From Gammaproteobacteria bacterium (lineage in GTDB: Bacteria; Pseudomonadota; Gammaproteobacteria; Enterobacterales; Permianibacteraceae): DNA of 64,000 bases. The translations under genes and the position numbers were made by a program. The stretch is taken from assembly GCA_016182845.1 (NCBI GenBank), contig JACPFT010000005.1, positions 434,001 to 498,000 of the forward strand, written 5' to 3'. Within the stretch, counting starts at the first letter, position 1, and every line of letters starts with the position of its first letter. Shown here in pieces: positions 1 through 64,000 of the stretch. The notes below the pieces were generated by a model. It searched no databases, was not told where the DNA came from, and saw nothing but the letters and a program-made list of their open reading frames with translations.

Positions 1-121
1 CGAATAATTCAAACGAGCGTTTAACGCTTGCTCCCGCGTTCATGCGCTAACCAATTGAAAATTAACCAAAAAAAAATATCAAAAATTACGGAACCATCGG
101 CCTGACGTGGTGAGCAATGTG

Positions 122-151
122 TTGACGATGCTTGAACGATGAAGTTAGTAT
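122..151 (+). promoter_or_regulatory. Possible sigma-70 promoter of the TonB receptor gene
   Basis: TTGACG at 122-127 and TAGTAT at 146-151 are separated by 18 bases in an AT-rich leader, about 110 bases before the TTG start of the receptor gene. The match to the sigma-70 consensus is moderate. No operator was recognised, although TGGCCA and TTGGCCA flank a short stretch at about 175-196. Confidence 0.35.
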
Positions 152-261
152 CCGGCGTGACAGATCAGGCCGTGTGGCCATTGAGCGCTTTGGCCAAGTC
201 CTTGGTGAAAACAAAAAGACCAAGCCAAAGCTTCAAAAAACAACAACCAGGGAGAAACTAG

Positions 262-3105
262 TTGAATAATCAAACCAACAATCCCGTGGCGAAAGCCGTG
301 CATTGGATCCTGTTCGCAGGCGCCGCTGCCGCTGTCGCTGCCCCGTCCATGAGCTTCGCCGCTGAAGGCGAGGAAGAGGTGGAACGTATCGAGGTGACCG
401 GTTCGCGCATCAAGCGCACCGACATCGAAGGCGCCAACCCGGTTCTGTCCATCAGCCGTGCGGACATCGAAGCCGCCGGCGTGACCGACCTGGGCACCCT
501 GCTGCAGCAGGTTCCCGCTGCCGGCGCGGCCATCAACCGTACCTTCAACAACGGCGGCGACGGCGCCATCCGCGTCGACCTGCGCAACATGGGCACCAGC
601 CGTACCCTGGTCCTGGTCAACGGCCGCCGCTGGATCAACTCCGGTACCGGCGCAGACGCCTCGGTCGACCTGAACACCATCCCCCTGAACATCGTCGAGC
701 GCGTCGAAGTCCTGAAGGACGGCGCCTCCTCGGTGTACGGTTCCGATGCCATCGCCGGCGTGGTGAACATCATCACCCGCAAGGACTTCGAAGGCGTCCA
801 GATCAGCGCCCAGACCGGCCAATACGAGCACGGCGACGGCGAATCCCATCAGATCGACCTCTTGATCGGCTCCACCAGCGAGAAGGGCAATGTCACCTTC
901 GGCCTGAACTGGAACGAAGACAAGCCCGTGTGGGCCGGCGATCGCGTCTTCTCCCGTTCTTCGGCGAACCCCGCCCAACATTCCTCCGGTACTCCCCAGG
1001 GCCGCTTCTTCGGCCTGGGCGCCTACGGAGTTCCTGGCGGTTCTCAGACGCTGATCGATGGCCGCGCCGGCACCTCCGCCGCCGATTACCGCCGCTTCGT
1101 CAGCCCTGCCGATCGCTACAATTTCAACCCGGACAACTATATCCTGACCCCGTCCGAGCGCCGCGGCGCCTTCGCGTCGAGCAGCTACCAGTTGTCCGAC
1201 TCGATCCAGGTCTTTGCCGAGGCCTCCTACCAGAACCGCCGTTCCAACCAGACCCTGGCGCCGGAACCGCTGTTCCTGGGTGCCGCTTTCGGCGATGCGA
1301 CGGTTATCCACCAGGACAACCCCTTCAACTGGACCGATACGCCCTTCGGCGACGACTGCGGCCCGACCGACCCGACCTGTGTCGGCCCGGATGGCCTGGC
1401 CAACAACGATCCCAATGATCCGGTCAACGACGACAACTTCGACAACCTCGAAGGTATCGGCCGCCGTATGGTCGAATCCGGCCGCCGCAACTTCGGTCAG
1501 AACATCGATACCTATCGCTTTGCCACCGGCCTGAATGGCGAATTCAGCAATGGCTGGAGCTGGGACGCCAACTACGTCTACGGCGACAACCGCGCCACCG
1601 TTACCACCGATGGCGTGCTCAACGAGACCCGTCTTCGCAAGGCCCTGGGCGATCCGACGCTCTGCGTCAAGGCAGACGATGGCTGCGTGCCGCTGAACGT
1701 GTTCGGTGGCCAGGGCGTCGATGGCCGTGGGTCCATCACCCGCGAGATGCTCGATTACATCACCTTCACCGGTCATGACTCCGGCGGCAATACCACCGAA
1801 GAGCTGAGCGCCAACCTGACCGGCGATCTGTTCGATCTGCCGGCCGGTCCCCTGGGCTTCGCGGTCGGCGTCGCCGACCGTGAAGAAGAGGGTTTCGATT
1901 CCCCCGACGCGCTGATCGCCTCCGGCCAGACCACCGGCAACTCCCGTCTGCCGACCTCCGGCGGCTACAACGTCAAGGAAGTCTACGCCGAGTTCATCGT
2001 TCCCCTGCTGTCCGACCTGCCCCTGGTTGACTCCCTGGAACTGAGCGTCGCCAGCCGTTACTCCGATTACAACAACTTCGGCAGCACCACCAATTCCAAG
2101 GCCGGCGTGACCTGGCGCCTGAACTCGGAGTTCATGGTCCGCGGTACGTGGTCGGAAGGCTTCCGCGCCCCGTCCATCTCCGAGCTGTTCGGCGGCGCCG
2201 GCGACAACTTCCCGGAACTGAGCGATCCCTGCTCCACGACCTTCAACCCCGATGGTGTCGCCGCCTCTTGCGCCGCCGCCGGCGTGCCGGTCGGTTTCGC
2301 CCAGCCGAACAGCCAGATCCGCACCACGGTCGGCTCCAATCCGGATCTGGGCCCGGAGACCTCCGAGTCGATCACCGCCGGTTTCGTGTACAGCCCGAGC
2401 TGGTATGAAGGCTCGAGCATCACCGTCGACTGGTACGAGGTCGAGCTGGATGGCGTGATTACTTCCCTGGGCGCCCAGAACATCCTCAACAATTGCTACC
2501 GCAAGACCCCGGCTACGGACTGCAACCTGATCACCCGTTCCGCGACCGGCTTCATCACCGATCTGCAGGATACCCAGCAGAACCTGGCGACGCGTGAAAT
2601 CAGCGGCGTGGACATCAACCTCGCGAGCGCCAAGCACGAGACGGCCATCGGTTCCTTCCGGTTCAACCTCGATACGGCCTACGTCGATTACCTCGACGAC
2701 TTCAACCCGACCCTGGTCGAGGCCAGCAACCCTCACGGCAAGGACCCGTCCGCCGGTCTGTTGTTCGGCGGCGGTCGTGACAACAACCCGCGCTGGAGGG
2801 CCAACACCGCCCTGAACTGGGAGTACGGCGATTGGTCGGCCTCCTGGAGCACTCAGTACATGCACCATGTCCGCGTCGACAAGGATGAAGCTTCCGATGC
2901 AGGTACTGAACTGAGCTCGGCGTTCTACAACGACATCCAGATGTCCTACCACTTGGCTGACCTCAAGACCCGTGTCACCTTGGGCGTGGACAACTTCCTG
3001 GACAAGGACCCGCCGTTCACGACCTCCGCATTCGCGAACGGATTCGATCCGTCCTACCGGATGCCTGGTCCCTTCGGCTATGTCCGTGTGACGGCCTCGT
3101 TCTAA
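262..3105 (+). CDS. TonB-dependent outer membrane receptor
   Basis: This 947-residue protein should be an outer-membrane beta-barrel that takes up a substrate using TonB energy. A signal peptide (about residues 1-34) precedes a TonB-box-like segment (VERIEVTGSRIKR). The plug domain (about 60-175) contains LVLVNGRRW and VERVEVLKDGASSVYGSDAIAGVVNIITR, given here as consecutive key stretches of the family. The barrel ends in a C-terminal Phe, as usual. A Cys-containing Asp/Asn-rich loop (about 364-395) and the CVPLNVFGG motif near 475 resemble receptors of the Xanthomonas/Caulobacter/Alteromonas type. The start is TTG, chosen because GGAG lies seven bases before it and the signal peptide follows directly. 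The ligand cannot be read from the sequence. A strong terminator follows, so the gene is probably transcribed alone. Confidence 0.93.
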   Translation: MNNQTNNPVAKAVHWILFAGAAAAVAAPSMSFAAEGEEEVERIEVTGSRIKRTDIEGANPVLSISRADIEAAGVTDLGTLLQQVPAAGAAINRTFNNGGDGAIRVDLRNMGTSRTLVLVNGRRWINSGTGADASVDLNTIPLNIVERVEVLKDGASSVYGSDAIAGVVNIITRKDFEGVQISAQTGQYEHGDGESHQIDLLIGSTSEKGNVTFGLNWNEDKPVWAGDRVFSRSSANPAQHSSGTPQGRFFGLGAYGVPGGSQTLIDGRAGTSAADYRRFVSPADRYNFNPDNYILTPSERRGAFASSSYQLSDSIQVFAEASYQNRRSNQTLAPEPLFLGAAFGDATVIHQDNPFNWTDTPFGDDCGPTDPTCVGPDGLANNDPNDPVNDDNFDNLEGIGRRMVESGRRNFGQNIDTYRFATGLNGEFSNGWSWDANYVYGDNRATVTTDGVLNETRLRKALGDPTLCVKADDGCVPLNVFGGQGVDGRGSITREMLDYITFTGHDSGGNTTEELSANLTGDLFDLPAGPLGFAVGVADREEEGFDSPDALIASGQTTGNSRLPTSGGYNVKEVYAEFIVPLLSDLPLVDSLELSVASRYSDYNNFGSTTNSKAGVTWRLNSEFMVRGTWSEGFRAPSISELFGGAGDNFPELSDPCSTTFNPDGVAASCAAAGVPVGFAQPNSQIRTTVGSNPDLGPETSESITAGFVYSPSWYEGSSITVDWYEVELDGVITSLGAQNILNNCYRKTPATDCNLITRSATGFITDLQDTQQNLATREISGVDINLASAKHETAIGSFRFNLDTAYVDYLDDFNPTLVEASNPHGKDPSAGLLFGGGRDNNPRWRANTALNWEYGDWSASWSTQYMHHVRVDKDEASDAGTELSSAFYNDIQMSYHLADLKTRVTLGVDNFLDKDPPFTTSAFANGFDPSYRMPGPFGYVRVTASF

Positions 3106-3121
3106 TCGAACGATAAGCCGG

Positions 3122-3154
3122 AAAAACCGCCCTTGTGAAAGGGCGGTTTTTTTT
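3122..3154 (+). terminator. Rho-independent terminator after the TonB receptor
   Basis: A perfect hairpin with arms AAAAACCGCCCTT and AAGGGCGGTTTTT and a GTGA loop is followed by more T residues. It lies 17 bases after the receptor stop codon. Confidence 0.9.
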
Positions 3155-3185
3155 CGAGCGTTTGTTTCTTACCGGGTTTTGATGG

Positions 3186-4379
3186 ATGAAGATAAATTGC
3201 TTTGTTGGCGATGATAAATCGCCCTATGCACCGGACACGGAGAAGGCCATCGGCCTGACTCCCAGCCTCAGTCTCTATCGCGATGCCGAGTTCTTGCAAC
3301 GAACGGAGCATGCGGATGTGGACATGGTTAGGCACTGGTTGGGGAGCCTATGCGACGTACCCACGGCTGTCGTGCCTGCGGAGTTTTCCTGGATGAAGCG
3401 GAAGCTGGAGGATTACGGCGTCATCAGTGTCGAGCTGGCGCTTGGCATCGCCAGTCAATTCGTCGGTGGCGAGTTGTTCAACCGATTGCTGCGGGATGAG
3501 GGAGCAGCGGAATCGGTGTCCGTGTGGCACATCCAGCAGCTGCACGTCACTCATGTGATGCAAGTCGAAGTTCAGTTCGCCGATTATACGCGCCGCTATG
3601 CCTTGCAGATCGCGAAGGATAGCCAGTTGGCGGCGCGCGCGGTGGAAGCTTCGCTGAACTTGCAAGTTTATAACGATGCGCTGCATCCCGGCCTCTTGGC
3701 CAGGCCGCTCCTGGCGGCGAGCTTGAACAGCCCCAATGGGTGCACATTGCCGGTCTGCGTCAGCGAATGGCTGGACGGCTATGAGCGCTTGGATTTGAGC
3801 CGCGTTACCGAGCCGGCGCTTCTCGTGGGCGACCGGGCCATTGCCCCGGGGGAGGCTTCGGCGCTCTGGGGACAAATGGTCGAGAGTCGCGTCATGTTCA
3901 GTCGTAGCCTCGACGAAGATCGGCATGCGATACCCCAGTTCTCCTTGTGGGAAGGCGACTTTGTTGCCTGCCTCGGGTCCTCCGGGCCCTCCTTGCGCCT
4001 GGTCTGGCAACAGCCGGACAGGATAGGGGCGGCCAGTCATGGCGAATTTCTCGCCAACACGCTGATCCTGTCATATATGGACTTCTTGTGTTCCGATAAA
4101 TGGCGTATCGATTGGTGGCTAGTCCAGGTCGAGAGCCTGATTCCGGTGTTCCTGGATGCGCTCAAACGGCGTCTGATTCGGGAGTCCGGCTTGCGTGGCG
4201 AGCACTCGGAGCCCGGGAGCCAGTGCCGGTTGCGGCATATCGTGGAGGAAGGCGTCAGGGAACTGAGGCAGCCCCATGAAAACTCCCGGCTGGCGCACTT
4301 CCTCGGGCGCTTGCCCGAAGCTTTCCGGCTGACAGCCCTGCCTGCCCTTGAGAATGCCTTGCTCCGTTCCCTGATATGA
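3186..4379 (+). CDS. Uncharacterised 397-residue protein, possibly kinase-like fold
   Basis: I do not recognise this protein. It has no signal peptide or clear membrane segment, so it is probably cytoplasmic. Several stretches recall aminoglycoside-phosphotransferase or kinase-like folds in the right order: a beta strand with Lys (YALQIAKD, K144), a helix with Glu (E154), a hinge-like VSEWLDGYERL (193-202) and a catalytic-loop-like WEGDFVACLG followed by LRLVW (255-274). The catalytic-loop Asn and a DFG-like Asp are not obvious, so it could be an inactive or unrelated fold. No good ribosome binding site precedes the ATG. Codon use looks less GC-biased than in the neighbours. It sits between a TonB receptor and a 2OG-Fe(II) oxygenase gene, suggesting a shared role in using or modifying the receptor's substrate. 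Confidence 0.7.
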   Translation: MKINCFVGDDKSPYAPDTEKAIGLTPSLSLYRDAEFLQRTEHADVDMVRHWLGSLCDVPTAVVPAEFSWMKRKLEDYGVISVELALGIASQFVGGELFNRLLRDEGAAESVSVWHIQQLHVTHVMQVEVQFADYTRRYALQIAKDSQLAARAVEASLNLQVYNDALHPGLLARPLLAASLNSPNGCTLPVCVSEWLDGYERLDLSRVTEPALLVGDRAIAPGEASALWGQMVESRVMFSRSLDEDRHAIPQFSLWEGDFVACLGSSGPSLRLVWQQPDRIGAASHGEFLANTLILSYMDFLCSDKWRIDWWLVQVESLIPVFLDALKRRLIRESGLRGEHSEPGSQCRLRHIVEEGVRELRQPHENSRLAHFLGRLPEAFRLTALPALENALLRSLI

Positions 4380-4498
4380 ACGGGGCGGATGGGCTGGGGG
4401 CGAGTGCAGGCCTAATGCGCCAAGCCGATAAACGTGCAGCCTTTTGTGGCGACCCCTTTGACTCGCATGGCCAATGCCGGGTTGGCGTCTATCGACGC

Positions 4499-4541
4499 GT
4501 AGCCCGACGATGTTCGCTAACGGGCGTGAATGTCGGGTTAC
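4499..4541. repeat. Degenerate GTAGCCCGAC / GTCGGGTTAC inverted repeat
   Basis: GTAGCCCGAC (4499-4508) and GTCGGGTTAC (4532-4541) form an imperfect inverted repeat between two convergent genes. The wording resembles the better-preserved palindromes at 9364-9449 and 27753-27834, so it may be a decayed copy. Nothing else is seen between 4380 and 4601. Confidence 0.4.
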
Positions 4542-4601
4542 GCTGCATAATCCCTAGGTGCTGAGCACCTGTCGTTGCGGGTTTTCCGTCGGTGACAGGG
4601 T

Positions 4602-5273
4602 TCATTCCACCGTGTCGCGGAACCAAGCGTTAAAGGCGACGGTGATGCGCTCGTCGCTACCGAAAAATGGCGCAACCTCGTGATCCAGGTAGGAAGGGAA
4701 CAATATAAGTTGGCCAGGCTGCAAGCGGAAATTCAGCGAACTGTTGTCAAAGGGGCTTTGCAGATTGGCGTTGCCATGGTCCAGGTACATGAATGAACCT
4801 GCGCGAGGATTGAGGAATCGTAGCACGCCGCTGTCTGGCCATTCCGGCGGGTTTTCTCCGGCCGCGACACAGTAGACTCCGGACCAAGAGGCCATGGGAT
4901 GGTTGTGATTGGCGATGTAGCCGCCGAAGCGGGTTATATGAAACCAGGTATGGTCGCGGATTTCTAACTTCCGCATCTGTTCAGGCTCATAGCGATTGAG
5001 CTGCATGACAACCTTCATCAGGGACTGCATACAGAACTGGTAGAGTTCCTGCACAGCAGGTTCTGGCCATCGGAAGAGCTCGAACTCGCTCTCGAATATA
5101 TTGACCTGCAGCGTGGGGGTCTTCAGTTGTTTGCGGTAGCGCTCCCCTTCATGTTCTCGCGACAAGAACAAGGCCTTGAGTTCCGCGTTTAGGCGCTCGC
5201 AATCCGAAAGATAGGTCGCGGCTATGGGCGAGGCGAAGGCGGAAGTAATGTTGATTTTTGGGGTTGTCGTCAT
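4602..5273 (-). CDS. 2OG-Fe(II) oxygenase family protein (HxHP type)
   Basis: This 223-residue protein matches the putative 2OG-Fe(II) oxygenase family with the signature HxHPxxxxSGVYxV (here HNHPMASWSGVYCV, residues 123-136). A later GQLILFPSYLDHEVAPF segment (187-203) supplies the distal His (H198), and R209 in DERITVAFN should bind 2-oxoglutarate. The intervening SGVLRFLNPRA has Asn where relatives usually show FxDPR. That may alter one conserved position but is not proof of inactivity. Family members are thought to hydroxylate small molecules or peptides, with the substrate mostly unknown. It is convergent with the orphan 397-residue gene and close to the TonB receptor gene. No signal peptide is present, so it should act in the cytoplasm. 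Confidence 0.85.
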   Translation of the reverse strand: MTTTPKINITSAFASPIAATYLSDCERLNAELKALFLSREHEGERYRKQLKTPTLQVNIFESEFELFRWPEPAVQELYQFCMQSLMKVVMQLNRYEPEQMRKLEIRDHTWFHITRFGGYIANHNHPMASWSGVYCVAAGENPPEWPDSGVLRFLNPRAGSFMYLDHGNANLQSPFDNSSLNFRLQPGQLILFPSYLDHEVAPFFGSDERITVAFNAWFRDTVE

Positions 5274-5517
5274 CGGAATGGCTTGCTCGGGCGCTGGAAG
5301 CGCGGATGTGGGTAGCTCTCGCTATCGTGGAGGGGGAGCGTACAAAAATCCAGTACCGCCATTGTTCAACCGCACATGAGTTCGAGCCGTAGGTGCGGGG
5401 TTTCACGTCGAGTGATTTCTCCTGCCCAAGTCTGGTCACCCTCCTCGCCCTCTGAGTGCATGGCTATGAAAGTCGGCGTCCGGCATAGCTGGCGTGGAGG
5501 GCAGGGCGTTTTTTATT

Positions 5518-6873
5518 CTAAACCATGAGCCCGGCAACCAGATAGAACACGAAGGCTCCGCCTGCGGCGGTCAGGGCATAGGGCAATTGGGTGCGGGTGT
5601 GGTCCAGCAGATCGCAGCCCGAGGCGAGGGCTGCGACGATGGTGGTGTCGGATATGGGCGAGCAATGATCGCCGAACACGCCGCCGCCCAGCACGGCGGA
5701 CAGCACCAGGGGCGGTGGCAGTCCAACGGAAATGCCTAGGGGCATGGCCAGCGGCATCATGATCGCGAAGGTGCCCCAGGACGTGCCGGTGGTGAAGGAC
5801 ATGGTGGCGGCCGCCAGGAAGATGAAGGGGCAGATCAGGATCTTGGGCAGGGCAGGACCCACCAGGCCCGCGACGAACTCGCCGGTGCCCAGGGCCTTCA
5901 TGGCCGCGCCCAGGCTCATGGCCAAGAGCACCGTGGTCACCAGCGGCAGCAGCTCGCTCATGCCGGCGAAACTGCGCTTGATGAGCTCCTGGTGGCGGAA
6001 CACGCCATGGCCGCGCAGCAGGCCATAGAGCACCAGCAAGGCGAGGCAGGTGGCCCAGAGCACCGAGGTGGAGCCGGAGCCTTTGAGGAGGCTGCCCTGG
6101 CCGGTCAGAGCCATGAAAGCGACGATGCCGAAGACGAGGACGACGAGCGGGATGACCATGAAGCGGGCCTTGCCTTTCCCCTGGCTCAGAGCTTCCACGG
6201 CCGGCTCCGGCAGCTGCTTCTCCACCTGGGCCAAGGGACCGAAGGTCTTGCCGCTGATGGCGGTGAAGAACACCAGGCCCAGGGTGAGCATGGCATAGAA
6301 ATTGAGCGGAATGGCCAGGAGCAGGGTTTCCGTGGGATTGGGCAGGTTGTAGACGCCGATGAGACCCAGGATGAAGGCGCCCCAGGCATTGAGCGGGATG
6401 GTCACCCGGCCCGGCGCGCAGGTGGCGTCGATGAGATAGGCCAGGCGGACCCGCGACATGCGGAAGCGATCGAAGAGCTTCTGGCTGACGATGCCAGCGG
6501 TCAGGACCGACAAATTCGATTCGATGAAGATGAGCAGCCCCAGGCTGCTGGCCAGGAGGCCCGCCTGACGCGGAGTCTTGGTGAGGCCGGCGCGGCTCAA
6601 GCGGTTCACGAAACCATCCACGCCGCCCGAATCGCGCAGCAGCTTGAGCAGGGCGCCCATCAAGAGGCTGAACATGAGAATGCGGGCATTGCCGGCATCG
6701 GCCAGGGTTGCCAGGAGGCGATCCAGCAGGCCCGCCGCGCCAGCGGCAGGGTTGCCCTGGGCCAGCAGCACTTCCGCCGAGAGCAGGGCGGCGACCAGGG
6801 CGAGGATGACCTCGCGCTTCCACAGGGCCAGGGCAATGGCGAGCATCGCCGGGATCAGGCTATACCAACCCAT
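5518..6873 (-). CDS. NhaC-family Na+/H+ antiporter-like membrane protein
   Basis: This 451-residue, very hydrophobic protein has about ten to twelve membrane segments and belongs to the NhaC/ion-transporter superfamily. Family-like stretches are FIESNLSVLTAG (about 115-126), LIDATCAPGRVTIPLNAWGAFI and, near the C-terminus, TGTSWGTFAIMMPLAMPLG and GGGVFGDHCSPISDTTIVAAL. The last is a characteristic conserved loop of NhaC-type carriers. GGAG six bases before the ATG supports the start. Many members annotated this way transport organic substrates or exchange metabolites rather than Na+ and H+, so the substrate is open. It is transcribed alone, divergent from a very small membrane ORF. Confidence 0.85.
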   Translation of the reverse strand: MGWYSLIPAMLAIALALWKREVILALVAALLSAEVLLAQGNPAAGAAGLLDRLLATLADAGNARILMFSLLMGALLKLLRDSGGVDGFVNRLSRAGLTKTPRQAGLLASSLGLLIFIESNLSVLTAGIVSQKLFDRFRMSRVRLAYLIDATCAPGRVTIPLNAWGAFILGLIGVYNLPNPTETLLLAIPLNFYAMLTLGLVFFTAISGKTFGPLAQVEKQLPEPAVEALSQGKGKARFMVIPLVVLVFGIVAFMALTGQGSLLKGSGSTSVLWATCLALLVLYGLLRGHGVFRHQELIKRSFAGMSELLPLVTTVLLAMSLGAAMKALGTGEFVAGLVGPALPKILICPFIFLAAATMSFTTGTSWGTFAIMMPLAMPLGISVGLPPPLVLSAVLGGGVFGDHCSPISDTTIVAALASGCDLLDHTRTQLPYALTAAGGAFVFYLVAGLMV

Positions 6874-7039
6874 CTTCGCTCCAAAATATGGTGAAATTCG
6901 CCAGTCTCGCGCTGCCCCAAAGGGCGTAGACTCCGAGCAACCGGCGGAAAATCAGCAAGTTACTCGTCGTTGCCGATTGGCACAAGCCCTGCATTAACTG
7001 AGCAGGTCCTCGTTTTTTCACCACTCAAGGAAGTGCTCC

Positions 7040-7150
7040 ATGTTTAGTCTCATTCTCGGCATCGTGATCGGCGCGGTTTTCCACAAGTTCTGGCACGAAC
7101 TCTATTTCAAGGCCCTGGTAAAGGTCCGCGGGTGGCTGGATGGGCGCTAG
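7040..7150 (+). CDS. Small 36-residue membrane protein (hypothetical)
   Basis: An ATG preceded by AAGGA at about eight bases opens a 36-codon frame. It begins MFSLILGIVIGAVFHKF and continues WHELYFKALVKVRGWLDGR, then TAG. The hydrophobic N-terminal segment (residues 2-14) followed by a basic amphipathic tail is typical of bacterial small membrane proteins. No homologue was recognised. It lies between the antiporter gene, which is on the other strand, and a palindromic element. The good ribosome binding site and clean membrane segment favour a real gene, but the frame is short enough to arise by chance. Confidence 0.5.
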   Translation: MFSLILGIVIGAVFHKFWHELYFKALVKVRGWLDGR

Positions 7151-7162
7151 GCCGCCTGTGGC

Positions 7163-7342
7163 CAGGGCCGGAGCATACTTTTCTGAACAACGCCAAAGAG
7201 CCCTTCGATACGGCCACTTCGTGACCTACTCAGGGCGAACGGTGCAAAAAATAACCGTTCGTGCTGAGTAGCGCCCTATGGGCGCGTATCGAAGCACTCT
7301 TCCCGCCAACAGATACAGATGGCAAAGTATGCTCCGGCCCTG
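7163..7342. repeat. 180-bp nested inverted-repeat element (MITE-like)
   Basis: Perfect 19-base terminal inverted repeats, CAGGGCCGGAGCATACTTT at 7163-7181 and its reverse complement at 7324-7342, enclose a second imperfect palindrome at 7203-7294. The inner one belongs to the CTTCGATACG...CGTATCGAAG family also found at 25232-25332 and 28513-28620. CTGTGGC occurs directly before the left end (7156-7162) and again three bases after the right end (7346-7352), like an imperfect target duplication. No reading frame inside looks real. It occupies most of the 291-base gap before the transaminase gene. Confidence 0.7.
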
Positions 7343-7441
7343 CGTCTGTGGCGTGAGCTCCGCGTCGGCGTGAACTACCACCATGAATTGATTCGATAAA
7401 TCGGCTATGCTCGGTCGCTTCCCACGATCGAGCACAGCGCC

Positions 7442-8593
7442 ATGAGCATGCACCTCGCCAGCAAGCTGCCCCAAGTGGGCACTACCATTTTTTCCGTGAT
7501 GTCGGCCCTGGCCAACGAGCACCGGGCACTGAATCTGGCCCAGGGTTTCCCGGACTTTTCCTGCCCGGAACGCCTGATGCAGCTGGTTACCGAGCACATG
7601 CAGGCCGGGCGTAATCAGTATGCCCCCATGACCGGCGTTCTGGCCTTGCGCGAGGCCATCGCCGAGAAGACCCTGACCTGTTACGGCGCCCTGGTGGACG
7701 TGGAGCGGGAAATCACCGTGACCTCGGGGGCCACCGAAGCACTCTTCGCCGCCATCATGGCCGTGGTGCGCGCGGGTGACGAGGTAATCGTTTTCGATCC
7801 GGCCTATGACTCTTACGCGCCGGCTGTTGAGCTGGCGGGCGGGCAGTGCCGGCATATCGGCCTGAATCCGCCGGACTACGCCATCGATTGGCAGGCTGTG
7901 CGCGACGCCATCACGCCGCGAACCCGCCTCATCATCATCAATTCGCCGCACAATCCCACGGGCAGCGTGCTCGGCGCGGCGGATATCACGATCCTGGCCG
8001 AGCTGACGCGCGGCAGCGGGATCCTGGTCCTGTCCGACGAGGTTTATGAGCACATCATCTTCGACGGCCAGGAGCATGCCTCGGTCTTGCGCCACGAGGA
8101 GTTGCGGGCGCGCAGTTTCGTCATCTCCTCCTTCGGCAAGACCTACCACACGACCGGCTGGAAACTCGGCTATTGCATCGCGCCCGCAGCCTTGAGCGCC
8201 GAGTTTCGCAAGGTGCACCAGTACCTGACCTTCTCGACCTGCACGCCCATGCAATACGCGGTGGCGGACTTCATCGCCGAATGCCCCGAGCATTACCAGG
8301 AGCTGCCCCAGTTCTACCAAGCCAAGCGTGATTCCTTCTTGGAGGGCCTGGTCGGTTCGGGCTTCAAGCCCTTGCCCTGCAAGGGAACCTACTTTCAACT
8401 CCTGGATTATTCGGCGGTCAGCGACGAGCGCGATCTGGACTTCGCCCGGCGCCTGACCATCGAGCACGGCCTGGCGGCAATTCCGGTGTCGGTCTTTTTC
8501 GCCGACGGCCGCGATGATAAAGTGCTGCGCTTTTGCTTCGCCAAGAGCGAGGCGACCTTACGCGAAGGGACGAAGATCCTATGCTCCATCTGA
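7442..8593 (+). CDS. PLP-dependent aminotransferase, methionine/glutamine transaminase type (YbdL-like)
   Basis: This 383-residue class I/II aminotransferase matches the YbdL / glutamine transaminase K group in length and motifs. These include LAQGFPDFSCP near the N-terminus, NQYAPMTGVLALREAI, a NSPHNPTG loop and the PLP lysine in SSFGKTYHTTGWKLGY (K233). Near the C-terminus it has DDKVLRFCFAK. Enzymes of this group transaminate methionine and aromatic amino acids, often using glutamine as the amino partner in salvage of ketomethylthiobutyrate. The next gene, an omega-amidase, starts 13 bases before this one ends. The pair therefore fits transaminase plus hydrolysis of the alpha-ketoglutaramate by-product. 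The ATGAGCATGCACC start has no strong Shine-Dalgarno; MSMHL could begin at either of its two Met codons. Confidence 0.9.
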   Translation: MSMHLASKLPQVGTTIFSVMSALANEHRALNLAQGFPDFSCPERLMQLVTEHMQAGRNQYAPMTGVLALREAIAEKTLTCYGALVDVEREITVTSGATEALFAAIMAVVRAGDEVIVFDPAYDSYAPAVELAGGQCRHIGLNPPDYAIDWQAVRDAITPRTRLIIINSPHNPTGSVLGAADITILAELTRGSGILVLSDEVYEHIIFDGQEHASVLRHEELRARSFVISSFGKTYHTTGWKLGYCIAPAALSAEFRKVHQYLTFSTCTPMQYAVADFIAECPEHYQELPQFYQAKRDSFLEGLVGSGFKPLPCKGTYFQLLDYSAVSDERDLDFARRLTIEHGLAAIPVSVFFADGRDDKVLRFCFAKSEATLREGTKILCSI

Positions 8594-9351
8594 CCGTAGC
8601 CCTGGTGCAGTCGCAACTGCACTGGGCCGATCCCGCGCGCAACCGCTCGCATTTCGCCGGCCTGCTCGACGAGGCGCGCGGCGCCGACTTGATCATCCTG
8701 CCGGAAATGTTCACCACCGGCTTCACCATGAATGCCCGGGAGTTGGCCGAGCCCATGAACAGCCTGACCATGGTCTGGCTGCGCGAGCAGGCCTTCCGCC
8801 TGCAGGCCGTGGTGGCGGGCTCATTCATCGCCGAGGAGGGCGGGCGTTATTACAACCGCCTGGTATGGATGCGCCCGGACGGGAGTTTCCAGTCTTACGA
8901 CAAGCGCCACCTGTTCCGCATGGCCGGCGAAAACCAGGCCTATGCGCCGGGCAAACAGCGCCTGGTCGTGGAGTTGAAGGGTTTCCGCATCTGTCCGCTG
9001 ATCTGCTACGACCTGCGCTTCCCGGTCTGGTCCCGCTGCCGCAGCGATTACGATGTCTTGATCTACATCGCCAATTGGCCGGAGCGCCGGCGCGAGGCCT
9101 GGAACGCCCTGCTCAAGGCGCGTGCCATCGAGAACCTGAGCTATTGCATCGGCGTCAACCGCGTGGGCGAGGACGCCAACGGCCTGAAATACTCGGGGGA
9201 CTCCTGCGTCATCGATCCCAGCGGCCAGGTCCTGTTCCACCAGAGCGAGGACCCGGTCGTGCACCTGCACCGCCTGAGCCTGGACCATCTCCAGGCCATG
9301 CGCATGAGCTTCCCGGCGCATCTGGACGCCGACGGGTTTCAGTTGGCGTAG
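8581..9351 (+). CDS. Omega-amidase of the nitrilase superfamily (YafV-like)
   Basis: This 256-residue carbon-nitrogen hydrolase carries the nitrilase Glu-Lys-Cys triad: E42 in LPEMFTTGF, K108 in YDKRHLFRM and C142 in CPLICYDLRFPVWSR. The FTTGF and RHLFRMAGE wording is typical of YafV-like omega-amidases, which hydrolyse alpha-ketoglutaramate and alpha-ketosuccinamate to the keto acids and ammonia. The ATG at 8581 is preferred over an upstream TTG at 8533. It has AAGGGA ten bases ahead and gives the usual N-terminus. The 13-base overlap with the transaminase gene implies translational coupling. Confidence 0.9.
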   Translation: MLHLTVALVQSQLHWADPARNRSHFAGLLDEARGADLIILPEMFTTGFTMNARELAEPMNSLTMVWLREQAFRLQAVVAGSFIAEEGGRYYNRLVWMRPDGSFQSYDKRHLFRMAGENQAYAPGKQRLVVELKGFRICPLICYDLRFPVWSRCRSDYDVLIYIANWPERRREAWNALLKARAIENLSYCIGVNRVGEDANGLKYSGDSCVIDPSGQVLFHQSEDPVVHLHRLSLDHLQAMRMSFPAHLDADGFQLA

Positions 9352-9363
9352 CGAGGTAGCCTT

Positions 9364-9449
9364 GTAGGGCGGGTTAGCGCAGCGTAACCCGCCATCTTGG
9401 TCACGCACCAAATGGAAATGGCGGGTTACGCTGCGCTAACCCGCCCTAC
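9364..9449. repeat. Perfect 32-bp inverted repeat (GTAGGGCGGGTTA family)
   Basis: Two arms of 32 bases (9364-9395 and 9418-9449) are exact reverse complements around a 22-base spacer. Each arm is itself a partial palindrome, GGCGGGTTA...TAACCCGCC, so the whole can fold as one long hairpin or two short ones. It fills the space between the omega-amidase gene and the convergent RDD gene, where it could end both transcripts. A related copy lies at 27753-27834. Confidence 0.85.
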
Positions 9450-9454
9450 GGCAA

Positions 9455-10672
9455 TCAACTCACCGCCGGCGGCTGTGCCTCCGGCTTCTCCTGATCTTCC
9501 AGCTTGTCGAGAAAATCCCCGAACTGGGCATCGCCCTGCTTGGCATAGGCCCGCTCCAGGATCTTGCCGTCTTCATCGCGGATCACGGCGGTGAACACGA
9601 TCTTGTCGTGTATGGCCTGGCGGTTCGCATCCCAGAGGCATTGCAGGAAACCGAGCATGCCGGTGGCGAAGCCGGCGGAATAGCCGCCGAAGCGACTGAA
9701 GGTTTCCCAGAGGCTCAGGGGCTTGCTGTTCAGGTGCACGACGCGGATGCCAAGAAACCGCTTGCCCGGGGTCTGGCCGTTCCACCAGCTGGTGAAAATC
9801 GTGAAATACACCGCTGCCCAGCCGACCCCGAAGCCCAGGTCCTGGGCCAGGTTTTGCAGGGTCTTCATCAGGCTGAAGCCTTCCGCCGCTTCACGTAGTT
9901 TCGCGACTTCGGCATTCAGCCGCTGATTGTCCGTTTCCTCGGCCTGCAGGGCCGCGCGCAGGGCCTGGATTTCCGGCGCTTCCTCGGGCGCCGGCTCCGC
10001 ATTCCCGGCCTCGGATTTCGGCGCGCTTTCGGGTAGATGCTTGTCGATCACCTTGGTCAGGGCCACCTGCTCGGCCGTATCGGCGGCGGCATCGCGGGCC
10101 AGCTCCACCAGCACCTTGCGCTTCTCGGGCATGGGTTTGGTGGACTTGCCCAGGAGCCGGGTCAGGGACTCCATTTTCTCGATACGACAGATCCCGTCAT
10201 CGCAGGTCTGCAGCTCGATGGCTTGCTCGGCGAATACGAGCACTTCGACGCCTTCCAGTCCCAGGTCATCCCAAGTCGAGACTTTCTTGCCATGTTCTTT
10301 GGCTGCACTCTCTTCCTGGGGCGCATAGCGTTCCCACAGGGGCTGGAGCAGGGCGGTGGCCAGGCCGAAGACCGTGATGGCGGCGCAGATACGCAAGGGA
10401 ATCAAGAGGCTGCGACGTGCCACGGAACCGTTGTCGGTCCGGCTCTTGAGCATGGTGGAGAACAGGATGGCGGCCACCAGGCCCAGAACGACGCCGCCGG
10501 CCTTGGACAGCAGGGCGATGAGCAGGCCGTCGATGGCGATGGCCACCAGGCGGCGGGACGGCGTGGCCAGGGGCAGGCCCAGCAGCCGGTGATCCAGCTT
10601 GAAGGCATGGGCGGTGATGATGTCGCGCGGATCGTTCTGCGCGGCGGCATGGGCTTGGGGCTTTTTCGGCAT
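9455..10672 (-). CDS. RDD family membrane protein
   Basis: This 405-residue membrane protein has the RDD layout split in two. An N-terminal part contains PSRRLVAIAIDGLLIALLS (about 39-57) and further hydrophobic segments to about residue 115. A soluble central insert follows, with an acidic, coiled-coil-prone stretch near 215-260. The C-terminal part includes WWNGQTPGKRFLGIRVV (about 312-328), the classical second RDD signature. The tail is charged. RDD proteins are polytopic and mostly of unknown function, with some linked to ion transport. The long insert between the two halves is unusual. Upstream is a 148-base gap shared with the divergent acyl-CoA dehydrogenase gene. Confidence 0.85.
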   Translation of the reverse strand: MPKKPQAHAAAQNDPRDIITAHAFKLDHRLLGLPLATPSRRLVAIAIDGLLIALLSKAGGVVLGLVAAILFSTMLKSRTDNGSVARRSLLIPLRICAAITVFGLATALLQPLWERYAPQEESAAKEHGKKVSTWDDLGLEGVEVLVFAEQAIELQTCDDGICRIEKMESLTRLLGKSTKPMPEKRKVLVELARDAAADTAEQVALTKVIDKHLPESAPKSEAGNAEPAPEEAPEIQALRAALQAEETDNQRLNAEVAKLREAAEGFSLMKTLQNLAQDLGFGVGWAAVYFTIFTSWWNGQTPGKRFLGIRVVHLNSKPLSLWETFSRFGGYSAGFATGMLGFLQCLWDANRQAIHDKIVFTAVIRDEDGKILERAYAKQGDAQFGDFLDKLEDQEKPEAQPPAVS

Positions 10673-10820
10673 GGTTGCAGGCTTCTTGGCTTGGGCGCAG
10701 AATGGTGTTACTGATCGTACCAGTTGCCTCGCGCATCAGGCATTGGCAACCTACGGATTTATAAACCAAATTTGCAAGCTGAGCCGCGAAAGGTCAAGCG
10801 GCTTTGCTGTGGAGATGCTC

Positions 10821-12599
10821 ATGGCCAGCTACAAGGCGCCTTTACGCGAGATGCAATTCGTCCTGCACGAAGTCCTGGGTCTGGACCAGGCCCTGGCCCA
10901 GATGCCGCGCTATGCCGAGGTCTCACCGGATCTGGTCGATGCGGTGCTGGAAGAGGGCGGCAAGATCGCCGAGGAAGTGCTCCTGCCCATCAACCGGGCG
11001 GGCGACGAAGAGGGCTGCCAGTACCAGGCCGGCGGCGTGGTCGTGACGCCCAAGGGCTATAAGGAGGCCTACAAGACCTTCCGCGAGGCGGGCTGGACCT
11101 CCCTGGCCGGGGACGCCGAGTTCGGCGGCCAGCAGATGCCGAAAGCCGTGCAAGTCCTGTTTGAAGAGATGGTCTACGCCACCAACACCTCTTTTCAGCT
11201 GTACTGTTCCCTGTCCATGGGGGCCTACCAGGCCCTCGCCGCCCATGCCACGGACGCCCTGAAGCAGACCTTCCTGCCCAAGCTCGTGGACGGTTCCTGG
11301 ACCGGCACCATGTGTCTGACCGAGGCCCATTCGGGCACGGACCTGGGCCTGTTGCGCAGCAAGGCGGTGCCGGCCGGCGAGGGCGCCTATGCCATCACCG
11401 GCAGCAAGATCTTCATCACCGGCGGCGAGCACGACTTGAGCGACAACATCGTGCACCTGGTCCTAGCGCGCCTGCCCGATGCGCCGGAGGGCGTGCGCGG
11501 CATCTCCCTGTTCCTGGTGCCGAAGTTCCTGGTCAATGCCGACGGTTCCCTGGGGGCACGCAATGGCATCGTCTGCGGCGCCATCGAGCACAAGATGGGC
11601 ATCAAGGCCTCGTCGACCTGCGTGATGAACCTGGACGGCGCCATCGGCTATCTCGTCGGCGAGCCCAACAAGGGCCTGGCCGCCATGTTCACCATGATGA
11701 ACGCCGAGCGCCTGTCCATCGGCATCCAGGGCATAGGCCTCGCCGAGGCCTCCTACCAGAACGCCGTGCTCTATGCCCGCGACCGCATCCAGGGCCGCGC
11801 CGCCAACGGCGCCGAGCAGCCGGAGAAGGCCGCCGATCCCATCATCGTCCACCCGGACGTGCGGCGCATGCTCTTGACCATGCGCGCCCAGACCGAGGCG
11901 GCACGCTGCTTCGCCGCCTATGTGGGCACGGAACTGGACAAGAGCAAATACCATCCGGACGCCGCGGTGCGCGAGCGCAGCGAGGCCCTGGTGGCCCTCC
12001 TGACCCCGGTGGCCAAGGCCTTCTTCACCGACTACGGCTTCGAGGCCACGGTCATGGGCATGCAGGTCTTCGGCGGTCATGGCTATGTGCGCGAATGGGG
12101 CATGGAGCAGTTCGTGCGCGATGCGCGCATCGCCCAGATCTACGAGGGCACCAACGGCGTGCAGGCCCTGGATCTGGCCGGCCGCAAGGTGGTGGGCAGT
12201 AAGGGCCAATGGGCCGAGTTGTTCTTCGCGGAAGTCGAGGATTTCCTGGGTCGGGACGGCGGCGTGCATCCCATCTTCCCGGGACTGCGCCATGCCCTGG
12301 CCCAGTTGAAAGAGGCCACGGCGTTCATTTTGGGCCGGGCCGGTGCCAACAAGGACGAGATCGGCGCGGCCTCGGCCGATTACCTGCGCCTCTTCGGCCT
12401 CACCGCGTTCGCCTATATGTGGGCGCGCATGGACCGCATCGCGGAAGCCAAGCTCAACGACGACATGGCCTTCTACGGCGCCAAGCGCAGCGTGGCCCGC
12501 TTCTACGCCGAACGCGTCCTGCCGGACGCGACGGCCCTGCTCGCCAAGATCAAGGCCGGGGCGGAGCCGCTGATGGCCCTGGATGCCGAGTTGTTCTGA
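10821..12599 (+). CDS. Acyl-CoA dehydrogenase (DmdC-like, long form)
   Basis: This 592-residue flavoenzyme belongs to the longer acyl-CoA dehydrogenase group that begins MASYKAPLREMQFVLHEVL and carries an extra C-terminal domain. Relatives include 3-methylmercaptopropionyl-CoA dehydrogenase. Visible signatures are CLTEAHSGTDLGLLRSKA (about 158-175), MNAERLSIGIQGIGLAEASYQ (a hallmark near 300) and GYVREWGMEQFVRDARIAQIYEGTNGVQ, given as key stretches of the flavin domain. It should oxidise an acyl-CoA to the enoyl-CoA, passing electrons to ETF. GGAG six bases before the ATG at 10821, plus the conserved MASYKAP start, rule out longer upstream starts. No other beta-oxidation gene is adjacent, so the substrate is undetermined. 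Confidence 0.9.
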   Translation: MASYKAPLREMQFVLHEVLGLDQALAQMPRYAEVSPDLVDAVLEEGGKIAEEVLLPINRAGDEEGCQYQAGGVVVTPKGYKEAYKTFREAGWTSLAGDAEFGGQQMPKAVQVLFEEMVYATNTSFQLYCSLSMGAYQALAAHATDALKQTFLPKLVDGSWTGTMCLTEAHSGTDLGLLRSKAVPAGEGAYAITGSKIFITGGEHDLSDNIVHLVLARLPDAPEGVRGISLFLVPKFLVNADGSLGARNGIVCGAIEHKMGIKASSTCVMNLDGAIGYLVGEPNKGLAAMFTMMNAERLSIGIQGIGLAEASYQNAVLYARDRIQGRAANGAEQPEKAADPIIVHPDVRRMLLTMRAQTEAARCFAAYVGTELDKSKYHPDAAVRERSEALVALLTPVAKAFFTDYGFEATVMGMQVFGGHGYVREWGMEQFVRDARIAQIYEGTNGVQALDLAGRKVVGSKGQWAELFFAEVEDFLGRDGGVHPIFPGLRHALAQLKEATAFILGRAGANKDEIGAASADYLRLFGLTAFAYMWARMDRIAEAKLNDDMAFYGAKRSVARFYAERVLPDATALLAKIKAGAEPLMALDAELF

Positions 12600-12647
12600 A
12601 GATGTTAAGCATCTGAAAAAGCGCCAAAAGGAAATCGCTGAAAAGAT

Positions 12648-12677
12648 CTGGCGCACATTCTGGTGATTCGCTAGAAT
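12648..12677 (+). promoter_or_regulatory. Possible promoter of tRNA-Ala
   Basis: TAGAAT at 12672-12677 lies 12 bases before the tRNA, with a weak CTGGCG at 12648-12653 and an 18-base spacer. The -10 match is good and the -35 match poor. Confidence 0.35.
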
Positions 12678-12689
12678 GCGCGCCGGTGC

Positions 12690-12765
12690 GGGGGTGTAGC
12701 TCAGTTGGTAGAGCGTGTCGTTCGCAATGACAAGGTCAGGGGTTCGATTCCCCTCACCTCCACCA
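12690..12765 (+). tRNA. tRNA-Ala (anticodon CGC)
   Basis: The 76-base cloverleaf has acceptor arms GGGGGTG / CACCTCC, including the G3:U70 wobble that identifies alanine tRNAs. The anticodon loop is TTCGCAA (anticodon CGC), the T loop is TTCGATT and CCA is encoded. It reads GCG codons. A terminator follows immediately. Confidence 0.95.
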
Positions 12766-12771
12766 AATAAG

Positions 12772-12802
12772 AAAAAGCCGACCCAGGGGGTTGGCTTTTT
12801 TT
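12772..12802 (+). terminator. Terminator after tRNA-Ala
   Basis: AAAAAGCCGACCC pairs with GGGTTGGCTTTTT (one G-T pair) around an AGG loop and ends in seven T residues. It directly follows the tRNA. Confidence 0.85.
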
Positions 12803-12854
12803 GCTTTACGGACGGCGCCTGAAAACCGCGCGGCGCCAGCACGAGTGGTATGCC

Positions 12855-14324
12855 ATGACCTTTCCTCTGCCCAATGCCAACCCGGTCTGGAAGCACTTCC
12901 AGATCCTGTGCTCCATCCCGCGTCCCTCCAAGCATGAAGCGACCCTGCGCGAGCATCTGCGCGCCTGGGCCGAGCAGCGCGGCCTCGCTACCCGGATCGA
13001 CAGCGCCGGTAATCTCATCATCAGGAAAGCCGCCACGCCGGGCATGGCGTCGCGCCGCACCGTGGTCATGCAGGGCCATCTGGACATGGTCTGTCAGGCC
13101 AATGCCGGCACCGAGCATGACTTTCACGCCGATCCGATCCGCCCGGTACTGAAGGACGGCTGGCTCGTCGCCGAGCACACCACCTTGGGCGCCGACAACG
13201 GCATAGGCGTGAGCTTCGCGCTTGCCGTCCTGGAGTCCGCCGATATTCCCCACGGCCCCCTGGAAGTCCTGTTCACCCTGGACGAGGAAGCCGGCATGGG
13301 CGGCGCGCTGGGGCTGGATACGGACGTGCTCTCCGGCGATCTGCTGATCAACATCGATACCGAGGACTGGGGCGAGTTCTACCTGGGCTGCGCCGGCGGC
13401 ATCGACGTCAATGCCCATGCGCATTACGCCGAAGAGCCCGTTCCGGCCGGTTACATGGGCCTCAAGCTCAGCATCAAAGGCCTGCGTGGCGGCCATTCCG
13501 GAGTCAATATCCACCAGGAGCGCGGCAGCGCCATCAAGCTGATGGTGCGCCTGTTGCGCAAGCTGGAGGGCCTGACCGACCTGCGCCTGGCACGCTTCGA
13601 GGGCGGCACGGCGCGCAATGCCCTGGCCCGCGAGGCCATGGCGGTCGTGACGATTCCCGACGGCGATCTGGCCAAGGTCGAGGCGCTGCTCGCCCAATAC
13701 CAGGCCCTGTACCGCCAGGAACTGGTGGGCATCGACGAGGGCGTGCTGATTGGCCAAGAACCCGCCGCTGTCTCCAAGCTCATGGCCCCGGCCGATCAGG
13801 CCCGCATCCTGGGCGTGCTGCATGCCGCGCCCCATGGCGTGAAGCGTCAGAGCCTGCGCGTGCCGGGCGTGGTCGAAACGTCAAACAACATGGGCGTGGT
13901 GCGCATCGCCGAGGGCGAGTTCTCGGTGAATTTCATGGTGCGTTCCCTGCTGGACTCGGGCACGGCCCAGCTCGCCGACGAGATCGAGAGCCTGTTCTCC
14001 CTGATCGGCGTCCAGGTCGAGCGCGAAGGCGGCTACCCCGGTTGGGCGCCGAATCCCGACTCCCGGCTGTTGGCCTTGTTCCAGGAGGTCTATGCCCGCG
14101 AGTTCAGCGCCACCGCCGAGGTCAAGGTCATCCACGCCGGTCTGGAATGCGGCATCCTCGGCGCCAAGTACCCGGCCATGGACATGGTGTCCTTCGGGCC
14201 GAACATCCGCGGCGCCCATGCTCCCGGCGAGCGCGTGGAGGTGGAGTCGGTGGAGAAGGCCTGGAAATTGCTCAAGGCCGTGCTCAAGGCCATTCCCGAG
14301 AAGGAGTGCCCCGAGCGCGTTTAA
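12855..14324 (+). CDS. pepD: Cytosolic aminoacyl-histidine dipeptidase (PepD)
   Basis: This 489-residue M20-type metallopeptidase matches PepD in length and motifs. These include HFQILCSIPRPSKHEATLREHL at the N-terminus (key residues 12-33), the metal-binding QGHLDMV (about 80-86) with TLGADNGIG, and FTLDEEAGMGGA, which carries the catalytic and bridging glutamates. LRGGHSGVNIHQERGSAIK marks the lid domain. The enzyme hydrolyses dipeptides such as Xaa-His in the cytoplasm, using divalent metal ions. The ATG at 12855 gives the conserved N-terminus, although its Shine-Dalgarno is weak. It lies between two tRNA genes. Confidence 0.93.
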   Translation: MTFPLPNANPVWKHFQILCSIPRPSKHEATLREHLRAWAEQRGLATRIDSAGNLIIRKAATPGMASRRTVVMQGHLDMVCQANAGTEHDFHADPIRPVLKDGWLVAEHTTLGADNGIGVSFALAVLESADIPHGPLEVLFTLDEEAGMGGALGLDTDVLSGDLLINIDTEDWGEFYLGCAGGIDVNAHAHYAEEPVPAGYMGLKLSIKGLRGGHSGVNIHQERGSAIKLMVRLLRKLEGLTDLRLARFEGGTARNALAREAMAVVTIPDGDLAKVEALLAQYQALYRQELVGIDEGVLIGQEPAAVSKLMAPADQARILGVLHAAPHGVKRQSLRVPGVVETSNNMGVVRIAEGEFSVNFMVRSLLDSGTAQLADEIESLFSLIGVQVEREGGYPGWAPNPDSRLLALFQEVYAREFSATAEVKVIHAGLECGILGAKYPAMDMVSFGPNIRGAHAPGERVEVESVEKAWKLLKAVLKAIPEKECPERV

Positions 14325-14382
14325 GTTCTTGCCTGGCCGGCGCGGGCTTGGGTAAGCTACGCGCCGGTCAAAATGCCTCATT

Positions 14383-14459
14383 GTCCTCGTGGCGCAGCTG
14401 GATAGCGCAGCCGCCTCCTAAGCGGCAGGTCGTGGGTTCGAATCCCGCCGAGGACGCCA
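14383..14459 (+). tRNA. tRNA-Arg (anticodon CCT)
   Basis: The 77-base cloverleaf has acceptor arms GTCCTCG / CGAGGAC and anticodon stem GCCGC / GCGGC. The loop CTCCTAA gives anticodon CCT (reads AGG). G73 and CCA are encoded. It ends 19 bases before hemH, so both could share a transcript. Confidence 0.95.
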
Positions 14460-14478
14460 TCTTCTCAAGGGCCATGTC

Positions 14479-15459
14479 ATGTCTGAACCGCGTTTTGGCA
14501 TCATCATGGTCCACCTGGGCACACCCGAGGCGCCGACGGCGGCGGCGGTGCGTGCCTATCTCGCCGAGTTCCTCGCCGATCCGCGTGTCATCGACCTGCC
14601 CCGGGCCATCTGGTTGCCCATTCTGTACGGCCTCGTCCTCCCCTTCCGGCCGCGCCGCGTCGCCAGGCTCTATGCCTCGGTCTGGCAGGCGGGCGGTTCG
14701 CCCCTGCGGGTCATCGCCGAGCGCCAGCGCGATGCCCTGGATGCGGCGCTGAAGGCTCAGGGTGTGCCCGCTGAGGTGGCTCTGGCCATGACTTATGGCC
14801 GGCCGGGCATAAACCAGGCTTGGAGCGAGTTCAAACGTAAGGGCATTAAGCGCGTGCTCGTGCTGCCCATGTACCCCCAGTACTCCGCCACCACCACGGC
14901 GGCGGTGTTCGACGCCCTGGCGCGGGCCTTGCGCCGCGAGCCGGCCCTGCCCGAGCTGCGCTTCCTGGGCGACTGGCATGCCCATCCCGCCTATATCGCG
15001 GCCCTGGCGGCGTCGGTGCGCCGCGAGCGTGCCCAGCGCCCCTTTGAGCGCCTGCTGATGTCCTTCCATGGCATTCCCAAGCGCTACGTCGAGCAGGGGG
15101 ACTGCTATGTGGCGAAGTGCCAGGCCACGGCGGCTGCTTTGGCCGAGGCCTTGGAACTGAAGGACGGCGAGTGGGCGCTGAGTTTCCAGTCCCGTTTCGG
15201 CAAGGCCGAGTGGGTCCAGCCCTATTCCGACAAGCTGCTGGCCGAATGGGCGCGCGCCGGCGTCAAGCGTGTCGCCGCCATCTGCCCCGGCTTCTCCGCC
15301 GACTGCCTGGAAACCCTGGAGGAAATCGCCGTGCAGAACCGGGAAGGGTTCGAGCAGGCCGGCGGCGAGGTTCTGCGCTATATCCCGGCGCTCAATGATG
15401 AACCGGTGCATATCGCCTTGTTGGCGCAATTGGTCAGGGACAACGCGGGCGGCTGGTGA
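14479..15459 (+). CDS. hemH: Ferrochelatase
   Basis: The 326-residue protein matches ferrochelatase, which inserts Fe2+ into protoporphyrin IX in the last step of haem synthesis. The N-terminal FGIIMVHLGTPEAPTAAAV and YPQYSATTTAAVFDAL (about 133-148) are family signatures. SFHGIPKRYVEQGD holds the catalytic His (about residue 197), and CPGFSADCLETLEEI follows in the C-terminal half. The length is close to the usual bacterial size, and no Fe-S cysteine cluster tail is apparent. AAGGG lies nine bases ahead of the ATG. It is convergent with the first Lon gene, 21 bases away. Confidence 0.95.
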   Translation: MSEPRFGIIMVHLGTPEAPTAAAVRAYLAEFLADPRVIDLPRAIWLPILYGLVLPFRPRRVARLYASVWQAGGSPLRVIAERQRDALDAALKAQGVPAEVALAMTYGRPGINQAWSEFKRKGIKRVLVLPMYPQYSATTTAAVFDALARALRREPALPELRFLGDWHAHPAYIAALAASVRRERAQRPFERLLMSFHGIPKRYVEQGDCYVAKCQATAAALAEALELKDGEWALSFQSRFGKAEWVQPYSDKLLAEWARAGVKRVAAICPGFSADCLETLEEIAVQNREGFEQAGGEVLRYIPALNDEPVHIALLAQLVRDNAGGW

Positions 15460-15480
15460 GGCCGCCCCGATCCATTTGGA

Positions 15481-17859
<2,379 letters not shown>

Positions 17860-18115
17860 GGTGAACGCTTTTCTTGGTAGGAGAATGGGCCGGCGCTGCG
17901 TGCAGCATCTGGGCCGACCGGTGCTTCTAGTCTGGTGCAAGCTGGGGAAAAAGCAACGAAGCCGCCCCGGGGCCGGGGCCGTCATTCTCAGAGAATATAG
18001 ACACAAGCCTTGCGCCAAGTCCTTTTTTATCTTCGCATTTTTTTCAGAAATTGGCTAAAGCGAGTGCTTCGGCTGAAAAAACAAGGATTGGCCCTGGAAA
18101 TCCCCGTATGGGCCG

Positions 18116-19207
18116 CTAGGTTTGCTGCCTGAGCAACTTGGCGTCCTGCCAGTGCCGGTGCCAGTGGCTCAGGCGACGATCCAGGAAGACCGGCAGGCTC
18201 AAGGAGGCGAGGGCCAGGATGTAGAGGGGCAGTTCCGCTTGCCAGCCATATTCGGCGACCAGGGGGCGAAAGGACGGGGTCAGGAGATAGACCAAGAGCA
18301 CATGGTAACTGTAGACCTGCAAGGAGTGCCGGCCCAGTTGCACCAGGGGCGGGAATTCGCCCAGGCGCGGCAGCAGGCGGAACAGGCCGCAGAACAGATA
18401 AGCCAGGCCCAGCACGTCGATGAGGCGCACGATGGCCAGGCTGGAGCGTTCGGTGAGCGCGGCGACGGGAATGCCGGTGAAACCCGGCAGCTGATGCCTG
18501 ACGGAAAACAGGAAAGTGCAAACCAAGGCGGTGGCGATCAGGGCCGGCGCGGGTAGGGGCAGGGCGATGCCTTCCCGATGGCGGTATCCGAAGTAGGCGC
18601 CCAGGAAGAACAGGAACTGCCAGCACAGAAGGTTGAAATAGCCCAACTCGAAGGGGAAGCCCAACAGGCTGCGCAGGCTGGCCTCCGCGCCGGTGAAGAA
18701 CTGGCCTAGCAGCCACAGGCTGAAGCTGGCGAGCAGGAGCAGATGCCCCTGGCCGGCGCGCAGGCGCGTCAATGCCCAAGGCAAGGCGGCCATGAACAGA
18801 CAATAGAGCGGCAGGATGTCCAGGAATCGCGGCTGGTACAGCAGTGGAAAGGCCAGCAGGAGGCTTTCGTTAGGGAACTGACCATAGGGCGTGAGCCACG
18901 CGGTCCATGCCCCGCCGAAAGCCGGCACGGCGAAGTTGAGCAGCAGGATGCCGAACAGCAGGGTCAGATGGTAGCGGTAGAGCGTGGCGATGCGCTGGCG
19001 GATCCAGCGGCGGCGGCGCAGGGGATCGCCCTCGCGGCCGTAGACCATGGCGGCGACGAAGCCGGAGAGCAGGACGAAGCCCTCGGCGGCGGAAGCGAAA
19101 CCCAGGGATTCGAAGCTATAGGTTCGGAACTGGCCCGGCAGGTGATCGAGGGTCATGATCACGAGGAGCAGGCCCCGGAACATGTCCAGGGCGTTGTTGC
19201 GATTCAT
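18116..19207 (-). CDS. OpgC-domain membrane protein, probable acyl/succinyl transferase
   Basis: The 363-residue protein has about ten membrane segments. It opens with RNNALDMFRGLLLVIMTLDHLPG, the typical start of OpgC-family proteins, followed by FASAAEGFVLLSGFVAAMVYG. OpgC adds succinyl groups to periplasmic glucans. More distant members act on other acceptors, so the acceptor here is not established. No glucan synthesis genes (opgGH) are adjacent. GGAG six bases before the ATG supports the start. It lies upstream of the Lon gene on the same strand with a 256-base gap in which no gene was seen. Confidence 0.85.
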   Translation of the reverse strand: MNRNNALDMFRGLLLVIMTLDHLPGQFRTYSFESLGFASAAEGFVLLSGFVAAMVYGREGDPLRRRRWIRQRIATLYRYHLTLLFGILLLNFAVPAFGGAWTAWLTPYGQFPNESLLLAFPLLYQPRFLDILPLYCLFMAALPWALTRLRAGQGHLLLLASFSLWLLGQFFTGAEASLRSLLGFPFELGYFNLLCWQFLFFLGAYFGYRHREGIALPLPAPALIATALVCTFLFSVRHQLPGFTGIPVAALTERSSLAIVRLIDVLGLAYLFCGLFRLLPRLGEFPPLVQLGRHSLQVYSYHVLLVYLLTPSFRPLVAEYGWQAELPLYILALASLSLPVFLDRRLSHWHRHWQDAKLLRQQT

Positions 19208-19341
19208 GGGGGCTCCGGCGAACCGAGTTGATGGCCATACGCTACGGAGCCTTCGCTGAACCGCGGCGGAATGCGCGCTAGCTTAGCCGAGTTTTGGCGG
19301 CGCACCAGCGGCTTGGTACTCGGGCGCGCCGAGGGTAAAAC

Positions 19342-19959
19342 TCAGTCCAGCTGATAGCGCAGCCCCAACTCGTAGGTGGAGTAGTCCCATTCGTCGTGAT
19401 CGCGTGTGCGCAGGCTCAAGCCCCAGCGCGGGTTGATGCGCCAGGTCAGCTCGGCGAGCAAGCCCTGGTCGCGGACGAAGGTGTCGGTGTGGTTGAACTC
19501 GACCCGGGTCTGCCAGTGCTCGCTCCATTGGGCCTGCCAGCCCAGGTGGGCGCCGAGGCCGGTGTCGATGTCGCCTTCATAGTCGCTGGCCTGTAGGGAT
19601 GCCGCTAGGTAGAGGCGGTGGTTCCGGGACAGGTCCCAGGCATGGCCTAGGCCCAGACCGCCCCAGGCATTCAATTCGAGCGAGGGCATGTTGAAATACT
19701 GCCGGACCGAGCGCTCGTAAATATTGAGATGAGGCTCGGTGCGCACTGTGGCGCGCGTGTAATCGCCGAAGGCATACCAGTTCGAAGCCAGTTCCTGGCG
19801 CCAATAGAGGGCGAAACCCTTGCCATTGCCATGGTGCTGATCCGGATCAGCGTCCACGGCGGCCAATTCGATATGACTGTCCGCAATGGCGGCAAAGGGG
19901 AGTGTCGCAAACAGAGCGCAGAGCAGGGCGGGCAGGCCGCGAGCGGGGAAGGATTTCAT
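19342..19959 (-). CDS. Small outer-membrane beta-barrel-like protein
   Basis: The 205-residue protein has a classical signal peptide (about 1-26, ending AAIADS). The rest is rich in aromatic residues alternating along predicted beta strands, for example GFALYWRQELASNWYAFGDYTRATV and RWGLSLRTRDHDEWDYSTYELGLRYQLD (given as key stretches). It could form an 8-strand barrel of the OmpX/OprF-N type. No specific family was recognised and no function is proposed. AGGA six bases before the ATG at 19959 supports this start over one 45 bases upstream. It follows the peroxiredoxin gene by 69 bases on the same strand and may be co-transcribed. Confidence 0.75.
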   Translation of the reverse strand: MKSFPARGLPALLCALFATLPFAAIADSHIELAAVDADPDQHHGNGKGFALYWRQELASNWYAFGDYTRATVRTEPHLNIYERSVRQYFNMPSLELNAWGGLGLGHAWDLSRNHRLYLAASLQASDYEGDIDTGLGAHLGWQAQWSEHWQTRVEFNHTDTFVRDQGLLAELTWRINPRWGLSLRTRDHDEWDYSTYELGLRYQLD

Positions 19960-20028
19960 GGCATTCCTTTTCTTTGTGTTATGGGAAGTACAGATACGTG
20001 CCAACTCGCGGTCGGCTTTCCGAAGCCC

Positions 20029-20562
20029 TCAAGGTTTGGCGGCTTGCAGTGCCTTCAAATCGGTCAGCACGGTTTGGGCATGGCTGTCCGGATCCACCTC
20101 GGCATAATGCTTGGCGATGGCGCCGTCGGGATTAATCAGAAAGGTTTCACGGCGGGCGATTTTCAAGGGGCCGATCTCCCACAAGACGTCATAAGCCTTG
20201 GAGACGGACTTGCCGCTGTCGGCCAGCAGGGTGAAGGGCAGTTTCAGGGTGTCCGAAAAGTCCTTGTGGGAAGGCACGTCGTCGACGCTGATGCCGACGA
20301 TTCGGGCTTTCAGCGCCTGGTACTGCGCCTGCATGTCGCGGAAATTGGCGGCTTCCTTGCTGCAGCCGGGGGTCTGGTCCTTGGGATAGAAATACAGAAC
20401 CAGCCATTGGCCACGGAAATCGGCCGAGCTGCGCCAGGCGCCATTCTGGTCTTGGAGGCGGAACTCGGGGGCGGCGATGCCCTGCCATTGCTGGACGGCG
20501 AGGGACAGGGAGGAACACGACATCAAGCTCAAGGCCAAGCAGAATCGGGAAAAGATCAGCAT
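20029..20562 (-). CDS. Exported peroxiredoxin (BCP/PrxQ-like), single cysteine
   Basis: The 177-residue protein has a hydrophobic N-terminal signal (residues 1-22) and then a thioredoxin-fold peroxiredoxin. APEFRLQDQNG is followed by FYPKDQTPGCSKEA, with the peroxidatic Cys at C67. The resolving Cys that many PrxQ/BCP proteins have five residues later is absent, and the mature part has no other Cys. It should therefore act as a 1-Cys peroxiredoxin reduced by an outside thiol. LMSC at the end of the signal could also be a weak lipobox, making it a lipoprotein. It is predicted to reduce peroxides in the periplasm. It sits between the M48-like gene and a small outer-membrane protein gene, all on one strand. 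Confidence 0.87.
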   Translation of the reverse strand: MLIFSRFCLALSLMSCSSLSLAVQQWQGIAAPEFRLQDQNGAWRSSADFRGQWLVLYFYPKDQTPGCSKEAANFRDMQAQYQALKARIVGISVDDVPSHKDFSDTLKLPFTLLADSGKSVSKAYDVLWEIGPLKIARRETFLINPDGAIAKHYAEVDPDSHAQTVLTDLKALQAAKP

Positions 20563-20643
20563 GGAGCCGGCTCCGGCGGGTGAGGATTCCGGAAGTATAG
20601 CCGCGTCGAATGCCTTGGCGAAATTGGGAGAGTTATCCGGATT

Positions 20644-23247
20644 TCACGCGCGCACTTGTGCCAGGCGGATGCGCAGGGGACGCAGTTCATGTCGGTTCTC
20701 GGCAGCCTCGGCATAGCGGCAGAGCTGGCCGAGCAAGCGCTCATTGTAGTGGCCGAGTTGCGCGCGCAGGCTATGGCTGAACGCGTGCAGGCTCCCCGCA
20801 TCCCCGCCCGCGCTCATGCCGGCCCAGGTCATCACGCTGCCCAGGCTGCCGGCTCCGAAGGGGTTCGGCAACACGTACAGAGCTTCTCTAAGCTTTAGTA
20901 GGCCACTTTCCAATTTCTCGCTATGCACGTGCAAGACGCGCTCGCGGCGCGCATTGCCTCGGCGAGAGGGCGAAACCAGTAGCTGTTCCAGGCAGTGTTC
21001 GGACTGCGCGAGCGTGTCCAATTCGCCTTGCAGGCGATGCAGGCCACGCAGGCAGGCCAGCAGGGGAGGCATTCCGCTGGGCAGTTCGCCGCCCAGGGCC
21101 AGGCCCCAGGCCAGGCGCTGAGCCTGCACCTCTTCCATGGATTGGAGTTCCAGGCGGCGTGTCGCCAGGGTGGTCAGGGCTGCTTCCAGCGCATTTTCGA
21201 TGCGCTTGGCATCCTCGTTCTGCCCGCCTTCGCCGGCATCCAGCCGCACCCGCTGGGCTTGATAGTGCATGACTTGAGACAAGCCCGCGTCATACTGCTG
21301 ATAGAGCCGGGGGACGCTGGGCAGGAGTTGGCGCAGTTGGTCCAGGGCTTCTTGCAGACGTTGCAGCTTGAAACGCTCGTCCGTGCCCTGCAAGGTTTCC
21401 AGGCTGGGCAGGCTGAGGAAACGATCCGGACGCTGGCTGCCGAGGAAATAGCGCTCCAGGGCCGCATAGGCCTCGTCCTGATCCTGAGTCAAGTTGAGCA
21501 GCTGGGCAGAGCCGATGCGCACTCCCTCGTTGTCAGCGATGCCCTGGCGCGCATAGAACTTCTCGGTGAGCTGACGCGAAAGTGCCGGCAGTTCGCTCAT
21601 CCGCGGCTCGGCGATAATTTCGAACACCGGGACGCCATGGTCTACGCTCAGGGCCTGAATACGCTCACCGATACTCGGTTGGCTGGTCCAGAGGCTGGGT
21701 TCCTCGGCGAGCAATTCCTTGCGGAAGGCATCCAACCCTTCCTGGCTGGACTGCCGGGCGAAACGCAGGCAAAGCAAGACGCGATCATCGGCGAGCTGGC
21801 CCAGTTCCCAAGCCTGCCAGGTCTTCGCCTCGGCCAACTCGTCGGCCTCCTTCAGCCAAGCCGCCGCGACCAGGGCATCGGCGTAGTGGCCGGAACCGAT
21901 CAGCTGTGCGGCGATGGCGTCGGCGCGCAGGCAGAGGGCGCGCTTGACCGGCCGATGGGCTAGCTCGCTCAGTTTCAGAAGGCCGTGCAAGGGCGCCCGC
22001 AGCAGGCCTAGCAGCTGGATTAGCCGGAACGCCCAGCCTTCCGGCATTGCGGTTTCGGCATGGCGCGGCGCTTGCGGCAGCCGCTTTTCGAACCAGGACT
22101 GCTTGTTCACGCCTTGGGCGAACCAGGTGTGCACGGAATCGATCAGGAAGGCCAGTTTCATCACCCGCCACTGGGCATAGCGAGCCAGCTCGTGGCTGAG
22201 CACGCCTGCCAGATGCACCGGCTTCAGTCCCGAAAGCTGTTGGGCGGAGATGGATAGCGCCAGTTGCTGGCGCCAGTAGCTGGCCAAGCCATTGCTGAGG
22301 CGAACCGCGCTACCGGGCGCGAGCACCAACTCGATTCGCCCGGGAGCGGGAACCCGCAGCTGGTCGCTCAGCCGGGCCAGCCAGGCGTGCAGTTCGGGTT
22401 GTTGGTCCGGGCCCAGCTTCAGGCCTTCCTGAACCTCCCCCGGCGCTTGAAACAGCGGTTCCAGCCAGAGAAACAGCAGCAGGAGGCCGGCGGCGCTGAG
22501 CAGCAACGCAGGCAAGATCGCGAAGCCGCTCGTCGCATTGCCGGCGAGGTCCCAGAGCGTATCGCCTAGTAAATAGGCGAGGCTGAAAACGCCGCTCAAA
22601 TACAGCGAGGGCAGGGTCAGCACCAGGGCCGCGATCAGGTTCAGCCGCAGTTGTTCCAGGCTGGACAAAGGCGGGATGTGCAGACGCCGTGCCGCCGTTG
22701 GCTGCATGGTCGCCTCAGGAGCCGGTTCGATAGGGGGCGTCGAGGGGGCTGCGGCCGGTTGCGCGTCGCTACGGTCGGCCGGTTCCGAGGCCGGGGGCTT
22801 GGCTTCGCTCCCTTCCGCAACCGCCGCTGCGACAGAGAGCGGCGGGGGCGGTTCCGGGCTTGCACCGGGCTGTTGGCTAAGGGCTAGGCACATTTTAGCC
22901 GCCGGCGCGGCGGGCTGTTCCGAGACGGAGGCCGGGCTCTCGGCCGGAGCGGGACGCGTTATGGCTGTGGGATGGAGGTTCAGGGCATGGACCGCGACGC
23001 GCATGCCGACGCGGCGAAAATTGCGCTCGTAGTGCACGGCCCGCTCGAAATTCAATCCAGACTTGACCGTGATCGGTTCGCCACTGAACAACCGCTCCGT
23101 CTGCGCAGCGCGCAGCTTGAACAGTTCCTGGGCGCGTAGGCGTACGCTGGCGGCATCGAAGCCGGGCAGGACCTCGCCGGAATACACGATGGCATGCAAG
23201 GTCGCTGATAGTTGGCTGCTTTCTGTTTCCACGCGATGCGAACCCAT
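20644..23247 (-). CDS. M48-like membrane protein with degenerate zinc site
   Basis: This 867-residue protein has three parts. The N-terminal module (about 15-90; SGEVLPGFDAASVRLRAQELF, RLFSGEPITVKSGLNFERA as key stretches) resembles one I remember in front of various gammaproteobacterial membrane domains. A Pro/Ala-rich linker (about 95-190) precedes hydrophobic segments at about 208-270 and an M48-like domain. There the HExxH motif reads HELAR (H352-R356), and the expected third ligand motif ExxxD/EAD reads RAD (R441). Two zinc ligands are therefore replaced by Arg and proteolysis is unlikely. A long helical C-terminal half (about 500-867) shows no recognised family. It is upstream of the peroxiredoxin gene on the same strand. 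Confidence 0.8.
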   Translation of the reverse strand: MGSHRVETESSQLSATLHAIVYSGEVLPGFDAASVRLRAQELFKLRAAQTERLFSGEPITVKSGLNFERAVHYERNFRRVGMRVAVHALNLHPTAITRPAPAESPASVSEQPAAPAAKMCLALSQQPGASPEPPPPLSVAAAVAEGSEAKPPASEPADRSDAQPAAAPSTPPIEPAPEATMQPTAARRLHIPPLSSLEQLRLNLIAALVLTLPSLYLSGVFSLAYLLGDTLWDLAGNATSGFAILPALLLSAAGLLLLFLWLEPLFQAPGEVQEGLKLGPDQQPELHAWLARLSDQLRVPAPGRIELVLAPGSAVRLSNGLASYWRQQLALSISAQQLSGLKPVHLAGVLSHELARYAQWRVMKLAFLIDSVHTWFAQGVNKQSWFEKRLPQAPRHAETAMPEGWAFRLIQLLGLLRAPLHGLLKLSELAHRPVKRALCLRADAIAAQLIGSGHYADALVAAAWLKEADELAEAKTWQAWELGQLADDRVLLCLRFARQSSQEGLDAFRKELLAEEPSLWTSQPSIGERIQALSVDHGVPVFEIIAEPRMSELPALSRQLTEKFYARQGIADNEGVRIGSAQLLNLTQDQDEAYAALERYFLGSQRPDRFLSLPSLETLQGTDERFKLQRLQEALDQLRQLLPSVPRLYQQYDAGLSQVMHYQAQRVRLDAGEGGQNEDAKRIENALEAALTTLATRRLELQSMEEVQAQRLAWGLALGGELPSGMPPLLACLRGLHRLQGELDTLAQSEHCLEQLLVSPSRRGNARRERVLHVHSEKLESGLLKLREALYVLPNPFGAGSLGSVMTWAGMSAGGDAGSLHAFSHSLRAQLGHYNERLLGQLCRYAEAAENRHELRPLRIRLAQVRA

Positions 23248-23416
23248 GCTCGATACCCGATTGATACGCTTGTTTGCTCAGATTTTGAGCATAACGCAGC
23301 ACACTGGCAGAGAACCGGACCTATTTCAAGGTTTTGGCTTACAGGGATTTCCTTGTTCGCCACTTGGCATTTCCCGCCGCCGGCCTCACATGGTCCTTTT
23401 ACCCCGGGAGATCCCC

Positions 23417-25246
23417 ATGCGCCATTCGCGTCACCCCACCGACCGGGAATGGTCCGGGCAATGGCAGGTCGTCGCCTCGCTCTGGCCTTATCTCCTGGAG
23501 TTTCGCGGGCGCGTGCTGCTGGCACTGGGTCTTCTGGTCCTGGCGAAACTGGCGGGCATCGCCATGCCGCCGGTGCTCAAAGCCATTGTCGACAACTTCG
23601 GCACCAGCGCCGCGCAATGGGCCGCCGTGCCCATCCTGCTCCTGCTGTGGTACGGCTTCCTGCGCTTCGGTTCGGTATTCCTGGGCGAGTTGCGCGACGC
23701 TATCTTCGGCCGGGTCACCGAACGGGCCATGCGCCGGGTCGGCTTGCAGGTTTTCGAGCATCTGCACCGCCAGGAGCTGGATTTCCACCTGTCCCGGCGC
23801 ACCGGCGGCCTGTCCCGGGATCTGGAGCGCGGCACCTCCGGCATCAGTTTTCTGCTGCGCTTCATGCTGTTCAATATCCTGCCCACGATCCTGGAGCTGG
23901 CCCTGGTGGCGGGCATCTTGTGGTGGGCCTACGACGCCTGGTTCATGCTCATCACGCTGGGCGCGGTGGCGCTCTACATCGGGTTCTCGGTCGTGGCGAC
24001 CGAGTGGCGCACGCGCTTCGTGCGCGAGGCCAACGAGCTGGATTCCAAGACCAATACCCGGGCCGTGGACAGCCTGCTCAATTACGAGACCGTGAAGTAT
24101 TTCGGCAACGAACGCTTCGAGGCGGAGCAATACGATGTCCAGCTGGAACGCTGGGAGAAGGCGCGGCTGAAAAACCGCCTTTCCCTGGCCACGCTCAATT
24201 CCGGCCAGGCCTTGATCGTGGCGGCGGGGCTGACGGCCATGATGCTGCTGGCCGCGTATCGCGTGCAGGCCGGGATCATGACGGTGGGCGATCTGGTCAT
24301 GGTCAATGCCTATATGCTGCAGCTCTTCGTGCCGCTCAATTTCCTCGGTTTCGTGTACCGGGAAATTAAGAGTTCCCTGGCCAATATCGAGGCCATGTTC
24401 GCCCTCTTGCAGAGGCCGCCCAGCATTGTCGATCGGCCGGATGCACCCGCCCTGCGCCTGGAAAGGCCGCCGGCCATCGAATTCGCGGCGGTGGACTTTG
24501 CCTACCATCCGGAACGCCAGATCCTGAAGGATGTCAGTTTTACGATCCCGGCCGGCCAGAAGGTCGCCGTGGTCGGCTCCAGCGGTTCCGGAAAATCCAC
24601 CCTGGCGCGCTTGCTGTTTCGTTTCTACGAGGCGGGCGCCGGCGCGATTCGTGTCGATGGCCGGGATATCCGCGAACTGGGCCAGGACTCCCTGCGCGCC
24701 GCCATCGGCGTCGTGCCCCAGGATACGGTGCTGTTCAACGACACCATCGGCTACAACATCGCCTATGGCCGGCCCGGAGCCAGCCCCGAGGACATCGCCG
24801 AGGCCGCGCGCCTGGCCCATTTATCGGATTTTATCGCGCGCCTGCCCGAGGGCATGGATACCCTGGTGGGCGAGCGCGGCTTGAAGGTTTCCGGCGGTGA
24901 GAAGCAGCGCATCGCCATCGCCCGGGTCCTGCTCAAGCGTCCGGCGATTCTGATCTTCGACGAGGCCACGTCCTCCCTGGATTCGGCGTCCGAGAAAGCC
25001 ATACTCGAAGCCCTGCGCGAGGTGGCCGGCGGTCACACCACCCTGGTCATCGCCCACCGCCTGTCCACCGTCGTCGATGCGGATCGCATCGTGGTCCTGG
25101 AGCAGGGCGAGATCGTGGAACAGGGCCGGCATGCCGAGCTCCTGGTCCGGGGCGGGGCGTATGCGCGGCTGTGGACGATGCAGCAGGCGGAGGCTGGGCA
25201 TCATGATCATGACGATGCGCCGCTTGAGTTCGTTCGTCCTGAGTAG
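23417..25246 (+). CDS. ABC exporter, fused permease and ATPase (Atm1/HMT1 type)
   Basis: This 609-residue half-transporter has a six-segment membrane domain (about 25-320) and an ATPase domain. The membrane domain carries DAIFGRVTERAMRRVGLQVFEHLH and the Atm1-family stretch NTRAVDSLLNYETVKYFGNE. The ATPase has Walker A GSSGSGKST (about 386-394), signature VSGGEKQRIAIARVLL and Walker B ILIFDEATSSLD. Atm1-type proteins export glutathione-linked sulphur or metal compounds and act as homodimers. GGGAG six bases before the ATG at 23417 decides the start. The last residues, VRPE, and the stop codon are encoded by one arm of a dispersed palindromic repeat. Confidence 0.92.
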   Translation: MRHSRHPTDREWSGQWQVVASLWPYLLEFRGRVLLALGLLVLAKLAGIAMPPVLKAIVDNFGTSAAQWAAVPILLLLWYGFLRFGSVFLGELRDAIFGRVTERAMRRVGLQVFEHLHRQELDFHLSRRTGGLSRDLERGTSGISFLLRFMLFNILPTILELALVAGILWWAYDAWFMLITLGAVALYIGFSVVATEWRTRFVREANELDSKTNTRAVDSLLNYETVKYFGNERFEAEQYDVQLERWEKARLKNRLSLATLNSGQALIVAAGLTAMMLLAAYRVQAGIMTVGDLVMVNAYMLQLFVPLNFLGFVYREIKSSLANIEAMFALLQRPPSIVDRPDAPALRLERPPAIEFAAVDFAYHPERQILKDVSFTIPAGQKVAVVGSSGSGKSTLARLLFRFYEAGAGAIRVDGRDIRELGQDSLRAAIGVVPQDTVLFNDTIGYNIAYGRPGASPEDIAEAARLAHLSDFIARLPEGMDTLVGERGLKVSGGEKQRIAIARVLLKRPAILIFDEATSSLDSASEKAILEALREVAGGHTTLVIAHRLSTVVDADRIVVLEQGEIVEQGRHAELLVRGGAYARLWTMQQAEAGHHDHDDAPLEFVRPE

Positions 25247-25332
25247 CCCGCGATTAGCGGGCGTATCGAAGGACCCGCCGTGCCCGTTCATCCTTCGTAT
25301 GCCACCTGACGGTGGCTACTCAGGACGAACGG
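25232..25332. repeat. Palindromic repeat forming the 3' ends of two convergent genes
   Basis: An arm starting GTTCGTCCTGAGTAG (25232-25246) and ending GCGTATCGAAGGA (25273) faces a second arm (25290-25332) starting TCCTTCGTATGCC and ending CTACTCAGGACGAAC. Each arm contains its own smaller palindrome. The outer 15 bases of each arm read VRPE-stop in the frames of the ABC exporter and the LysR gene. The family recurs at 7203-7294 and 28513-28620. It probably also ends both transcripts. Confidence 0.8.
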
Positions 25333-26209
25333 GTAATGGTAAGGATGCGGTGTTTTGTAGCAGTCCGATCATCGCCCGCGCCGCGTTCGATAGGCTGCGG
25401 CTCTCGTGGTAGACGATGCCCAGTTCGCGGCTGAGGGACACGCCGGGAACCTCGAGCACGCGCAGCTCCTTGCTCATGATCGCCGGCAAGACGCTCCATC
25501 CCAGGCCTACCTGGGTGAGCATGGCCAGGGTCTCCAGGTAGTTCGTGCTCATGGCGGCGGAGAGCTTCAGGCCCCGGGCCTTGAAGGGCGCCTCGATCAG
25601 GGTCCAAGTGAACGTGTTTCGACCCAGGAGCAGGGCCGGGGAGGCGGCCAGCTCGTCCAGGCTCACGCTGTCGCGCCGGGACAGGGGGTGCTCCGGCGCC
25701 GCGACGAAGACCAGGGGGTCCTGCCAGACGGGCAGGCGCTTCAAGCGCGGCGAGGTGCCTGGGGGCAGGGTGATCACCGCCAGTTCCAGGCTACCCTGTT
25801 CGACCCGCTGGCAGGCCACTTCCGAGTCCTCGAAGCTCAGGTCCAAACGCACCTCCGGGTAGCGCCGGCTGTAATCCTTGAGCAGGGGAGGCAGGCGGTG
25901 CAGACCGATATGGTGGCTGGTGCCCATGGCCAGGGGACCGCTGACGCTCTGGCCCAGGCTCTGCACGGCGCGCCGGCTGTCGGCCACGGCCAAGAGGATG
26001 TCGCGGGCGCGGGGCAGCAGGGTGCGTCCGGCCTCGCTCAGGCTGATCTGATGGCCTATGCGATCGAACAAGACCGTGCTCAGGGTTTCCTCCAGAAGCG
26101 CGATGCGCTTGGAGACCGCCGGCTGGGTCAGGTGCAGGCGCTCGGCGGCCAGGGAGAAGGAGCCGGTTTCGCTGACGGCGAGGAAGGCTTGCAGTTGCGG
26201 AATGTCCAT
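25316..26209 (-). CDS. LysR-family transcriptional regulator
   Basis: This 297-residue regulator has the N-terminal winged helix of LysR proteins (MDIPQLQAFLAVSETGSFSLAAERLHLTQPAVSKRI as key residues 1-36). The substrate-binding domain follows (about 90-290). It is divergent from leuC with 123 bases between them, so control of leucine synthesis genes by a pathway intermediate is the simplest proposal. Sequence alone does not exclude other targets. An inverted repeat in the shared region could be its operator. The final residues, VRPE, and the stop codon come from a dispersed palindromic repeat. Confidence 0.9.
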   Translation of the reverse strand: MDIPQLQAFLAVSETGSFSLAAERLHLTQPAVSKRIALLEETLSTVLFDRIGHQISLSEAGRTLLPRARDILLAVADSRRAVQSLGQSVSGPLAMGTSHHIGLHRLPPLLKDYSRRYPEVRLDLSFEDSEVACQRVEQGSLELAVITLPPGTSPRLKRLPVWQDPLVFVAAPEHPLSRRDSVSLDELAASPALLLGRNTFTWTLIEAPFKARGLKLSAAMSTNYLETLAMLTQVGLGWSVLPAIMSKELRVLEVPGVSLSRELGIVYHESRSLSNAARAMIGLLQNTASLPLPVRPE

Positions 26210-26233
26210 GGCGCGATGCTAGTGCATTCCATT

Positions 26234-26248
26234 TGGTTATTCAAACCA
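26234..26248. promoter_or_regulatory. Possible LysR operator in the lysR-leuC intergenic region
   Basis: TGGTT-ATTCA-AACCA is a perfect 5-base dyad 25 bases upstream of the lysR start and 85 bases upstream of leuC. Its position and T...A-ended dyad fit LysR-type operators. A TTGAGT (26263-26268) and TAAGCT (26286-26291), 17 bases apart, could be a weak leuC promoter. Confidence 0.4.
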
Positions 26249-26332
26249 TGAAAATTATAAATTTGAGTAATTGATGGCATTTTCTTAAGCTCGGTCCAGA
26301 CTTAGTGACCACCTAGCCAACGGGGCCAGCCA

Positions 26333-27742
26333 ATGACCGCCAAGACCCTCTACGACAAGCTCTGGGACGATCACCTGATCGCCACCGACGACTCGGGCAT
26401 GTCCCTGATCTACATCGACCGCCAGCTGCTGCACGAAGTGACCTCGCCCCAGGCCTTCGACGGTCTGAAGATGAACAACCGCAAGCCCTGGCGCATCGAC
26501 GCCAACCTCGCCGTGCCCGATCACAACGTGCCCACCGAAGGGCGCGCCCAGGGCATCGCCGATCCGATCTCCCGCCTTCAAGTCGACACCCTGGACAAGA
26601 ACTGCGACGAGTTCGGCATCGTCGAATTCAAGATGGCCGATATCCGCCAGGGCATCGTCCACGTCATCGGCCCGGAGCAGGGCGCGACCCTGCCGGGCAT
26701 GACCATCGTCTGCGGCGACTCCCACACCGCGACCCACGGCGCCTTCGGGGCCCTGGCCTTCGGCATCGGCACCTCGGAAGTCGAGCACGTGCTCGCGACC
26801 CAGTGCCTGCGCCAGAAGAAGTCCAAGAACCTGCGCGTGCAGGTCAACGGTCAACTCGGCAAGGGCGTCACCGCCAAGGACATCGTGCTGGCCGTCATCG
26901 CCAGGATCGGCACCGCCGGCGGCACGGGCTATGCCATCGAGTTCGCCGGCCCGGCCATCGAAGCCTTGTCGGTCGAAGGCCGCATGACCATCTGCAACAT
27001 GGCCATCGAAGCCGGCGCCCGCGTCGGCCTCATCGCCTGCGACGACAAGACCATCGAGTACATGCGCGGCCGCCCCTTCGCGCCCAACGGCGAGAACTGG
27101 GACAAGGCCGTCGCCCATTGGCAGACCCTGCACAGCGATGCCGGCGCCCATTTCGACGCCGTCGTGGAGCTGGATGCCTCCACGCTGATCCCGCAGGTGT
27201 CCTGGGGCACTTCGCCGGAAATGGTCGTGTCCATCGCCGACCGCGTGCCGGACCCGGCCCTGGAAAGCGATCCGGTCAAGCAGGAGGGCATGAGCCGCGC
27301 CCTGCATTACATGGGCCTGACCGCCAACCAGCCCATCACCAGCATCGCCCTGGACCGCGTGTTCATCGGCTCCTGCACCAACTCCCGCATCGAGGATCTG
27401 CGCGAGGCCGCCGCCGTGGCCAAGGGCCGCAAGGTCGCTGCCACCATCAAGCAGGCCATGGTCGTGCCCGGCTCGGGCCTGGTGAAGCAACAAGCCGAGG
27501 CCGAGGGCCTGGACAAGATCTTCCTGGAAGCGGGCTTCCAGTGGCGCGAGCCGGGCTGCTCCATGTGCCTGGCCATGAACGCCGACCGCCTGCAGCCGGG
27601 CGAGCACTGCGCCTCCACGTCCAACCGCAACTTCGAAGGCCGCCAGGGCCAGGGCGGCCGCACCCACCTGGTGTCGCCGGGCATGGCCGCCACCGCCGCC
27701 ATCCTCGGCCACTTCGGCGATGTGCGGGAATTGATGAACTAA
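26333..27742 (+). CDS. leuC: 3-Isopropylmalate dehydratase large subunit
   Basis: The 469-residue aconitase-family protein pairs with LeuD to convert 2-isopropylmalate to 3-isopropylmalate in leucine synthesis. Family signatures are [26 protein letters not shown] (start region), [31 protein letters not shown] and the three [4Fe-4S] cysteines in FIGSCTNSR and [10 protein letters not shown]. The length is normal for LeuC. It is the first gene of a leuCDB run, but leuA is not in the window. The gap to leuD (106 bases) holds a palindromic repeat. Confidence 0.97.
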
Positions 27743-27752
27743 GGTTCATTGC

Positions 27753-27834
27753 GTAGGGCGGGTTAGGCCAAAGGCCGTAACCCGCCGTAATGACCAATGG
27801 CGGATTACGCCGCTAGGCGGCTAATCCGCCCTAC
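27753..27834. repeat. GTAGGGCGGGTTA-family palindrome between leuC and leuD
   Basis: The left half, starting GTAGGGCGGGTTAGGCC (27753), and the right half, ending CTAATCCGCCCTAC (27834), are imperfect reverse complements. Each half is itself a stem-loop. It resembles the perfect element at 9364-9449 at both ends. It occupies most of the 106-base gap inside the leu operon. Confidence 0.75.
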
Positions 27835-27848
27835 GGGAAAACACGAGA

Positions 27849-28496
27849 ATGCAAGCCTTCACCGTATTAACCGGCCTGGTCGCCCCCCTGGACCGCGCCA
27901 ACGTCGACACCGACGCCATCATTCCCAAGCAGTTCCTGAAGTCCATCTCGCGCCTGGGCTTCGGTCCGAACTTGTTTGACGAGTGGCGCTACCTGGATCA
28001 CGGCGAGCCGGGCATGGACTGCACGAACCGTCCGAAGAATCCGGACTTCGTGCTCAACCAGGCCCGCTACCAGGGCGCCGAGATCCTGATCACCCGCCAG
28101 AACTTCGGCTGCGGCTCCTCCCGCGAGCACGCGCCCTGGGCGCTGCTGGATTACGGCTTCCGCTGCGTCATCGCGCCCAGCTTCGCCGACATCTTCTTCA
28201 ACAACTGCTTCAAGAACGGCATCCTGCCCATCGTTCTCGACAACAGCGTCATGGACGGCTTGTTCGCCGAGACCGAGGCGGCGGAAGGCTATACGCTGAC
28301 CGTGGATCTGGCCGCCCAGATCGTGACCACGCCGAACGGCCGCAGCATTCACTTCGAGGTGGACCCGGCCCGCAAGCACACCCTGCTCAACGGTCTGGAC
28401 GACATCGGCCAGACCCTGCAGCAGCGCGATGCCATCAAGGCCTATGAGGACCGGCGCCGCGCCGAGAAGCCATGGCTGTTCGGGGCGGTGCGCTGA
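27849..28496 (+). CDS. leuD: 3-Isopropylmalate dehydratase small subunit
   Basis: The 215-residue protein is the swivel subunit partner of LeuC. It begins [31 protein letters not shown] and includes the signature [20 protein letters not shown] and [21 protein letters not shown] (key stretches of the family). Length and ending ([12 protein letters not shown]) are typical. The ribosome binding site (GAGA) sits just after the palindrome that separates it from leuC, so its translation may depend on how that hairpin folds. Confidence 0.97.
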
Positions 28497-28512
28497 GGCG
28501 CATGCCGAGAGT

Positions 28513-28620
28513 CCTTCGATACGCCGCTGGCGCGGCTACTCAGGACGAACGGCCTTCCGAATCCCAAGCATAAATTTCCGTTCGCCCTGAGTAGCCCGGC
28601 AAGGCCGGGCGTATCGAAGG
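28513..28620. repeat. CCTTCGATACGCC-family palindrome between leuD and leuB
   Basis: The left arm (28513-28552), CCTTCGATACGCC to GGACGAACGG, and the right arm (28578-28620), CCGTTCGCCCTGAG to CGTATCGAAGG, are reverse complements with mismatches. Each contains an internal stem (CCGGC...GCCGG in the right arm). It is the same family as 7203-7294 and 25232-25332. It fills most of the 146-base leuD-leuB gap. Confidence 0.8.
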
Positions 28621-28642
28621 GCCCAGACAAAGAGCGAATACC

Positions 28643-29710
28643 ATGCCCAAGAAAATCCTCCTCCTCCCCGGCGACGGCATCGGCCCCGAGATCATGGCCC
28701 AGGCCGTGCGCGTCCTGGATGTGCTCAAGGCTGACGGCCTGGACATCGTCACCGACACCGCCCTGATCGGCGGCTGCGCCGTGGACGCCACCGGCAAGCC
28801 CCTGCCCGACGAGACCCTGGACAAGGCACTGGCCGCCGACGCCGTGCTCCTGGCTTCCGTGGGCGGCCCGAAGTACGACGCCCTGCCGCGCGAGCAGCGC
28901 CCGGAGCGTGGCCTGCTGGCCATCCGCAAGGCCCTGAACGTGTTCGCCAACCTGCGCCCGGCCGTGGTCTATGAAGAGCTGGCCTCGGCGTCCAGCCTGA
29001 AACCGGAGATCGTCGCCGGCCTCGACATCCTGATCCTGCGCGAGCTGGTGGGCGATATCTATTTCGGCGAGCCGCGCGGCATCGAAGTGCGCGAGGGCGA
29101 AAAAGTCGGCTTCAACACCATGATCTACAGCGAGAGCGAGATCCGCCGTATCGCCCATGCCGGCTTCCAGGCCGCCCAGAAACGCAACAAGAAGCTCTGC
29201 TCCGTGGACAAGATGAACGTCCTGGAATGCACCCAGTTGTGGCGCGACGTCGTGACCGAGGTGGGCAAGGAATACCCGGACGTGGAGCTGTCCCACATGC
29301 TGGTGGACAATGCCGCCATGCAGCTGATCCGCAATCCCAAGCAGTTCGATGTCATGGTCACCGGCAATATCTTCGGCGACATCCTGTCCGACGAGGCCTC
29401 CATGCTCACCGGCTCCATCGGCATGCTGCCCTCGGCCTCCCTGGACGCCAACGGCAAGGGTCTGTACGAGCCTATCCACGGCTCGGCCCCGGACATCGCC
29501 GGCAAGGACATCGCCAATCCCCTGGCCCAGATCCTGTCCGTCGCCATGATGCTGCGCTATTCCCTGGGGGAAGAGGCTGCGGCTCAGCGCGTCGAGGCCG
29601 CCGTGAAGAAAGTGCTGGCCGCCGGTAAGCGCACTGCCGATATCTGGACCGAAGGTTGCGAGAAGCTGGGCTGCAAGGCCATGGGCGATGCCGTCGTGGC
29701 GGCGCTGTAA
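28643..29710 (+). CDS. leuB: 3-Isopropylmalate dehydrogenase
   Basis: The 355-residue NAD-dependent dehydrogenase oxidises and decarboxylates 3-isopropylmalate to the leucine keto acid. Signatures include [22 protein letters not shown], the substrate-binding [16 protein letters not shown] and the C-terminal [26 protein letters not shown] with [19 protein letters not shown] (key stretches). Length is normal. It is separated from leuD by a palindromic repeat and is followed by an 11-base perfect stem (29726-29757). Confidence 0.97.
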
Positions 29711-29725
29711 GCCTTTGCCAAGCCA

Positions 29726-29757
29726 TTTGGCCGATTTCTCCACCAGAATCGGCCAAA
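29726..29757. repeat. Perfect 11-bp hairpin after leuB
   Basis: TTTGGCCGATT (29726-29736) and AATCGGCCAAA (29747-29757) flank a 10-base loop 15 bases after the leuB stop. No T tract follows, so it may protect the 3' end or act as a weak terminator. Further on, CCCTCCCCC-GCGA-GGGGGAGGG (29832-29853) is a second perfect hairpin, before asd. Confidence 0.55.
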
Positions 29758-29923
29758 GCGTTATAGGAAACCGCTGCTGCACTGCGGTAATCTCGAAACG
29801 GGTCCGTGCCCTCTCCCGGCGCTTCGCGCCACCCTCCCCCGCGAGGGGGAGGGGGTAAGGCGGTGTCGCTACGCGACGTACAATTAAGGACCCGTTTTGT
29901 TTTTCTAATCACAAGGACATTCC

Positions 29924-31042
29924 ATGTTGCGCGTAGGCTTTATCGGATGGAGGGGCATGGTCGGCTCCGTCCTGATGCAGCGCATGTGCGAAGAGAACGA
30001 CTTCGCGCATGTTGATCCGGTCTTCTTCACCACCTCCGCCGTCGGCAAACCGGCACCGGATTTCGGTAAACCGGCCGGCACGCTCAAGGATGCCTACACG
30101 ATTTCCGAGCTCAAACAGATGGATGTCCTGGTCTCTTGCCAGGGTGGCGACTACACGACCGAGGTTTTCCCCAAGCTGCGCGCCGAGGGTTGGGACGGCT
30201 ACTGGATCGATGCGGCATCGACGCTGCGCATGGCCGACGACGCGGTGATCATCCTCGATCCGGTGAACCGCAAGGTCATCGACGAGGCACTGGCGAAAGG
30301 CGTGAAGAACTTCATCGGCGGCAACTGCACGGTCAGCCTGATGCTCATGGCCCTGGGTGGCCTGTTCGAGGCGGATCTCGTCGAGTGGGTCAGTTCCATG
30401 ACCTACCAGGCGGCCTCCGGCGCCGGCGCCCAGAACATGCGCGAGCTGATCGCCCAGATGGGGGCGATCCACGCCACCGTGGCGAGCGAGCTGGCCGATC
30501 CGGCCTCGGCCATCCTGGACATCGACCGCAAGGTGGCCGAGACCCTGCGCGGTGAGGCTTTCCCGACCGCCCAGTTCGGCGCGCCGCTCGCCGGCAGCCT
30601 CATCCCCTGGATCGACAAGGAACTGCCCAACGGCCAGAGCCGCGAGGAATGGAAGGGCCTGGTGGAGACCAGCAAGATCCTGGGCCGGGAAGCCGCTCCG
30701 CTGCCGGTGGACGGCATCTGCGTGCGCATCGGCGCCATGCGTTGTCATTCCCAGGCGCTGACCGTGAAGCTGAAAAAGGACCTTCCCCTGGCCGAGATCG
30801 AGCGGCTCATCGCCGGGCATAACGACTGGGTCAGGCTCGTGCCCAACCATAAAGAGGACTCGGTGCGCGAGCTGTCCCCGGCCAAGGTGACCGGCACCCT
30901 GTCCGTGCCCGTCGGCCGCCTGCGCAAGCTGGCCATGGGGCCCGAATACCTGGGTGCATTCACCGTCGGCGACCAGTTGCTCTGGGGAGCGGCCGAGCCG
31001 CTGCGGCGCATGCTGCGCATCCTGTTGGAGCGCAAAGCGTAG
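29924..31042 (+). CDS. asd: Aspartate-semialdehyde dehydrogenase
   Basis: The 372-residue enzyme reduces aspartyl phosphate to aspartate semialdehyde for lysine, threonine, methionine and diaminopimelate synthesis. It begins [21 protein letters not shown]. The catalytic Cys is C135 in [15 protein letters not shown], the same number as in the E. coli enzyme, and the catalytic His is in [16 protein letters not shown]. Length matches the enterobacterial type. AAGGA seven bases before ATG supports the start. A good terminator follows, so it is separated from the second dehydrogenase gene downstream. Confidence 0.96.
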
Positions 31043-31066
31043 GCTGGTTCACAGTTTCAATGCGTC

Positions 31067-31090
31067 AAAGGGGCCTCGGGCCCCTTTTTT
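31067..31090 (+). terminator. Terminator after asd
   Basis: AAAGGGGCC and GGCCCCTTT form a perfect stem around TCG, followed by T residues, 25 bases after the asd stop codon. Confidence 0.9.
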
Positions 31091-31244
31091 ATTGCGCGGA
31101 CGCGCCGAATGGCTAGGATGGCTTTTTTCGCTAAACCAAGTGCTTAGCGGTGATTTCTCGAAACGTTCATGCATCTGGATGCCGCGCGTTGACTGTAGAG
31201 CGCTTACAATAAGAGCTCCTTCCGGCCTGAATAGAACCCAAGAC

Positions 31245-32267
<1,023 letters not shown>

Positions 32268-32371
32268 GCTATAGTTGCTCGCACTACATAAACAATAACC
32301 TTAACAATAAGTAGCAAGTTCCTGGCGTGGAATCAGTTCGCGTCGGGAGCACGAAACGAAAGGGAATGGCT

Positions 32372-34831
32372 ATGGCACGCAAGTCGGCCTTGGTAATCGC
32401 CTTGATGGCGGCGTTGTCCGCCAGCGGCGCGCAGGCATTGGGTCTGGGCGATATCGTCGTTCGTTCCGGGTTGAACCAGCCTCTGGAGGCGGAGATCCCG
32501 CTACTCTCGGCACAGGATGTCGAAGTGGACGTGATGCGCGCGAACCTGGCCAGCCCGGAGGCGTTCGAACGAGCCGGCGTCGAGCGCGCTTATTTCCTGA
32601 ACTCCATTCGTTTCAGCCCGGCGACCCTGTCCGATGGCCGCAAGGTACTGCGTCTGCGTACCCGCGATCCGGTCAAAGAACCCTTTCTGAACTTCATCGT
32701 CGAAATCAACTGGCCTTCCGGGCGCATGCAGCGGGAATACACCCTGCTCATGGATCCTCCGGTCTTCGCCGAGCGCAGCCGTGCGGCGGCCGTTGCGGCG
32801 CCCATCGCCACCGGTCCCGCACAGCGCCGAGTCAGCGGTGGCCCCGCGCCAGCCTTCACCGGTAGCTATAGCGGCGAAGCCTACGGCCCAACCGGCGGTA
32901 CCGATACCCTGTGGGGCATCGCCAACAAGGTGCGCAACGGCCATTCCACGGCCCAAACCATGGTGGCCCTGTACCAGGCTAATCCCGACGCCTTCTCGAC
33001 CCGCAACATGAACAGCCTCAAGCAGGGGCAGACCCTGAAAGTTCCCAGCGGCGAGTCCATCGATGCGGTGAGCATGGCTGAGGCGCGCCGGTTGATGATC
33101 GCCCACAACCAGGCCTGGGGCACGCGCTCCGGCGTCAGCGACGAGCCGCGCGCCGTCGTCGAGGCGGGGCAGGCCGGCGCTGCCAGCGAATCGGCGCCGG
33201 TGGAAACCGGCGATGGCCGGTTAAAGCTGGTGACCCCGCCCTCCGGCAAGGACAGCGGCGACGGTGCCATCCGCGACCGCCTGAGCGGCGTCGTCGAAGC
33301 CCAGGAAACCCTGAGCAAGGAAAACGAGGAGCTGCGTTCGCAGCTCGGCCAGCTGGCGTCCCAGATGGACAAGCTGGAACGTCTGGTCAAGCTGAAGGAC
33401 GAGCAGCTGGCCGCGCTGCAGGCCGGGAAGACTTTGCCGGCCGGCGGTGCGGAAACCGAAACGATGCCGGCCGGCGGTTCTGCCGCGCCGACCCCGGGCC
33501 AGACTGTTCCCGAGACCGGCGAACCAGTTGCCACGGCGCCCACGCCAGCTCCGGAGTCCGGAACGAGCACGCCAGCCGCGGCTCCGACCGCGCCGGTGAC
33601 GCAGGTATCCAAGCCTAAACCTCCCGCGACGGCCCGCCCGCGTCCGGCGCCGGCCGAACCGGATCTGCTTAGCCAAATCCTGGCCGAGCCGCTGTACCTG
33701 GCGGCCGGCGGCGGCGCCCTGGTGCTGTTGCTGGGTCTCGGCCTGTTCCTGGCTCGCCGCCGGCCGGCCGAAGAGGAAATCCTGCCGGTTCGTCCGGCTC
33801 CGACCGTCAGCAAGCCGCAAGCGGCCACCGCCGCGACCGGCACCGTGGCCGCGGCCGCCGAGAGCCTCCCGGATCTGGACATTCCGGACGTAGCCGATAC
33901 TTTCGCCGTGGACGAGCCTGTCGCAGCAGCCAGCGCGTCCAGCCTCACGAACTTCGACAATATCGCCGATCCCCTGGGCGAGGCCGATATCTACATCGCT
34001 TACGGCAAGTACGGCCAGGCCGAGGAACTGCTCAAGGCGACCCTGGCCAAGGATCCCGAACGCCACGAGGCGCGGCTCAAGCTGCTGGAATGCTATGCCG
34101 AGACCCATAACCGCGCGGCCTTCGAGAGCGAGGCCCTGCGCCTGAAGGGGGCGGCGGCCCTGGATGCCTCTCTCGTGGCCCGCGTCGCTGCCCTGTTCGA
34201 GGCCGCCTGGCACGGCGAACGCTTCACCCTGCTGGGCGAGGTCGCCAGCGCCGGTACGAGCAAGCTGCCTAGCGCGGACGATATTTTTGCCAACCTGGAT
34301 GTGGGCGAGGCGCCCAAGGCCCAGGCGCCGGCGCCGGATGACAGCTCGGAGTTCCACTTGGATGAGTCGGTGGAGCAAGGTTTCTCCGGTTTCGGTGCCA
34401 AGCCGGCCGAGGAAAAGTTCGAGTTCGACCTGAGCGCGGGCACGGCCGCCGCCGAGCACGGCGGTGCCCTGGACTTCACCCTGGGTGAGCTGTCCCCGCC
34501 GCCGGCCAGCCAGCCCGAGGATGACTTCAGCTTTGCGCTGCATGAAGAGCCGAGCTCGCCGACGCCGCAAGCCGAGGAAACCATGGACTTCGATTTGGCA
34601 GACGAGTTGGCGATGGACCAGGGGGCTCGGGACGACCTGGCCAGCTTGGGCGCCGAGGACGAGGATCTGCTGGCCGGTAGCGATGAGGCTTCCACCAAGC
34701 TGGATCTGGCGCGAGCCTATATCGACATGGGCGATATGGACGGCGCTCGCGACATCTTGAGCGAAGTGATGACCGAGGGCTCCCTGGAGCAGAAGCAGGA
34801 AGCCCAGGCCTTGCTGGCCAAGCTGGGCTGA
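32372..34831 (+). CDS. fimV: FimV-family motility/polar hub protein
   Basis: The 819-residue inner-membrane protein has the FimV layout. A signal peptide (1-23, ending GAQA) precedes the conserved N-terminal domain (24-130; LGLGDIVVRSGLNQPLEAEIPLLSA). A LysM-type peptidoglycan-binding domain follows (about 170-233). Next come a coiled coil (about 308-351), a Pro/Ala/Thr-rich linker, one membrane segment (about 438-461; LAAGGGALVLLLGLGLFLARR), an acidic cytoplasmic region and a short TPR-like C-terminus (LDLARAYIDMGDMDGARDIL). FimV organises type IV pili and polar proteins and is needed for twitching in pseudomonads. AAAGGGA seven bases before the ATG decides this start. It lies upstream of truA as in pseudomonads. 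Confidence 0.92.
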   Translation: MARKSALVIALMAALSASGAQALGLGDIVVRSGLNQPLEAEIPLLSAQDVEVDVMRANLASPEAFERAGVERAYFLNSIRFSPATLSDGRKVLRLRTRDPVKEPFLNFIVEINWPSGRMQREYTLLMDPPVFAERSRAAAVAAPIATGPAQRRVSGGPAPAFTGSYSGEAYGPTGGTDTLWGIANKVRNGHSTAQTMVALYQANPDAFSTRNMNSLKQGQTLKVPSGESIDAVSMAEARRLMIAHNQAWGTRSGVSDEPRAVVEAGQAGAASESAPVETGDGRLKLVTPPSGKDSGDGAIRDRLSGVVEAQETLSKENEELRSQLGQLASQMDKLERLVKLKDEQLAALQAGKTLPAGGAETETMPAGGSAAPTPGQTVPETGEPVATAPTPAPESGTSTPAAAPTAPVTQVSKPKPPATARPRPAPAEPDLLSQILAEPLYLAAGGGALVLLLGLGLFLARRRPAEEEILPVRPAPTVSKPQAATAATGTVAAAAESLPDLDIPDVADTFAVDEPVAAASASSLTNFDNIADPLGEADIYIAYGKYGQAEELLKATLAKDPERHEARLKLLECYAETHNRAAFESEALRLKGAAALDASLVARVAALFEAAWHGERFTLLGEVASAGTSKLPSADDIFANLDVGEAPKAQAPAPDDSSEFHLDESVEQGFSGFGAKPAEEKFEFDLSAGTAAAEHGGALDFTLGELSPPPASQPEDDFSFALHEEPSSPTPQAEETMDFDLADELAMDQGARDDLASLGAEDEDLLAGSDEASTKLDLARAYIDMGDMDGARDILSEVMTEGSLEQKQEAQALLAKLG

Positions 34832-34904
34832 GTTTAGGGGCGGTTCGGCTTTAGCGCGTAGGAGCGGTAAAAGCGGACAGACCCTGGTTCCAGTCGGAAT
34901 CGGC

Positions 34905-34910
34905 TACAAT
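34905..34910 (+). promoter_or_regulatory. Possible -10 element for truA
   Basis: TACAAT lies six bases before a terminator hairpin, so a start site about seven bases downstream would fall inside that hairpin. No good -35 was found. Confidence 0.3.
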
Positions 34911-34915
34911 GACGG

Positions 34916-34945
34916 CGGCCCGCGATGCGGGCCGTTTGTTTTTTT
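34916..34945 (+). terminator. Terminator between fimV and truA
   Basis: CGGCCCGC and GCGGGCCG form a perfect 8-bp stem around GAT, followed by TTTGTTTTTTT. It ends fimV transcription 19 bases before the truA start. Confidence 0.85.
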
Positions 34946-34963
34946 GGCCACATAGAGTAGACC

Positions 34964-35752
34964 ATGCGCATCGCCCTAGGCATCGAATACAACGGCGCCC
35001 GCTACCACGGCTGGCAGCGCCAGAGCCACACGCGCTACTCGGTCCAGGAACACCTGGAAACCGCCTTGTCCGGGGTCGCCGACGAGAGCATCAGCGTCGC
35101 CTGCGCCGGACGCACCGATGCCGGCGTCCATGCCACCGGTCAGGTCGTGCATTTCGACACCGAGGCCCCGCGCATCGACCGTGCCTGGCTGATGGGCACT
35201 AACGCCAAGCTGCCGGGCGACATCTGCGTGCGCTGGGTGCGTATGGGCATGGACGAGGATTTTCATGCCCGCTATGCGGCGCTGTCGCGCCGTTACCGCT
35301 ACATCATCTGCAACACGCCCCAGCGTCCCGCCATCCTGCGCGAGGGCCTGTCCTGGCACTACCGGCCCTTGGATGTCGGGCGCATGCGCGAGGCATCCCG
35401 GCATTTCCTGGGTGAGCAGGACTTTTCCTCCCTGCGCGCCGCCGGCTGCCAGTCCAAGTCCCCCTGGCGCAACATCTACCATCTGGAGGTGGAGCGGCGC
35501 GGCGACTTCGTCATCATCGACGTCTGCGCCAATGCCTTCCTGCATCACATGGTGCGCAATATCACCGGTTTGCTGCTGGAGATCGGCGCCGGCGTGGAAG
35601 CACCCGGTTGGGTCAAGGAAGTCCTTGCCGCCCGCGATCGCAACCAGGCGAGCGTCACCGCGCCGCCCAACGGCTTGTACCTGGTGCAGGTGGCCTATCC
35701 CTCGCGTTTCGGGGTGCCTGAAGTGCCGGTTGGACCACTGTTCCTGGCCTGA
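34964..35752 (+). CDS. truA: tRNA pseudouridine synthase A
   Basis: The 262-residue enzyme makes pseudouridine at positions 38-40 of tRNA anticodon arms. It begins [20 protein letters not shown] and has the catalytic Asp in [18 protein letters not shown]. The C-terminal signature [21 protein letters not shown] is present. Length is normal. In many pseudomonads trpF follows directly; here accD follows after 70 bases with no trpF between. Confidence 0.96.
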
Positions 35753-35770
35753 CGGTAGCCCAGGCCCCTG

Positions 35771-35779
35771 TGCTAGAAT
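35771..35779 (+). promoter_or_regulatory. Possible extended -10 promoter of accD
   Basis: TGCTAGAAT is an extended -10 element (TGn plus TAGAAT) 44 bases before the accD ATG. A weak CTGACG at 35749-35754 is 19 bases upstream of the hexamer. Confidence 0.4.
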
Positions 35780-35822
35780 ACCCGCCCTTCGAATAGCCTT
35801 ACGAACTGGAAAGGACGAGCCC

Positions 35823-36695
35823 ATGAGTTGGTTAGAGCGCATCCTGCCGCGCGCCAAGCGCATTGAAGCCAAAGCCAAGAGCGTGCCGGAAGGCGTGTGG
35901 ACCAAGTGCGATGCCTGCAATGCCGTGCTCTACAGCGCCGAGCTGGAGCGCAACCTGCACGTCTGCCCCAAGTGCGAACATCATATGCGCATCCGCGCCC
36001 GCAAGCGCCTGGACACCTTCCTGGACGCCGGCCCGCGCGAGGAAATCGGCGCCGAGATCGAGCCCCAGGACATCCTCAAGTTCCGCGATTCCAAGAAATA
36101 CAAGGACCGCCTGGCCGCCGCCCAGAAAGCGACCGGCGAGAAGGATGCCTTGATCGTGCAGAAGGGCGAGTTGATGGGCCTGCCCGTCGTGGTCGCCGCC
36201 TTTGAGTTCGAGTTCATGGGCGGCTCCATGGCCTCGGTAGTGGGCGAGCGTTTCGTGCGCGGCGCCAATGTCTGCCTGGAGCTGGGCATTCCCCTGATCT
36301 GCTTCTCCGCCTCCGGCGGCGCGCGCATGCAGGAAGCCTTGATCTCCCTGATGCAGATGGCCAAGACCTCGGCGGCGCTGAAGCGCCTGTCCGACAAGGG
36401 CATTCCCTATATCTCGGTGATGACCGATCCGACCATGGGCGGTGTCTCGGCGTCCCTGGCCATGCTGGGCGATATCAATATCGGCGAACCCAATGCCCTG
36501 ATCGGCTTCGCCGGTCCCCGCGTCATCGAGCAGACCGTGCGCGAGACCCTTCCGGCGGGCTTCCAGCGTTCCGAGTTCCTGGTGGAGCACGGCGCCATCG
36601 ACATGATCCTTAGCCGTCACCAGATGCGCGAGGGCGTCGCGGGCCTATTGGCCAAGCTCACCCGCCAGGCCGACCCCAAGCAAGCCGCCGCATGA
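35823..36695 (+). CDS. accD: Acetyl-CoA carboxylase carboxyltransferase subunit beta
   Basis: The 290-residue subunit works with AccA to transfer carboxyl from biotin to acetyl-CoA, giving malonyl-CoA for fatty acid synthesis. It begins [13 protein letters not shown] and has the four-cysteine zinc finger CDAC-x(18)-CPKC (about residues 30-53). The carboxyltransferase core has [25 protein letters not shown] and [13 protein letters not shown] (key stretches). The stop codon overlaps the folC start (ATGA), so the two genes are translationally coupled. Confidence 0.97.
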
Positions 36696-37960
36696 GCCAC
36701 GCCCGGCGCACGCTGGCCGACTGGCTGGCGTGGATGGAGGCCCAGCATCCCAAGGCCATCGCCCTGGGGCTGGAGCGGGTGCGCGGCGTGGCCGAAGCGC
36801 TGGGCGTCGTGCACCTGCAAAGCCGTGTCGTCCTGGTGGGCGGCACCAATGGCAAGGGCTCCTGCTGCGCCTTCCTGGAGGCACTGGCCAAGGCCCATGG
36901 CCTCAGCGTCGGCGTCTACACCTCGCCCCATATCCTCCACTACCACGAGCGCGTGCGCCTGGATGGCCGACTGGCCACCGACGCCGAGCTGGTGACCGCC
37001 TTCGAGGCGGTGGAAGAGGCGCGCGGCGACCTGCCCCTGACTTTTTTCGAGTTCGGCACCCTGGCGGCACTCTGGCAGTTCAAGCATTCGGCCTTCGACG
37101 TGGTGGTCCTGGAAATCGGCCTGGGCGGACGCCTGGACGCGGTGAACATCGTCGAACCGGATGTGTCCCTGGTGACCACGGTCGACATCGATCACCGGGA
37201 TTACCTCGGCGATAGCATCGAGCAGATCGCCGCCGAGAAGGCCGGAATCTACCGCGCCGGCAAGCCGGCCCTGTTCGGCGATACGGCGGTGCCGGAGCCC
37301 CTGCGCGCCCATGCCGGGCAGATCGGCGCGGATCTGCGCCTGCAGGGCCGGGAGTTTGGCCATGAGCGCGGACCCGAAGGGCTGAGGCTGTGGACGGGGG
37401 CGCAAGCTTTCGACGCCTTGCCCATGCCCAGCCTGCTGCCCGTCAACGCGGCTTCTGCCCTGGCGGCCTTCGCGGCCCTGCCGGGCATTGCGTTGCGCGC
37501 CGAGGCCGTGGCCGAAGCCATGCGCACGGCCCAGCTCGCCGGGCGTTTTCAGCGCATCGCCGGTCCGGTCAAGACCCTGGTGGACGTGGCTCATAATCCC
37601 CAGGCGGCGCGCAAGCTCGCCGAGCTCCTGGAGGCGACGCCCTGCGCCGGGCGCACCCTGGCTGTGGTGGCCATGCTCGGCGACAAGGATATTTCCGGCA
37701 CGCTGGCCCAGTTGGTCGATTCCGTGGATGCCTGGTTCGTCGCCGGACTGAGCGGTCCGCGCGGAACCAGCGCCGAGCTTCCGGCCCAGGCGTTGGCGGC
37801 TATGGGACAGGGCAGTACGACCCATGCCGATGTCGTCACGGCGCTTCAAGCCGCCTGGGCGGAAGCCCGCCCCCAGGATAGAGTGGTGGTCTTCGGGTCT
37901 TTCTACACCGTGGCGGCGGCCCTGGCCTGGCGCCCGGGCGCCAGTTGCAAGACTCCTTGA
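36692..37960 (+). CDS. folC: Dihydrofolate synthase / folylpolyglutamate synthase
   Basis: The 422-residue ATP-dependent ligase adds glutamate to dihydropteroate and folates. The P-loop is [19 protein letters not shown] (about 48-66), followed by [15 protein letters not shown] and [18 protein letters not shown], typical of FolC and the Mur-ligase-like fold. The start ATG overlaps the accD stop by four bases. It is followed after 19 bases by the SPOR protein gene. Confidence 0.95.
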
Positions 37961-37979
37961 GCGAGGTTCGAGACGGAAG

Positions 37980-38720
37980 ATGGATGGCGGTTTAAAGCAG
38001 CGCCTGGTCGGCGCCCTGGTCCTGGTGGCCCTGGCGGTTTTGTTCATTCCCATCCTGCTTGACAATCAGCGCGACGAGGCGCCGCTCAGCAGCCGCATTC
38101 CCCAGGAACCGGCCTTGGGCGAAGTGCGCGAGATCTCCCTGGATCTGGAGCAGGCCCACCAGCAGGTGGTGAAGGAGCAGCAGGCCCTGGTGGCGCGCAT
38201 TCCTTCCAATAACACGCCCGCCGACCAGGCGCCGGCCGAGGCGCAGACCGCGATGCCCGAGGTGGTCGCCGAGCCCGAGCCGGGCACAGCGGAACCGGTT
38301 CCCGATGCCTCGGCGGTCGAACCGCCCAGTCAACAGCCAGCCGCCGACGTCGACGTGGCGGCCAAGCCCGTGCCCGCCGCCGAGGGCACGCAGCCGGCCA
38401 TAGCCGCCCAGACTCAGCCGGAGACCAATGGCCCGAGCGCCAAGCCGGCGCAAGGCAGCGGCGATGCCATCGGCGCCTTCTTGCGCTCGGCCTGGGTCGT
38501 GCAGGCCGGCGTGTTTGGCAGCGAGGCCAACGCCAAGGCCCTGACCGCCAAGCTCAAGTCGGCCGGCTTCAAGGCCTTCACCCGCAAGACGCCGGAGGGT
38601 ACGCGCGTGTTCATCGGACCGGAACTGGATCGCAGCAAGGCCGTCGCCATGGCACCCCGGGTCGAGATCATCACCAAGGTCAAGCCGCGCGTCGTGCCGT
38701 TTGATCCGATGCAGCATTGA
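37980..38720 (+). CDS. dedD: SPOR-domain protein (DedD-like)
   Basis: This 246-residue protein has a short cytoplasmic start (MDGGLKQRLVG), one membrane segment (about 9-26), a long Pro/Ala/Glu-rich periplasmic linker and a C-terminal SPOR domain (about 165-240). The domain contains AWVVQAGVFGSEANAKALTAKLKSAGF. SPOR domains bind denuded peptidoglycan at division sites, and DedD contributes to septation in E. coli. The position between folC and cvpA is the conserved one for dedD. Confidence 0.9.
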   Translation: MDGGLKQRLVGALVLVALAVLFIPILLDNQRDEAPLSSRIPQEPALGEVREISLDLEQAHQQVVKEQQALVARIPSNNTPADQAPAEAQTAMPEVVAEPEPGTAEPVPDASAVEPPSQQPAADVDVAAKPVPAAEGTQPAIAAQTQPETNGPSAKPAQGSGDAIGAFLRSAWVVQAGVFGSEANAKALTAKLKSAGFKAFTRKTPEGTRVFIGPELDRSKAVAMAPRVEIITKVKPRVVPFDPMQH

Positions 38721-38743
38721 GCCTATGGCCGGCTGGTCCGCTC

Positions 38744-38752
38744 TGCTACAAT
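38744..38752 (+). promoter_or_regulatory. Possible extended -10 promoter of cvpA
   Basis: TGCTACAAT fits TGn plus TACAAT and lies 41 bases before the cvpA ATG. No good -35 is visible. Confidence 0.4.
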
Positions 38753-38793
38753 GCGCGCCCTTGGCATTGGCCTTGCGCGGGAGTCCTGCCTGA

Positions 38794-39300
38794 ATGTTCT
38801 GGGTTGATTACATCATCATCGGCATCATCGCGCTCTCGGCCCTGGTCAGCCTGATGCGGGGCTTCGTCAAGGAAGCTCTGTCCCTGGCGGCTTGGGTGGC
38901 GGCCTATTTCGTCGCCAAGTGGTTCTACCTGGACCTCTCGGCCCAATTCGCCGGCAAGCTGGAACCGGAGATGCTGCGCCATGCGGCGGCGGCCGTGGCC
39001 TTGTTCGTGGGCACTCTGTTCGTCGCCGGCCTCATCAACACCTTGATCGGAAAGCTCATCGCCGCCGGTGGCCTGTCCGGCACCGACCGTATGCTGGGCA
39101 TGGTTTTCGGTGCCGCGCGCGGCGTGCTCATCGTCGCTGCGCTAAGCTATTTCCTGGGGTATTTCACCCGCTTCCCCGACCAGGACTGGTGGCGCCAGTC
39201 CCAGCTGCTGCCGCAGTTCCAGCAGGTCGGGGTCTGGTTCTTCGATAATTTTGGCCAGGTGCTTCCCAAGGACGTGCCCGTGCCGGTCGTTAAGCCCTGA
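38794..39300 (+). CDS. cvpA: CvpA family membrane protein
   Basis: The 168-residue protein has four predicted membrane segments and starts MFWVDYIIIGIIALSALVSLMRGFVKEALSL, the typical CvpA opening. CvpA was named for colicin V production. Its molecular role remains uncertain; links to envelope integrity have been reported. It precedes purF by 45 bases, the usual arrangement. Confidence 0.94.
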   Translation: MFWVDYIIIGIIALSALVSLMRGFVKEALSLAAWVAAYFVAKWFYLDLSAQFAGKLEPEMLRHAAAAVALFVGTLFVAGLINTLIGKLIAAGGLSGTDRMLGMVFGAARGVLIVAALSYFLGYFTRFPDQDWWRQSQLLPQFQQVGVWFFDNFGQVLPKDVPVPVVKP

Positions 39301-39345
39301 GCTGTCTGGGCGCGACATGTCTTTCATCTCCACGAGGGTAGTTTC

Positions 39346-40854
39346 ATGTGTGGCATAGTGGGTATCGTCGGCAAGAGCCCGGTCAATCAGAGCATTTACG
39401 ATGCCCTGACCATGCTCCAGCACCGCGGACAGGATGCCGCCGGCATCGTCACTCACCACGAGGGGCGCGTGTTCCTGCGCAAGGCCAATGGCCTGGTGCG
39501 CGACACCTTCCAGGCGCGGCATATGCACCGCCTGCGCGGCAACATGGGCATCGGCCATGTGCGCTATCCGACTGCCGGCGGTTCCAGCTCGGCCGAGGCT
39601 CAGCCGCTGTACGTCAACTCGCCCTATGGCATCGCGCTGGCCCATAACGGCAACCTGACCAATGCCGGCCAGCTGGTGCAGGAAATCTTTGCCCAGGACC
39701 GCCGCCACATCAACACCAATTCCGATTCGGAGGTGTTGCTCAACATCCTCGCCCACGAACTGGCCGAGGCGCGCACCGCTCATTTGACCCCCGAAGACAT
39801 CTTCAAGGCCGTGGGAACCCTGCACCGCCGCTGCAAGGGCGCCTATGCCGCCATCGCCCTGATCGTCGGTCACGGCATGCTGGCCCTGCGCGATCCCCAC
39901 GGTATCCGCCCCCTGGTCTACGGCAAGCGCGAGACCGAGGAAGGCACGGAGTACATGATCGCCTCCGAGTCCGTGGCCCTGGACGTGCTGGGCTTCGACC
40001 TGGTGCGCGATGTCCTGCCGGGCGAGGCGATCTTCATCGACTTTGAGGGCAATCTGCACGCCAAGATCTGCGCCGATGGCGGTGCCTACACACCCTGTCT
40101 GTTCGAGCACGTCTACCTGGCGCGACCGGACTCCATCATGGACAAGATCTCGGTCTACAAGGCGCGTCTGCGCATGGGCGAGAAGCTCGCCGAGAAGATC
40201 CTGCGCGAATGGCCGGATCATGATATCGACGTCGTCATTCCGATTCCCGATACGTCCACCACCTCGGCCATGCAGATGGCCCACGTCCTGGACGTGAAGA
40301 TGCGCCACGGTTTCGTCAAGAACCGCTACATCGGCCGTACCTTCATCATGCCCGGCCAGGCCCTGCGCAAGAAGTCCGTGCGCTCCAAGCTCAATCCCAT
40401 CGGCCTGGAGTTCAAGGGCAAGAACGTCCTGCTGGTCGACGACTCCATCGTGCGCGGCACGACCTGCAAGCAGATCGTGCAGATGGCTCGCGAGGCCGGT
40501 GCCCGCAAGGTGTATTTCGCCTCCGCCGCGCCGCCGGTGCGTTTCCCCAATGTCTATGGCATCGACATGCCGGCCGCCTCCGAGCTCATCGCCCATGGCC
40601 GCGACGTGGAGACCGTGCGCCAGGCCATCGGCGCCGATCGCCTGATCTACCAGGATCTGCAGGATCTCATCGATGCCTGCCGCGAAGGCAATCCGGAGAT
40701 TCTCCAGTTCGAGGCCTCGGTCTTCGACGGTAACTACATCACCGGCGATATCGACCAAGCCTACCTGGACCGCCTGGAAGTGGGCCGCAGCGATGCCGCC
40801 AAGAAGGATCGCGAGCTGAACGAGTCGATCATCGATCTCTACAACGCCGATTGA
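39346..40854 (+). CDS. purF: Amidophosphoribosyltransferase
   Basis: The 502-residue enzyme catalyses the first committed step of purine synthesis, transferring the glutamine amide nitrogen to PRPP. It begins MCGIVGIVG, so Cys2 becomes the N-terminal nucleophile after Met removal, with no propeptide and no sign of the Fe-S cluster type. The phosphoribosyltransferase motif is [19 protein letters not shown] (about 364-382). GAGGG eight bases before the ATG supports the start. A strong hairpin terminator follows. Confidence 0.97.
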
Positions 40855-40891
40855 GCGGCTTTTCCGCTATTGTTGTAGATAGGTCGCGCAA

Positions 40892-40921
40892 AAAAGAGGG
40901 AACCGGTGTGTTCCCTCTTTT
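40892..40921 (+). terminator. Terminator after purF
   Basis: AAAAGAGGGAAC and GTTCCCTCTTTT pair perfectly around CGGTGT. It lies 37 bases after purF and 24 bases before the next start codon. Confidence 0.9.
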
Positions 40922-40945
40922 GTTATTTGCTTCCCTGGAGTACCC

Positions 40946-41497
40946 ATGGCCTGGTTGTCGTATTGGCTGTTGCGCCTCGCCGGCTGGAAGGTGACGAGCC
41001 GCCTTCCCGATATCAAGAAATACATCATCATCGTCTACCCCCACACCTCCAACTGGGATTTCCCCATCGGTCTGTTCGCCGCCTGGGCCTTGCGCATGGA
41101 CGTCACCTTCCTGGGTAAGCACACGCTCTTCGTCGGCCCCTTTGGCTGGTTGTTCCGCTCCCTGGGCGGCTATCCGGTGAAGCGCGACGAGCGCAAGAAC
41201 ATGGTGTCCCAGGTGGTGGAGTTGATCGAATCCCGGGAGCGCATCTCCATCGCCCTGGCCCCGGAAGGCACGCGCAAGAAGACCGATCATTGGAAGTCCG
41301 GCTTCTATCACATCGCCCTGGAGGCGAAAGTACCGGTGGTCCTGGCCTATATCGACGCTCGCCGCCGCGAGATCGGCGTCGGACCGACCCTGGAGATGTC
41401 CGGCGACAAGGAGCTGGACGTACAGCGGATCCGGGCATTTTACCAGGACAAACAAGGCATACGGCCGGAGTTGGCCAGCGAGATCTGCTTACGCTGA
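40946..41497 (+). CDS. PlsC-family 1-acylglycerol-3-phosphate acyltransferase-like protein
   Basis: The short 183-residue protein has the acyltransferase core. The motif-I region reads YPHTSNWDFPIGLFA, with H33 and D38 as an HxxxxD-like pair. GKHTLFVGPFGWLFRSLGGYPVKRDERKN gives the glycerophosphate-binding part, and LAPEGTRKKTDHWKSGFYHIAL the EGTR motif (given as key stretches). This spacing (HTSNWD) is typical of the short PlsC-like group rather than classical PlsC. It probably esterifies a lysophospholipid or related lipid at the inner membrane. CTGGAG five bases before the ATG supports the start. Confidence 0.87.
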   Translation: MAWLSYWLLRLAGWKVTSRLPDIKKYIIIVYPHTSNWDFPIGLFAAWALRMDVTFLGKHTLFVGPFGWLFRSLGGYPVKRDERKNMVSQVVELIESRERISIALAPEGTRKKTDHWKSGFYHIALEAKVPVVLAYIDARRREIGVGPTLEMSGDKELDVQRIRAFYQDKQGIRPELASEICLR

Positions 41498-41573
41498 TTT
41501 GCGCCGCTGGCGGGCTTGGGGCTGGCCGCCAAAGGGATTAGACTCGCTGGCAGAGGGACAGGGAAGAAGGTCG

Positions 41574-44500
41574 ATGCAGGCAACACGGACACGCAGGATC
41601 TGGCAGGGCTTCGCCACCTTAAGCCTGTGGCTGCTGCTCATGGTCGGGTCCAGCGCTGCCGGCGAGAATCTGCCCCTCAAGTTCCAGCGCTACGGCCTGG
41701 AACAGGGCCTGTCCCAGAGCGTCGTCACCCAGATTGTCCAGGACGCCAGGGGATTTCTCTGGCTGGGCACCCAGGACGGCTTGAACCGTTTCGACGGCTA
41801 TGGCTTCCGCTACTACCGGCACAGCCACGATCAGCCCGATAGCCTGGCCGCCAATTTCATCTCGGCGCTGCTGGTGGATTCTCACGGCCGGCTCTGGGTA
41901 GGCACGGAACTGGGTCTGGATCGTTTCGTGCCCGAGCAGGGGCGCTTTCACCACGAGAAATTGCTGCCCGTGGGCCAAGCCGGCGACGAGGGTTTGCGCG
42001 TCTCCGCCCTCTGGGAGGATCGTCAGGGGCGGCTGTGGGTCGGCACCGGCAATGGCCTCTTCCTGCGCGAGGAGTCCGGCACCTACATGCGCCAGGCCTT
42101 CGACGCTCATGATCCCGAGAGTCTGTCCGACAACCGCATCAATACCCTCGCCGAGGATGGGCTGGGCGGCTTGTGGATAGGCACGGAAGAGGGCTTGAAC
42201 CGGCGCGATGGGGCCAGCGGAAAGATTCAACGCTTTCGCCGAGACCCCGGCGATCCCAGCAGTCTCTCCGACGATCGGGTCCTGGCCCTGCATTACACTA
42301 CCAATGGCCAGCTCTGGATCGGCACGGTCAACGGCTTGAACCGCTTCCGGCCCGGCCAGCAGGATTTTCTGCGTTACTTTTCCGGGACATCACCCGAAGC
42401 GGGCTTGCCCAGCAACCGGGTGCAGGCCTTGAGCAGCGATGCCAAGGGCCGCTTATGGATAGGGACCGAGCGCGGCCTGGCGCTGAGAACCGAGCCGGGT
42501 GGAGGATTCCAGACCCTGTTCCGCGAGCCGCAGGAGCCCCAGGGCTTGGCGGGCGACGACATTACCAGCTTCTTCACGGATCGCACCGGGCTGCAGTGGC
42601 TGGGCACCTACGGCTCGGGGGCGGCGGTCTGGAACCCGGAGAGCGCTCGTTTCTCGCACTATTTGTCCGGTCGGGATGGCGGACCACCGCGCGGCAGCAA
42701 TCGCGTGGAATCGGTTTCCCAGGACCGCCTGGGCCGGCTATGGATGGGTACTGCGGACGAGGGGGTGTTCCGCCTGGATCGCGCCCGCCGGGAGCTGAAG
42801 CATTTTCGTTCCGAGCCGGGCAAGAGCGGGAGTCTTGCACATCCTCGGGTTTCCGCCATCGTCGAGGATCGCCGGGGGCGCATGTGGTTCGCGACCCATG
42901 GCGGCGGCCTGAACCGCCTGGATCCAGGCAATGAACGCTTCCAACGCTGGCAACACCGGTCCGGCGACGGGCAATCCCTGTCGGATGACCGTCTATTAAG
43001 TCTGCTGGAGGACCGAGGCGGCCAGCTATGGATAGGCGGCGAATCGGGACTGGATCGCTACCTGGACGCCAGCGAAGGCTTCGAGCGCCTGGGCGACAGC
43101 TTGCCGGTGAAATTCCGCAATATCGATCGGCGCGTCAATACCATCCTGGATACCAGCGACGGCCGGCTCTGGCTGGGCGGGGATGGCGGCTTGTTGCGGC
43201 GCCGCGAGAACGGCGGCTTCGATCTGTACCAAAGCCAAGCCCATGAACCGAGCAGCCTGAGCCACACGGCTGTCCTGTCGCTGTTCGAGGATGCTCAGAG
43301 TCGCCTTTGGATCGGAACGGCCGCGGGACTCAACCGTGTGGACGGCCAAGGGGATTCGATTCGATTCCTGGGCCCGGGGCAGGCGCCCATCCTGCGCAAC
43401 GGGGTGATATATGCCATTGCCGGCGACAAGGAGGGGCTGCTCTGGCTGAGCACCAACCAGGGGCTGTGGCGCTTCTCGCCCGAATCGGGGCGCATCGATC
43501 AGTTCGGCCTGCGCGATGGCTTGCAGGCCGACGAATTCTCCACCACCAGCCAGTACACGGCGCCCGATGGTGAATTGTTTTTCGGCGGCATCAACGGCCT
43601 CAGCAGTTTCCGGCCCGAGGCGATCGTGGCGGGGCACACGCCGCCGCGAGTGCTGTTCTCCGAGTTGCGGGAGTACCGCTCCGATGGCAGCCACAGCCGC
43701 GACCTTGGCGGCGTTTCGGAAATCGCCCTCCCCGCCGCCGCGCGCACCTTCACGATCAGCTATGCGGCGGCGGATTTCGTGCATCCCGGGGCTAACCGCT
43801 TTCAATACCGGATGAACGGGACCGGCGGCGATTGGGTCAACCTGGACCATCAGCGCGAGCTATCGTTCACCGACTTGAGCCGAGGCGACTACCGCCTGGA
43901 GGTCCGGGCCAGCAGCCGCGACGGGCAGTGGGCCGAGGCGGGTGGGGTCCTGAACATCCGGGTCGCCGGTCCCTGGTGGCGCAGCTCCTGGGCCTGGCTG
44001 GGCTATTTTCTGGTGGGCACATGCCTGGGTTTGTTGGGAGCCATGGCTTGGAAGCAGCAACGTGTCCAATCGCGCCAACGCCGTCAAGCCGAAGCCAAGG
44101 CCCTGCAGGAGTCGCTGGCCCAGCATGAGCAGGAGCTCAAGGCTCTGCATTTGCACATCATGTCCCTGGAGCAACATCTCCAGGAGCGAATCGATGAAAA
44201 CCTGGCCCTGACGTCCCAGCTCTACGAACTGTCCATGCTGGACAGCCTGACCGAGTTGCATAACCGCCGCTACATCAGCCTGAACCGGGATCGCCTCTGG
44301 CCCGCCGACGTGGTGCGCGGTCATGGGCTCATCCTCCTGGATATCGACGGCTTCATTCAGTTGAACCGAGCACGCGGCCAGGCCATGGGCGATCGCGTCC
44401 TGGCGCAGGCCGCCACCTTGCTGAAGAACCTCTGCCCGGAGCACGCCTGCATTGCGCGCTGGGGCGGCGATGAATTCCTGATCCTGGTGGCGAATGCCGG

Positions 44501-44855
44501 GGTGGAAGCGACTGAAACCCTGGCGGAGAGCCTGCGCGTGGGGTTCGCTCAACACGAATTCTTGCTCGGCGGCGAAGAGCGCACGAGCCTGTCCTGTTCC
44601 CTGGGGGCTTGTTGCCACGCCTTCCTGCCGGGCGCGGCGGAGCAGGGCTTCGAGCAGGCCCTGAATCTCGCCGAGCGCGCCATGTACGCCGCAAAGGCCA
44701 GCTCCCGCAATGCCTGGGTCCTGGTGGGTCCCGGCCGCGAGGCTCCGGCGCGCAGCCTCACCGGCGAGCTGTCCATGACCGAACTCCTGGAGCGGGGCTG
44801 GATCCGCGCCGCCAGTTCCCTGCCCAAGGGGTTCGCCATTCGTTGGCTGAACTGA
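41574..44855 (+). CDS. Two-component-type beta-propeller sensor with GGDEF output
   Basis: This 1093-residue membrane protein has a signal peptide (about 1-29). About 14 propeller repeats of the LWIGTxxGLNRF type follow (about 40-710), enough for two seven-bladed propellers. A Y_Y_Y-like beta domain (about 730-795), one membrane segment (about 803-825), a coiled coil (about 830-880) and a GGDEF domain (about 885-1055) complete it. The active loop RWGGDEF is intact (964-968). The usual FKxxND-x(6)-GH stretch is altered to FIQLNRARGQAMGD, and no RxxD inhibitory site precedes the loop. It should sense a periplasmic ligand and make cyclic di-GMP, though activity is less certain because of those changes. 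It begins 76 bases after the acyltransferase gene. Confidence 0.9.
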   Translation: MQATRTRRIWQGFATLSLWLLLMVGSSAAGENLPLKFQRYGLEQGLSQSVVTQIVQDARGFLWLGTQDGLNRFDGYGFRYYRHSHDQPDSLAANFISALLVDSHGRLWVGTELGLDRFVPEQGRFHHEKLLPVGQAGDEGLRVSALWEDRQGRLWVGTGNGLFLREESGTYMRQAFDAHDPESLSDNRINTLAEDGLGGLWIGTEEGLNRRDGASGKIQRFRRDPGDPSSLSDDRVLALHYTTNGQLWIGTVNGLNRFRPGQQDFLRYFSGTSPEAGLPSNRVQALSSDAKGRLWIGTERGLALRTEPGGGFQTLFREPQEPQGLAGDDITSFFTDRTGLQWLGTYGSGAAVWNPESARFSHYLSGRDGGPPRGSNRVESVSQDRLGRLWMGTADEGVFRLDRARRELKHFRSEPGKSGSLAHPRVSAIVEDRRGRMWFATHGGGLNRLDPGNERFQRWQHRSGDGQSLSDDRLLSLLEDRGGQLWIGGESGLDRYLDASEGFERLGDSLPVKFRNIDRRVNTILDTSDGRLWLGGDGGLLRRRENGGFDLYQSQAHEPSSLSHTAVLSLFEDAQSRLWIGTAAGLNRVDGQGDSIRFLGPGQAPILRNGVIYAIAGDKEGLLWLSTNQGLWRFSPESGRIDQFGLRDGLQADEFSTTSQYTAPDGELFFGGINGLSSFRPEAIVAGHTPPRVLFSELREYRSDGSHSRDLGGVSEIALPAAARTFTISYAAADFVHPGANRFQYRMNGTGGDWVNLDHQRELSFTDLSRGDYRLEVRASSRDGQWAEAGGVLNIRVAGPWWRSSWAWLGYFLVGTCLGLLGAMAWKQQRVQSRQRRQAEAKALQESLAQHEQELKALHLHIMSLEQHLQERIDENLALTSQLYELSMLDSLTELHNRRYISLNRDRLWPADVVRGHGLILLDIDGFIQLNRARGQAMGDRVLAQAATLLKNLCPEHACIARWGGDEFLILVANAGVEATETLAESLRVGFAQHEFLLGGEERTSLSCSLGACCHAFLPGAAEQGFEQALNLAERAMYAAKASSRNAWVLVGPGREAPARSLTGELSMTELLERGWIRAASSLPKGFAIRWLN

Positions 44856-44940
44856 GCCCGTCCAATGCGCTGTGGCTGTGATCCCGCCGGCCGTGCTTCG
44901 GGTTATCATGCCTGCGCTTTTAGTCTCGAGGGTTCAGTCG

Positions 44941-46683
<1,743 letters not shown>

Positions 46684-46936
46684 ATCGGTCCACGCCGGTT
46701 TCGGTGTGACTTCTTACCCCTGCAATCCGGAGCGGTTCATGGCGGCGCCCGTCGGTCATGCGCCTAAGGTCCGAAAAATCCAGCAATTTTGACTTGTGGG
46801 GCACTTGAGAAGGCTTCATATTTACCTTTCGATTGACGAATGGCCGTCCCGGGACAACCGGTCCGGCGCTGGCGCAGGCCCGACCTGCACACTAAAGTTG
46901 TACTGCGGCACTAGGCGCAGATTTTAGGACGCGAGA

Positions 46937-48172
46937 ATGGCAGCTCCCTCTTCTTCTCCTATCCTTCTGGGTCACGCCGCCGGCCCGGATACCCATGAAG
47001 TCGCCCTGGCTTGCCTGGAAACCGCCTACGACGGGGTGCCCTCCGACTTCATGCCGGGTTGGGCCCTGGCCTTCTGCGGCGGCCGCCACGATGGCGAGCT
47101 GTTCCTGGCCGGCTTGCGCACCCGCTTGGGCGACATCCCGGTCATCGGCGGCGCGGCGGTGGGGACCATCACCGCCGAGACCTGTGCCTACAGCGGCTTC
47201 GAGGCCTTGGTCGCCGTGTTCCCGGCTGACCTAAGCCTGAGCTCCCTGCATTTCGACGAGCTGGGCCAGGACGAGTTCAGCGTGGGACAATCACTGGGCC
47301 GGCGCCTGAGCGAGGAAGCGGACGGCTGCTCGGTCCTGGTGTTCTATGACAGCGTTCGCCACGCCAATCCCGTGCAATTGCACGTGGGTAGCCGCTTGCT
47401 TGATGGCATGTACGACGTCTTGGGCGACAAACCGCTGCAGGTCCTGGGCGGCGGCACGCTGGCGGATTTCAATTTTGGCGCGGGGTATATTTTCGACGGC
47501 ATAGGGTCCATGCCCCATGGCGTGGTGGCGGCCGTGCTGCCGCCCGAGATCAAGCTCATCACGCGCATCTTCCACGGTTGCATGCCCGCAAGCTCGTTCA
47601 TGACCATTACCCGCATCGAAGGCGCGGTGGTCTATGAGCTGGACGGAAAGCCGGCCCTGGAGGCTCTGACGGCGATCCTGGGCGCGGATTTCTTCTCGGG
47701 ACCGGCGGGCCAGCTGACTCTCACGGCCACCTTGGGAGAGAAACAGGGGGATCTGTTCGCGCCTTATGAGGAATCGGCCTACGTCAATCGCCTGATTTTG
47801 TCCCATGATCCGGCTCAGGGCTCCATCACCCTGTTCGAGCCGGATTTCGCGGTCGGCTCGCGGATCCAGGTCATGTCGCGCAGCAATGCCCTGATGCTGG
47901 ATTCCGTGCGCCAGGGGGCGGTTGAGCTGGCTGCAAGCCTAGAGGGCGAGCAGCCCCTGCTGGCTTTCTATGTGGATTGTGCGGGTCGGTCCTCCATGGT
48001 GAGCGGCGCCGAGGTCGAGGAAGCCGGGATCGTCGCTGCCGAACTGGCCCGCTGCGCGCCGGTCTGCGGCTTTTATTCCGGCGTGGAGTTCGCGCCGGTG
48101 CATGGCCGCAGCCGGCCCCTGGACTGGACGGGCGTGGCCATGGTGTTTTGCTTGAATCAGGACGGGCAATGA
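46937..48172 (+). CDS. FIST-domain sensory protein
   Basis: The 411-residue cytoplasmic protein has an N-terminal FIST domain and a C-terminal FIST-C domain. The first includes GWALAFCGGRHDGELFLAGLRTRLGDIPVIGGAAVGTI and GGGTLADFNFGAGYIFD as key stretches. The second, about 235-390, includes CAGRSSMVSGAEVEEAGIVAAEL and PVCGFYSGVEFAPVHGRSRPLDWTGVAMVF. FIST domains are thought to bind small ligands, perhaps amino acids, and often stand next to signalling output domains. Its stop overlaps the next start as ATGA. Output probably passes to the GGDEF-EAL protein encoded there. AGGA seven bases before ATG supports the start. Confidence 0.92.
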   Translation: MAAPSSSPILLGHAAGPDTHEVALACLETAYDGVPSDFMPGWALAFCGGRHDGELFLAGLRTRLGDIPVIGGAAVGTITAETCAYSGFEALVAVFPADLSLSSLHFDELGQDEFSVGQSLGRRLSEEADGCSVLVFYDSVRHANPVQLHVGSRLLDGMYDVLGDKPLQVLGGGTLADFNFGAGYIFDGIGSMPHGVVAAVLPPEIKLITRIFHGCMPASSFMTITRIEGAVVYELDGKPALEALTAILGADFFSGPAGQLTLTATLGEKQGDLFAPYEESAYVNRLILSHDPAQGSITLFEPDFAVGSRIQVMSRSNALMLDSVRQGAVELAASLEGEQPLLAFYVDCAGRSSMVSGAEVEEAGIVAAELARCAPVCGFYSGVEFAPVHGRSRPLDWTGVAMVFCLNQDGQ

Positions 48173-50460
48173 GCGAAACGGACGAGGATCAGAAGGCTCT
48201 GAAGCAGGAACTGGAGTTCTATCGCCAGCAGTGCAATCACCTGGGCGCACAGATGCTGCGCCTCCAGGAAGAACAGAGCCTGACTCAGCGCGATGCGCGC
48301 CGTGCCCATACGGTGGCGACCCTGGTGAGCCGTGCCTACAAGGCCGGCGAATTCCTGCATGACCGCAACGAGATCGCGGTGCGCTTCCTGGAAATCCTGC
48401 TGGCGACCACGCTCTACGATCGGGCCGTGTTGTTTCGTTTCGAGCCGGCTTCCAACCGTTTCCATCTCTGGCATGCCCTCGGCTTCCCTGCCGGACAGCC
48501 TGGCCAACTGCTGGTGCTGCGGGCGCTGCCCGAGCGCCTCTGCGCCAATTCCCGCACCCTGCCCGAGGCGCCGATCCCGGAACTGCGCGCTTACCTGGGT
48601 TTGCCCTATTTGCTCTGGGCCTTCGAGCCGCGCGCCGAGTTCGCCCTGCTGCTCGGTAACGGCTCGGAAGTGCATACCCAGAAGCCCTTCGAGAGCAAGG
48701 ATGTCGAGGTCGCGGCCACGGCCCTGGAAGTGCTAATCCACCTGGAGCGCCGCGCCCAGATGGAAGAGAACATGCACAAGTTATCCCTGGCGGTCGAGCA
48801 GTCGCCGGCCTCGGTGCTGATCACCGACGCCGCCGGGCGCATCGAATACGCCAACCCGACCTTCGCGCGCATGACCGGCTACCGCTGGGACGAGGTCGTT
48901 GGCCATGGCATCGCCAGCCTGCAGGCCCGCTACCCGGCGACCGAGCAGCACAACGCCTTGGCCGTTGCCATCGCCCGCGGCGAGGAATGGAAGGGCCAAC
49001 TGCCCAGCAAGACCAAGCAGGGCAAGCTCTACTGGGAGTTCACCACGCTCACCCCGATCCGCAATCCCGTTCAGGAGATCACCCACTACCTGCTGGTCAG
49101 CGAAGACATCAGCGTACGCAAGGAGTACGAGGAACGCCTGACCTACCAGGCGAACTACGACGCGCTCACCGACCTGCCCAACCGCATGCTGGCCTTCGAC
49201 CGCCTGGCCCAGGCCCTGGCCAACGGCCGGCGCGCCGGCTCCAAGGTCGTGCTAATCATGGTGGATCTTGACCAGTTCAAACTGGCCAATGACACCCTGG
49301 GACATCTGGCCGGCGACGAACTCTTGATCGAATCGGCCCAGCGCCTGCGTACCTGCGTTCGCGAGAGCGATACTGTGGCCCGCTTGGGCGGCGACGAGTT
49401 CCTGGTGGTCCTGCCCAATATCGAGGACGAGCGCCACGCCGAGCGCATCGCCGAGAAGATCCATCGGGCCTTCTCCCAGCCCTTCGGTTCCCAGGACAAG
49501 GAGCTGTTCCTGACCGCCAGCATAGGCATCACCGTGTTCCCGGACGACGGCGACGAACCCAATGCCTTGCTGCGCAACGCCGATTCGGCCATGTTCGAGG
49601 CCAAGGGCTTCGGGCGCAATTCCTACCGCTTCTTCACGCCGCGCATGAATGTCCTGGCCGCCGAGCGGGTGTTCTTCGAGTCGCGCCTGCGCCATGCGGT
49701 GGAACGCAAGGAGCTGATGCTGCACTACCAACCCATCATCGAGCCGGAAACCGGGCGCATCCACAGCGTCGAGGCACTGTTGCGCTGGTTCAATCCGGAA
49801 GTGGGCCTGGTGCCGCCGGATCGCTTCATTCCCCTGGCCGAGGAAACCGGCCTCATCGTCGAGATCGGCGCCTGGGTCCTGCACGCCGCCTGCAAGGAGC
49901 TGCGCCGCTGGCGCGATGCCGGGGCCGCGCCCATCCAGGTGGCGGTGAACGTCTCGGGCCGGCAGTTCCGCGACGGCGGCCTGTTCGACACGGTGCGCTC
50001 GGCCCTAACCGAAGCCGGACTGCCGGCCAATGCCCTGAAACTGGAGATCACCGAGAGCTCGCTCGTCGGCGGCGATGTGCAGGAAATCGCCCGGCTGTTG
50101 GGCGAGTTGAGGGAGGAGGGCATGGGCCTGGCCATCGACGATTTCGGTACCGGCTACTCGTCCCTGAGCTACCTCAAGCGCTATCCCCTGGATACCCTCA
50201 AGATCGACAAGAGTTTCGTGCGCGACGTGAACACCGACGCCGATGACGCCAACCTCGTGGTGGCCATGATCGCCATGGCCCATGGCCTGGGCTTGCAAGT
50301 GGTGGCCGAAGGGGTGGAAACCGAGGAGCAGCTGGCCTTCCTGCGCCGTTACGACTGCGACTTCGTGCAGGGCTATCTATACAGCAAGCCTCTGCCGGGC
50401 AGTGATCTGTTCAACTTCTTGCAGCAGTACCAGGCCAGGCCCGCCCGCGCGGCGGGCTAG
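48169..50460 (+). CDS. GAF-PAS-GGDEF-EAL cyclic di-GMP protein
   Basis: This 763-residue cytoplasmic protein begins with a short coiled coil (about 5-35). A GAF-like domain (about 50-190), a PAS domain (about 205-320; LAVEQSPASVLITDAAGRIEYANPTFARMTGY) and a GGDEF domain follow. RLGGDEFLVV is intact (407-411). The EAL domain starts SVEALLRWFNP (EAL at 535-537) and has AIDDFGTGYSSLSYLKRYPLDTLKID. Both catalytic signatures look complete, so the protein could make or break cyclic di-GMP, with many such proteins acting mainly as phosphodiesterases. The ATGA overlap with the FIST gene implies co-translation and a shared signal path. Confidence 0.95.
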   Translation: MSETDEDQKALKQELEFYRQQCNHLGAQMLRLQEEQSLTQRDARRAHTVATLVSRAYKAGEFLHDRNEIAVRFLEILLATTLYDRAVLFRFEPASNRFHLWHALGFPAGQPGQLLVLRALPERLCANSRTLPEAPIPELRAYLGLPYLLWAFEPRAEFALLLGNGSEVHTQKPFESKDVEVAATALEVLIHLERRAQMEENMHKLSLAVEQSPASVLITDAAGRIEYANPTFARMTGYRWDEVVGHGIASLQARYPATEQHNALAVAIARGEEWKGQLPSKTKQGKLYWEFTTLTPIRNPVQEITHYLLVSEDISVRKEYEERLTYQANYDALTDLPNRMLAFDRLAQALANGRRAGSKVVLIMVDLDQFKLANDTLGHLAGDELLIESAQRLRTCVRESDTVARLGGDEFLVVLPNIEDERHAERIAEKIHRAFSQPFGSQDKELFLTASIGITVFPDDGDEPNALLRNADSAMFEAKGFGRNSYRFFTPRMNVLAAERVFFESRLRHAVERKELMLHYQPIIEPETGRIHSVEALLRWFNPEVGLVPPDRFIPLAEETGLIVEIGAWVLHAACKELRRWRDAGAAPIQVAVNVSGRQFRDGGLFDTVRSALTEAGLPANALKLEITESSLVGGDVQEIARLLGELREEGMGLAIDDFGTGYSSLSYLKRYPLDTLKIDKSFVRDVNTDADDANLVVAMIAMAHGLGLQVVAEGVETEEQLAFLRRYDCDFVQGYLYSKPLPGSDLFNFLQQYQARPARAAG

Positions 50461-50490
50461 GGCTCCGGAGCGCCGGAGCCCGTACCGATT

Positions 50491-50952
50491 TCAGGGCAAT
50501 TCGGCGCGTAGGCGCAAACCCTTCAAGAGCTCCACCTCGACCGGCTTTCCCGCCGCCAAGGGCATGTCGCCCTCGGGCGAGCGACTCTCCACGGGCAATC
50601 CGCTCGAGGGACGCACGTCCAGTTGGCCGCGGTAGTTGAGCTTGGGGCTCAGTCCATCCAGGCCGCGGGTCCGCAGCACCAGGGTCAACTGCAACTCGCG
50701 CTCATGGGCGCAGGCATCGGCGCGCTCCCCGACGCAGATGCGGCCCGTGGCGATGGATTCCAGGGGATAACCCTCGTCATCCAGGGCATCGCCGACGCTG
50801 AGCTCCTCGCGCCAGATGGTCTTGCCCCGGTCATCGATCAGGCTCAGGCGCAGCAGGCTGTCGTACTGGACCGTGCGCAAGCCGCCGCAGGCGTTCAGCA
50901 ATGCCAGTGCGGCCAGCGTCAACAGCGCCCCGGTGCATTTCCTTGGCTTCAT
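50491..50952 (-). CDS. Hypothetical lipoprotein
   Basis: This 153-residue protein has a lipoprotein signal (MKPRKCTGALLTLAALALLNAC; cleavage before the Cys at about 22) and no recognised domain. The rest is mostly predicted beta strands with a Cys pair (RICVGERADACAHE). GAGGAG about six bases before the ATG at 50952 decides the start over one 27 bases upstream. It follows folD on the same strand by ten bases and may be its operon partner, though a functional link is not visible. Confidence 0.8.
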   Translation of the reverse strand: MKPRKCTGALLTLAALALLNACGGLRTVQYDSLLRLSLIDDRGKTIWREELSVGDALDDEGYPLESIATGRICVGERADACAHERELQLTLVLRTRGLDGLSPKLNYRGQLDVRPSSGLPVESRSPEGDMPLAAGKPVEVELLKGLRLRAELP

Positions 50953-50962
50953 GCACGGCTCC

Positions 50963-51817
50963 TCAGCGATGCAGGACATTGGCTGCGTACAGGGTGTTGT
51001 ACATGAGCATGGCCACGGTCATGGGTCCGACGCCACCGGGAACCGGCGTGATGAAGGCGGCGCGCTCGCTGGCGACGGCGAAGTCCACATCGCCGGTGAG
51101 GCGGCCGTCGGGCAGGCGGTGGATGCCCACGTCGATGACGATGGCGCCGGGCTTGACCCACTCGCCCTTGACCAGACCCTGCTTGCCGGCGGCCGCGATG
51201 ACGATATCGGCCTGGCCCACGTGGTAGGCAAGGTCATGGGTAAATCTGTGACAGATCGTGGTCGTGCTGCCGGCCAGCAGCAGCTCCAGGGCCATGGGCC
51301 GTCCGACGATGTTGGAGGCGCCCACCACCACGGCGTGAAGTCCATGGAGGTCGATGCCGGTCGATTCCAGGAGCTTCATGACGCCGAAGGGCGTGCAGGG
51401 CCGCAGTACCGGCATGCGCTGCATCAAGCGGCCGACGTTATAAGGATGGAAGCCGTCCACATCCTTGTCCGGGCGGATACGCTCCAGCACGGCGCTGGCG
51501 TCGATATGGCCGGGCAGGGGTAGCTGAACCAGGATGCCATCGATCTGGCTGTCCTCGTTGAGCCGGTCGATGAGCGCCAGGAGCTCACCCTGGGTGGTGG
51601 TGTCGGGTAGGTCATGGGCCTCGGAATGGAAGCCTATTTCGGCACAGGCCTTGCGCTTACTGCCGACATAGACCTGGGAGGCCGGATTGTCGCCCACCAG
51701 CACGACGGCGAGGCCCGGTGCGCGCATGCCCTTACCGATGCGATCGCGTACGCCGTTGGCGACTTGCTGGCGTACTTGGGCGGCGATGGCCTTGCCATCG
51801 ATGATGCTTGCCGTCAT
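50963..51817 (-). CDS. folD: Methylenetetrahydrofolate dehydrogenase / cyclohydrolase
   Basis: The 284-residue bifunctional enzyme interconverts methylene-, methenyl- and 10-formyl-tetrahydrofolate. It has [22 protein letters not shown] with the catalytic Lys (about residue 54), [13 protein letters not shown], and the NADP-binding [49 protein letters not shown] follows near the end. GAGGAAA five bases before the ATG supports the start. It is divergent from the tRNA cluster, as in pseudomonads. Confidence 0.97.
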
Positions 51818-52006
51818 GGCTTTCCTCGATACACGGTTAAAGTGTTAATTTTCGCAAGTTTAGCCAGTAGCGCCAAGTCCATGCTCCCCCAGGAGAAATT
51901 TTCTAAAAAGAGCATTGACGCACCCCCGGGGCGCTAGTAAGATGCCGGCCTCGTCGCAGACAGCGTATCGATGGATTGTCCGGGCGCAATAAGCGTGTGA
52001 TACAAC

Positions 52007-52083
<77 letters not shown>

Positions 52084-52127
52084 ATCCTTAAGGTCTACGG
52101 CGAGTGTCCGGTTCGGTGACGAATAAA

Positions 52128-52204
<77 letters not shown>

Positions 52205-52227
52205 AACCGCTGGCGAAAAGTTTAATG

Positions 52228-52303
52228 GTGGCCGTAGCTCAGTTGGTAGAGTCCCAGATTGTGATTCTGGTCGTCGTGGGTTCGAGTCCCATCGGCCACC
52301 CCA
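52228..52303 (+). tRNA. tRNA-His (anticodon GTG)
   Basis: Acceptor arms GTGGCCG / CGGCCAC, anticodon stem CCAGA / TCTGG and loop TTGTGAT. C73 faces an encoded G at 52227, the G-1 base that marks histidine tRNAs. CCA is encoded. Confidence 0.96.
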
Positions 52304-52370
52304 TTAAATGATGGTCGCGTCCCTGGTGACGTGGCTAGACTTCCCTGCTTAGGGAAAAGTCATAAAAGTC

Positions 52371-52446
52371 GGGCTGTTAGCTCAGTTGGTAGAGCTGGAG
52401 ACTCTTAATCTCTAGGTCGTAGGTTCGAATCCTACACAGCCCACCA
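52371..52446 (+). tRNA. tRNA-Lys (anticodon CTT), first copy
   Basis: Acceptor arms GGGCTGT / ACAGCCC, anticodon stem GGAGA / TCTCT, loop CTCTTAA and CCA. From base 8 to base 65 it is identical to the copy at 52648-52723; only acceptor pairs 4:69 and 5:68 differ. Confidence 0.95.
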
Positions 52447-52519
52447 AATCGCCTCGCTCAGGCTTCATGCCTTGCGGGAGCCAACGAAGCATCGCTTCGC
52501 TGGCAAGTGTGCGAAGCCT

Positions 52520-52604
52520 GCGAAAGTGGCGGAATTGGTAGACGCACTGGATTTAGGTTCCAGCGCCGCAAGGCGTGCGAGTTCGAGTCTCGCCTTTCGC
52601 ACCA
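52520..52604 (+). tRNA. tRNA-Leu (anticodon TAG)
   Basis: The 85-base tRNA with a long variable arm has acceptor arms GCGAAAG / CTTTCGC, anticodon stem CTGGA / TCCAG and loop TTTAGGT. A73 and CCA are encoded. It reads CTA/CTG-type codons. Confidence 0.96.
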
Positions 52605-52624
52605 TTTCGCACGACCATGGGCTT

Positions 52625-52633
52625 TGTTACAAT
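52625..52633 (+). promoter_or_regulatory. Possible extended -10 before second tRNA-Lys
   Basis: TGTTACAAT fits TGn plus TACAAT, 14 bases before the tRNA. The second lysine tRNA may thus have its own promoter. Confidence 0.35.
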
Positions 52634-52647
52634 CGGTTAAAGGAATT

Positions 52648-52723
52648 GGGTCGTTAGCTCAGTTGGTAGAGCTGGAGACTCTTAATCTCTAGGTCGTAGG
52701 TTCGAATCCTACACGACCCACCA
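52648..52723 (+). tRNA. tRNA-Lys (anticodon CTT), second copy
   Basis: Acceptor arms GGGTCGT / ACGACCC match the common bacterial lysine tRNA. The body equals that of the copy at 52371. Anticodon CTT reads AAG; no TTT lysine tRNA is in the window. Confidence 0.96.
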
Positions 52724-52867
52724 ATTCCCCCCTTCTCATCGTTCTTCCAGAATCCCAGGTCCTCCCTACGCAAGATTGCCGCGCATCGGCATCCGCACGT
52801 GCCATGCGGCAGTCCTCGGCCGCCGGTGGCCAATTATGAACAAGCCCTGGTTCTCGTTCTTGCCCTG

Positions 52868-52876
52868 TGATATGCT
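52868..52876 (+). promoter_or_regulatory. Possible extended -10 promoter of tig
   Basis: TGATATGCT fits TGn plus TATGCT, 51 bases before the tig ATG. A weak CTGGTT lies 18 bases upstream of the hexamer. A short G/C-rich hairpin (GGGGGCTTTTCAGAACCCC) follows in the leader. Confidence 0.3.
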
Positions 52877-52927
52877 CGGGGGCTTTTCAGAACCCCTAAG
52901 CGCCTGCATTTTTGAGGTTACGCGACA

Positions 52928-54226
52928 ATGCAAGTTTCCGTTGAAACCCTTTCCGCCCTGGAACGCCGCCTGACCGTTGGCGTCCCGTCTGCCGCCATCG
53001 AAACCGAAGTGAACCAGCGTCTCCAGAAGCTGGCCCGCACTCAGCGCATCGACGGCTTCCGCCCGGGCAAGGCCCCGCTGTCCGTGATCCAGAAGCGCTT
53101 CGGCGGCTATGTGCGTCAGGAAGTGATCGGCGACGTGATCCAGCGCCATTTCTACGAAGCTGTGGTCCAGGAAAAGCTGAACCCGGCCGGCGCGCCCAGC
53201 ATCACCCTGAAGGGTGAAACCCCGGAACAGCTGGAATTCGAAGCCACCTTCGAAGTCTATCCGGAAGTCAAGGTCGCCGGCCTGGACACCCTGGAAGTCG
53301 AGAAGGTCGTCGCCGAAGTCGGCGATGCCGATTTGGACAAGATGCTGGAAACCCTGCGAAAGCAGCGTGGCGTCTGGAAGGATGTCGAGCGCGCCGCCGC
53401 CGACGGCGACCGCCTGTCCATCGACTTTGTCGGCAAGATCGACGGTGAAGTCTTCGACGGCGGTTCCTCCAAGGGCTTCAACCTGGTTCTGGGCTCCAAG
53501 TCCATGATTCCTGGTTTCGAAGATGGCCTGATGGGCAAGTCCGCCGGCGATGCCGTGGAACTGAACGTCAACTTCCCGGAAGACTACCATCACGCCCCCG
53601 TGGCCGGTAAACCGGCCCAGTTCGCCGTAACCGTGAACACCGTGCAAGCACTGGAACTCCCGGCCCTGGACGAGAAGTTCGCCAGCCTGTTCAATGTTGA
53701 CACCATCGACGCCCTGCGCGCCGAAGTGGGTAAGAACATGCAGCGCGAGCTGGCCAATGTCCTGAAGAACAAGGTCAAGGCCCAGGTTCTGGACGGTCTG
53801 GCCAAGGCCAACACCATGGACATCCCCAAGGCTCTGCTGGTCAACGAGATCCATGCCCTGCGCGAACAGGCCGCCAATCAGTTCCGCGGCGGTCGCGGCG
53901 GCAAGCTCCCCGAGCTGCCGGATGCGCTGTTCGAAGAGCAGGCCAAGCGCCGCGTGACCCTGGGCCTGGTCATGGCCGAGCTGATCAAGCAGTTCGAGCT
54001 GAAGGCCGATGAAGACAAGGTCCGCAGCACCATCGAAAATCTGGCCTCCGCCTACGAGAACCCGGAAGAAGTGGTGAACTGGTACTACGCCAACCGCGAC
54101 CAGCTCTCCAACATCGAGTCCCTGGTCCTGGAAGACACCGTGGTCGAGAAGGTGGCTGCCGGCGCCAAGCTGACCGAGAAGCCGTCCAGCTTCGACGAAG
54201 TGATGAACCCGACCCGCTCGGCCTAA
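52928..54226 (+). CDS. tig: Trigger factor
   Basis: The 432-residue ribosome-associated chaperone begins MQVSVETLSALERRLTVGVP and carries the ribosome-binding signature GFRPGKAPLSVIQKRFG (about 44-60). The FKBP-type domain (about 150-245) contains DGDRLSIDFVGKIDGEVFDGG and MIPGFEDGLMGKSAGD. The C-terminal chaperone arms follow. Length is normal. GAGG lies about nine bases before the ATG. It starts the tig-clpP-clpX-lon quality-control block. Confidence 0.97.
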   Translation: MQVSVETLSALERRLTVGVPSAAIETEVNQRLQKLARTQRIDGFRPGKAPLSVIQKRFGGYVRQEVIGDVIQRHFYEAVVQEKLNPAGAPSITLKGETPEQLEFEATFEVYPEVKVAGLDTLEVEKVVAEVGDADLDKMLETLRKQRGVWKDVERAAADGDRLSIDFVGKIDGEVFDGGSSKGFNLVLGSKSMIPGFEDGLMGKSAGDAVELNVNFPEDYHHAPVAGKPAQFAVTVNTVQALELPALDEKFASLFNVDTIDALRAEVGKNMQRELANVLKNKVKAQVLDGLAKANTMDIPKALLVNEIHALREQAANQFRGGRGGKLPELPDALFEEQAKRRVTLGLVMAELIKQFELKADEDKVRSTIENLASAYENPEEVVNWYYANRDQLSNIESLVLEDTVVEKVAAGAKLTEKPSSFDEVMNPTRSA

Positions 54227-54244
54227 TCGCTCTCGTAGCCAAGA

Positions 54245-54271
54245 ACAAACCGGGCCGTGCGCCCGGTTTGT
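54245..54271 (+). terminator. Hairpin after tig
   Basis: ACAAACCGGGC and GCCCGGTTTGT form a perfect 11-bp stem 18 bases after the tig stop codon. The T tract is short, so termination may be partial. Confidence 0.6.
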
Positions 54272-54314
54272 CGTCTCTACAAGATGGATGCGGGGAAATT
54301 GATGCGCTCCGGGC

Positions 54315-54343
54315 CTTGAGCTTGGCGGCTTCACCCCCCATAG
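54315..54343 (+). promoter_or_regulatory. Sigma-32-like heat-shock promoter of clpP
   Basis: CTTGAGC (54315-54321) and CCCCATAG (54336-54343) with a 14-base spacer match the sigma-32 consensus CTTGAAA / CCCCATNT well. It lies 32 bases before the clpP ATG, which fits heat induction of clpP. Confidence 0.65.
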
Positions 54344-54374
54344 TGGACAGATTGCATAACAACAAGGACTAGCC

Positions 54375-54998
54375 ATGTTCGAGATCCCGAATATGCGCAT
54401 CGAACCCCAGGCCACCGGCCTCGTGCCCATGGTGGTGGAGCAGACCGCCAAGGGTGAACGCGCATACGACATCTATTCCCGCTTGCTGAAAGAACGTGTG
54501 ATCTTCCTGGTCGGCCAGGTCGAGGATTACATGGCCAATCTGATCGTCGCCCAGATGCTGTTCCTGGAGTCCGAGAGCCCGGACAAGGACATCTATCTGT
54601 ACATCAATTCGCCGGGCGGCTCGGTGACGGCGGGCATGGCCATTTATGACACCATGAAGTTCATCAAGCCGGACGTGTCGACCCTGTGTATCGGCCAGGC
54701 TTGCTCCATGGGCGCATTCCTGCTGGCCGGCGGCGCCAAGGGCAAGCGCCACGTGCTGCCCAATTCTCGCGTGATGATTCACCAGCCCCTGGGCGGTTTC
54801 CAGGGCCAGGCATCCGATATCGCCATTCATGCCAAGGAAATCCTGACCTTGAAGCACAAGCTCAACCAGGAGCTGGCGACCAATTGCGACCGCGACATCG
54901 AGATCATCGAGCGAGACACCGACCGCGATAATTTCATGAGTGCCGACGAAGCGGTGGCCTATGGCCTCATCGACTCGGTCTTGAGCAAGCGCGCCTGA
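54375..54998 (+). CDS. clpP: ATP-dependent Clp protease proteolytic subunit
   Basis: The 207-residue serine protease forms the barrel of ClpXP and ClpAP. It has [19 protein letters not shown], the catalytic Ser in [15 protein letters not shown] (S at about 111) and the catalytic His in [16 protein letters not shown] (H at about 136). AAGGA six bases before the ATG supports the start. It lies between tig and clpX, with a sigma-32-like promoter upstream. Confidence 0.97.
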
Positions 54999-55105
54999 TC
55001 GGCGGCATCGCTCCCGCGCCCCGAGGTTGAGAACCGCCTTGGGGCTTCGTCCGGATGGCGCTAGTGCGCATCCGGTAAAACCGGCTACCCTTATAGCTAA
55101 GGGGG

Positions 55106-55132
55106 TCAAAACCGGCTAAAGTGCCGTTTTGA
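55106..55132 (+). terminator. Hairpin between clpP and clpX
   Basis: TCAAAACCGGC and GCCGTTTTGA pair with one bulge around TAAAGT, 28 bases before clpX. A direct repeat AAAACCGGCTA also occurs at 55077-55087. It may attenuate read-through or mark an RNA-processing site. Confidence 0.4.
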
Positions 55133-55159
55133 TAGTCCGGGTTTGTAAGAGGACGACTC

Positions 55160-56443
55160 ATGGCCGACACCCGTAATGAAGACGGCGGCAAGCTGCTCTA
55201 TTGTTCCTTCTGCGGTAAGAGCCAGCACGAGGTACGTAAGCTGATCGCCGGTCCGTCCGTGTTCATCTGCGATGAATGCGTCGAGCTTTGCAACGACATC
55301 ATCCGCGAGGAAGTGCAGGAGCGCGCCCCCGAGGTCAATGGCGCCAAGCTGCCTACTCCCAAGGAAATCAAGAAGATCCTGGACGATTACGTGATCGGCC
55401 AGGACCATGCCAAGCGCGTGCTCTCCGTCGCGGTCTACAACCACTACAAGCGTCTGAACCACGGCACCAGCCTGCGCGGCGACGATGTGGAGCTGGGCAA
55501 GAGCAACATCCTGCTCATCGGACCCACCGGTTCGGGCAAGACCCTGCTGGCCGAGACCCTGGCGCGCCTCTTGAACGTGCCTTTCACCATCGCCGACGCC
55601 ACGACGCTGACCGAAGCGGGCTATGTGGGCGAGGACGTCGAGAACATCATTCAGAAGCTCTTGCAGAAATGCGACTACGACGTCGAGAAGGCTCAGCAGG
55701 GTATTGTTTATATTGACGAAATCGACAAGATTTCGCGTAAGTCGGATAATCCGTCCATCACCCGCGATGTCTCGGGCGAGGGCGTGCAACAGGCCCTGCT
55801 CAAGCTGATCGAGGGCACCATCGCCTCGGTGCCGCCGCAAGGCGGGCGCAAGCATCCGCAGCAGGAGTTCCTGCAGGTCAATACCGCCAACATCCTGTTC
55901 ATCTGCGGCGGCGCCTTCGCCGGCCTGGAGAAGGTCATCCACAGCCGAACGGAGCAGGGCGGTATCGGCTTCAATGCCGAAGTGCGTTCCAAGGAGTCTC
56001 GCAAGGATCTCTCGGAGACCTTCCGCAAGGTGGAGCCGGATGACCTGGTCAAGTACGGCCTGATCCCGGAATTCGTCGGCCGTCTCCCTATTGTGGCGAC
56101 CTTGGGCGAGCTGGACGAGGTCACTCTGGTCAAGATCCTGTCCGAGCCGAAGAACGCCCTGGTCAAGCAGTACGGCAAGCTCTTCGACATGGAAGGTTCG
56201 CAACTGGAGTTCCGCGATAGCGCCTTGAAGGCCGTGGCCAAGCAGGCCATGGAGCGCAAGACCGGCGCGCGCGGTCTGCGCTCCATCCTGGAAGGCATCC
56301 TGCTCGACACCATGTACAACCTGCCGTCCCTCAAGGACGTCAAGAAGGTGGTCGTCGACGAGTCGGTGATCAAGGGTGAGAGCGAGCCCTTGTTGATCTT
56401 CGAGAATGCCGAACCCAAGTCCAAGGCGGCTTCCTCGGACTAG
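55160..56443 (+). CDS. clpX: ATP-dependent Clp protease ATPase subunit ClpX
   Basis: The 427-residue AAA+ unfoldase begins with a zinc-binding domain having four Cys ([11 protein letters not shown] and [10 protein letters not shown]). Walker A is [15 protein letters not shown] (about 118-132) and Walker [21 protein letters not shown] pore-loop and C-terminal sensor-2 motifs ([10 protein letters not shown]) are present. It feeds substrates to ClpP. AAGAGGA seven bases before the ATG supports the start. A terminator-like hairpin follows before lon. Confidence 0.97.
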
Positions 56444-56468
56444 TCCGCCGCCTCTTGCGCTTTCCCAC

Positions 56469-56495
56469 AAACGCCCGGCACTTCGCCGGGCGTTT
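56469..56495 (+). terminator. Terminator-like hairpin after clpX
   Basis: AAACGCCCGGC and GCCGGGCGTTT form a perfect 11-bp stem around ACTTC. The T run is short (TTT then GCATT). Confidence 0.65.
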
Positions 56496-56497
56496 GC

Positions 56498-56525
56498 ATT
56501 GAATCCCCTCTCACTGGCCCCATAT
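56498..56525 (+). promoter_or_regulatory. Sigma-32-like heat-shock promoter of lon
   Basis: ATTGAAT (56498-56504) and CCCCATAT (56518-56525), 13 bases apart, match the sigma-32 consensus, with the full CCCCATNT in the -10. It lies 50 bases before lon, directly after the clpX hairpin. Confidence 0.65.
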
Positions 56526-56575
56526 ACTGACCAGACAGGGTCGGCTGGCCGACCTCCCCGATACTTGAGCGGTAG

Positions 56576-58975
56576 ATGCACATGACAGGCAACCTGGTCG
56601 AAATTCCCGTCCTGCCCCTGCGCGATGTGGTGGTGTTTCCCCACATGGTCATTCCCCTGTTCGTGGGGCGCGAGAAGTCCATCCGCGCTCTGGACATGGC
56701 CATGCGTAGCGACAAGCAGGTTCTTTTGGTCACTCAGAAGGATGCCGCGCATGATGCGCCGGGCTTCCGCGATGTTTATAGCGTGGGTACCATCGCCACG
56801 GTCTTGCAGCTGCTGAAGCTGCCCGATGGCAATGTCAAGGTGCTGGTGGAGGGCGCCCAGCGCGCGCGCATCAAGCATGCCACCTCCCGCGACACCTACC
56901 TGGCGGCCGAAGTGGAGGTTCTGGGCAGCGAGGGCGTCGACCCCCGCGAGGAGGAGGTGCTGACCCGTTCCGTCTTGTCGATGTTCGACAACTACGTGAA
57001 GCTGAACAAGAAGGTCCCCGCCGAGATCATCACCTCCCTGACGGGCATCGAGGATGCCGGTCGTCTCGCCGATACCATCGCCGCCCATATCGCGTTGAAA
57101 ATCCAGGACAAGCAGAACATCCTGGAAATGGTCAGCGTCGCCGAGCGCCTGGAGCATCTGCTGGGCATCATGGAAGGCGAGATCGACCTCCTGCAGGTCG
57201 AGAAGCGTATCCGTGGCCGCGTCAAGAAGCAGATGGAGAAGAGCCAGCGCGAGTACTACCTGAATGAGCAGATGAAGGCCATTCAGAAAGAGCTGGGCGA
57301 AATGGAGGATGCCGCTCCCAATGAGTTCGAGGAGCTGGGCCGCAAGATCCTCGCCTCCGGCATGAGCAAGGAGGCCAAGGAAAAGGCCGAGGCCGAGCTC
57401 AAGAAGCTCAAGCTGATGTCGCCCATGTCGGCGGAGGCCACCGTGGTGCGCGGCTTCATCGATTGGATGCTGCAAGTTCCCTGGAAGAAGCGGTCCAAGG
57501 TGGTGCACGATCTCAAGCGCGCCGAGTCCGTCTTGGAGAGCGATCACTATGGCCTGGAGAAGGTCAAGGAGCGCATCCTGGAATACCTCGCCGTGCAGCA
57601 GCGGGTGAAACAGCTGAAAGGGCCGGTGCTCTGTCTGGTCGGACCGCCCGGTGTCGGCAAGACCTCCCTGGGCCAGTCCATCGCCAAGGCCACGGGCCGC
57701 AAGTTCGTGCGCATGAGCCTGGGTGGAGTGCGCGACGAGGCCGAGATTCGCGGCCATCGCCGCACTTACATCGGTTCCATGCCCGGTAAGATCCTGCAGA
57801 AGCTCGCCAAGACCGGTGTACGCAACCCCCTGTTCCTGCTCGACGAAATTGACAAGATGGCCATGGATTTCCGTGGCGACCCGGCCTCGGCCCTGCTGGA
57901 AGTCCTGGACCCGGAACAGAACAACAGCTTCAACGATCATTATCTGGAGGTCGATTACGATCTCTCCGAGGTGATGTTCGTGGCCACGGCCAATTCCATG
58001 AACATTCCGGCGCCCTTGCTGGACCGCATGGAAGTGATCCGTCTTCCGGGCTACACCGAGGATGAGAAGCTCAACATCGCCCAGCGTTATTTGCTGCCCA
58101 AGCAAATGGAAGCCAACGGTCTGAAGGACGGCGAGCTGAAGCTCAGCGAGGCGGCGATCCGCCAGATCGTGCGGCTCTATACCCGCGAGGCCGGTGTGCG
58201 CAACCTGGAACGCGAGCTGTCGAAAATCTGCCGCAAGGTGGTCAAGGCCATCCTGCTCAAGCCGGCCGACAAGTCGGTGCATGTCACCGACAAGAACCTG
58301 GACAAGTTCCTGGGCGTGGCCCGCTTCGACTTCGGCCGCGCCGGCGAGAAGGATCAAGTGGGGCAGGTGACTGGCTTGGCCTGGACCGAGGTGGGCGGCG
58401 AGTTGCTGACCATCGAGGCGGCGTCCACCAAGGGCAAGGGTCAGACCACGTTCACCGGTTCCCTGGGCGACGTCATGCAGGAGTCCATCAAGGCGGCCAT
58501 GACCGTGGTCCGCTCCCGCGCCGATCTCTTAGGCATAGCCGGCGATTTTTACGAGAAGCTGGACATCCATGTGCACGTGCCCGAAGGGGCGACACCCAAG
58601 GATGGCCCATCGGCTGGCATAGGCATGTGCACGGCCCTGGTGTCCTGCCTCACCGGCATTCCGGTGCATCGCGACGTGGCCATGACCGGCGAGATCACCC
58701 TGCGCGGCGAGGTCCTGGCCATCGGCGGACTAAAGGAAAAACTGCTGGCTGCCCATCGTGGCGGCATTCGTCGCGTGCTTATTCCCAAGGATAACCAGCG
58801 AGACCTGGTGGATATTCCCAAAAATATCCTGAAGGACTTGGAGGTGCGCGCGGTCAAGTGGATCGACGAGGTCCTGGCCCTGGCCCTGACTGATACGCCT
58901 AAGCCGCGTCTGCCGGAACCGGTTCCGACCAGCCTGGCCTTGCCCGAGTCCCAAGCTGGCGTGTCTCCGCATTGA
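56576..58975 (+). CDS. lon: ATP-dependent Lon protease (housekeeping copy)
   Basis: The 799-residue protein has a substrate-binding N-domain starting [28 protein letters not shown]. The AAA+ module has Walker [20 protein letters not shown] (about 359-377). The Ser-Lys protease domain has its Ser in [17 protein letters not shown] (about residue 677) and the Lys in the following helix. It degrades misfolded and regulatory proteins in the cytoplasm. Position after clpX and length mark it as the standard Lon, unlike the paralogue at 15481-17859. Translation could start at 56576 or at the second ATG, 56582. Confidence 0.97.
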
Positions 58976-58995
58976 TGCGAATAGTCTGAATAAAT

Positions 58996-59016
58996 GGCGC
59001 TTCGGCGCCGTTTTTT
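58996..59016 (+). terminator. Terminator after lon
   Basis: GGCGC-TTCG-GCGCC followed by G and six T residues is a UUCG-capped terminator 20 bases after lon. Confidence 0.85.
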
Positions 59017-59099
59017 CTGCCCGCCGCGTGCAATGGGTTGGCAATTGACTAATAAATCGCCGTAAGCCAGCAATGGCGCGCCTTTGCGGGTGAAGTCGC

Positions 59100-59129
59100 T
59101 TGACGCTCGCTTTCGGGCCTTGGTATAAA
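59100..59129 (+). promoter_or_regulatory. Strong promoter of hupB
   Basis: TTGACG (59100-59105), an 18-base spacer and TATAAA (59124-59129) with an extended TGG before it make this the best sigma-70 match in the window. A small hairpin (CACCTCC-AC-GGAGGTG, 59132-59147) lies at the start of the leader. Confidence 0.7.
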
Positions 59130-59215
59130 TGCACCTCCACGGAGGTGGCCGGCCGAGATTAACAACAAGGGCCGGGGATACCACCGCAAATTCGACAAAA
59201 AGTAAGGGGAATTTC

Positions 59216-59488
59216 GTGAACAAGTCCGAACTGATCGATGCCATCGCATCCGGCGCTGATCTCTCCAAGGCCGCCGCTGCTCGTGCTCTGGATTCCGCCC
59301 TGGACGCCATTACCGAAGCGCTGCGCAAGGGTGATCAGGTCACTCTGGTTGGTTTTGGCTCTTTCGCTGTCAAGGAGCGCGCTGCCCGCACCGGCCGCAA
59401 TCCGCAGACCGGTAAGGAAATCAGCATCGCCGCCGCTAAAGTTCCTGGCTTTAAGCCTGGCAAAGCGCTGAAGGATGCTGTAAACTAA
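59216..59488 (+). CDS. hupB: DNA-binding protein HU-beta
   Basis: The 90-residue nucleoid protein begins (GTG)[35 protein letters not shown] and has [25 protein letters not shown], the classical HU signature with the DNA-binding beta arm. It ends [16 protein letters not shown]. The GTG start is chosen because AAGGGGA lies five bases upstream and gives the standard HU N-terminus. A clear promoter precedes it. It sits after lon, as in E. coli and pseudomonads. Confidence 0.97.
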
Positions 59489-59533
59489 GCGTCCTCTTAG
59501 GGAACGTGAGTTAAATTAGTAGCTTACGTTTCC

Positions 59534-59576
59534 GGTTAGTGTCTGGAAACACTAACCACTTTATCGCGAGATAAAG
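59534..59576 (+). repeat. Tandem hairpins between hupB and tRNA-Asp
   Basis: GGTTAGTGT and ACACTAACC (59534-59557) and CTTTATC-GCGA-GATAAAG (59559-59576) are two perfect stem-loops in a row. A third, imperfect, one (about 59502-59533) precedes them. No T tract follows, so they may process or stabilise the hupB or tRNA transcript. Confidence 0.55.
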
Positions 59577-59583
59577 CGTTTTT

Positions 59584-59660
59584 GGAGTGGTAGTTCAGTT
59601 GGTTAGAATACCGGCCTGTCACGCCGGGGGTCGCGGGTTCAAGTCCCGTCCACTCCGCCA
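59584..59660 (+). tRNA. tRNA-Asp (anticodon GTC)
   Basis: Acceptor arms GGAGTGG / CCACTCC, anticodon stem CCGGC / GCCGG, loop CTGTCAC, G73 and encoded CCA. A terminator follows immediately. Confidence 0.96.
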
Positions 59661-59663
59661 AAT

Positions 59664-59698
59664 AAAGGGCGCGCCATAAACGGTGCGCCCTTTTTTTT
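59664..59698 (+). terminator. Terminator after tRNA-Asp
   Basis: AAAGGGCGCGCC pairs with GGTGCGCCCTTT (one G-T pair) around ATAAAC and ends in eight T residues. Between it and ppiD (59699-59903) no gene was seen. Confidence 0.88.
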
Positions 59699-59903
59699 GA
59701 CGATGAAAAAGCTGTCATTCTCGGCCGGAATGACTAAGATGCTTGCCGGTGCGGATTGAGGGGATAGGTGTTTGTGCGCCCCTTGCCGACCGAGGCCACG
59801 CGCGCGCTGCGCGCGGCAGGCGTTCTGAAATGGACCGATGTGAGTATTTTACCGTCGGCGTTTTTGAAAACGTTTAGAGCAATTACTTCGCGAGTTACTG
59901 CCC

Positions 59904-61829
59904 ATGATGGAAAAATTTCGCGCGATCGCCCAAGGGCCGGTTGCCGCCGTATTGTTGGGATTGGTCCTGATCTCTTTCGCCGTTACTGGCGTGGATTCCT
60001 ATCTGCGCTCGGGTGGCGGTGATTTCGCCGCCAAGATCAATGGTGAGAGCATTTCGCAGAACGATTGGGAGCGCGCCATCGAGCGAGAGCGCAATCGCAT
60101 GGGCGAAAACTATGCCAAGGTCGTGGACACCGAGGAGAAGGTTCGTCAATTCCGCCGTTCCATTCTCGAACGACTGATTTTCGAGCGCCTCGGCCAGCAG
60201 GCCGCCGAAGGCATGGGCCTGCGTGTCGGCAAGGACCAGGTGAACGAGGCGATTTGGGCCGTGCCCGCCTTCCAGGTGGCCGGCAAATTCAATCCTGAGC
60301 AGTATCAGACCGTGCTGCGCAACAATGGCCTGAGCAATGACATGTTCCAGGACAGCGTGCGCTCCGATCTGCTGTCCCAACAGATAACCCGCGCCATTTC
60401 GGAAACCGCCTTCGCCCTACCCAGCGAAGTGGTGTCGATTTATAAGCTGGATGCACAGACTCGCGATGTCGAGTATCTCGGCGTACCGCTCGCCAAGTTC
60501 GTGGCGGGCGAGCAGATGAGCGAGGCGGATGCCAAGGCCTATTATGAGCAGCATCCCGAGCAATTCCGCGAGCCGGAGCGCGTCAAGATCGAGTATCTGC
60601 AGTTGTCCGTAGCCGAGCTGGCCGGCGCTACCGAACCGATCCAGGCGGAATTGGAGGCTTTCCACAAGGAGAAGGCAGCCAATTATACGGTAACGGAAAA
60701 TCGCCGCGTCGCGCATATTCTGGTGAATGCCGCCGAGGGTGCCAGCGCGGACGAGGTGAAGAAGGCTGAAGCGAAGATTCAGGCTATTCAGGCGCGTCTG
60801 AGCAAGGGCGAGGATTTCGCCGCCGTCGCCAAGAGCGACTCGGAAGACAGCGTGAGCGCCGAACAGGGCGGCGACCTGGATTGGCTCGAAAAGGGCGCCA
60901 TGGATCCGGAATTCGACAAGGCCGCCTATGGACTGAAGGCCAAGGGCGATGTGTCGGCTATCGTCAAATCCGCCTTCGGCTTCCATATCATCAAGCTGCT
61001 GGATATCAAACCGGGCGCCGTCCTGGCCTTCGACAAGGTCAAGGATCGCGTCAAGGTGGACTTCATCAAGGCCAAGCAGGATTCCATGTCGGCCGATTTT
61101 TTCGCCAAGCGCAAGCTCCTGGAAGAAAAGGCCTACGAGTATTCCGATTCCCTGGCCGAGGCCATCAAGGCGACGGGTCTGAAGGCTCAGGAAACTGCCT
61201 TGTTTACCCGCGAAGCGGGCGTCGGCGTTGCCGCCGAGGCCAAGGTGCGCGCGGCGGCTTTTGCGGCGGAAGTATTGTCGGAAGGGCGCAACAGCGAGAT
61301 CGTCGAGCTGGGCGAGCAGAATGTGATGGTCCTGCGCGTCAATGAGCACAAGCCGGCGGTTCGCCAGGAACTGAAGCTGGTTCTGGATTCGGTCAAGAAG
61401 CTGGTGGCCGAGGAACGCGCCAAGGCCAAGGCCAAGGCGCTGGCGGATAGCCTGTTCGTCGATCTCAAGGCCGGTAAGGATCTGAGCGAACGCCTGAAGA
61501 CCGAAGGCCTGGAGTGGAAGAAGGAGAGCCTGAACCGCAACGGTTTCACCGTCGATCCCAAGCTCAGCGAGGCCGCTTTCCGCCTGAGCCGTGAAGGCGA
61601 TGGCAAGCGTAGCCGCCTGACATTGAGCAACGGCGACGAGCTGGTCCTGAATCTGGTGGCCGTCAAGGACGGCGATGTGGCCAAGCTGGTCGATCCGGGC
61701 AAGAAGCAGCTGACCGACGGCTTTTCCCGCTACCGCGGCGAGTTCGATTTCCGCCAGTACCTGGCCGTGCTCAAGAGCGAAGGCAAGCTGGTCTACGGCT
61801 CCGCCGCCAGCGAGTCGACGCCCCAGTAA
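59904..61829 (+). CDS. ppiD: Membrane-anchored peptidyl-prolyl isomerase PpiD
   Basis: The 641-residue protein has one N-terminal membrane anchor (about 13-31; VAAVLLGLVLISFAVTGV) and a large periplasmic part. A SurA-N-like chaperone region (about 40-190) precedes a parvulin domain (about 255-370; RVAHILVNAAEGA, GGDLDWLEKGAMDPEFDKAAYGL). A second, degenerate helical region reaches the C-terminus. PpiD assists folding of exported and outer-membrane proteins beside the Sec translocon. The start could be the first or second Met of MMEKFRAIAQ. It stands between tRNA-Asp and the convergent fabI. Confidence 0.94.
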   Translation: MMEKFRAIAQGPVAAVLLGLVLISFAVTGVDSYLRSGGGDFAAKINGESISQNDWERAIERERNRMGENYAKVVDTEEKVRQFRRSILERLIFERLGQQAAEGMGLRVGKDQVNEAIWAVPAFQVAGKFNPEQYQTVLRNNGLSNDMFQDSVRSDLLSQQITRAISETAFALPSEVVSIYKLDAQTRDVEYLGVPLAKFVAGEQMSEADAKAYYEQHPEQFREPERVKIEYLQLSVAELAGATEPIQAELEAFHKEKAANYTVTENRRVAHILVNAAEGASADEVKKAEAKIQAIQARLSKGEDFAAVAKSDSEDSVSAEQGGDLDWLEKGAMDPEFDKAAYGLKAKGDVSAIVKSAFGFHIIKLLDIKPGAVLAFDKVKDRVKVDFIKAKQDSMSADFFAKRKLLEEKAYEYSDSLAEAIKATGLKAQETALFTREAGVGVAAEAKVRAAAFAAEVLSEGRNSEIVELGEQNVMVLRVNEHKPAVRQELKLVLDSVKKLVAEERAKAKAKALADSLFVDLKAGKDLSERLKTEGLEWKKESLNRNGFTVDPKLSEAAFRLSREGDGKRSRLTLSNGDELVLNLVAVKDGDVAKLVDPGKKQLTDGFSRYRGEFDFRQYLAVLKSEGKLVYGSAASESTPQ

Positions 61830-61848
61830 GCGCTGGGATTATCGAAGC

Positions 61849-61876
61849 AAAAAGGCCGGGTTTTCCCGGCCTTTTT
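61849..61876 (+). terminator. Terminator after ppiD
   Basis: AAAAAGGCCGGG and CCCGGCCTTTTT pair perfectly around TTTT, 19 bases after the ppiD stop codon. Confidence 0.92.
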
Positions 61877-61905
61877 GCATGATGGACCCGGTCCGTGCGC
61901 GCACA

Positions 61906-61934
61906 AAAAAGCCCAGGCATTGCCTGGGCTTTTT
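61906..61934 (-). terminator. Terminator after fabI
   Basis: AAAAAGCCCAGG and CCTGGGCTTTTT pair perfectly around CATTG, 18 bases after the fabI end. It reads in both directions; here it serves the minus strand. Confidence 0.9.
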
Positions 61935-61952
61935 ACTGAGGCCACTTCTGGC

Positions 61953-62750
61953 TCAGTTCACATCGACATCGGCCATGCCGACCACGTGGAAACCGCTGTC
62001 CACGTGCACGACTTCACCGGTGATGCCGGAGGCCAGATCGGAGCACAGGAAGGCGGCGGCATTGCCGACTTCCTCGGTGGTCACGTTGCGGCGCAGCGGG
62101 GCGTTCTGCTCGTAATAGGCGAGCATCTTGCGCAGGGACTTGACGCCGGAGGCGGCCAGGGTGCGGATCGGGCCGGCGGAGATGCCGTTGACGCGGATGC
62201 CCTGGCGGCCCAGAGAATAGGCCATGTAGCGCACGTTCGCTTCCAGGCTGGCCTTGGCGACGCCCATGACGTTGTAGTTGGGCAGGGCCTTCTCGGCGCC
62301 GTAGTAGCTCATGGTCACCAGAGCGCCGTTGGCGCGCAGCATGCCGGCGGCGCGGGCGTGCTTGGCGAGGGCGGCGAAGCTGTAGGAGCTGATGTCGTGG
62401 GCGATGGCCGAGCCTTCGCGGGTCAGGCATTCCAGGTAGTCGCCTTCCAGCTGACCGGCGGGAGCGAAGGCGGCGGAGTGCACGATGATGTCCACGCCTT
62501 CCGGCCAGTGTTTCTTCAGCTCGACGAAGACATTGTCGATGTCGGCGTCCAGGGCCAGCTCGCAGGGCAGCACGATGTTATAGCCCCATTCGGCCGCCAT
62601 GGACTCGACGCGGCCCTTGAGCTTGTCGGTCTGGTAGGTGAAGGCGAGTTCGGCACCTTCGCGGTGCATGGCTTCGGCAACGCCGTGGGCAATCGAGCGT
62701 TCGCTGGCCAGGCCCACGATCAGGGCGCGCTTACCGGTAAGAAATCCCAT
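61953..62750 (-). CDS. fabI: Enoyl-[acyl-carrier-protein] reductase (NADH)
   Basis: The 265-residue short-chain dehydrogenase does the last reduction in fatty acid elongation. It begins [25 protein letters not shown], and has [30 protein letters not shown] with the FabI Tyr-x(6)-Lys pair (YNVMGVAK). [27 protein letters not shown] is near the end. AAAAGGA six bases before the ATG supports the start. A neighbouring strong terminator separates it from ppiD. It is downstream of the peptide transporter genes on the same strand. Confidence 0.97.
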
Positions 62751-62843
62751 GTTAGGTCCTTTTGTTCAAGGATGAAAAAGCGGGGGCAAGTTTAGCACAA
62801 GCCACCCGCGACCCGTGCCAGTCCGCCACGCAGGTCGGAGCAG

Positions 62844-63799
<956 letters not shown>

Positions 63800-63803
<4 letters not shown>

Positions 63804-64000
63804 CGCAGGGCCTCGTAGTCTTCCAGGGGGAAATGGCAGCGCACCAGGATCTCGCCCTCGCGGCGCAGGCGCGGCGGCTGCACGCAGGTCTTCTCGGCAC
63901 GCGGGCAGCGCGGGCCCAGGCGGCAGCCCACCGGTAGGTGGTCGAGTGCCGGGATGGTGCCACGCAGGGTCTGAAGGCGGCTGCATTTGCGGTCCATGGG
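63800..64000 (-). CDS. Peptide ABC transporter ATPase (DppD/OppD type), C-terminal end only
   Basis: Only the last 66 codons are inside the window, and the frame runs off its right edge. The part seen, VGCRLGPRCPRAEKTC followed by VRCHFPLEDYEAL, is the C-terminal cysteine region of the first ATPase of peptide transporters. It overlaps the next gene by four bases (ATGA), so the two ATPases are co-translated and probably act as a heterodimer. Confidence 0.85.

Follow-up and report, generated by a model that had tools for sequence, protein, structure and literature searches.

The window, meaning the whole stretch of 64,000 nucleotides that was analysed, carries on its minus strand an 867-aa open reading frame with an ATG start and no internal stop. 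The frame and the parts assigned to its product (the window protein) are as follows.

20644..23247, minus strand: probable 867-aa M48 pseudopeptidase, i.e. a non-peptidase homologue of M48 (open reading frame, profile and relative matches, 38-row alignment)
22984..23202, minus strand: bL12 C-terminal-domain/ClpS-like module, beta-alpha-alpha-beta-alpha-beta, residues 16-88 (hhalign, PDB profile match, AF2 model)
22663..22983, minus strand: Ala/Pro-rich linker, predicted to be mostly disordered, residues 89-195 (composition; pLDDT <50 over 88-151 and 153-186)
22444..22644, minus strand: putative two-helix membrane hairpin, N-in, residues 202-268 (hydropathy; K/R counts under the positive-inside rule; model helices 196-236 and 241-266)
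21643..22440, minus strand: M48-like domain, residues 270-535 (VIA-align: Ste24p Z 11.4, ZMPSTE24 10.6, HtpX 9.6, BepA 9.6)
22297..22320, minus strand: position of the M48 substrate-binding edge strand, residues 310-317, Asn-Ala replaced by Gly-Ser (alignment; model strand 313-317; description of BepA)
22180..22194, minus strand: degenerate HExxH, residues 352-356, HELAR, second His replaced by Arg356 (sequence, alignment)
21919..21933, minus strand: degenerate ExxAD, residues 439-443, CLRAD, third-ligand Glu replaced by Cys439, Asp443 kept (alignment)
21661..21681, minus strand: degenerate HPx4R active-site plug, residues 523-529, QPSIGER, His replaced by Gln523, Pro524 and Arg529 kept (alignment; motif as given in a passage of PMC7950410)
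20647..21642, minus strand: helical C-terminal domain common to the family, residues 536-867 (whole-length alignment; model helices)

At the profile level, the window protein scores 17.9 bits against PF01435 (Pfam) over residues 282-534, below the curated cut-off of 20.3, and 17.3 bits against the HtpX equivalog NCBIfam PRK02391.1, for which 341 are required. It matches an intact relative in genome G011 with an E-value of 1.5e-31, and this intact copy itself reaches 37.4 bits against PF01435; the M48 homology of the window protein holds because intact relatives score over that cut-off. The source genome (3.82 Mb in 26 contigs) contains five PF01435 matches over the cut-off, the window gene not being among them, and the weakest of the five is read as BlaR1/M56-type, leaving four strong M48 proteins. 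Hydropathy and charge counts suggest two membrane helices within residues 202-268 with the N-terminus inside, and because of this topology the M48-like part is expected to face the cytosol. The M48 part of HtpX is likewise cytosol-facing.

The structure was predicted with AlphaFold2 from the window protein and nine relatives (mean pLDDT 71.6, pTM 0.61). When VIA-align was applied to the Foldseek candidates, M48 structures took the first nine places (Z 8.4-11.4), including Ste24p (Z 11.4, 199 residues, 5.7 A), HtpX (Z 9.6, 89 residues, 2.9 A) and BepA (Z 9.6, 158 residues, 4.1 A), and BlaR1 came tenth (Z 7.8). Structure prediction had been proposed as a check in an earlier note on this DNA, and its outcome agrees with the M48 assignment made there, with intact homologues present in the alignment behind the model. 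When the whole window model was searched with Foldseek, no hit reached E <= 0.001, and BepA stood at rank 28 (E 3.3). For L074, a second degenerate protein modelled likewise (pLDDT 73.1, pTM 0.50), M48 structures filled ranks 1-4 (Ste24p Z 9.7), and from rank 5 ABC transporters tied with M48 structures (Z 8.4). Seven of the 10 rows behind both models are intact M48 relatives, which favours an M48 fold, so the fold is partly prompted; with that proviso, residues ~270-535 are predicted to adopt it. A likeness of the C-terminus to ABC-transporter helices (Z about 6-8) was rejected as a helical-bundle effect, of which the alignment tool itself warns.

In BepA, zinc is contacted by H136 and H140 of HExxH, by E201 and by H246, the last lying within the conserved HPx4R plug, as a passage of PMC7950410 describes. 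Five positions were therefore scored in each row of the alignment, namely both His and the Glu of HExxH, the third-ligand Glu and the plug His. Counts were made on 38 rows, the window protein included, after several sequences had been dropped: L074 and L075, taken as duplicates of G776 and G775 (equal profile scores); L045 (G002, 651 aa, HELGH); L064 (second G777 match, 678 aa, AGELSR at HExxH); and order loci such as G390 and G312, which are without the module, together with module-only stretches. The score is 5 in 23/38 rows and 0-3 in the other 15, the window protein among them, and no row has 4. Within the degenerate 15, eight rows score 0, four score 1, two score 2 and one scores 3. The window protein scores 2 (H352 and E353), and H352 alone is kept out of the four zinc contacts.

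The reading of HExxH as H352-E353-L354-A355-R356 in the earlier note proved correct. Its second motif, an EAD read as RAD with R441 in place of Glu, was out of register: the invariant Glu column is 439 (Glu in 23/23 intact rows), where the window protein has Cys, and column 441 is D14, N5, Q3, A1 in intact rows and so is no ligand position. Two ligand positions are indeed lost, as had been claimed, one to Arg (356) and the other to Cys (439) rather than both to Arg. Nor does the loss stop at two ligands, since the plug His is replaced by Q523. The edge-strand Asn-Ala has become Gly-Ser as well. The Arg residues are not conserved among relatives, a point for which an alignment of orthologues had been suggested: in degenerate members column 356 is R, Y, G or L, and column 439 is V, I, Q, C, A, M, R or L. 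D443 (the ExxAD Asp) and R529 (the HPx4R Arg) are identical in 38/38 rows, and the Pro of column 524 is found in 36/38, P524 of the window protein included. So the ligands are gone and the scaffold residues around the old cleft stay. The window protein thus shows the absence of catalytic residues with retention of the scaffold that is expected of a pseudopeptidase. Compared with Ste24p/ZMPSTE24, HtpX and BepA, whose fold is matched by the model over residues ~270-535 and whose ExxAD Asp and HPx4R Arg are kept, it is without the second His, the third-ligand Glu and the plug His, and it adds an N-terminal bL12-like module and a ~330-aa helical C-terminus. Judged on these residues, it is very probably not a working zinc peptidase.

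The window protein matches 11/59 related genomes (E <= 0.001) and 19/394 genomes of its order (E <= 1e-8), own included, several of these through the module alone. With the family profile, 19/394 order genomes match (E <= 1e-20), and the match runs from module to C-terminus in 7/394, own included. At the level of the class, 8/369 genomes match (E <= 1e-30, own included, 9 matches). Local densities are 3/5 genomes in the order of G494 and 10/20 in the order of G518, with 1/3 around the class hit G429 and 1/1 around G412. Named genome contigs scanned with the window protein alone yielded no relatives; a scan with a 3-row alignment that covered the membrane region and the early part of M48 yielded nine loci, from which the relatives used for modelling were taken: four in Planctomycetota/Verrucomicrobiota MAGs, one in a Singulisphaera MAG, two in Lysobacteraceae (one Luteimonas salinisoli) and two in gammaproteobacterial MAGs taken to be G775 and G776. 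The whole-length protein occurs in the own genome alone among the 3 genomes of the family. Searches of the genus (the own genome alone), the family (3 genomes) and the named genome contigs brought up no close relative of the window gene.

The N-terminal module is present in 15/15 degenerate proteins and 9/23 intact ones, the rows being related and not independent counts. The nine module-bearing intact relatives (G011, G055, G108, G123, G136, G077, G412, G479, G761) share the arrangement of parts of the window protein from end to end, keep HExxH, ExxAD and HPx4R, and are 17-23% identical to the window protein. Retention of the motifs in orthologues had been named in the earlier note as what would refute its claim, and on this point the result is divided: in the order of the window, six further module-bearing proteins of full length were found and all are intact, while other orders of the class yielded degenerate members.

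From the 38 rows, with the motif columns excluded, a maximum-likelihood tree was calculated. The best tree requires four state changes (bootstrap 5-95% range 3-4), and its starred branches force one. Placing all 15 degenerate rows in one clade is not rejected (p-AU 0.247), and one degenerate clade without the window and G429 gives a p-AU of 0.148. Because the best tree needs four changes, yet a single clade is not rejected, neither single nor multiple loss is claimed. Intact G761 and degenerate G494/G709 belong to one family, which is no more than suggestive. The window row falls in no starred set, sits on the longest terminal branch (2.33), and is unsure in its placement. A recent mutation or a sequencing error is unlikely because several separate motifs differ together, the end branch is the longest in the tree, and a like state is found in other genomes.

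The earlier note had left the N-terminal module and the large C-terminus unexplained. The helical C-terminus is now seen to belong to the family, and residues 16-88 are identified, from profile comparison and the predicted structure, as a bL12-CTD/ClpS-like domain. Compared by hhalign with 25 bL12 sequences of related genomes, the module gave a probability of 94.5% over 68 columns, against at most 15.9% for 60 column-shuffled bL12 alignments and 0.1% for the reversed alignment. The whole-family profile searched against the PDB returned L7/L12 first (1ctf, E 0.0034), and the next five were also L7/L12. The modelled module resembled L7/L12 (8yeq, Z 6.7; 1ctf, Z 6.2) and ClpS (9ayn, Z 6.7) over 67-75 residues at 2.7-2.9 A. 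PF00542, the Pfam family of bL12, has no match in the window protein at E <= 10, scores the intact relative L052 at 14.5 bits, short of its cut-off of 25.9, and has two matches in the own genome, both on other contigs. The similarity to ClpS and to the bL12 C-terminal domain is thus one of fold and profile and, unlike in ribosomal bL12 or the free adaptor ClpS, the module is fused to a membrane protein. We infer that it is a reusable cytosolic docking domain of membrane proteins. The module also starts small repeat proteins in several genomes. In the own genome, it starts a further protein, which carries a Peripla_BP_6 domain (164.3 bits) and what appears to be a single membrane helix.

A non-cutting job is probable for the window protein because the zinc ligands are lost, the scaffold is kept, and distantly related bacteria have lost ligands too. 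The leading reading, at about even odds (0.5), is that it is an inner-membrane M48 pseudopeptidase which faces the cytosol and serves as an adaptor or scaffold for binding substrates. A two-helix hairpin would anchor it in the inner membrane, with the M48-fold and helical C-terminal domains in the cytosol and the bL12-CTD/ClpS-like module, also cytosolic, carried on the flexible Ala/Pro linker. With the second His, third-ligand Glu and plug His replaced, catalytic zinc would no longer be bound, and the empty cleft may hold an unfolded or membrane-derived polypeptide. A partner, which may be an AAA+ protease or some other factor in membrane proteostasis, could then dock on the ClpS-like module, by analogy with the non-catalytic function of YqgP, in which a substrate is presented to FtsH.

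The window protein has parts that match two precedents, namely a protease cleft without catalysis, a membrane anchor and a cytosolic domain of adaptor (ClpS) fold. As described in a passage of PMC8423444, the edge strand of BepA contributes both to proteolysis and to a chaperone-like activity. In Bacillus, the rhomboid YqgP presents its substrate to FtsH, its own activity not being needed, and this presentation requires an unoccupied active site and the cytosolic N-terminal domain, according to part of PMC7231995. Together with Derlins and iRhoms, this function of YqgP belongs to the rhomboid adaptors, in which a membrane protease fold is used without proteolysis. Against an adaptor role, the edge-strand Asn-Ala is also lost in the window protein, and the six full-length module-bearing relatives in the order are intact. 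No partner, substrate or conserved neighbourhood pointing to an adaptor was seen among the loci examined.

Alternatively, the window protein could be a regulatory subunit that pairs with an active M48 peptidase of the same cell and tunes that enzyme, in the manner of inactive subunits known from other metallopeptidase families. The four other strong PF01435 matches in the genome would supply candidates, and in two-subunit M16 enzymes a pseudopeptidase domain is critical for function, as part of a review of metallopeptidase pseudoenzymes reports (PMC11266112). All these other matches lie outside the window, however, and a simple gene finder predicted no HExxH protein among the neighbours, either at 7.4-40.9 kb of the window or in 13 degenerate loci. 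A regulatory subunit is considered unlikely.

It could also be hypothesized that the gene is decaying, the protease having become dispensable in this lineage and drifting since, with a reading frame still open through the short time since the loss. The long end branch of the window row fits such drift, as do the third-position GC of the gene, lower than in any other of the 24 predicted genes listed at 7.4-40.9 kb, and the lack of a full-length counterpart in the two family-mate genomes. However, a stop-free run of 867 random codons at the base composition of the window has a chance of 3e-11 (although a recently lost gene would be open too), and the loss is concentrated on ligands while D443, P524 and R529 stay. 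Moreover, in another genus a gene in a similar state is under purifying selection. Selection was measured as dN/dS by Nei-Gojobori counts; since the codons are GC-rich, such values are best set against those of other genes from the same genomes. In the degenerate genus g240 (G518, G775, G773, G776), the six pairs give 0.25-0.36, and the control, an adjacent metH-like gene in these four species only, gives 0.12-0.18. By region, the g240 means are 0.18 for the module, 0.79 for the linker, 0.41 for the membrane part, 0.38 for the M48 core and 0.25 for the C-terminus, with 0.14 around the former HExxH, a value that rests on 21 codons. Adding the more distant species G774 gives pairs of 0.48-0.58, and other degenerate pairs give 0.17 (G777/G778) and 0.26 (G770/G771, dS 1.6). 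Since intact pairs with unsaturated dS give only 0.06-0.07, the degenerate gene in these related clades looks relaxed relative to the intact one, yet constrained, most of all at the former catalytic helix. Purifying selection was thus found in related degenerate clades, the window gene not being among them, and decay at this locus is considered quite improbable. The earlier note had proposed that the gene is maintained for a non-proteolytic role. Loss of the zinc site and such a role are now more strongly supported because the state is shared by a group of relatives, and maintenance itself was measured in the related degenerate clades only.

A metalloenzyme with a rebuilt site, in which H352, C439 and another residue hold the metal, is scarcely credible: H352 and E353 remain and Cys can bind zinc, but H352 is the sole zinc contact kept, C439 is the one replacement able to bind zinc well, and column 439 is V, I, Q, A, M, R or L in other degenerate members, so that no replacement ligand is conserved there and a move of the zinc site to a new motif was rejected.

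Rhomboids are among the families in which pseudoproteases are well known, and the window protein is an M48 version of this known kind, extended by a bL12/ClpS-like module. Within one architecture both intact and inactivated versions occur, and an inactive clade is kept across genera; because of this, the question of what roles M48 proteins have besides cutting becomes directly testable, with the module as a handle on the partner. A broader proposal is that inactivated M48 joined to a ClpS/bL12-like docking module forms a class of adaptors in bacterial membranes, arisen more than once within Gammaproteobacteria, that present clients to an AAA+ protease. This is a doubtful extension of the substrate-binding adaptor reading; if true, it would mirror the principle of the rhomboid pseudoproteases (Derlins) on another protease fold, for membrane or cytosolic clients. 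Rhomboids have an intramembrane serine protease fold, unrelated to M48. Among the open-licence PMC matches listed, no title or abstract start describes an M48 pseudopeptidase family, and databases may list single inactive M48 sequences. The term 'M48' is absent from the main text of the 2024 metallopeptidase pseudoenzyme review (PMC11266112). Passages of three other papers give M48 members as peptidases (PMC8621943, PMC9965338, PMC7804941), and one further listed paper contains both 'non-peptidase homologue' and 'M48' (PMC4826915).

In the gene neighbourhood, where names come from reading the first 70-75 residues, a peroxiredoxin-like gene (20029-20562) lies 3' of the window gene on the same strand, and an ABC-exporter-like gene is divergent from it. 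A conserved operon partner was considered and rejected: neighbours differ outside g240, G768 and G774, and the metH-like gene is the only repeated one among the loci examined. It is divergent from the degenerate gene in the four g240 species (L076-L079) and in G768, from another genus (L091), and in G774 (L089) a metH-like fragment lies two genes from the degenerate gene, at a contig end.

The bL12-like module found at the N-terminus of the degenerate M48-like membrane protein also heads a second membrane protein encoded in the same genome, on contig C18 (L014):

310-2085, minus strand, module-bearing membrane protein

In this protein, the module is followed by a Pro/Ala linker, one apparent membrane helix and a Peripla_BP_6 domain (164.3 bits), an order of parts that looks like that of a sensor bearing a cytosolic docking module. 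The same module has also been found at the head of small proteins (L007, L012, L013, L027 and L030), where it precedes Ser-Leu/Val-Ala- and Gly-rich repeats with Pro-rich spacers; a Pfam search with L013 returned no match at E <= 1. In the Planctomycetota relatives L067 and L069, a zinc-ribbon-like Cys motif takes the place of the module. In L067 the motif falls within residues 1-40, and the Pfam Zn_ribbon_4 match scores 21.4 bits, under the cut-off of 30.3; in L069 it was judged by eye at the N-terminus.

Four congeneric species (L076, L077, L078 and L079) have a metH-like gene divergent from the degenerate one, and the same arrangement occurs in G768, a genome of another genus (L091). In genome G774 (L089), a metH-like fragment is located at the contig end, two genes from the degenerate gene.

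Gene prediction over 7.4-40.9 kb of the window listed 24 genes, and of these the degenerate gene (20644-23247) has the lowest third-position GC (0.76) and a first-position GC among the highest (0.73), a codon-position composition that could possibly reflect foreign origin or weak expression.
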